Notes under the pieces: model-generated
Told to the model about the DNA's origin: nothing
The model's input: the letters and a program-made list of their open reading frames with translations, nothing else
The model's database searches: none
Part shown: in pieces, positions 1 through 64,000 of the stretch
How the letters are laid out: every line of letters starts with the position of its first letter
How positions within the stretch are numbered: position 1 is the stretch's first letter
NCBI RefSeq assembly: GCF_964204645.1
Contig: NC_134026.1
Location: forward strand, 19,052,650-19,116,649
Source: Tubulanus polymorphus
Lineage: Eukaryota > Nemertea > Palaeonemertea > Tubulaniformes > Tubulanidae
Reading direction: 5' to 3'
Length of the DNA stretch: 64,000 nucleotides
Position numbers and translations under genes: made by a program

Positions 1-2
1 TC

Positions 3-167
3 GTAGCTTCTTTCGTCAACAACGATACGCTATGGTATTTCTTTAACCTTTTAAATTCCTCACAGGGTTTCCTCGTTTTCTTGGCTTTCATAGTTAACAG
101 AAGAGTACTTAAAATGTTAGGAGCAAAATTTCATAAATCGAAGACTTCACCTGGTTCCCGTGAATAA
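3..167 (+). CDS. 3' end of a methuselah-like class-B GPCR gene (cut by window edge)
   Basis: The first 165 bases read open as 54 codons and a TAA stop, and they align almost residue for residue with the last transmembrane part of the complete GPCR gene ending at 62800: both contain the motifs VASFVNND, WYFFN and SSQGFLVFLAFIVNR. This is therefore the end of TM6/TM7 and the short cytoplasmic tail of a paralogue whose body lies outside the window. The tails diverge after the shared VLKM. Family rule: these receptors have a cysteine-rich extracellular region and seven membrane helices, and ligands of most are unknown. An AATAAA overlaps the stop (163-168) but may be chance. Confidence 0.85.
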   Translation, partial: VASFVNNDTLWYFFNLLNSSQGFLVFLAFIVNRRVLKMLGAKFHKSKTSPGSRE

Positions 168-359
168 AGGAAAAATCTAGGGTTAAACAAGAAAATGTCA
201 CACTATGTGCTGAATTCTCTATTGAAATTGCTTGGATACAATCTTGACGATCACATTTCCATACATATCTTTCGGTATTAATCTCATTTGTAAATAAGGT
301 GGTCATGCACGGTGTTAGCAAAATAGATTATCCATAGATAGATAATCCATTGGTGTATT

Positions 360-869
360 TCAATTCAAGTCAATTCAATTCAATCTTTATGCAGCATAAA
401 CGACAAAAAAAAACATTGTTTGCACCTGATACAGTTTCGGTAAAATCAAGTATGTACAAAATAGGAGATAAACAAGCAATAAAATGAGGCATAATTAACA
501 CTAATTACAGATGAAGAAAAACATAATTGAAAATATTAAAAAATACATTAATCGAAGAAAAATTATGACAATGGCACCGAGTTTAATAAATTTGGCTTGC
601 TGAACAATACTGGTTGTAGGATTTAGGTCGTTGAAAGTGGAGATTAAATTATTTACGTCTAAGATAGATATATTTAATTCCTTTCTCAGATTAGCGACTC
701 TTTTACAATGGAACAAAAAGTGATATTCATCGTCCAACACATTACAGATATTGCACAAACGTTTTTCCTTTTCTATACCACGGTGTCTACCTTTTTCAAT
801 TAGTAAGCTGTGAGTAGACGTCCGTAATTTAGCATCAGCATTTCTGAGGTTAAAATCTTTTAGCACCAA
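360..869 (-). pseudogene. LINE (non-LTR retrotransposon) C-terminal remnant with 3' tail
   Basis: On the minus strand, 869-501 codes for about 122 aa with the C-terminal domain typical of non-LTR reverse transcriptase ORFs: a short helical region, then a CNIC...DEYHFLFHC zinc-binding-like motif and a hydrophobic end. The reading frame extends a few codons upstream of 869 and then breaks. Downstream (500-360) is AT-rich with a (TTGAA)n-like tail, as expected of a LINE 3' end. No reverse transcriptase core remains, so this is a 5'-truncated copy. It sits tail-to-tail with the GPCR gene end at 167. Confidence 0.7.
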
Positions 870-2715
870 TAAATATTCAATGTGAATAGTGTTACTTTGA
901 TTAGAACATGATTATTATACTATGAGGATGTTGTCAAGTAGACGAAGTTAGTAAATTGTACTTTTCTTATAAATACTTAAAATTTGAAACTTATATAGGT
1001 TTATGACCACAATAAATCTTAAGTATCAGAGGGTTTTACCTATTTATAGTGAAAGTTTCTCTATATGTTGTAAATTTATCTTGTATTCCAAAATATCGTA
1101 GTTATTCAAAACTGTTGAGGAAAGATAAAATAAACCATGCGTTAGTCGGATGTTTTAGGACTGAAAATATTCCCCAACTTAGAAAAAGTCCGATTGTGAA
1201 AAACAACGTCTGAATTCCGACGTTTTCGATGAAAAATGCGCTGCTTCATAATGAAATAGAATAGAATCTGAGACCTTACGTATGTGACGACTGCATGTGG
1301 GCTGACAAGACCTGATGCAAGCCGTGACCTCAGATTTGTCTAAGCGTGTTATTAATCGAATCGATGCGATGACATTGGGTGTTTATCAAGCCGCGATTCA
1401 CAACTAGTGGTTCTGAATATCCAGATCATGAAAATACCCCTACCACTACCAGTACCGCTACCGCTACCGCTTCCACTACCACTGGCGTATTTGACTTAGA
1501 AAATCGGACTTTGGGACAGATATTCATTCGAAACTGGGAAAAGATAAATGGACTTAATATTTTCTCCTGATCCAACGTAAACATACTTTGAAATATTAAA
1601 CTATTTGTAATCATTAAAACATTACATCGAGTTGTAATAATACAATGTGTACTTATGGGAAATAAAGAAAAATAAAGAAAATTACGTTTGTAATCCGAAC
1701 ATCCGTATTGCGTCACTACATTCTTCTTGTCTTGAATCCAGGTAATAATGCCAGAGGTTAAAATGCCATAGGTTATAATGCCGGTGGTTAAAATGCCAGA
1801 GGTAAAAATGCCAGAAGGAAATATGCAGATAACCAGGCAAATATGTGAATTTATTGATATTGTACACGATATTCTTATTACCCATACACTTGATTCGACA
1901 TACGTACTGAATGCGCAGTTTAGATATAACATATTTCTGGACAATTGAAATTGAATAGTGAATAAGTAATAAGTTTCATAGGCAATGAAAGCATGAGTAT
2001 GTATCAATATTTTACTTGATTCACAAGGGTGTTGCATGAACCGGGGTATAAGAAATGATAGAAATGTGAATTTTGAAGTTTTTTATTCGCACACAATGAA
2101 CACTTGCACATTCCTCGTATCATTGAATTTTTGGATCAAGGCAAAACGGACGGCGAAATTATCAACACTGACGCCTGTCTCCCTCCCGCACCCCACGGAA
2201 ATAATTGAATATTAAGAATTCTATGAAAAAAAAGATTCATGAATTGAATATGATTGTTTGTTAATTAAGAAAAGAAAGGGTTGTAAAAAAGACTCTGATA
2301 ATATAATCAATCAATGATTATTGTAATTTGTATAAATCTTCGTTTTTGTTTTTGTGCTCTATACAACTGTATTCTAATCGAGCAATAAAACATATTCTAT
2401 TCTATAATTAAATCTTCTGTGGAGAGTCCAATGTTTTAAATAAGCCACAACAAGACACAAAATACAATAAAATTCTTATCCAATCCGACCTATTTCTGGA
2501 TTACTCTATCCGCTATCCCCTTTTTGAGAATAATATGACAGGAAGCACACAGATTGATTGCTGAGAACTGAAAACAGATAACTGATGTTTTTTGGAGATG
2601 GTTTTAATTGGCGTACGAAAATTACTGTCATGGTTTACCAACGCCGTATGGTATAGAGATCAAAGAATTGACTTCATCCTCAAGAAACCGTTTCGATAGG
2701 GATGTTTCTAGTTTA
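870..2715. other. Non-coding stretch with a short tandem repeat
   Basis: No convincing gene is seen. Around 1745-1815 there are five copies of a 15-bp unit of the type AATGCCAGAGGTTAA, and around 1436-1485 a short CTACCG/CTACCA repeat. ORFs across these repeats exist on both strands and look like repeat artefacts. 2330-2400 resembles a transcript or LINE tail (AATAAA, then ATTCT repeats) but cannot be assigned. Confidence 0.5.
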
Positions 2716-2990
2716 TTACCAGGTGCCATTTTGAGGCAGTTCCACATTGTTGGACAGATTTTAACTTTTTTTGACACTTAAACCTTTAGCACAATATTGT
2801 CGTCCATCCTCCTTATGCCCATCCTCGCTCGCTTGCATCCTCGCTTTTGCCACAGAAATTAACGTTACGTATACTTCTAAAAGTTCTATTTCTGATGGTG
2901 TTTATTTATTTTTTACGGCTGCAACAATCGGACGCAGTTACAATTTAAAGAGAATAACTCACTATTAAGAAGGCGCCTCAAAAATTGGTA
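2716..2990. repeat. Dispersed repeat, copy 1 (second copy 36029-36465)
   Basis: The stretch from ACCAGGTGCCATTTTGAGGC to AAGGCGCCTCAAAAATT is also found at 36029-36465. The shared stations are the block around CACATTGTTGGACAGATTTT, the block GTCGTCCATCC, the block TGATGGTGTTT, the block GCTGCAACAATCGGA and the right end. The ends are roughly inverted (GGTGCCATTTTGAGGC versus GGCGCCTCAAAAATT), so this is probably a non-autonomous DNA element. Copy 1 shows the uninterrupted state of a site that carries a nested insertion in copy 2. Confidence 0.6.
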
Positions 2991-3785
2991 ATTTTGTGTC
3001 ATTGGCTGCAACTATTTCATGATTTGTGATACAATGTATAACTTTTCACTGAATTGATTCGCACCAGATCCCGATTCAACATTGGAAACGTCAGTAACTG
3101 AAATATTAGCAAGTTGTTTGTTTTTCTGAATACTAACCGCGCGCGTCCTCTATAAGCGTTTGTGAATAGCGTGTAAATCTACTTAACATCCTTCACACCT
3201 ATTCATTATATTTGTAAAAAAAGAAAACCTCGTAGGAATTCTCAGAAAGTTGCGTCAGGCTGCTGTAGGATGCGTCGCTTTCCTTAGCCTTATAAGCTAT
3301 ATGCCTCACAAAATGTTTTTCGGATCCAAAGGCAGACAGCGCAAATTTGTTTCGAATGAAATTCATTTTTTTTCAAATTCCTCATTACATGAATGGGATG
3401 GAACTGATAATGACTATCCGTGATTTCCGTACAGGCAATAACGACTGTACGTGCCTCAAACAAATCCGGAAAGCAATGAAAGAGGAAACTAAGTCGGTTT
3501 AGTTCTTACATTAATATTCAATTTATTCAATTCATATATGTGTATCAATAAATCTTTGCTGATTAGTGTAATCAGTTTTCTATTGATAATCATTCAATTT
3601 TGAATCAGATTTATTTCCGTTATATATATTTCATGATGGTCGATCAAGGTTCTGTGGAGATAACCTCACTGTCTGTATCGCGTTGGCCAATCACCCCAAT
3701 TAATTGTGGAAGTACATTGTATTCCTGCAATAGACGCCAGAATTTTATGAGAAAATTTATCATTGCCTCTCTACACCCAGAATAA
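2991..3785. other. Non-coding stretch
   Basis: No gene is seen. A block near 3085-3140 (GTCAGTAACTGAAATATTAGC) recurs in diverged form near 4839-4893, so part of this stretch is another dispersed repeat. Confidence 0.4.
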
Positions 3786-3985
3786 ATGGGTACCTGGCCT
3801 GATAGAAGATTCCTAGCGCTTGTTAGCCGCTCGGTGTTACTTCTCCCCAGGGAGAGATGACGGATACATGAAAGAGTATTGAAATTGGCCGGGGTAATGA
3901 TACCGAAAATGTAAAGTGCTCTGAGCAGCTTCGCTGGATTTAGCGCTATACAGTATAATTATCATTACTATTATTATCATCATAC
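3786..3985 (+). mobile_element. SINE 3' part with ATT-rich tail
   Basis: The block ends with AATGTAAAGTGCTCTGAGCA, then GGATTTAGCGCTATACAGTATAAT and a tail of ATT/ATC triplets. This TGTAAAGYGCT...GCGCTATA...(ATT)n ending is the common 3' module of invertebrate and fish SINEs. No intact tRNA-like head with A and B boxes was found directly upstream, so the copy is probably 5' truncated or diverged. Confidence 0.5.
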
Positions 3986-4195
3986 AATATCGCCGCCCGC
4001 TTGACACCGCCTACCGACAATGGTCCGGCTTGTTGTTGCGGTTCGGTGCAGAACGGTTTCACCCGACGATGTATATCAACAATCTTCAAGGAAACCACTT
4101 CGCCTTTTAAAACAACCATCGCATCGGATATCGTACCATCTCTTTCTGATCGGTGAAAGTATGAAACATGTTCTAAGCGGTTATTGAATTTTCAC

Positions 4196-4543
4196 GAGGG
4201 AGGGAGGGAGGGACGGACGGACGGAGGACGGGGGGAGGGTAGGAGGGACGGGGGAGGGAGGGACGGAGGGCGGGACGGAGGGAGAGACGGGGGACGGAGG
4301 GAGGACGGAGACGGAGGGAGGGAGGGAGAGACGGGGAGGGACGCACGGGGACGGAGGGACGGAGGGATGGATGGACGGAGGGAGGGACGGAGGGATAAGG
4401 ACGGACGGACGGACGGACGGACGGAGGGAGGGAGGGAGGGAGGGAGGGACGGAGGGAGGGAGGGAAGGAGGGAGAGACGGACGGACGGACGGACGGACGG
4501 ACGGACGGACGGACGGACGGACGGACGGACGGACGGACGGACG
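4196..4543. repeat. GGAC/GGAG tetranucleotide satellite
   Basis: About 350 bases consist almost only of GGAC and GGAG (GGAY/GGRG) 4-mers, ending in a pure (GGAC)n run at about 4477-4543. The plus strand is purine-rich. It is open in several frames on both strands because no 4-mer phase generates a stop, so the overlapping ORFs are artefacts. Confidence 0.95.
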
Positions 4544-4619
4544 GAGACCTACCTGGTTCTCCGTATCTATACGAGAAACTTTTCAATTTGCAACATTCCG
4601 TGTACGTAAAATTTACATC

Positions 4620-5243
4620 AATGGAGCGCTCCGGTTTATACAGGAATGTTGAAGATACTATCCGTTGCTTGGTCGATATGAAATCTGTCTTTTCCGTTTT
4701 ATGACCTTTAAACAGATTAAAAATGGCGAGCGTTTGTTTGGTGAACTACATTTCACTACCCAATCAGGTGAATGATGAGGTTTTTTTAAACTTTCTGTTA
4801 GTATAGACCATTAACCGTCTCACTAAGCACCAGTGGCAAGACGTCAGTCACTAAAATATTGGCAAATTCTGTTTTTCTGTGAACTTACGCAAGAAGCATC
4901 GTTTCCGGTCATTGGACATAAAATCGTATTTCGGTGTTGATGCTAATTTCAGGTTTTTGCATTTTTCATAGTTTTTGCCGTTGAAGTTCAAGACTCCCTG
5001 TAAGAATGTAGGATTCCCCTAACCCAAGTTTGAATAAACTCTGTAAACAGAGAATCTTGGGATGGACAATTGAAGAATCTGATTAAGCCGAAAATAAATT
5101 ACATTACGTCCCCATTCATTTTGCCGCATTTTTAAGAATCGGTCATTCCGTTACCGAGTCGAACGATTAATGCCGTCTTCCGTATAAATGTAACTAAGTA
5201 AGTAGGAATGATTGGAAATCGTTACCGTTTTCAGATCTGCAAA
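4620..5243. other. Non-coding stretch
   Basis: No gene or element boundary recognised apart from the diverged repeat block near 4839-4893 shared with 3085-3140. Confidence 0.4.
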
Positions 5244-5249
5244 TACGTC

Positions 5250-5606
5250 AGTAATAGGGGTTTAGTTGTTCTAAGCCAAAGGTCGAACGGTCGAGAAATT
5301 TTCCAAATTTGAAAATAACAATAATTTCAGCTTGAATTAGTCGCGTACACTCCTAATTCAAACCGAAATTATTGTTATTTTCAAATTTGGAAAATTTCTC
5401 AACCGCTCAACCTTTGACTTAGAACAACTAAACCCCTATTACTCTTAAAATATTTATATACATGAATAAAATATATATGAATAACATATAAATTGATAGA
5501 TTATTCAATATAAAAGTGTTAGTAAAAAAGTAACGAGGAATTAACGAGCTCTTATAGAATAGATATATAGATAAATTTTAAACATATTTCAATAATTATA
5601 TTTGTA
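5250..5606 (+). repeat. Left terminal inverted repeat, containing a 194-bp palindrome
   Basis: The arm matches the reverse complement of 7856-8212 over its whole length. Its outer 194 bp (5250-5443) is itself a near-perfect palindrome centred near 5346, so the terminal motif AGTAATAGGGG occurs inverted at 5433-5443 as well. Confidence 0.9.
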
Positions 5607-5648
5607 TGAGTTAGATTTTTAAACATTAAAAGTGTTAGTAAAGTGTGA

Positions 5649-5968
5649 GTGAAATAATTCATATTTAAAACAGTGAATATTTATATTTATGTGTGTTAAA
5701 TTCTTATTTTTTAACATAAAAAGTGTGAGTAAAGTGTGAGTGAAATAATTCATATTTAAAACAGTGAATATTTATATTTATATGCGTTAAATTCTTATTT
5801 TCAATATAAAAAGTAACGAGTAATTAACGAGTGAAATAATTCATATTTAAAACAGTGAATATTTATATTTATATGTGTTAGATTCTTATTTTTAAACATA
5901 AAAAGTGTGAGTAAAGTGTGAGTGAAATAATTTATATTTAAAACAGTGAATATTTATATTTGAATGAG
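5649..5968 (+). repeat. 91-bp tandem repeat, about 3.5 copies
   Basis: The phrase GTGAAATAATTCATATTTAA begins at 5649, 5740, 5831 and 5922, an exact 91-bp period, with AAAACAGTGAATATTTATATT following each time. It lies between the left terminal repeat and the ORF of the element and could be a promoter-like or subterminal binding array; this is inference. Confidence 0.9.
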
Positions 5969-5994
5969 TTTTAATAAAAATTTTGTTATAAAAA

Positions 5995-6655
5995 ATGAAG
6001 AAAGAAGAAGAAGAACCTAACTTTAAAATCGAAATCAATGAAACCAATAAATCATTTTCACAGTTTAACATTAAAAACATAACATTTAATATTTAACATT
6101 TCAGCAACAAATTTAGTGTCCGCAAGACATTATAAAATCGATAACATAACTATGATTAATCAAATATTATCAAATGAAACATATTTGATTACTGAACTAG
6201 TAGATACTTTTGATAATGGCGTTAAAAATCCTAAATTGTTCAATACAGTTTTTAATTTTAAAGGAATTTTAGATGAGAACATAATAAATATTCTTAAAAC
6301 TCCTTTTAATAAAAGAGATAGCGATATAATACTTTCAAAAGATTACAATGATTTGATTAACTTAAGAATTGAAAAAAGACAATTATATTATTTCAATTTT
6401 GATAATAAACAAATTATCTATAATGAAAATTCATCAAATATTGGTATTCAATGTGAATCAGTTAATAATAATTCTTATAAAAATTTTGCAATTCAATGTG
6501 ATTTAGAAAATGAATTCAAAAGATTTAATCCTAATAAAAAATGCATTGTTATTGCGGAGGTAAATATTCAAAATCACATAAATCAAAGCATTATGAAACA
6601 ATTAAACATAAAAACTGGCGTAAAGAGTAACAATTCTACATTAAAAATAAATTAA
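5995..6655 (+). CDS. Hypothetical AT-rich ORF(s) inside the foldback element
   Basis: An ATG at 5995 opens a 33-codon frame starting with a lysine/glutamate-rich stretch. After a possible acceptor (TTTAACATTTCAG, to about 6104) a second frame runs from 6116 to a TAA at 6653-6655, giving 179 aa rich in Asn, Ile and Lys. The two could be joined as exons, but the donor is not obvious. Two short sequence echoes (IGIQCES and FAIQCDL) stand about 25 residues apart. There is no zinc ribbon, no DDE motif and no recognised domain. It is the only non-repetitive coding-like segment in the element. I do not recognise a family. Confidence 0.4.
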
Positions 6656-6704
6656 ATAGTCAAATAATTATTGAATTGAGTTAAATGATTTAGATATCTA
6701 ATAG

Positions 6705-7856
6705 ACTGTTAAAATGATAAATTGTTTGACAGTTGAAATGATAAATTGCTTGACAGTTGAAATGATAAATTGTTTGACAGTTGAAATGATAAATTGTTTG
6801 ACAGTTGAAATGATAAATTGTTTGACAGTTGAAATGATAAATTGTTTGACAGTTGAAATGATAAATTGTTTGACAGTTGAAATGATAAATTGTTTGACAG
6901 TTGAAATGATAAATTGTTTGACAGTTGAAATGATAAATTGTTTGACAGTTGAAGTGATCAATTGTTTGACAGTTGAAATGATCAATTGTTTGACAGTTGA
7001 AATGATCAATTGTTTGACAGTTGAAATGATAAATTGTTTGACAGTTGAAATGATAAATTGTTTGACAGTTGAAATGATAAATTGTTTGACAGTTGAAATG
7101 ATAAATTGTTTGACAGTTGAAATGATAAATTGTTTGACAGTTGAAATGATAAATTGTTTGACAGTTGAAATGATAAATTGTTTGACAGTTGAAATGATCA
7201 ATTGTTTGACAGTTGAAATGATCAATTGTTTGACAGTTGAAATGATAAATTGTTTGACAGTTGAAATGATAAATTGTTTGACAGTTGAAATGATAAATTG
7301 TTTGACAGTTGAAATGATAAATTGTTTAACAGTTGAAATGATAAATTGTTTGACAGTTGAAATGATAAATTGTTTGACAGTTGAAATGATAAATTGTTTG
7401 ACAGTTGAAATGATAAATTGTTTGACAGTTGAAATGATAAATTGTTTGACAGTTGAAGTGATAAATTGTTTGACAGTTGAAATGATCAATTGTTTGACAG
7501 TTGAAATGATCAATTGTTTGACAGTTGAAATGATCAATTGTTTGACAGTTGAAATGATAAATTGTTTGACAGTTGAAATGATAAATTGTTTGACAGTTGA
7601 AATAATAAATTGTTTGACAGTTGAAATGATCAATTGTTTGACAGTTGAAATGATCAATTGTTTGACAGTTGAAATGATCAATTGTTTGACAGTTGAAATG
7701 ATCAATTGTTTGACAGTTGAAATGATCAATTGTTTGACAGTTGAAATGATCAATTGTTTGACAGTTGAAATGATCAATTGTTTGACAGTTGAAATGATCA
7801 ATTGTTTGACAGTTGAAATGATCAATTGTTTGACAGTTGAAATGATCAATTGTTTT
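6705..7856. repeat. 24-bp minisatellite, about 48 copies
   Basis: The unit GTTGAAATGATAAATTGTTTGACA is repeated head to tail with very few changes. The main variant is A/C in GATAAATTG/GATCAATTG, and C-type units occur in blocks (near 6956-7014, 7198-7230, 7487-7542 and 7628-7850). Because 24 is a multiple of three and the unit lacks stops, it is open on both strands (MINCLTVE repeated on plus, IISTVKQL/F on minus). It directly abuts the right terminal repeat. Confidence 0.95.
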
Positions 7857-8212
7857 ACAAATATAAATATTGAAATATGTTTAAAATATATCTATATATC
7901 TATTCTATAAGAGCTCGTTAATTACTCGTTACTTTTTTACTAACACTTTTATATTGAATAATCTATCAATTTATATGTTATTCATGTATATTTGATTCAT
8001 GTATATAAATATTTTAAGAGTAATAGGGGTTTAGTTGTTCTTAGTCAAAGGTTGAGCGGTTGAGAAATTTTCCAAATTTGAAAATAACAATAATTTCGGT
8101 TTGAATTAGGAGTGTACGCGACTAATTCAAGCTGAAATTATTGTTATTTTCAAATTTGGAAAATTTCTCGACCGTTCGACATTTGGCTTAGAACAACTAA
8201 ACCCCTATTACT
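7856..8212 (-). repeat. Right terminal inverted repeat, containing a 194-bp palindrome
   Basis: Reverse complement of the left arm with a few mismatches. The outer 194 bp (8019-8212) is a palindrome, so the terminal motif appears at 8019 and, inverted, at 8212. The right flank is TACGTC at 8213-8218. Confidence 0.9.
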
Positions 8213-8533
8213 TACGTCCAGTGTGATGTTATTGGAATATGAACCATTCGCCTGCCTAAACGGAACAGTGGCAAGCTCAGCCCTCTAAAGGCGTCCGCGA
8301 ATAACCTGGAAATCAACACACCTTTTCAGATACCGGTTCATTATGCATATGTATCAACTAAATGTATCAATCTTTTCTCTTCGAAAGAACCTGGCAGCAT
8401 AATCGACTTCATTATGACGACATGAGTCCAGCATATATAGTTTATGATTTTTACTTCGAAGGTATAAACTATTTGAGATTATTCAGTATGATCACAGTGT
8501 AATTCAATGTTTTTCTTTTATCGTACATATTCG

Positions 8534-8755
8534 TTACCTCCCAAATAATTTTATTTTCGGAATTTCGGGTATGGGCAGGGTCTTGACAGTAACTTCGAAA
8601 TACGCTGTCATCGCTTTCGGGAAACAGCCGCATTCCGAATCCCCGAACTTCAACGTACTTGTCACGGAATCCTTGAATGGTGAAATGAGCGGATCTGTGG
8701 AAGCCTCGTTGAGGGCTACAAACCCCATCAATGCGACCAGTAACAAACACTTCAT
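8534..8755 (-). CDS. Short secreted-peptide gene, first coding exon (paralogue of 10469-10672)
   Basis: The frame starts MKCLLLVALMGFVALNEA, a good signal peptide, and continues through FGDSECGCFPKA to PEIPKIKLFGR and TAA. The divergent neighbour at 10469 shares MKCLLLV, the LRFGDSE-GC-PKA core and the KL-(F/Y)-GR end, so selection on the protein is likely. The final GR before the stop would be an amidation signal, but the same bases read AG|GTAACG, a good splice donor (exon end 8538, phase 2), and the paralogue has AG|GTAATG at the same place. The true C-terminus is therefore unresolved. Two cysteines are present after the signal peptide. Function unknown. Confidence 0.6.
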   Translation of the reverse strand: MKCLLLVALMGFVALNEASTDPLISPFKDSVTSTLKFGDSECGCFPKAMTAYFEVTVKTLPIPEIPKIKLFGR

Positions 8756-9285
8756 TTTTCTTATCTAGATTTTTTTTAAATAGATGTTTGAACACAAAAA
8801 TCGTCTCGTTTAGGTTTTGACTCTATTTGAATGTAAATGCTTGAAGTAGATCTTCAAGCATTCTCGTCATGCAGATAAACTTACCTCGCACTCGTTTCCG
8901 TGGCGAATTCGGCTCTTTATGTCCCGATAATATCCGCAATACATTTCATACTTGATGGTACTAATTATTGTATCATACCAACAAATTTGCCAAATAGTTA
9001 AATATAATACACTCGACTTGCTCGTAAAAATATCTTCATGTCGAATAAAAACCATATCATGTAACTTGGCTAATCGGCTAATAAACTGTCGGATGTCACG
9101 GGCGTCCGGCCTATATCTATCAATTTTGTAATTAGGCTTGGTTGTCGTGGCGTAAATACATCTTCATGTTGAGTAAAAACCATTATCGGGCAATTCGATG
9201 GTATTTTTGTGTAGACGCCGAAAAAAGATGAACACCGAGAATAAACAAATTTATTCATGATACACTTATAACTTGAGCTTACACA

Positions 9286-9815
9286 TCATCCACGCTTGCC
9301 AAGGTTTGATTGCCGCCCGCCGAGCTCACACCAACATTAACCCAGGACCACCTTCGGTTATCTGAGTTAGTCGACTATAGTCGAACTAAAGGAAACCGAA
9401 TGTCCGTTAGTCGGAACTATATTCCGGAAATAGTTCGAAAATCAAGCGCATTCGGTTATTAGTTCCGACCACTAGTCGACTAGATACGAAAACCGAATTT
9501 GGCCCAGGCTGCAAATCCTCATTGGTCTATTTCACCACCCAAGATTTCTTGGGCGGACAGGTTGTCGCTCAGCAGGCACCAGTCTATGTATTAAGCCAAT
9601 CAGATGCGTTGTTCTTCACCGGCAGATTCGCACTATCAGTGAACAGCATCTGATTGGCTAGACGACGTATATACTAGTGGCCGCTGAGTGGCAACCTGTC
9701 CGCCCAAGAAATTTTTTTTTTTTGGGGGGGGGTGTAGTAGACCAATGAAGGGTTGGCGGCCAGGGTTTACGTTGGTGTGAGCTCGGCGGGTGGCAATCAA
9801 ACCCTGGCAAGTGAG
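9286..9815. mobile_element. Foldback element (MITE-like) interrupted by a nested element
   Basis: The left arm around 9297-9336 (GTTTGATTGCCGCCCGCC, then GAGCTCACACCAAC) reappears inverted around 9765-9810. The arms continue inward through CTTGGGCGGACAGGTTG (near 9549 and, inverted, near 9693) and CCAATCAGATGC (near 9597 and, inverted, near 9649). The whole is a hairpin of about 0.5 kb lying between the two divergent secreted-peptide genes. No ORF is present. Confidence 0.7.
9347..9502. mobile_element. Nested 156-bp element with CCCAGG target duplication
   Basis: This block is absent from the opposite arm of the surrounding hairpin. It is flanked by CCCAGG at 9341-9346 and 9503-9508, a 6-bp duplication. 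Its ends are imperfect inverted repeats sharing TTCGGTT and TAGTCGACTA. Related phrases (CCGAATGTCAGTTAGTCC) occur near 35565 and 37196. Confidence 0.6.
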
Positions 9816-10388
9816 GATGCTTACACATGGAGCTTGTATAGGATAAGATGCTCAATACGCGAGCGCGTTTTTATCATTGAATGACGCTAATTTTCCTTTT
9901 CGGACGAAATGTTTACATACAACCAAACACTAAGACTGCAATAAACATTTCGTCGTTCTTGTTTGTAATTGAAAATTATCCATAAGAGCAAAAACAGTAA
10001 ACAACTCATTTTCAAATAATCAAATGAATTTATTGCCAAAGATTATCCCTAACAACGACAAAATATGGAATGGGCTATCAGACAAATTACGAATAACAGA
10101 TCACAAGATCTCTATATAATTATATAGGAATTTAACAAACAAACTAATTGGTTACATAATCATTAAGCAAATATATCACAATATTAGAAAAAAAACTGAT
10201 ATGACTTAGAATTCGGGACACAGAGCTGAATTCGCTATCGGTCGGATTCGAGGTAAGTCTGGTAGTTCCACCACAGTTTTCAGGTAAGTTTGAGTTCCAA
10301 TAGAATTTTGAATTTTCAATTGTTTTATTAACCTAGCATCACATATCAACTACGTGTGAGTCATGGGTACATTTTTTTCGGACCCTTT
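9816..10388. other. Non-coding stretch
   Basis: No gene seen; AT-rich intergenic sequence upstream of the TATA box at 10389. Confidence 0.4.
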
Positions 10389-10396
10389 TATAAATA
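10389..10396 (+). promoter_or_regulatory. TATA box of the plus-strand secreted-peptide gene
   Basis: TATAAATA lies 80 bp upstream of the ATG at 10469. A start site about 30 bp downstream would leave a 5' leader of roughly 50 nt. No equally good TATA box is seen before the minus-strand paralogue. Confidence 0.5.
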
Positions 10397-10468
10397 AGGG
10401 TTTACTAATTGCTCGCAGGCAGTTTGACGAATTCTTTTGAATCTTACGAATTCAGATACAACGGAACA

Positions 10469-10672
10469 ATGAAGTGTTTATTGCTGGTTGTTTTTATGGG
10501 GCTCCAAGTGGCCACGGCATCGTACGGTCCGTCGATCATTGATTTCGTGAAAACTACACTGAGGTTCGGGGATTCGGAATTCGGCTGCCTTCCGAAAGCA
10601 ATCACAGCACTGACCGAAGTAAAAAAAGTAGACAATGCCAAAAACCCTGAGATCAAACTCTATGGAAGGTAA
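10469..10672 (+). CDS. Short secreted-peptide gene (paralogue of 8534-8755)
   Basis: The ATG at 10469 is chosen because MKCLLLV matches the paralogue's start; an in-frame extension upstream has no signal-peptide character. The product has a signal peptide (about residues 1-18), a TLRFGDSEFGCLPKA core and ends EIKLYGR-TAA. If AG|GTAATG at 10668/10669 is used as a donor (phase 2), the strong acceptor ATTTTGCAG at 11145-11153 would add an exon 11154-11193 of 12 further codons and a TGA, giving a 79-aa precursor. If unspliced, the GR end could give an amidated peptide of 65-odd residues before processing. Family not recognised. Confidence 0.6.
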   Translation: MKCLLLVVFMGLQVATASYGPSIIDFVKTTLRFGDSEFGCLPKAITALTEVKKVDNAKNPEIKLYGR

Positions 10673-10790
10673 TGAACATTTCATCAATCATTCCTATCGA
10701 TGAAATCTCATGCCCCAATTGTATTTATGCAAATATGTATTGAATTCTACGGAAACTTCCTAGGGACAGATCTGCTTAAAACAAGGTTAA

Positions 10791-10853
10791 TTCCGAGTTT
10801 GTAACTTGGAATAAACTAGTTTACTCATTTAAATGTGATTTTTGGAGGTTTGC
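10791..10853. repeat. Fragment of the 53156-53390 foldback family
   Basis: TTCCGAGTTTGTAACTTGGA and the following ATAAACTAGTTT...TGATTTTTGGAGGTTT match the interior of the element at 53156-53390. Ends are missing. Confidence 0.6.
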
Positions 10854-11310
10854 CTTGTCTGACCTGCTGACATTTATATTCAAGCCTAGATCCAAATCCT
10901 TCGTGTGGTCACGGCTTGTATACCACGGCCGATTTCTAGTCCTTGACTGATAGGTGTACGGTGCAGCTGTACGTTATTATAACAATGGGAAAAGCTAGGG
11001 CCTATTGATTGGGCTTAATATTTATTTCCTGCTTTAGAATATTGAAATTAAAACCTAACGTTCATTCAAATGTCCAACATCGGTGAAAGTTTAAAAACTG
11101 TATACATGTATTGTTTACAATATAGGTTTTCATGTTCTATGAATATTTTGCAGTTCAAATGGCTTTATGCGGATTTCAATGTCAAACACATGAAATCAAG
11201 TGGTTAAGGGCAGTCAACACCAATGGGCAGTCGGCCCAAGTGTAGAAGTAGTTCTAGTACAAATGCTATATTGATATCCCTCCGCGAAAAGGAGTATATA
11301 CGCTACGCTA

Positions 11311-11669
11311 GATGACTGAATGACTGGTTGACTGGATGACTGGACGACCGGCCGACTGGATGACTGGTTGACTGGTTGACTGGATGACTGGACGACCGGC
11401 CGACTGGACGACCGGCCGACTGGACGACCGGCCGACTGGACGACCGGCCGACTGGACGACCGGCCGACTGGACGACCGGCCGACTGGTCGACTGGATGAC
11501 TGTATGATCGAAAGACTGGTCGACTGGCCGACTGGTCGACTGGATGACTATGATCGGAGGACTGGTCGATTGACCGACTGGTCGACTGGATGACTCGATG
11601 ACTGAATGACCGTGGTGACCGGCCGACTAGATGACTGGGTGATCGGAGGACTGGTCGACTGGTCGAATG
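11311..11669 (+). repeat. GACTGG/GACCGGCC minisatellite, left array
   Basis: Tandem units of mainly 16 bp (CGACTGGACGACCGGC) with TGGATGACTG and TGGTCGACTG variants. The overlapping ORFs on both strands (repeating GRLDDRPT) are repeat artefacts. Confidence 0.9.
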
Positions 11670-11686
11670 AGCAAGTGGGCATAGCC

Positions 11687-11998
11687 ATGGAAAGTTCCAG
11701 ACCTGTTGCGCCTGGAGTTGTTGAATTCGTCCAAATAATAACTGGTAGTTTGGATAAAACGATCAAGTTTCTTCAGGAGAACAATATAATTCGAAGCAGC
11801 TGTCACTGCATTTACTGCTCTTGTGATATGGAACTGAAAGTTAACCTGTCGAATTGGGTTTGCGGAATATGTGCCAGTAAACAATCTGTCCGGAAAGGCT
11901 CATTTTTCTCGAATTCAAATGTCAAACTGCAAAATCTTAACAGGACCTATACTGGAATTAAGGGATATACAAAGGAGCGTGAAAGGCTCAAGGGCTGA
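11687..11998 (+). CDS. Merlin/ISXO2-type transposase N-terminal zinc ribbon, isolated
   Basis: The start at 11687 has a good context (GCCATGG); the frame upstream is repeat-derived. About 103 aa. Cys-X2-Cys pairs CIYCSCD and CGICASK lie around a short loop, followed by SVRKGSFFSNSNVKL. That combination of a C4 ribbon and an (S/I)RKG(S/T)FF motif is what ISXO2-like (Merlin superfamily) transposases carry before their DDE domain. No DDE domain follows, so the protein is a fragment or a domesticated ribbon. A donor at CCA|GTAAAC (about 11877) would join in phase to the next ORF but would remove the RKGSFF motif. It lies inside the opposed minisatellite pair. Confidence 0.55.
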   Translation: MESSRPVAPGVVEFVQIITGSLDKTIKFLQENNIIRSSCHCIYCSCDMELKVNLSNWVCGICASKQSVRKGSFFSNSNVKLQNLNRTYTGIKGYTKERERLKG

Positions 11999-12101
11999 TC
12001 AAATTAAAGGTGATTATGTTTTGTGAATGGTTGATTGGATTGCTATGTCATCACAGGCTGTAATATTATTTAATATTATTTTCGTTGTTTGGTACTTTCA
12101 G

Positions 12102-12421
12102 TTGAACTTCAGGCATTAGAGGATTTCGGAGGTGTGGGAGAACTGCGCACAGGCCGGAGGCGCAAACAGGTATTCTACAAGCCGGAGCCGAGCGCACTTT
12201 CCGAAAATAATCATTATCTACATCGCGGAAACGTGACCTTGGACGAATACCGGGCAAAATTTTTAGATCTCACCAAAACGACGCAGCAGCTGCTTGACCA
12301 CTGTTTGGCAAATCACCCTCACAGTGAATTGTTGAACGATCTACAGGCAGATGAGGAATCCGATGAGAAATCGGATGAGGAAAATGCTGAGGAGTCGGAT
12401 AGCGAGTTGACGGGCAGTTGA
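12102..12421 (+). CDS. Hypothetical acidic-tailed ORF, probably a 3' exon
   Basis: A clean acceptor (TTGGTACTTTCAG, ending 12101) precedes an open frame of about 106 codons. It contains a basic patch (LRTGRRRKQ), a middle with FLDLTKTTQQLLDH, and a strongly acidic tail (DEESDEKSDEENAEESDSE) ending TGA. The layout could suit a nuclear protein. It follows the zinc-ribbon ORF by 100 bp and may be its continuation by splicing, which would make a ribbon plus acidic-tail fusion. No family recognised. Confidence 0.45.
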
Positions 12422-12540
12422 ATTAATGTGAATCGTTTGACTGACAATATATTAATTTACCTTCAATGTACGTTATGTATTAAAACACCTGAAATTAACA
12501 TTATTATGATCACAGTTATCGCAGTTATTGTTATAGATTG

Positions 12541-12712
12541 TTGTACTCCAGTCGGCCAGTCGTCCAGTCGGCCAGTCATCCAGTCGGCTGGTCGTCCAGT
12601 CGGCCAGTCAACCGGTCGCCCAGTCATCCAGTTGGCCGGTCGTCCAGTCGGCCAGTCATCCAGTCGGCCAGTCATCCAGTCGACCGGTCCTCCAGTCACC
12701 CAGTATACCATG
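12541..12712 (-). repeat. GACTGG/GACCGGCC minisatellite, right array (inverted)
   Basis: Same unit as 11311-11669 on the opposite strand (GTCCAGTCGGCCAGTC type), about 170 bp. Confidence 0.9.
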
Positions 12713-12911
12713 TAAATAATGAAGAACCGAATCACTACCAACCTATCGAATATGTTTCTACACCCTTGCACTATTACTCTGTATTCTACACTTTGGGCCG
12801 AACTCTCTTCGACCGATGTTGCATCATATGATAGAAGATCTGATTCTTTCAACTCAAGCAAAGTGATTCAACACGATCGACATAACACTGGAATTGGTTT
12901 CCAGTGACTAA

Positions 12912-13626
12912 CACAGGGTTCGTAGCGGGCCTTGAAATCCGTGAATAGCCTTGAATTGTCAAAAGGAAAGCATGGTATATAAATCGTATTGGTTTCTTTT
13001 TTCATCCTCCGAGACCCTAAGTAGGTGTCTATTTGAGTCATTGGGGAAAACCGACTACTATGTATATTCATGATGAACCATCAGTCAGTTGTGTGTGATT
13101 GATGCATGTATATAGCGCTTTTCACGGAGATGATGTCAATTGACTTGGACCATGGATCCCCTCTAAAATCCCGACAAAAACATCTGGTTGATAAAGGTTG
13201 TGTTTTCATCAGGTTCAATTACGAAAAAAAGATTTTTTTCGAGGTATTTCCATCTTAATTTTATTTGCAAAAAGTAAGTTTTCTCCCATCATTTGAATTC
13301 AACCCAATACAGTTTTCACACTTATTTTTTCCGCTATGTTTCCAAGATTCTACGTGAAAAATCTGTACTTCAACTAATTAAAAAGTCATTAGTGTAATCA
13401 TTCGGTCACGGGCTCAAAATTATAATTATCAAATTTCTTCAAGTTGCTGTAGTTGGCTGTGTCGGTAAATATGTTAAAGCTGTTTTGATTGTTTTTGAAT
13501 GGATGAAGCGAAGAGATATTACCGTAAAAATGCTTTTCATGGGTGTAAAAAGCCTTGAATGTGCTCCTCAAACTGCCTTGAATGGCCTTGAATTTTGGTT
13601 GGTCTTGAGGCTATGAACCCTGTACA
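12912..13626. mobile_element. Possible small non-autonomous element with CAGGGTTC ends
   Basis: CAGGGTTCGTAGC near 12914 and its inverted counterpart GCTATGAACCCTG near 13610 bracket about 0.7 kb; GCCTTGAA phrases recur near both ends. Ends starting CAGGG are usual for hAT elements, but no 8-bp target duplication is visible. No ORF inside. Confidence 0.4.
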
Positions 13627-14513
13627 GTTCATTTCATTTAGTCCGATGAACTTTTTAGCCAATTTGCATTTTATTGTAATTGAAACTGTGGAACTGTTAT
13701 CGAGAGAAAAGTAGGACAGGTGGAAAGAACAATAGTTATGTTTAATTCGCATATTCAAATTTAATTCAAATTCAAATTTATCTTATTACATCATATCTAC
13801 AAAGCATATCATTGGTTCATACAGTAATTGAAATTAGGACAGAACAAATATTATTGTAGAATTTTCAAAAAGGTAATGAATATCTATAACGAAATGAACA
13901 TTACTTTTCTAATAACTAAGAGTGATTGTCCCGTTTATTTGGAAACACACGTAACTAGCCGAATAGGTTAGATATTTACTCACATGTTGCAGGCATAGTT
14001 TAAAATCAAATCATAATCTATTGATTGAATCTTCTACAATATATGTATTTATTCAAATATTTCAATAAAAAGATTAACTCCTTAAATCTATTCCAAATCA
14101 TAATACGTTCTTATCTATAATTTACTCAACCTATAGACTCAGCAGATTCTTAAGATGAGTTCTTTAGAACAGATCCATTTTTAAAGCGTGTTCAGTATCA
14201 TAAAGTTTTAATGCCAAAATGAATGCCTGGTCGAATAAATTCATATTTGTTGATTGTGCGTCCGCATAAGTTCGGTCTCAAAGCTGAATCACAGTGGTTG
14301 CATATTAGGTTCGAATTTGTCAATGCATTTTATTCTATGTATCGGTATTTACATTTTCTACCTTTCCCATCACCCTGAATGGCTTTGCAGAAAACCCGTT
14401 ATCGCTGCTTTGCAGCTATATTTTTGTTCAGAGTTGCCCCAACTATACTGAATTTCGATCTATCTTACATACAACAGCAAAAAATAAATTCTAAGACTTT
14501 GAATTGAAATCAC
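13627..14513. other. Non-coding stretch
   Basis: No gene seen. 13745-13800 looks like the 3' tail of a reverse-strand LINE (ATTCAAATTTAATTCAAATTC followed by LINE-like 3' UTR), too short to classify. Confidence 0.35.
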
Positions 14514-14515
14514 CT

Positions 14516-14656
14516 GGGGGCCGGTTCCATAGTCAAGACTTAAGACAAAAAGTGGCCTTAAACCTTAAGACTGGTCGTAAGTTGTTAGATTGGCTATAGA
14601 ACTAAGTTTGTCTTAGACCGGTCTTAAGTCTAAGCCCTGTCTATGGAACCGCCCCC
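14516..14656. mobile_element. MITE, GGGGCCGGTTSCATA family, copy 1
   Basis: A 140-bp hairpin: it opens GGGGGCCGGTTCCATAG and closes CTATGGAACCGCCCCC, with ACTTAAGAC and CTTAAGTCTAAG inside. Two relatives lie in tandem at 35098-35419. Confidence 0.75.
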
Positions 14657-15479
14657 GAATCCCAATTTATGTGTATCATGAAAAACCTTCAAATTAAATT
14701 TTCACACTGACTATATCTCATCAGACCCCACTGCTTCCCTGCAGTGTTCCCTGAAATATAACAATACCAAAGAAAATAAAAACGGCAATGCGGTGTGAAG
14801 TTTAATGTCTCATTCAATGATACATTTAAACGTGTAAAGAACACTGTAGTCCGCGATGGCGCAGTTGGTAGAAACTATCTAGTTGAAAAAATTATGGACG
14901 TATGTACGACACGACAATCAGATTTGCATTGTGTCTACTAAGTAATTACTTTCTTTTTCGTTTATCAAAAGCGGAAAACCATCGACGCGAGAAACACTAC
15001 TGCAAACGATTTTCAAACCCGTAGAAGCCATTATTCTTGTTCCGATCCGCCGATGCCCTAATTGCAAACGAGAAATAATGCGTTTACTGTAATGTGGGAT
15101 CATCCTTTATGCTGGGGAACAAAATCCTCATAACACGAAACTTTATAGTGGTTGTACTTTATATGCTAGTTTATTCGACACGTCTTATCGTCTTGGTGTC
15201 CACGAACAGAAGACAGATCCTGTTGCGGCTAAGCATCACGTGACTTCAGATCACGTGATACTTATCCTGAACCCTTCACCCTTGTACTGGGATAAACCCT
15301 TTTGTACATTACATTACCTACCTAGCTAGGAACATACATACGGTTCATCTTACGGTATGGCAGTGCGATTCGTAAATTTCCACGCTGCATTTTGTATGAC
15401 AGAAATCAAGATAGGAAAACGCACACTGTGGTGAAATCTTTGTCCGGTGAAATTGTGCGTCCAATGCCATACCCGTGCG
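14657..15479. other. Non-coding stretch
   Basis: No gene seen. GCGATGGCGCAGTTGGTAGA near 14853 resembles a tRNA A box, but no B box or cloverleaf follows. Confidence 0.4.
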
Positions 15480-15725
15480 TTGAATTATCCCCCTTGTTTT
15501 TTTAAACACCCTCAACCCGCTAAGCGCCACACAGGGCATTATAAGCGTGTTCGATGTTTCTTTTTTCCCAATGGGAGAGAGACCAGAGAAGAACCTTCGA
15601 CCAAGAAACTCTGTCGCCACCAGGATTTGAACCCATAAACCCTGGATTGACGAGTGACCAGTGACCGGCGGAATTAAACACTCGGTCATCGGCCACTGCA
15701 CCTCTCTGGTCGGTATCCATCTTGA
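15480..15725 (-). mobile_element. tRNA-derived SINE, reverse strand
   Basis: On the minus strand an A-box-like TGGCCGATGACCGAGT (15695-15680) is followed about 50 bp later by a B box GGGTTCAAATCC (15634-15623) and then CTGGTGGCGAC, the pattern of a tRNA-derived SINE head. A body without coding potential follows towards 15480. Confidence 0.55.
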
Positions 15726-16047
15726 AAATAGCTCCGTCTCTTGGTGATCGTCGGCGTTTGACCACAAACGCATCCTTGTGTTACGGTGACAAACGCATGA
15801 ACCATGTGCTTTAAAAAAAACTAAATGCATCATTGTTCCGATTCAAACATAAACACGTTGTCCGATATAACAGTATTGATGCGTGCGGTAGTCTACTGGG
15901 TTTCTGAGAAATAGTTAAAAACGAACAAAGACATATAATTATTAAACATGTATATACATTCAGCACATCGTACTTCATTATAATAAATAACATTCATAGG
16001 AATTAGTTTGCGTTTTTCATCACATTTACGGTTGACCGCATTTCCGA

Positions 16048-18458
16048 TCACAACAGTCTTTGCATACTACGGTCAAGCTCATGGCGATGCATTGACAACA
16101 AAGAACCCTTTTTCTTTGCGTCTTGTGGTTTTTGGTTCGTATTTTGTGGTAAAACATCTAATTTATCGTCCATTTTTGACGTGTCTCCTTTGATGTTCTG
16201 CTTTCTTTTTTTCGTCATTTGTTTTTCACAAGCCAGGTCAGCCGAACTCGTGGCCGAACGTTCCTCTTCCAGGACTCGTAGGTCCTTCTCATCTGATCTT
16301 CCAATTCTTCTGAAAAGCAACGTAATAATTTGCATTGGAAAAAGTATTTAGTGCAGCGCATTCAATGTATATTTTCTTAAAATGTTTCGACCAGTTCGGG
16401 ATGTATTAACACTTTATTCAAATATTGATTGGTCAATGCTTGTTAGTTCCTCTTGATATATTCAATGCTTGTTAGTTCCTCTTGATATATTCAATGCTTG
16501 TTAGTTCCTCTTGATATATTATTACATTCCGAAAATACGCGTTGACCCTTATCAAATGAAAACGTCTTCGTGCGTTTTGTAAGAGACAAAACATACGAAA
16601 AATCAGGATAAATCAATGTCGGTTCACCTCAACAATGTATTGGTTCGGAGGCGTTTTTGTCGGGGTGCCGTCCCGTTGTTCGGGCTGTAGTCCCAGGAAG
16701 GTGGCGTTGGAGGCCGCACATTTGCGTTCTGTTTCTCCATCTTCAACGCCGCAATCCTGTCATTCATGAGAACTGGTGGCAAAGAAATCGACGCCGCTGG
16801 AAAACAACGAAAGATAATTCAACACATCAAATGTACACATTTTAACTAGCAGAGTATAGCCGAATCGAATGAGATTGAATAAAACTTTAAAATTCATAGA
16901 TTTACTCGCAGGTGGCTTTTTGACGACCTTCAAGGGTCGTAATTCTAGCTGCGTTTCTGGATTGGACCGAGCGGTATACGGCGGCGACATTCTTTCCGGT
17001 ATGTTCATATCATGCGATAAAGCTGTCATTTCTGGATTCCTCTACAAAATGATGATATAGATTTTTACAGCTGAGTGACGAGTTTCATTGATACATGGAC
17101 ACATAACTTGCATCCAATATCAAATATATCCTATGGTTTAGTCCAACCCATCCTCCCTCAGCAGGGATTCGAACCTGATGGCATCGCTACACTCAGCCAC
17201 GGCACGAACCCCTGCCACAGTATATCGCGTGCGCAGGTATATGCGCAGCTTTGCCGCGCGAAAACTCGCGGCACCAATCAGATTGCTCGTTGTATAATCG
17301 CTGAGGTAGATTTCACAGAAGAACTATAAATAAACATGACTGTGTGTCCTGTTAGCCTGCTGTGTGCGGACTGGAGTACTGTGTGTCCTGTTTGCCTGCT
17401 GTTAGCGGGGTCTAGGGCTGCGTGCCCCGGAGTCTACTGTGTGTGGACTTGAGGCTTTGTACTAGAGGCTTTGTGCCTCGTAGGACTGTGTCCTGTTGCC
17501 CGCTGTGCGTGGGCTGGAGGATTGTGTGCCCTGGAGTCTGCTGTGTGTGATAAAAGAATGGAAAAAAAAGAAAGGGACGTTTTTACGTTTAAAAAAAGAA
17601 AAGAAAGAGAAATTAATATAAAAATAAAAAGTATTAATGAATTGTGAATTTTAGGGCAGTGAGAACACGAGGTCAGGGTTGTTGGTTCTCTATTTTCGGG
17701 TGACGAAACTATTACCAGTTATGTAATTTTGGATCTTCCATAAAACTGGCATTTTCAATTGTATTATATTAGATAATGGACAGTGCAGTCAACGGTATTG
17801 AAATTTCACACGCTATCCGTATGTAGTTGCAGTGACACTAATTACAAGGTATATCGATTAGTACTGGTACATGATTTCAGCTGATTCAAACAACCATCGT
17901 CGGCGAAGATGGTGGATAATACATGTATATTATATGGTGGAAATATAGTATAGATATAGAACTCATGATCAAATAAAGTAATGGAATGGAACGAACTTAT
18001 TACGGCACTCACACAGCCTACTAATAGATGTACCCATGAAGTCCCATATTAACGCGTTTCATTTTGGGATTTATCTACAGCTGTTTCATTCAAATTGTTT
18101 AACAATTCGATTCTTGTATGATGATATTCACCTTTGAAGAATTTGAAGATATAGGGGTAGATGGCAGCACTTTATATCTTTCGCCAAGGACTGGAGCCAC
18201 TAGCGCCTGATTCGTTTCATCCGGGTGGTCTAGGGATTTTGTTTGCCTCGCCTTCATCAAAACGAAGCCACCAGCCTCAGACTTCGAGACGTCCTCCCAG
18301 TGTCGGCTACCGGCTCCATCCATCGATAACGAAGGTCGATGATGAACAAGAGGCACATTCTGAGAATGAGATGCTTTCAATTCGCCCAGGTAATGTTCAC
18401 TTTGCATCGAGCGAGAAATCTCCTCTGATTTTCTGCCTTTAGAGTCCTTTTTAGCCAT
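16048..18458 (-). CDS. Novel four-exon gene, 297-aa basic disordered protein
   Basis: Exons on the minus strand: 18458-18132, 17041-16906, 16796-16628 and 16309-16048 (stop 16048-16050). All introns are GT..AG; exon ends AAG|GTGAAT, CGA|GTAAAT and GAG|GTGAAC meet acceptors TTTTGTAG, GTTTTCCAG and CTTTTCAG, and the phases (0, 1, 2) agree, giving 894 bases without a stop. An in-frame TGA 5' of the ATG supports the start. The protein starts MAKKDSKGRKSEE, is rich in Lys, Ser and Pro, has a RPPTPPSWDYSP segment in exon 3 and a mixed-charge end (DEKDLRVLEEER, then KKRKQN). No signal peptide, membrane span or known domain. Exon 3 is not in the longest local frame, so it is easily missed. Function unknown. 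Confidence 0.7.
16434..16520. repeat. 29-bp tandem repeat, 3 copies
   Basis: CAATGCTTGTTAGTTCCTCT plus TGATATATT repeats with starts at 16434, 16463 and 16492. It lies in the last intron of the minus-strand gene. Confidence 0.9.
17155..17216 (-). mobile_element. tRNA-like SINE head fragment
   Basis: On the minus strand TGGCTGAGTGT (A-box-like) is followed by GGTTCGAATCCC (B box) and CTGC. The spacing is too short for a tRNA gene, so a degenerate SINE head is more likely. Confidence 0.4.
17335..17555. repeat. Degenerate TGTGTGTCCTG/CTGCTGTGTG repeat
   Basis: Imperfect 40-50 bp units built from CTGTGTGTCCTGTT, GCCTGCTGT and GGACTGGAG phrases. No coding potential; it lies in the first intron of the minus-strand gene. 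Confidence 0.6.
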
Positions 18459-18580
18459 CAAATTTATCCGTGTGGCCCACTTGAGAGGAAGTCATTCCTT
18501 GGCACAGTACCCATAGAATCATCCTTTAAATGAAATAAAAGAAATTTAATATCGCATAAGCATACTTTGATAGGGCCTTT

Positions 18581-18822
18581 CAGTGGTGGCTGATTCGGGA
18601 CATGAAACAATTTTTTTTTTGTCCTCCACGAAAACGTGCAAAAACAAATTTGACCGCGCAAAATGAAAATTATCGCACAAAGACAAACTTTTATCGCGCA
18701 AAAACGAAATAATCCGTTTTTGCGCGCTAAAAGTTTGTTTTTGTGCTTTTGCGCGGGTGCAAAAACAAATATTTGTTTTTGCGCGGGCGCAAAAACGAAA
18801 GTTTGTTTTTGGTCGTGAAATT
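18581..18822. mobile_element. TATGGTGGCTGAT-family element, left part (GCGCAAAAAC interior)
   Basis: It begins AGTGGTGGCTGATTCGGGAC, the terminus seen in complete copies at 44707 and 50945, and continues with palindromic TTTTTGCGCGCTAAAA / GCGCAAAAACGAAA units. The right terminus is missing. Confidence 0.6.
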
Positions 18823-21272
18823 AAAAAATATTACGCCTGCTGGTATGATGTTACGCCGTCGCCATCTATTAGATCAAGCAGTAACTATGTGATAACTTGC
18901 TAGATCTACATAGTCCCAGCCCTCATTAACATAAGATTTGAATATAAAATGGAACTGGTAGAATATTCTGAAAATAGCTTATGTTCAATCTAACCCAACT
19001 ATTTAACCCAACTGGTGAAACACAAAATGTTCAATAGGGTTAGTCATGAGACAAATAGAGATCTGTACGACGTAAAGTAATGTAAACAAACAAACAAACA
19101 ACATCAAAATTCATTTATTCTTATTAATTCTGTATCTACAAATCTGGACGCATGGTCTAATATGGGCATCTATATAAGCGTTTTCCTGTACCCAATACCC
19201 CTAACCACACTTTAACCACGGTTAGCACTAACAGGGTCTTCCTGCGCTGGCCCCTGGATTGATAATTAATCAGTCTACTGAACGTTAAAACAATGAATTT
19301 ACATATCATCAATCGTGGATTCATTTAATATCAACTTCGAGTACACAGCACACAAATCTACTGTCAATAAGTAAACACTGTGTAGCTATGTTGATCGGAA
19401 CAATCAATTCCATTGATTTCAACAGCAGGTGATTAAATGATAACGTATTGAGTTGATTCAAATTATCACAGTAAATACTAGCAGATTTTATACCGAAAAC
19501 CTTACAGAATAACATTTCTTATTGGTGATGAATTGATAAATCGAAGAAATTATTCGTCCTTGAAATCCACCTCTAGGTGAATAGATGCGTATACATAATG
19601 TTCGAACACTGCGGGATGAAAGTTGTATATAGTTTATGCTACAGTACCGATTTTCAATGGAGAACATAATAAGAAAGCCGTTTAATCAATAAGCCAACGC
19701 TGCCAATAAACGAATAGGGCACATCTCACGAGCTATTTCTGGTAAGCAAGATCTTTTGTCCGAATAAGATATAGATATGTAATATGTAAGATATGTAATC
19801 TTGTGCATATGTTAATTCCATCGACTAATGCTTCCATTGTAATTTCTATGCAGAAGCAACAAAAATCGGGCGATTGAAGAAGAAGAAATGGATTTAACGT
19901 CAATGTTTGGGAGAAAGAAATTCTCTCCCATACCCGGTAGGGCTATATCAAATTTCAAATACATGTTCCGTACGTAGCATGCCCTGATAATACTAACTTT
20001 TGAGACAAATACAATAGGCAAAATACAAAAAATACATTCGAGTAGGCATTATAGGCTAATTATCTGAATCGGCGTATTGTTATCATCTGGAATTATGAAT
20101 ACCGAACTTAAATAAAGCAACCAGACCTATTCAAAAGATGCATTGTACGCGGGCATCGTGTCTTCCACGTATAAACCTTTAGTGGCTTAGCCTCAAATCT
20201 AAAAGTCACTTCATCGATAAACGATAATTCCGAAATCCCGATTAACAGAAATGATGATAGGCAAGATATGAATTGTGGAATTTTCTTATCCATACAAACT
20301 GAGGAAAGCATCAGTCTACCGACCTTAGAATAACTTCACTTACCGCTGTTTGGTCTCATGCGTCTCATCGTGTTGACTATCGCATCGTCCGTCTATCTCT
20401 GACGGTGTTCAGTAATGAAGCGCGCCCAGTTCAGTATCCCGCGTACTCATTAGCAATCTTATTATTTGTATCATGACACCGTATTGATCACGCAAGCAAT
20501 AGTTTCCGCTCTTATAATATACACGTGAGTTCTTCAATTATACAACGCGAAACCAGTTATAAAGCTACTAAGGTAGTAGAATTTGATGTCGTTCTCAAAT
20601 TCATTGGATACATTATTGAAAGCCTCGCGTCGTAATTCCAGCGGCCAACGCTATTGAACGTCTCATACCAAATTAAAGTATTTACGCAAACCTGTTTTTT
20701 AGAACGCTGTTTCATGCGCGTACCTAAAATAACATTTTCAAGCTGTAAAATATTGAATCTTGTCATCATTCCGAAAGAAATCTACTTTCCGTAATTCTAA
20801 TACACGCTTACATAGAATGCATCGATCAAGTGCTTCTTACGTATCTTAGAATAGGGCCTATCATAGAACGCCATCTAGTGACAATTTACCTGGCTCTTAT
20901 TGATTTCTGTTTTAGTTAATAACGCAATGCTTGAAATTTCCTCGGTAACTTTATCGACAGCTCGCGTTGTTACAGTTGCTATAAGCAATACTTCGGTGCT
21001 TGTATTTATTGGTCGTGCGCTATACGTGCGAAAAATTTCATACACGTCAAGCTAAACATCGCTCTATACGGGCTGTAATCACATATCAAACAGAATATTT
21101 TCTCATTTGACAACACAGCATTTATATCATCGTGTATAGGTGGCATTTGATGGCAAAACGATGGCAATTAGGTGACAATCATTTATGTTTGTAAATGTAT
21201 TTAAGTTACTTGGTTTCCTTTATATTACTTAATTTACATTTATACAAACGCATAATATAAGTCGCCTTCGAT
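18823..21272. other. Non-coding stretch between divergent genes
   Basis: Mostly featureless AT-rich DNA containing an (AAAC)n run near 19086. On the minus strand a short frame MRRMRPNS ends at AGCG|GTAAGTGA (donor at about 20342), which could be a 5' exon of the minus-strand gene or an unrelated chance match; its phase does not fit the exon at 18458, so at best it would be leader. This region separates the starts of the minus-strand gene and the whirlin gene. Confidence 0.35.
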
Positions 21273-34046
<12,774 letters not shown>

Positions 34047-34179
34047 CTGAAGTTAGAACATTCCTTCTATTCTACAAAAATTCGTCCAATCTTTAGTAGT
34101 TTAATTGGTATTGTATTGCGTATTTTAGAACCGTGTTAACGCTGTATTGTAAATATTCTATGTACATTATCAGTTTCAT

Positions 34180-34185
34180 AATAAA
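34180..34185 (+). promoter_or_regulatory. Polyadenylation signal of the whirlin gene
   Basis: AATAAA 134 bp after the stop codon at 34046. Confidence 0.6.
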
Positions 34186-34776
34186 GAATGATGCAACAAT
34201 TTTCAAAAGCAACTTCATATAACGATGTATGGGCGCCAGTATTTTGTACACCCAGGTTTATTATGACCGCAACCACGGGTTTTATCATTAAAGCTTCGCG
34301 TAAGCCTACGCGAGACATCGCGACTAGTAGAAGTATTTACGCAACCAGAGACTGAGGCAAAAACAGATATGTGGCGATAAGGCCAGGCGCCCGAGACCCA
34401 CTGACATTTATTGCCCCCGAAGGAGTTACGTAAAATACAATATAGATGCATATAGAAATCACACAAAAACTAGGTCAAAGTACATAAATACGGAAACACC
34501 TTGATCGGTCAGAGGTTGAGAGCTGTACCCATTGTCATGGTAACTGTATGATTCAATAATGCAATTAATAGAAATTTGATAATTAGAGAGTTCATGTGGG
34601 AACCGCCACACATCCACCTCGTATGTGGCTCCCCCACGACGAACCTCCACTAAGTCACTACTCCATTAAGTCGTTCTGCGAAACAGGCCCCGGACATCAC
34701 GAAGGCACTTGTTATGACAAAAACCGACTAGAAAATCAGCAAATCCTTAAAATTTTGCAATAATTTATTGTGCAAC
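34186..34776. other. Intergenic stretch
   Basis: No gene seen between the whirlin 3' end and the duplicated first exon of the receptor gene. Confidence 0.5.
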
Positions 34777-34784
34777 TATAAAAG
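34777..34784 (+). promoter_or_regulatory. TATA box before the upstream signal-peptide exon
   Basis: TATAAAAG lies 36 bp before the ATG at 34813. The equivalent position in the duplicate (before 36788) lacks it. The very short leader this implies makes the call tentative. Confidence 0.35.
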
Positions 34785-34812
34785 ATTGCCACCATTTGAC
34801 GGACTCGGTACC

Positions 34813-34885
34813 ATGCGTTTATCGGGCCAGTTCTGGTTTCTCTTGATTCTTTTGTACGTGCACATAATCGGATGTCAAACGACAG
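34813..34885 (+). CDS. Duplicate signal-peptide exon 1 of the SRCR/FN3 receptor
   Basis: Codes for MRLSGQFWFLLILLYVHIIG and CQTT, then a GT donor (CAG|GTAAAA), 73 bp, phase 1. The copy at 36788-36860 has the same length, phase and all but a few residues, and the similarity continues well into the following intron. Both can splice in phase to the SRCR exon at 45917, so this could be an alternative first exon with its own promoter, or a relic. Confidence 0.65.
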
Positions 34886-35097
34886 GTAAAAAATAAAGGT
34901 AAACTACTGCATGGAATAATCTAAATCTAAATCATATGACGCGAAAAAGGCTCATAACACCGTCGATTGATGGGATACGGCCTTTCCGAAGCCAACGAGG
35001 ATCCGGACAGTACACCTGCCCCACCTAAAAGCTTCAGTTCGGTTTTATCATGGACGTATTTTTTAATTTAGCTTATACGTCAACGGTTTTATGACGC

Positions 35098-35419
35098 CTG
35101 GGGCCGGTTGCATAATCATGGCTTAGACTTAAGACCAGTCTAAGACCAACTTCTAGCTAAACTAGCCAACTTCTTCTAAAACCAGTTCTATAGCCAATCT
35201 AACCACTTACGACCAGTTTTAAGATTTTAGACCACTTTTGGACCTAAGTCACGACTGTGCAACTGATGGCCCCTGGGGCCGGTTGCATATAGTCATGGCT
35301 AAGACTTAAGACCAGTCTAAGACCAACTTAGTTCTATAGCCAATCCAACAATTTAAGACCAGTCTTGAGATTTAAGACCACTTTGGGACTTAAGTCACGA
35401 CTGTGCAACTGGCCTCTGG
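35098..35419. mobile_element. Two tandem MITEs, GGGGCCGGTTGCATA family
   Basis: Units 35098-35275 and 35273-35419 each open CTGGGGCCGGTTGCATA and close with its inverted counterpart (CTGTGCAACTGGCC), with CTTAAGACCAGTCTAAGACC inside. They interrupt the first copy of the duplicated exon-1 region after ATGACGC; the second copy (near 37056) shows the empty site. Related to 14516-14656. Confidence 0.75.
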
Positions 35420-36028
35420 ATTTTTGCACAGTAGGCAGAACCCGGATCTAATATTTGCTGTAGACCGGGTAAACTTTTCGCTGTGACCCAAATCCCATGC
35501 GAGCTTTGGTTATCGCAGTTGCTGAGTCGCAAATTTGAAAAGTATGCAATACCGAATGTCAGTTAGTCCGAACTATAGTCCAAAAATATTGAACCACGTC
35601 GCTTTTGTTCAGACCTCAGTTCTAAGATGGCCCTATGAAATCCGATGTTTGCCGATGATCCGTCAGTATGGGATACCAGTCAATTGCTGAGGTAGCAGCA
35701 ATTAACTGGTGGACTGATGTTGATCGGGTGACGACCGAGAAAACCATGCTGCTGGCCGATTAAAATCGATCTTTCAGACAAGCAATTGAATTGGAAGCAG
35801 GAATCAGTTTTAGAAAAACATTTTAGTGCATCCATCTCCGGGTTTTTACCATATCTGACAATACATGTATACACTCTCACGTTGTTGATTTTTTTAAGTA
35901 TTCATCCCATATTTGGTTGTCTATTCGACCATATTTCATATAATAAGAGTTCAGCCAGTGTCACCCTAACGTAACTGTTGTCGAAAAGAACCTGAAAAAA
36001 AATCGTCGCAATAGGGAAATTTCCAGTT

Positions 36029-36465
36029 ACCAGGCGCCATTTTGAGGCGGTCCCAAAGGTCCCACATTGTTGGACAGATTTTAACATTTGTTAAACTAAA
36101 ACTTCTAGAGCGATTAATTGTCGTCCATCCCTCTTTAGGCACAAAAATTAAAGTCATGTATCGTTAGAAAGGTGAACATTTCTATGATCCGATGGTGTTT
36201 CTTTCATGTTTCTCGGCTGCAACAATCGGATACTACGGAAGAGCAATACGGCCAACATACAAACTCGAAAAGTCGACTTTTTAAGGTCGAAAAGTAGGCT
36301 TACGAAGTCGAAAAGTCGACTTATTAAGTCGAAAAGTCGCCTTACTAATTCGAAAAGTCGACTTTCTAAACGGAAAATAAAATTTTGTTGGCCGCATTGC
36401 TCTTCCGTGGATACAGTTGCAGTTTGAAAAATATACGTCACTTTTAGGAAGGCGCCTCAAAAAAA
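36029..36465. repeat. Dispersed repeat, copy 2, with nested insertion
   Basis: Matches 2716-2990 from ACCAGGCGCCATTTTGAGGC to AAGGCGCCTCAAAAAA. It is interrupted after CAACAATCGGA by the 175-bp element at 36234-36408. Confidence 0.6.
36234..36408. mobile_element. 175-bp MITE with GGATAC target duplication and TCGAAAAGTCGACTT interior
   Basis: Flanked by GGATAC at 36228-36233 and 36409-36414 (6 bp). The ends are TACGGAAGAGCAATACGGCC and, inverted, GGCCGCATTGCTCTTCCGT. The interior is four or five units of the palindromic type AGTCGAAAAGTCGACTT. The site without the insertion is seen in the related repeat at 2716-2990. Confidence 0.8.
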
Positions 36466-36787
36466 TTAGTAATTGATTGTAACTTTTTTATGTTTTGAAT
36501 TACAATGTAGATTTTTCAGTGAAGATACAGTTTTATCTGAGGATTTTGTTGATATCGCATTCGTAAATATATCTTCATAGAAACGTGCGTGGCCGGTTGA
36601 GTCAAGCGCAAAGCGAGCACGAGTGGTTGACCGTCGAGTTTTCGGATTTACATAATTGTTTGCGTAATTCGAAGTACACAATTGGAAATACTGTGCGGTA
36701 TCATGACTAAAAATAGACGTAATTACTTTCTCTTGACTGATTCACTGTAACGAGATCGTGATTGCCACCATTTAGGCACTCGGTACC

Positions 36788-52853
<16,066 letters not shown>

Positions 52854-53026
52854 AATTTGTGTTTACCGAGCCAGATATATAAGTGGAACAATACAGCTCG
52901 CACAATCGATATCTCTTCATTCATAGAATTTAACTCATTTTCTCTTGGGTATCGTATGTACGTATCATATATACTTCCAAATCATCCGAAATATAATGTT
53001 ATATATTTATTCATTTCGTAATGCAA

Positions 53027-53032
53027 AATAAA
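53027..53032 (+). promoter_or_regulatory. Polyadenylation signal of the SRCR/FN3 receptor
   Basis: AATAAA 174 bp after the stop codon at 52853, followed by an A-rich stretch. Confidence 0.55.
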
Positions 53033-53155
53033 AAAAATTGATATAAAGATTTTCAGATATTTGTATGAGAGTATGTTGCAACAATTTTCGAGTTTCTTAT
53101 GACGCATATGCGCAAATATTCCACCTAGGGCATACTGGTACAATAACTTTAATTA

Positions 53156-53390
53156 CGGAAGCGTCCTGGTGACATATCTATTCAAAAAAATTTTCGAGGT
53201 AAACTCGGTATAAATTAGTTTTCTCAGTTGAAAGTGATTTTAGAGGTTTATTCCGAGTTTGTAACTCGGAATAAACTAGTTTTCTCAGTAAAATGTGATT
53301 TTTGGAGGTTTAATCCGAGAGTTACAAACTCGGAATTAACTTCGAAATTTTTTTTTTTGAATAGATATGTCCACGGCGGGACGCTTCCGT
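53156..53390. mobile_element. Foldback element with CGGAAGCGTCC ends
   Basis: The left end CGGAAGCGTCCTGGTGACAT is matched inverted by the right end (ATGTCCACGGCGGGACGCTTCCG), followed inward by ATCTATTCAAAAAAA on both sides. The interior carries two copies of a TTCCGAG-TTTGTAACTCGGAA-type block. A fragment occurs at 10791-10853. Confidence 0.75.
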
Positions 53391-54439
53391 ACTGTTATGA
53401 TTGTACATGTAATGCCTTGAAGTTGACCCAGTTCCATTTAAGTTGGAAGTTTGACTCGAGAGATTGTTCGTCTTCATAGTTTGAATCTTCAGTCACTTTT
53501 AACCGAGAATTATGAAATTGTATCCAGAGATAGAGACGAACGTCTAACCGACGCAAACGTTATATCTAGTAACACTCCCATTTATACTAAATTACATATT
53601 CATTACTCTTTTTCACAAATACATACTGCGTGTGTTGCATTTCATACGTATAAGATGCAAAATAAAATTCAGTCGTAGATCAGAAATTAAACCTGTTATT
53701 TGGCAGTTGGTAAACAAGATTTCATCTCAGATGTTTTCGGTTCGATATTATTTGGTATATAATCCGTTTCACTAATATGTTAGTGACAAACACAGTAACG
53801 GATCTAGCTATTAATAAAATGCATGGCATGGTATTCGGGAAGATTGCAAATGGATACAGGTGTATTCCGAGCGTATTTTCAACAATCCACTCACCAAAAA
53901 AGGTCAGCAAAAAACTGAAGTGCTATCAATGTCATGAAAATGACTCGATGTTGATAGTCTATAAAAAACGCAAAATCCTGCGCTGCTCGATCGAGATACA
54001 AGTGAACGCAATCCAACAAGAACATAATTTCGCACTTTTCTTGTTACAGCTCCACAGCCGCCGGCACTTCTCGTTCAGCTAAGTCACTGCGCAGGATAGG
54101 GAAAGTGAATAGGCTAGATAGTATTGTCGGAAAATATAAGTCTTTCGTCGGTTTGCAGATAAAATTTCCTGCTTGACATGTGAAGTAAAAGAAGAACATG
54201 ACTTATTAACTAACATACGCTAGATCACCCAGATTTAACCAGTCTTGATTAAGGTATACAGTTTTCGTCTATTGTTGGGGGAAACATGAGAGACTCGACA
54301 TTTTTTGAACCTTTTTCATCGGTTCCCACCATTGACTAATGCACCGAATTATCTAATACAGATGTTCGTCTTATGCGGACAAAATAATCGACAATATTCC
54401 AGTTTTCGAAATAAAAGTGATAGCATAATACAGCCTAGT
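53391..54439. other. Intergenic stretch
   Basis: A 101-codon ATG frame (53777-54082) has one CX2C pair and no recognised domain or splice support; I do not count it as a gene. Nothing else seen. Confidence 0.4.
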
Positions 54440-54895
54440 TTAGTTTCGTGTGTGATTTCTAAGAAAGTCGGTTTTCCATGAGGTGAAATTCGTGTAGACA
54501 AAATCAGGGTTTAGAATTCAAATACGACATGATGCGTGATAATGACAGAATCATTTTTATATCAACTTGACTCGTGTGCTAGGCTTCACTTAAGTAAAAG
54601 CATAGTGAAGCGTCATCACACGAAATAACCTCTACTTTTTAACAGTTTCACGTAAGTAATTTTGACTAGTAGACATATGTAATATTTTAGTTGTTTCGCT
54701 AACCGTCAGTAGGGTCTTAAACGAGATCGGTGCACTAGATGGTAATACATTTCAAATGACGTTTGTAAAACGTAAACATTTAGTTGCCTGAAAGGTACAT
54801 ACAAGAGTTAGTTATGACATTTTAAAAAAATTAGATATCTTTTAAAGCGAAAAAAGTAATCTATTCCAAATACGAATATTTAGAAATCTTTTAAA
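54440..54895 (+). pseudogene. Duplicated promoter/first-exon region of the GPCR gene (degenerate copy)
   Basis: Collinear with 55935-56400: shared blocks around TCGGTTTTCCAT, CATACGACATGA-type, CTTGACTCGTGTG, TTAACAGTTT...GTAAGTAATTTT and GCGAAAAAAGTA...TATTCCAAATACGAA. In this copy the start codon position reads GTG (near 54604) and the reading frame of the exon is lost, while the donor GTAAGTAA is kept. Confidence 0.6.
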
Positions 54896-55100
54896 TTTCT
54901 AATATCATATAACACTTTGATTATCTTTTTAATCATATCATAACAATATATCATTTCCCTATAGTTTATACGTGAACTACACCTAAACAATTCATTAACT
55001 GTCATTCATTATTTACTATTTGTAAAAGTACTAATTCAAGATTAAACGTTTCCTTCTAGTATATAATAAAATTACATAAAATATTATATTAATTGATATC

Positions 55101-55322
55101 CTTTTGTTTTTGCACCCATGCAAAAACAAACTTTTAGTGCGCAAAAACGAAATATTTGGTTTTTGCGCGTTAAAAGTTTGTTTTTGCGCGGTAAGATTCG
55201 TTTCTGTGCGGATTTATGGATTTATTTGTTTTTACGCGTTAAAAGTTTGCTTTCCCATCGAAATATTTGTTTTTGCGCGTTTTCGTGAAGGAAAATTACA
55301 TCTCCCGAATCAGCCACCATAG
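55101..55322. mobile_element. TATGGTGGCTGAT-family element, right part
   Basis: Ends CCCGAATCAGCCACCATAG after GCGCAAAAACGAAATATT/TTTTTGCGCGTTAAAAGTTT units. The left terminus is not visible. A further right terminus of the family (GGCCCTTATCAGCCACCATA) lies at about 55473-55492. Confidence 0.6.
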
Positions 55323-55609
55323 TTTGAAGATAAAACTTTACTTTCAATCTCAAAAAATAACCGTTTTTCGTTGTTTTGGCGCTCCATAATTGTCTTTTAA
55401 AGGAAATTCGAAGTTTTTTTTTCGTTTTGGTGTTCTGGTGCTCTCATTTGTATATCAGAAATTTTACGTTATGGCCCTTATCAGCCACCATACATACCAG
55501 TGTAGACTTTACAAGACTGGTGTTTTGACTGGCCGAACATGCGTTGAGTCTTTTACTTTATTTTACTTTACTTTTGTTTCCGATAAACTCAGGTCTTTCA
55601 TTTTGATGA

Positions 55610-55860
55610 TTAAAGCCCGCCGCCACGGCAAAACGTTTGTTTCACCAAAACAGAAAACACGTTTTTGCGACAAAAAAAAATAAGTTAGAACAAATCGTTA
55701 GATGAAAAACGCCAAGCGCCTAAGCTGCTTGACGTTTATTTGAAAATTATGATAAAATGCGTGACCTACAAGCAGTCTTGATGCCTTGATTAAAGCCCAC
55801 CGCACACGCCAAGACGCTTGTTTCACCAAAACAGAAAACACGTTTTTCATAAAACGTTTT
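55610..55860. repeat. Direct repeat pair TTAAAGCCC...ACCAAAACAGAAAACACG
   Basis: TGATTAAAGCCCGCCGCCAC near 55606 and TGATTAAAGCCCACCGCACA near 55787 are each followed by GTTTCACCAAAACAGAAAAC and ACGTTTTT. Related to the TTAA-flanked element at 57228-57318. Confidence 0.6.
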
Positions 55861-56103
55861 TAGTGCAATTTCATCGAAAAACATTTTTCACACTTTTCGT
55901 ATATTGGGGGAAGTGCTTATTGAACACTTAAGATCTCAGATGGACTAAAGTGCGTGACTTTTAAGAAATTCGGTTTTCCATTAGGTTAAATTCATTTCGA
56001 AGACAAAATTATGGTGTACGATTCACATACGACATGACGCGTGATGGCGGAATCGTTTAAATCCTCTTGACTCGTGTGGTAGATTTCACTTGATTACTTC
56101 ACA

Positions 56104-56152
56104 ATGAAGCATCAAAATCACATGAAATTCTTTCTTTTCTTAACAGTTTGGG
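56104..56152 (+). CDS. Probable signal-peptide exon 1 of the GPCR gene at 60213-62800
   Basis: ATG followed by MKHQNHMKFFLFLTVW and a consensus donor G|GTAAGTAA, phase 1. The hydrophobic run suits a signal peptide and the region is one of two collinear duplicates (the other, 54440-54895, has lost its ATG). Assignment to this gene is inferred from position only; the join to the next exon is not resolved. Confidence 0.45.
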
Positions 56153-56854
56153 GTAAGTAATTTTTACTATAGTTTTCTTGTCTTTTCGTTATTCATCAGG
56201 ACAGTCTCAAAAGTAAAGAGATCGATGCATTAAATCGTAAAATATTTGAAATGACGTTTGAAATGAAGTAAAACATAAACATTTGATAAACGATAAACAT
56301 TTGATTACCTGCTTACATTAAAGGGTTTTTATGGCATTTTCTAAAAAAACAATACTTTTCAAAGCGAAAAAAGTAGTCTATTCCAAATACGAAGTTTTGA
56401 AAACAATTTGTTTATTTAGTGACCGAAGAGGAACGTAAAAATTTTTGGGGAAAGGTACATTGGTAAAATAAAAGGCTGTTTACCAGTAGCTAGCGCGGGA
56501 GCTTTAATTTCTAAAGTGAATTTCTTTTAATTTTTGAGGGATCGGTTAATGTGTCTTCTTTCATCGGGAAAATGTAAATTATGAATTGACCATCCTCGGA
56601 ACTTGGGAATGATAAACTTGATTTAAACCGAGCTTAATACTAAGATAGGTAAAAGACAAATAATTGAAGGTACGATTCATTATCGGTAGGTTCCTACAGA
56701 CCGAAATTTTAAAAAGGATTATACGCAATTAAAAATTAAAAATTAAGAACGGGTATTTTGATCATTAGATTCCCATGCATATGTGAATGACAAATATGGG
56801 TAATGGGAGTTTAAATGTAAAAGAAAGCTGATCCTATACTACAGAGGCCTGGAG

Positions 56855-57121
56855 GTGATATGTTTTTCTTTTCGTGGACACGAAATGTTTTTTGTAGGGG
56901 CAAAAAACTTTTCGCTCACGACAGACTTTTAACTATTTCACACGGTGTCACCTCCGGGGCTCCGTGCGATCCAGATTTTGGGGTGGATATCAATGTCAAT
57001 ATTTGTGATTCAACGTGTTCTAAAAAGGTTGGCTGGAATAGGACAGGAATAGGAGGGTTTCCTATAGCAATACAGAATGTCTGCTCACAGAAACAGTTAT
57101 GCAATTCAAAAAAGGAGTCAG
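56855..57121 (+). CDS. Probable cysteine-rich extracellular exon of the GPCR gene
   Basis: An open frame ending at a donor (GTCAG|GTAAATGAG, phase 1) codes for a segment with CDPDFGVDINVNICDSTC, WNRTG and NVCSQKQLCNS. The cysteine spacing and N-glycosylation site suit an extracellular domain, and the phase fits the acceptor at 60212. The left border is uncertain; no strong pyrimidine-rich acceptor agrees in phase with the exon at 56104. Confidence 0.4.
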
Positions 57122-57227
57122 GTAAATGAGACTGATGTTACAGTTAGTAGGAATGCAGAAGTTTATGTCAAGGGAGGATAAACTACGATTCAAGAAATCA
57201 TACTTCGAAGAGTAGGTCCAAGAGGAA

Positions 57228-57318
57228 TTAAGCCAACGCACACGGCAAGGAAAAAACATTTTTTCATCGTGAAAAACGTTTTCGATGTGTTTTGGCTTGA
57301 CGTGAGCGTCGGGCTTAA
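57228..57318. mobile_element. 91-bp TTAA-bounded hairpin element
   Basis: TTAAGCCAACGC opens and GAGCGTCGGGCTTAA closes; AAAAAACATTTTTT and GAAAAACGTTTTC palindromes lie inside. TTAA at both ends is the piggyBac-type target. Confidence 0.55.
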
Positions 57319-57536
57319 ATAAAACGAGAGGTTTAATCAAAAGATATAAACTTGTAGTAAAATGTGACTCAACCCCAGAATTAGTAATAGCGTGACACCA
57401 ACGCTTATTTCTCTGCTCACGAGTCGACGCGTTGTTTCGGGAACTAACAAATTCGATATATATATGACGAAGACTATGATTTTTCAGTTGACGATGATAT
57501 CTATTCCAGATGCACTTGGCATGTGTCTGATTTGAA

Positions 57537-58368
57537 TGTAGGAAAAATGGCCAGGAAAATGACCAAGGAAAGAATGGCCAGGGTATTTGCCTAGAAAAAA
57601 AATGGCCACGGAAAAAAGCCAAGGAAAATTTGAGAACTACTGACAATGTTAATAAACATGAAGCTTTCAATTTAATGACATCATTTATTTTTCATGGGGC
57701 TAAAAACAATTAAAATCGGAATAATGAGTTCAGAAATGTGATGAACTTACATCTAATTTCATTATATATAATGAATATATCAAGAACTATGGCTAAAAAA
57801 AAATTGATACCTTGTTTCTCCGCTCTGCTGAGCTTAAATGGTGACCCGGCCGGCCGCCTATCTACCCTATACATTACTTTTTTTAAAACCGTGATCAATT
57901 TTACCATAACAGACCCGGCCGCTATAGAAATGAACTGTTTATAAATTTTATCATATTTTACAAAAATGACCCGGCCGCTGCGGAGAAACAAGGTATCATT
58001 TTTGTTTAGCATATCATGAAAGAATTATCATGCAAGTGGGCAATGGATAAACTTAATAAATTAACTAAATTATTTTCAAAACATCGAAGTAAGCTATTAG
58101 GGCACAGACTGATATAGCAAACTGGTGTAGTATCTGAAAACATTCAAGTGAGATATGCTCATCATTAATTTACCTAAACTAATCCAGGAATAGGTCTAAT
58201 AATCTCAAAAAGTGACATGTCAAAACATCAATGCATTTGATTTCTTGTTAGTCAATGAAATGATGGTTAGTTTTCTATTTAATCTTCCTTGGCCTTTTTT
58301 TCCTTGGCCATTTTTCCTAGGAAAATACCTTGGCCATTCTTTCCTTGGCCATTTTTTCCTTGGGTTTC
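57537..58368. repeat. Inverted pair of CCTTGGCCATT repeats
   Basis: AAAAATGGCCAGGAAAATG-type units (57537-57637) are matched inverted by TTCCTTGGCCATTTTTTCC-type units (58287-58368), about 650 bp apart, enclosing the element at 57808-57996. Confidence 0.6.
57808..57996. mobile_element. 189-bp MITE with GATACCTTGTTTCTCCGC ends
   Basis: Exact inverted ends GATACCTTGTTTCTCCGC (57808) and GCGGAGAAACAAGGTATC (to 57996). The phrase GACCCGGCCG occurs three times inside. No target duplication recognised. Confidence 0.75.
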
Positions 58369-59796
58369 ATTTTTCCGGTCACCGTCTGATTTGGATACAG
58401 TCTCCAAGGCTTACTTCACGAAAGTGTCTGATTGAATGAACATGTCCGAGTCAGTTAGTGAGAGTGACGATTCTTCTGAATCATACAAGTTATATACAAT
58501 ATTGGTTACAAAAAGAACAAACAGAGAGACATGTGACAGACTGGCAGGTGATAGGTACCAAACTGGTCATTGTTTAATAATATATTAGTGGAACATCTGT
58601 CTGAGCACAGATTAATGAATTACTAAATAAACAAATGAGCAGATAGTTATAGTTAAGACTTAAGATATAATATTATCAAAGTAGAAAAGGCTTTATAGTA
58701 ATGTCGTGTTTTTACATTTTAGAAATAAATTCTCGATTTTAAATTCTTTTAATTGTACATAGTGGGTTTTTATCCTATAAGAAGAGGCTTTGTTATATTT
58801 TCCCTTACTACGTTTGGAAAGTTTTCGTCCTCGAAAATAAAAGAAATATGATAAGTGGAATATGGAGACTGCTTGCTGAATATATGAAATAAAACTAGAT
58901 ATGAAATTCAATTAATAAGAAAATCGAAGGAATAAAAATAAGCAAAGAATTGTTTTGTTATAATCTTCATAGGCTGAGAACATAAAACATATGCCTCCGC
59001 GACTATGAAAAATCAATTATCGAGGTAGCCGACGTGTTTTTCGGGTCGACAATTCCGACGGGTGTGGGATTTTGGACGGAGGTATTTTGGGCGGAGGTAT
59101 TATGGGCGTATCCCATTTTGAATTGCCTACCTATTTTACTGATTGATTTTGTTACCAGGAATAATATTCTTACGACGTTCATGTAAATCTGGGTTTTATC
59201 GAATGTGAAAAGAAGAAAAAGAAACCTAGAATGGGTGACAACTGTTTAAGTAGAAATCTACGTAGACACTATAGGACGCAGATGAACATTATCTTTGTCG
59301 ATTTTAGGAAGCCCATAAATATATATCTTACGGCATATCAATGAAAAACTCGAAAAGGGCCCGCTGCTCATCTCGCCACGGTTAGGCGCCTTAGTTTGGG
59401 CGGTCAGCAGTGCTCTAAAATATTCTTTTCCATTTTGTCAATATCTTACGTATTTTGGTTGTCTATAGGGTATCATCTTTTGATGATTTGTGAATAAAGA
59501 ACAAATACCAATTTCCAAGAGATATTCTTCAACATTCGATTTGTCGTCGACATCCACTGCCGTCTGGGGAACATCATCTACGAAAAATGGCCAATTTCGT
59601 ATGCCGCGTCATATCTCAATATGGGACGATTTACAAAAAGGTTTCTCCGATTTCATTTTGAGATACATCTCGACATAAAATGTTGTTTTATATCATGTAT
59701 GTTATGTTGAGTTAAATAACATAAATTCTATTTTTTTATTTTTGCTCAAATGTTGTCTCCAGGGCGCTTCCGTAAATAATCATTATCATTGAGGAT
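58369..59796. other. Probable GPCR intron sequence
   Basis: No clear gene. A serine/threonine-rich frame around 59490-59640 ends at AAAAAG|GTTTCT and could be an exon, but two frames are open there and no choice is possible. Confidence 0.35.
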
Positions 59797-59899
59797 CCAG
59801 TTCCACAGTTATGAGTAAGAGTTAACTCTGAGTTAAAATTAATTCATTTTCAATGAGTTAAATCTGAGTCAAATCTTAACTCACAATTGTGGAACTGGG
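59797..59899. mobile_element. 103-bp hairpin element with CCAGTTCCACA ends
   Basis: CCAGTTCCACAGTTATGAGT at the left is matched by ACTCACAATTGTGGAACTGG at the right; AGTTAACTCTGAGTTAA and its inverse lie inside. Confidence 0.7.
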
Positions 59900-60212
59900 T
59901 CAAGCTTTAGAAAAAAAATACAACAATCACACCAACGTCCCCTCGTCAAATTCTGACGAAGGATGCGAATAAATAAACAATCATTTGTGTAGTCATGTAA
60001 CTTAAATATATTTCATAGTTCAAAACGTCATGGTAAAAACCGGTTTCGTGAGAGTTTAAAAACTTGAACCTTGATAACACATCTGAGAATCTTGAGATCA
60101 TCGAAAATGTTGAAAATGGGTACCGCAATCTAGTTACTGTTTTTACTAGGGAAACCTCTGAATTCCTGTATCAAATATTTTACCAAGGATTATTTTTTTG
60201 TGTTTTTACTAG

Positions 60213-62800
60213 ATATATGCAGAATGCAGATACCTCGACGGGGATTTCCAGGTAGAACGTTTCCTGAAGGAAGAAGTATATCAGGTAAACTGTCCCCTAG
60301 AAAACTAGGAAATGCAGGAAGTGATGACATTGCAGCCGCTTATTATAAACCAGAGCTTCTCACTGATATCAACGGCGAAACTATAAGTATGTGCCACTCT
60401 CTTGGTTGCAGTGCAAACTGCGACTGTGACCTTTTCCGAAATTGTTGCAACTTAGAAAGGAAGTTTTGTAATCTGAATCAAGAGAGACGAATAAACCTCG
60501 TGAAACAACAACTTCAACGTGCTGATTGCGTGGATGGGTTAATCGCGACTGGAACTTCAAACGGATTTTTTGCAATTAGCCAGTGTCCTGAAAATTACAC
60601 GAATGATTCAACAGTACGGAAATATTGCGAATCTCCGTCGAGCAATATCATAACAACCATACCTGTTTACAAAGATAACTGGTTACCATTCAAAAATATG
60701 TATTGTGCTTTGTGTCATGGCTTCAACATTACCGAGTTTGACGTGGCAAAGGTACATGTGCATTGTTACAACAACACAAATTACATCAATGACGTCATCA
60801 AGAGTGCGCTCAACGTTTCCACTGATTCCAGATATCACCTCATGGAAAGATGCAATTTTGTCTATTCACACAACTATGAACGTCAAGTGATATTACGGCC
60901 ATGTAGTAGAAACTATACCACGCGTAAGAGAAACTGCTCTATGAAATTAGAGGACCCCAATTTGCTCACTAAATGTAACACCATGTTCAATCCTATATCA
61001 GCCGAAGTTGATGGCCAAATAAAAACCTATCGAAACTACTACTGCATAAAATGCGATCTAGGTAATGTAGACAAACACTCCTTGGCTTGCTTGGAGGATA
61101 AGCCCCTTGATAAGACTTTTGGATTGAATGTTATAGTAGACTTGAGTTTGGCAAATGGTGTTAGATTACGAACCCCGGGTATGCCTATCATTTCATGGTT
61201 GTCTAAAGAGATTCTTTGCGCTGACACGAATGAAATTTTTGACGTGGAGACAAACAAATGCTACAAAGACGGTTGTTTTCAAGGGTACCATCAGTCTGGT
61301 GATACATGTTACCTTGATCAAAAAGAATGGCCAAAAATCTCCATTCGTATCATGTTTTCGTTCTTCATCTCTTTCAATGAGACTCAGCGGTTAAAAATGA
61401 AACAATACAATTATGGGCTCGATTACTTCGAGTTTTCCAGTTGTTACATTGATGAAATGATCAAATTAACTGAAATTAGTAATATGTCGATTAATGCAAA
61501 CACTACTTACATGAGGCAGTTTACGCTCCTAGTCTTCGACGAATTTCGAGGCTCAAAAATCAACCTTTCTTTAGTTGCAATGGATTCAATTCTGCACAAA
61601 TACGAATCTTTCATCAACTGCAATTTCGGTGAAGATGGCAGCCGCGTAACGATTTCTAGTTACGAACTATCACCGACGAGTCTAAGTAAGAACACTTTAT
61701 GTCAAGTCGAAGGCAACCACCTTACCACAAGCACAGCAACCACAAACACGGCTGCCGAAAAGTCGATACGAGATGAATCATCAAATGAAATTTTTGCGTC
61801 GTACTATTTACATAAAATCATTTCTGATACCGGTAATGAAAATAAAACGATTAGAACTATCAAATGTTCAACGAAAACGGTCGACTGTGTAAGAACGTTG
61901 TCAGATGAAAATAGATTGGTTTGTCGGTCATCAGACTCGAAGAAAAATGCCAGCCTTTTTTCAGATCAAGATTACCTAATAACTTTCGTATGTAGTTGCC
62001 TCTCGATAATCGGTCTGATAAGCACGATCGTTATTTATCTAGTAATTCCCGAACTTTGTACTATGCCCGGTAAACTTATCATAAACTTCTGCGCGAGTAT
62101 TTTGATGGCCCAAACTCTGCATTTATCCACCACTCGTGTAATCACTAATACATTACTTTGTGTCATCATGGCTACCGTTAAACATTACATGTGGCTCGTT
62201 GTCTTCTTGTCAATGACTGCAATATCTATCCACATGGCATGTACATTCTTCAGTGCTCGGAAATTGGAAAATTCCCCCAAGGTTTTGGTGTACTATCTAC
62301 TATCGGTTTGGCTATTACCTCTCCTGGTTGTTGGACCGTGTATTTTCCTCCAGTTCAGCAATACCACGACTTACGCTGATACGGTTTATGGCAATGTCCA
62401 TATTTGTTGGTTCAAGTCTAGCTCATTCCTCCTCTGCGCTTTCGTAATACCTATCGGTATTCTTAACTTCTTTAACATTATTCTATTCATAAGTTCTTCT
62501 TGTCGGATCAATTACTTGTTCTCCGCAATGCCTACTTCATCCAATGCTAAAAGTGAAAGGAATACAGCAGTCATTTTCTATCGTATGGCATTAGTGACCG
62601 GAATGACTTGGACTATTGGATTCGTAGCTTCTTTCGTTAATAACGATCTGCTCTGGTATTTCTTCAACCATTTGAATTCTTCGCAGGGTTTCCTCGTTTT
62701 CTTGGCTTTTATCGTTAATCGAAAAGTGCTCAAAATGTCTAGAACGAAATTTAAAAAATCGAGGGTTCCGCGGGTGCTTGAAAATGATAAAAGATTTTGA
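60213..62800 (+). CDS. Methuselah-like class-B (adhesion-type) GPCR, large last exon
   Basis: The acceptor TTTTTACTAG ends at 60212; the exon is open for about 862 codons (phase 1 entry) to TGA at 62798-62800. The extracellular part carries GCSANCDCDLFRNCC, a somatomedin-B-like cysteine cluster, then a FKNMYCALCHGFN motif, many N-glycosylation sites and a further CDLGN/C-rich block. Seven membrane helices follow from about 61963 (ITFVCSCLSIIGLISTIVIY) to about 62730, with MTWTIGFVASF in TM6 and SSQGFLVFLAFIVN in TM7. The 7TM part is in a single exon. These receptors are class B/methuselah-related; ligands unknown. A paralogue ends at 167. The protein's true start lies in upstream exons. Confidence 0.88.
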
Positions 62801-63209
62801 TGAGCGATTTCGATTACCGAAATACTGCGGTAGACTCGTCTTTTGTTATCAATTATGAAATCATACTTTTCACTTATTTGATGCAATTCTTGAAGACACT
62901 TATTTAGAAAGAATTTACGTTTTCGCTGCGAAATTATAGATGCATGAGGTGCCACTGTTTTAAATATTTCATGCCAGCATCATTCTTTGAAGGTTATGTT
63001 AAGTAGAGTGGCCTTATGGATAGGTGATTTGACGAATTGGCATCCAACAAGACAAATAGATATGTTACACAAATTGACATTTGCTTATTTCTCAAATTTA
63101 GAAATATATTATTATTTTCGTCAAAGTAATTATAATACTTGTATGACAATCTTTCATAGATTTTACAGCTGGCGTTCTATCTCAAAATGTACATACATAT
63201 CTTTTTCAT

Positions 63210-64000
63210 TTAAGTAGCCCAAAGAAGCAATTTATGTCCCTTAAACATCTGTCGGAGAAATTTTCCAATACGCTTTAAGAGATTGTTGGATGTTGTGTTC
63301 ATCAAATCTATGAATTTATGAATGCTCGGATTATTCCGGGGAAGAAAATTGCTTCTTGGGGTGTTATAGTGGATACAGCATAGTAAAACGTGGTACTCGT
63401 CTTCGATTTGAGTGAGTTACAGCTACACAAACGGTTTTCGCGTTGGATCCGTGGCCTGGTCCATCTACCACTTTCTATCATAAGATCGTGGCTTCCACAG
63501 CAGAATTTACTGAAAGCAGTTACTAAACTGGTGTCATTAATATCAAGGTATTTTTCGTAGGTAAAGGATGACTTAAAATGCTTATAGGTTTAACATTTGG
63601 GGCTGGTTTCAATAGAGTGGGACCAGTTTTGGATAAATTGGTCTTTGAGTCTTTGCTCGACCAGTTTTATAAGAAAGGTGGCATTTCCTGCATCCTGTGA
63701 AAACCAAAAATTCCCAAGACCTAAATTATTAAATAAATCACGCATTTTGGATGCCCAGTTAGATGTGAGAGGGTTGTTATTAATCTGGTTCAGGAGTAAT
63801 TGGTAGCTTTTGTGGAGCAGCGTCGAGTGCTTTCAGTATTTTCAGCCAGAATTTGGTAGCAGAATTTTGAGCATGAATATACAGCGGGAAACGACCAAGT
63901 TCTCCGTAAACCATAACATTAGGAGTACTACTGCGGACACGAAGCAAATATTAGCAAATATAATACTCAATAGCGTTAAGATGATCAAAAGCCCACATTG
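63210..64000 (-). pseudogene. LINE C-terminal ORF remnant, running off the window
   Basis: Read from 64000 downward: VYGELGRFPL, then NWASKMRDLFNNLG, LVEQRLKDQFIQNW, FSKFCCGSHDLMIE, GRWTRP and, after a frameshift near 63410, IEDEYHVLLCC, ending at TAA 63210-63212. This is the region after the reverse transcriptase in many animal non-LTR elements. There are in-frame stops (for example after ETSPKC near 63595) and a frameshift. It is homologous but not close to the remnant at 360-869. Confidence 0.75.

What the first reader, a model, noticed from the sequence alone, without database searches (positions are those of the whole stretch)
5244..8218. Complete 2.96-kb foldback transposon with long inverted ends, 6-bp target duplication and no known protein
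Seen: TACGTC on both sides, 357-bp inverted ends starting AGTAATAGGGG, and an interior of a 91-bp repeat, an unrecognised AT-rich ORF and a 24-bp array. Known: 6-bp duplications are typical of Maverick/Polinton and Dada elements, and Polinton ends begin AG. Inference: this is a non-autonomous derivative or an undescribed superfamily member moved by a 6-bp-staggering enzyme encoded elsewhere.
Basis: partly seen in the sequence, partly recalled or inferred. Interest (0 to 1): 0.8.

Follow-up and report, generated by a model that had tools for sequence, protein, structure and literature searches.

The report
Gutted Maverick virus-transposon with hairpin ends
This 3-kb stretch is a stripped-down copy of a virus-like giant transposon (Maverick/Polinton) that is abundant in this animal genome; it kept only the ends needed to be moved by intact relatives, and those ends fold into hairpins whose tips change together across the family.

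Summary
A 2,963-bp element (5250-8212) lies between TACGTC repeats; six paralogous empty sites confirm the boundaries. The terminus pattern occurs 465 times against 0 control hits, and 39 of 46 tested end pairs carry exact 6-bp duplications. Three full-size copies with the same ends encode a rve integrase, an A32-type packaging ATPase, PolB and a capsid protein. So this is a non-autonomous Maverick/Polinton derivative, not a new superfamily. Its ORF is a broken copy of an end gene of the family; open copies elsewhere show signs of purifying selection. The 24-bp array is a family feature, but this element's array/right-end junction is unique. Less expected: 32 of 38 distinct ends sampled are palindromes whose outermost 24 bp match between outer and inner arm although five variants exist, and one 3.1-kb relative is a near-perfect head-to-head duplication. 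I infer that short forms arise by deletion and copy-back and are integrated in trans; no transposition was shown.

The parts
5244..5249 (.). left 6-bp target site duplication TACGTC
   Evidence: single copy at paralogous empty sites
5250..5606 (+). left terminal inverted repeat (starts AGTAATAGGGG)
   Evidence: Maverick ends
5250..5443 (.). left terminal palindrome: arms 5250-5340 and 5353-5443, 12-nt gap; outer 24-bp tip 5250-5273, inner inverted copy 5420-5443
5615..5961 (+). 91-bp tandem repeat, 3.8 copies; the stretch that holds it aligns to the end of the 21.8-kb Maverick on C1
6116..6655 (+). remnant of the family's end-proximal ORF (open copies elsewhere about 215 aa); frame interrupted here
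6704..7859 (+). 24-bp tandem array, 48.2 copies; same unit in other elements of the family
7856..8212 (-). right terminal inverted repeat; its junction with the 24-bp array is found once in the genome
8019..8212 (.). right terminal palindrome: arms 8019-8109 and 8122-8212; outer tip 8189-8212, inner copy 8019-8042
8213..8218 (.). right 6-bp target site duplication TACGTC

Best explanation
The window holds one insertion of a non-autonomous Maverick/Polinton. Shown: it has the termini of a large Maverick family, a 6-bp target duplication at a site that is empty in paralogs, and none of the family's enzymes. Inferred: linear element DNA is copied by a Maverick protein-primed PolB and joined by its AGTAAT ends to a 6-bp staggered target (preference NAYRTN) by a Maverick rve integrase, both supplied in trans. 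Inferred with less certainty: short forms arise during replication by internal deletion and by copy-back at the terminal hairpins, like defective genomes of protein-primed linear DNAs. The hairpins would also let an outer tip be rebuilt from its inner copy, which would explain why the two 24-bp tips vary together.
For: Terminus pattern 227+238 times, reversed-pattern control 0. From 177 listed ends (100 plus the 77 not already in it) 48 inward pairs under 60 kb: 9 of 1.95-5.9 kb, 34 of 15-24.2 kb, 5 others. 45 of these 48 pairs plus the window: 39 of 46 with exact 6-bp TSDs, 38 distinct; 2% after shuffling, a rate that includes pairs the shuffle leaves in place. Three full-size copies: rve (weak chromodomain), Pox_A32 by Pfam in two and by similarity in the third, PolB (PF03175) in all three when the domain is scanned alone, double-jelly-roll capsid fold in one and its close relatives in the other two. 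Empty sites. Short elements with TSDs: a plain internal deletion keeping broken integrase and PolB (L148), a 3,141-bp 97% palindrome with a PolB scrap in each arm (L049), a form with 1.9-kb inverted ends (L146). Tip covariation: 27 of 32 palindromic ends identical at nt 12-24 between arms, in five variants; mean 0.19 mismatches against 4.05 shuffled, while nt 25-36 largely keep arm-specific differences.
Against: No movement or replication was observed. This copy's internal junction is unique, so this derivative shows one insertion, not a proliferating family. The palindrome is not required for insertion: 6 of 38 distinct ends lack it (L044 both, L045 both, L046 one, L048 one), and L045, L046 and L048 have perfect TSDs. 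Of 46 pairs 4 show no TSD, 1 a 5-bp match and 2 only 5 of 6 letters. hmmscan of the whole PolB ORFs of the C1 and C2 copies did not list PF03175; the domain alone does. The genome-wide Pox_A32 search also rang in 2 of 14 control genomes, the PF03175 search in 0 of 14. No protease was recognised among the ORFs scanned. The tips' variants are shared by descent, so the 32 ends are not 32 independent events.
Confidence: 0.92

Rival explanations
1. The short elements are a satellite lineage of the Mavericks, with their own selected gene (the ~215-aa end ORF), not just accidental deletion products.
For: 52 of the 150 best ORF hits lie in 26 convergent pairs 1.2-6.8 kb apart; only 7 ORF-PolB links within 22 kb among 150 ORF hits and 86 PolB sites. 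Open ORFs of full length in short elements with TSDs (L046, L047, L048, L146, L147). Variable sites shared between copies fall 14/4/19 on codon positions 1/2/3 in 12 short-element copies (p 0.009), singletons 17/21/30 (p 0.14); over 23 copies 42/31/60 (p 0.008) against 30/36/33 (p 0.76). dN/dS 0.38 among the 12 short copies, 65 pairs. 4 of these 12 are in elements with checked TSDs (L046, L047, L048, L139); the other 8 are called short only because they lie in convergent ORF pairs.
Against: The same ORF sits in both ends of a full-size Maverick, so selection may act there. Only 150 of 710 ORF candidates and 91 of 1341 PolB candidates were scored, so the lack of association is weak. A neutral simulation gives omega 0.78 with a 5% quantile of 0.43, and pairs are not independent. 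Comparisons that cross the two branches give 0.65. Some of the 26 pairs may be copies of one locus: two have the same length. The window copy is broken.
Confidence: 0.25
2. A classical foldback or MITE-type cut-and-paste element (Dada, Ginger2 or unknown) unrelated to Mavericks.
For: Long inverted ends, 6-bp duplication, no enzyme.
Against: The same ends flank full-size Mavericks with 6-bp TSDs. Ginger2 has TGTNR ends and RTATAY targets according to passages of PMC2836005.
Confidence: 0.02
3. Satellite DNA or assembly artefact.
For: A 48-copy array inside.
Against: Empty sites, distinct flanks and TSDs at dozens of loci.
Confidence: 0.01

Closest known systems
Maverick/Polinton (polintovirus) transposons
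   Same: 6-bp TSD, AG..CT ends, full copies of 15-24 kb, rve integrase, A32/FtsK-type ATPase, PolB, double-jelly-roll capsid protein; AGT-type ends and 6-bp TSDs are reported for vertebrate Mavericks (passages of PMC8097293)
   Different: the window copy has no gene of this set; the ends are hairpin-forming palindromes; the end-proximal ORF has no database relative
Deletion derivatives of protein-primed linear DNAs (kalilo plasmid)
   Same: a shortened derivative said to form hairpins; only the title of that work was seen, in a reference list
   Different: here integrated in chromosomes with 6-bp TSDs
Foldback elements / MITEs (recalled)
   Same: long inverted ends, non-coding or broken interior
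   Different: ends and TSDs are those of Mavericks
Fragmented Mavericks of Mayetiola destructor (PMC8504770, passages)
   Same: short Maverick-related sequences in an insect
   Different: described there as fragmented copies with only a polymerase or integrase domain, not as complete short elements with ends and TSDs

Membership tests
Maverick/Polinton (the family in this genome) | 6-bp target site duplication | tested here: met
   39 of 46 pairs exact
Maverick/Polinton (the family in this genome) | terminal inverted repeats with AG..CT ends | tested here: met
   46 of 46 pairs AGTAATAGGGG..CCCCTATTACT, but the pairs were chosen by a pattern that contains this motif
Maverick/Polinton (the family in this genome) | rve-family integrase | tested here: met
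   C1, C3 and C2 copies: rve E 4e-10, 1e-8, 7e-9, each with a chromodomain match below its cut-off
Maverick/Polinton (the family in this genome) | protein-primed DNA polymerase B | tested here: met
   PF03175 E 1e-19 (C1) and 1.5e-16 (C2) on the domain alone, 8e-7 on a piece of C3; whole-ORF scans missed it in C1 and C2. Protein priming itself not tested
Maverick/Polinton (the family in this genome) | A32/FtsK-type packaging ATPase | tested here: met
   Pox_A32 E 3e-13 (C1) and 2e-12 (C2); pieces in C3 by similarity; 150 of 150 scored matches over the cut-off, 1014 candidates, control rings in 2 of 14 genomes
Maverick/Polinton (the family in this genome) | double-jelly-roll major capsid protein | tested here: met
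   C2 copy: model pLDDT 86; Foldseek to PBCV-1 and iridovirus capsid structures, best E 4e-17, TM about 0.6, identity about 11%
Maverick/Polinton (the family in this genome) | adenovirus-like cysteine protease | tested here: inconclusive
   no protease family among the 28 ORFs of the three copies scanned; not every ORF was scanned
Autonomous Maverick (window element) | encodes integrase, PolB and capsid genes | tested here: not met
   only a broken end ORF and repeats
Non-autonomous Maverick derivative (window element) | family ends plus 6-bp TSD, no enzymes | tested here: met
Non-autonomous Maverick derivative (window element) | mobilisation in trans | not testable with these tools
   inferred from ends and TSD
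Dada | Dada transposase with 6-bp TSD (recalled) | tested here: inconclusive
   no such family among the Pfam hits of the full-size copies; no Dada model was searched for
Ginger2/Tdd | TGTNR ends, RTATAY target (PMC2836005) | tested here: not met
   ends AGTAAT; target preference NAYRTN

The most novel reading that the evidence does not exclude
The short elements are defective-interfering-like satellites of an animal Maverick, generated by copy-back at terminal hairpins and carrying one selected gene. The hairpin tips are maintained by tip-from-inner-copy repair, a hairpin-based end maintenance in a protein-primed element.
Probability: 0.2. Interest if true: 0.75.

Novelty: new variant of a known kind. 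Interest (0 to 1): 0.52.

Why it matters
How Mavericks copy and protect their ends is a question on which I saw no direct evidence in the papers I looked at. A genome with hundreds of Maverick ends, short derivatives and covarying terminal hairpins gives a natural data set for it. It also shows complete short Mavericks with TSDs; a phrase search for non-autonomous or defective Mavericks returned no paper in the open library, which does not cover most subscription journals. And it points to an end-proximal gene with signs of selection and no relative found.

Tried and rejected
End ORF: no Pfam family for the window frame or for a 213-aa copy; one weak PHROG match, E 0.012, not followed; no PDB relative (best E 0.61); none of 120 candidates at E<=0.001 among 5.8 billion proteins; none in viral contigs. 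Its AlphaFold model is of no use (pLDDT 34), so no fold search was made. Integrase in viral contigs: no relative. PolB domain against PDB sequences: none at E<=1.

I first thought that the 15-21-kb pairs might be a different element, because none held a top-scored PolB or end ORF. One such copy was fetched and is a full Maverick. I first thought the short elements were one amplified non-autonomous family; the window's junction is unique and the short forms differ in structure, so this was dropped.

Dropped rows: dN/dS used 26 of 31 ORF hits (3 duplicates and 2 short alignments removed) and 296 of 325 pairs. The PolB list used 86 of 111 rows, second segments of one gene merged by hand. 23 of 100 rows repeated. 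3 of 48 pairs (34, 51 and 59 kb) were not tested for TSDs. L043, whose right end is incomplete, was not among the tested pairs.

Full report
What is there. Between TACGTC at 5244-5249 and 8213-8218 lies a 2,963-bp element. Its terminal inverted repeats are 357 bp long with 7 mismatches. Inside are a 91-bp repeat (5615-5961), an ORF (6116-6655) and 48 copies of a 24-bp repeat (6704-7859). Joined at one TACGTC, the flanks match six sites of a repeated locus on contig C7. There the sequence runs through the junction with a single TACGTC (5 of 6) or TATGTC (1 of 6) and no insert. This is direct evidence of an insertion with a 6-bp duplication.

The family. The window is part of a 268-Mb genome (C2:19052650-19116649); the species is not given, and that it is an animal is inferred from gene content such as a 7tm_2 receptor. 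The terminal 357 bp gave 84 matches, with 40 of 1,478 candidates scored. The outer-terminus pattern occurs 227 times forward and 238 times reverse, against 0 for the reversed control. I paired 177 listed ends: the 100 shown and the 77 that were not among them. This gave 48 inward pairs under 60 kb: 9 of 1.95-5.9 kb, 34 of 15-24.2 kb and 5 of other sizes. Of these, 45 pairs, and the window, were checked for target duplications. 39 of 46 are exact over 6 bp (38 distinct), one matches over 5 bp, two in 5 of 6 letters, four not at all. Shuffled flanks give 2%, which includes pairs left in place by the shuffle. The targets prefer NAYRTN; TACGTC fits it.

What the full-size copies encode. C1:14063817-14085649 (TSD TGCGGA): integrase (rve, weak chromodomain), Pox_A32 ATPase and a 1,687-aa ORF with intein and LAGLIDADG domains; its polymerase domain scanned alone matches PF03175 at E 1e-19, as the genome search had shown. 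C3:17152196-17175564 (TSD AGGGTC): PolB in pieces, integrase, and a nested DDE_Tnp_4 gene. C2:14714546-14732637 (TSD GATATC): integrase, ATPase and a 1,356-aa PolB without the intein (PF03175 E 1.5e-16). Scans of the two whole ORFs had missed the polymerase. The 415-aa protein of the C2 copy models at pLDDT 86 and matches the double-jelly-roll capsid proteins of PBCV-1 and an iridovirus, at about 11% identity; pieces over 90% identical lie in the C1 and C3 copies. All 150 scored Pox_A32 matches in the genome (1,014 candidates) are over the cut-off; that search also rings in 2 of 14 control genomes, the PF03175 search in none. This is a Maverick/Polinton family by every feature tested except the protease, which was not recognised.

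The window element within it. Its left 1.27 kb is 90% identical to the C1 Maverick end. It lacks the Maverick enzymes, so it is non-autonomous. The array/right-end junction occurs once in the genome even with two mismatches allowed. This particular derivative is therefore known from one insertion.

The end ORF. The window frame is interrupted; open copies of about 215 aa exist elsewhere. There are at least 150 matches in the genome (710 candidates, 150 scored), 109 of them without an in-frame stop (counted by hand; the scored ones are the best, so this is biased upwards). They include both ends of the C1 Maverick. A second branch, 31% identical, sits in L043 and L049. No relative was found outside this genome (one weak PHROG match). 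Among 26 distinct open copies, median dN/dS is 0.48 over 296 pairs, 0.43 within the first branch and 0.65 between branches. Over 23 first-branch copies, variable sites shared between copies favour third codon positions (42/31/60, p 0.008), whereas singletons do not (30/36/33, p 0.76). This is what selection before insertion and neutral decay after it would give. A neutral simulation gave omega 0.78 (5% quantile 0.43), so the ratio alone is only moderate evidence.

Short elements are of several kinds. L148 (5.09 kb) is an internal deletion with broken integrase and PolB. L046, L047, L146 and L147 keep the end ORF and arrays, with a second small ORF in L146 and L147; L048 keeps both ORFs but shows no array. 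L049 (3,141 bp) is a 97% palindrome with one ORF, an array and a PolB scrap per arm. L045 is different again. These eight have exact TSDs; L044 (1.95 kb, interrupted ORF and array) has 5 of 6 letters. Such forms are expected from deletion and copy-back during linear DNA replication; that origin is inferred.

Terminal hairpins. Each window end is a 194-bp palindrome (left one fold z -19.5). Among 38 distinct ends held, 32 have an inner inverted copy of the tip, 28 of them 186-205 bp in and four at 332-408 bp. Nucleotides 12-24 of these come in five variants that match between outer and inner copy in 27 of 32 ends (mean 0.19 mismatches, 4.05 when shuffled). Nucleotides 25-36 instead largely keep differences between outer and inner arms. 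So only the tip appears homogenised. I read this as repair or copying of the tip through the hairpin. Against a strict need for it, 6 of 38 ends lack the inner copy, and three of the four elements concerned inserted with perfect TSDs. The sample is biased towards palindromic ends, because most loci were fetched with a palindromic query, some ends belong to one element, and variants are shared by descent.

Literature seen. No paper in the library holds the phrases non-autonomous/nonautonomous Maverick or Polinton, defective Mavericks or miniature Polinton. Searches on palindromes, copy-back and internal deletions returned listings without an obvious match; only the listings were seen. Passages were read of PMC8097293 (6-bp TSDs, AGT ends, 134 intact vertebrate copies), PMC4028283 (gene set), PMC2836005 (Ginger), PMC6431247, PMC6035795 (Mavericks of wasps), PMC8504770 (fragmented Mavericks), PMC12220804 and PMC11071308 (homing endonucleases in polinton PolB). 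The intein is thus not new in kind.

Verdict. Ordinary in class, unusual in anatomy: a non-autonomous Maverick in a genome full of them, with covarying terminal hairpins and an orphan end gene that shows signs of selection.

Noticed in passing
window 38097-44409: A BEL/Pao-type LTR retrotransposon with 257-bp LTRs 99% alike, TGTCG..CGACA ends and a 5-bp AGTGT duplication.
   Followed up: partly
window 60200-62800: Long ORF with a secretin-family 7-transmembrane domain (7tm_2).
   Followed up: no
window 47734-50142: Duplicated stretches; one ORF there has a fibronectin III match just under its cut-off.
   Followed up: no
L032:2907-7967 (-) against L125:4519-8586 (-): Intein-like insertion (LAGLIDADG, plus Intein_splicing below its cut-off) in the PolB of one Maverick, absent from another of the same family.
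   Followed up: partly
G000:C1:16908858-16913763: A run of about 4.9 kb of the 24-bp repeat; 1,691 exact pattern matches genome-wide.
   Followed up: no
L035:2886-4085 (-), L037:4300-6765 (+), L041:616-3066 (-): Other transposon genes between or next to Maverick ends: DDE_Tnp_4, Pao peptidase, reverse transcriptase with a GIY-YIG domain.
   Followed up: no
L032:8453-8803 and L033:157-507: A second small ORF (about 117 aa) with relatives in the short elements L043, L048, L146 and L147.
   Followed up: no
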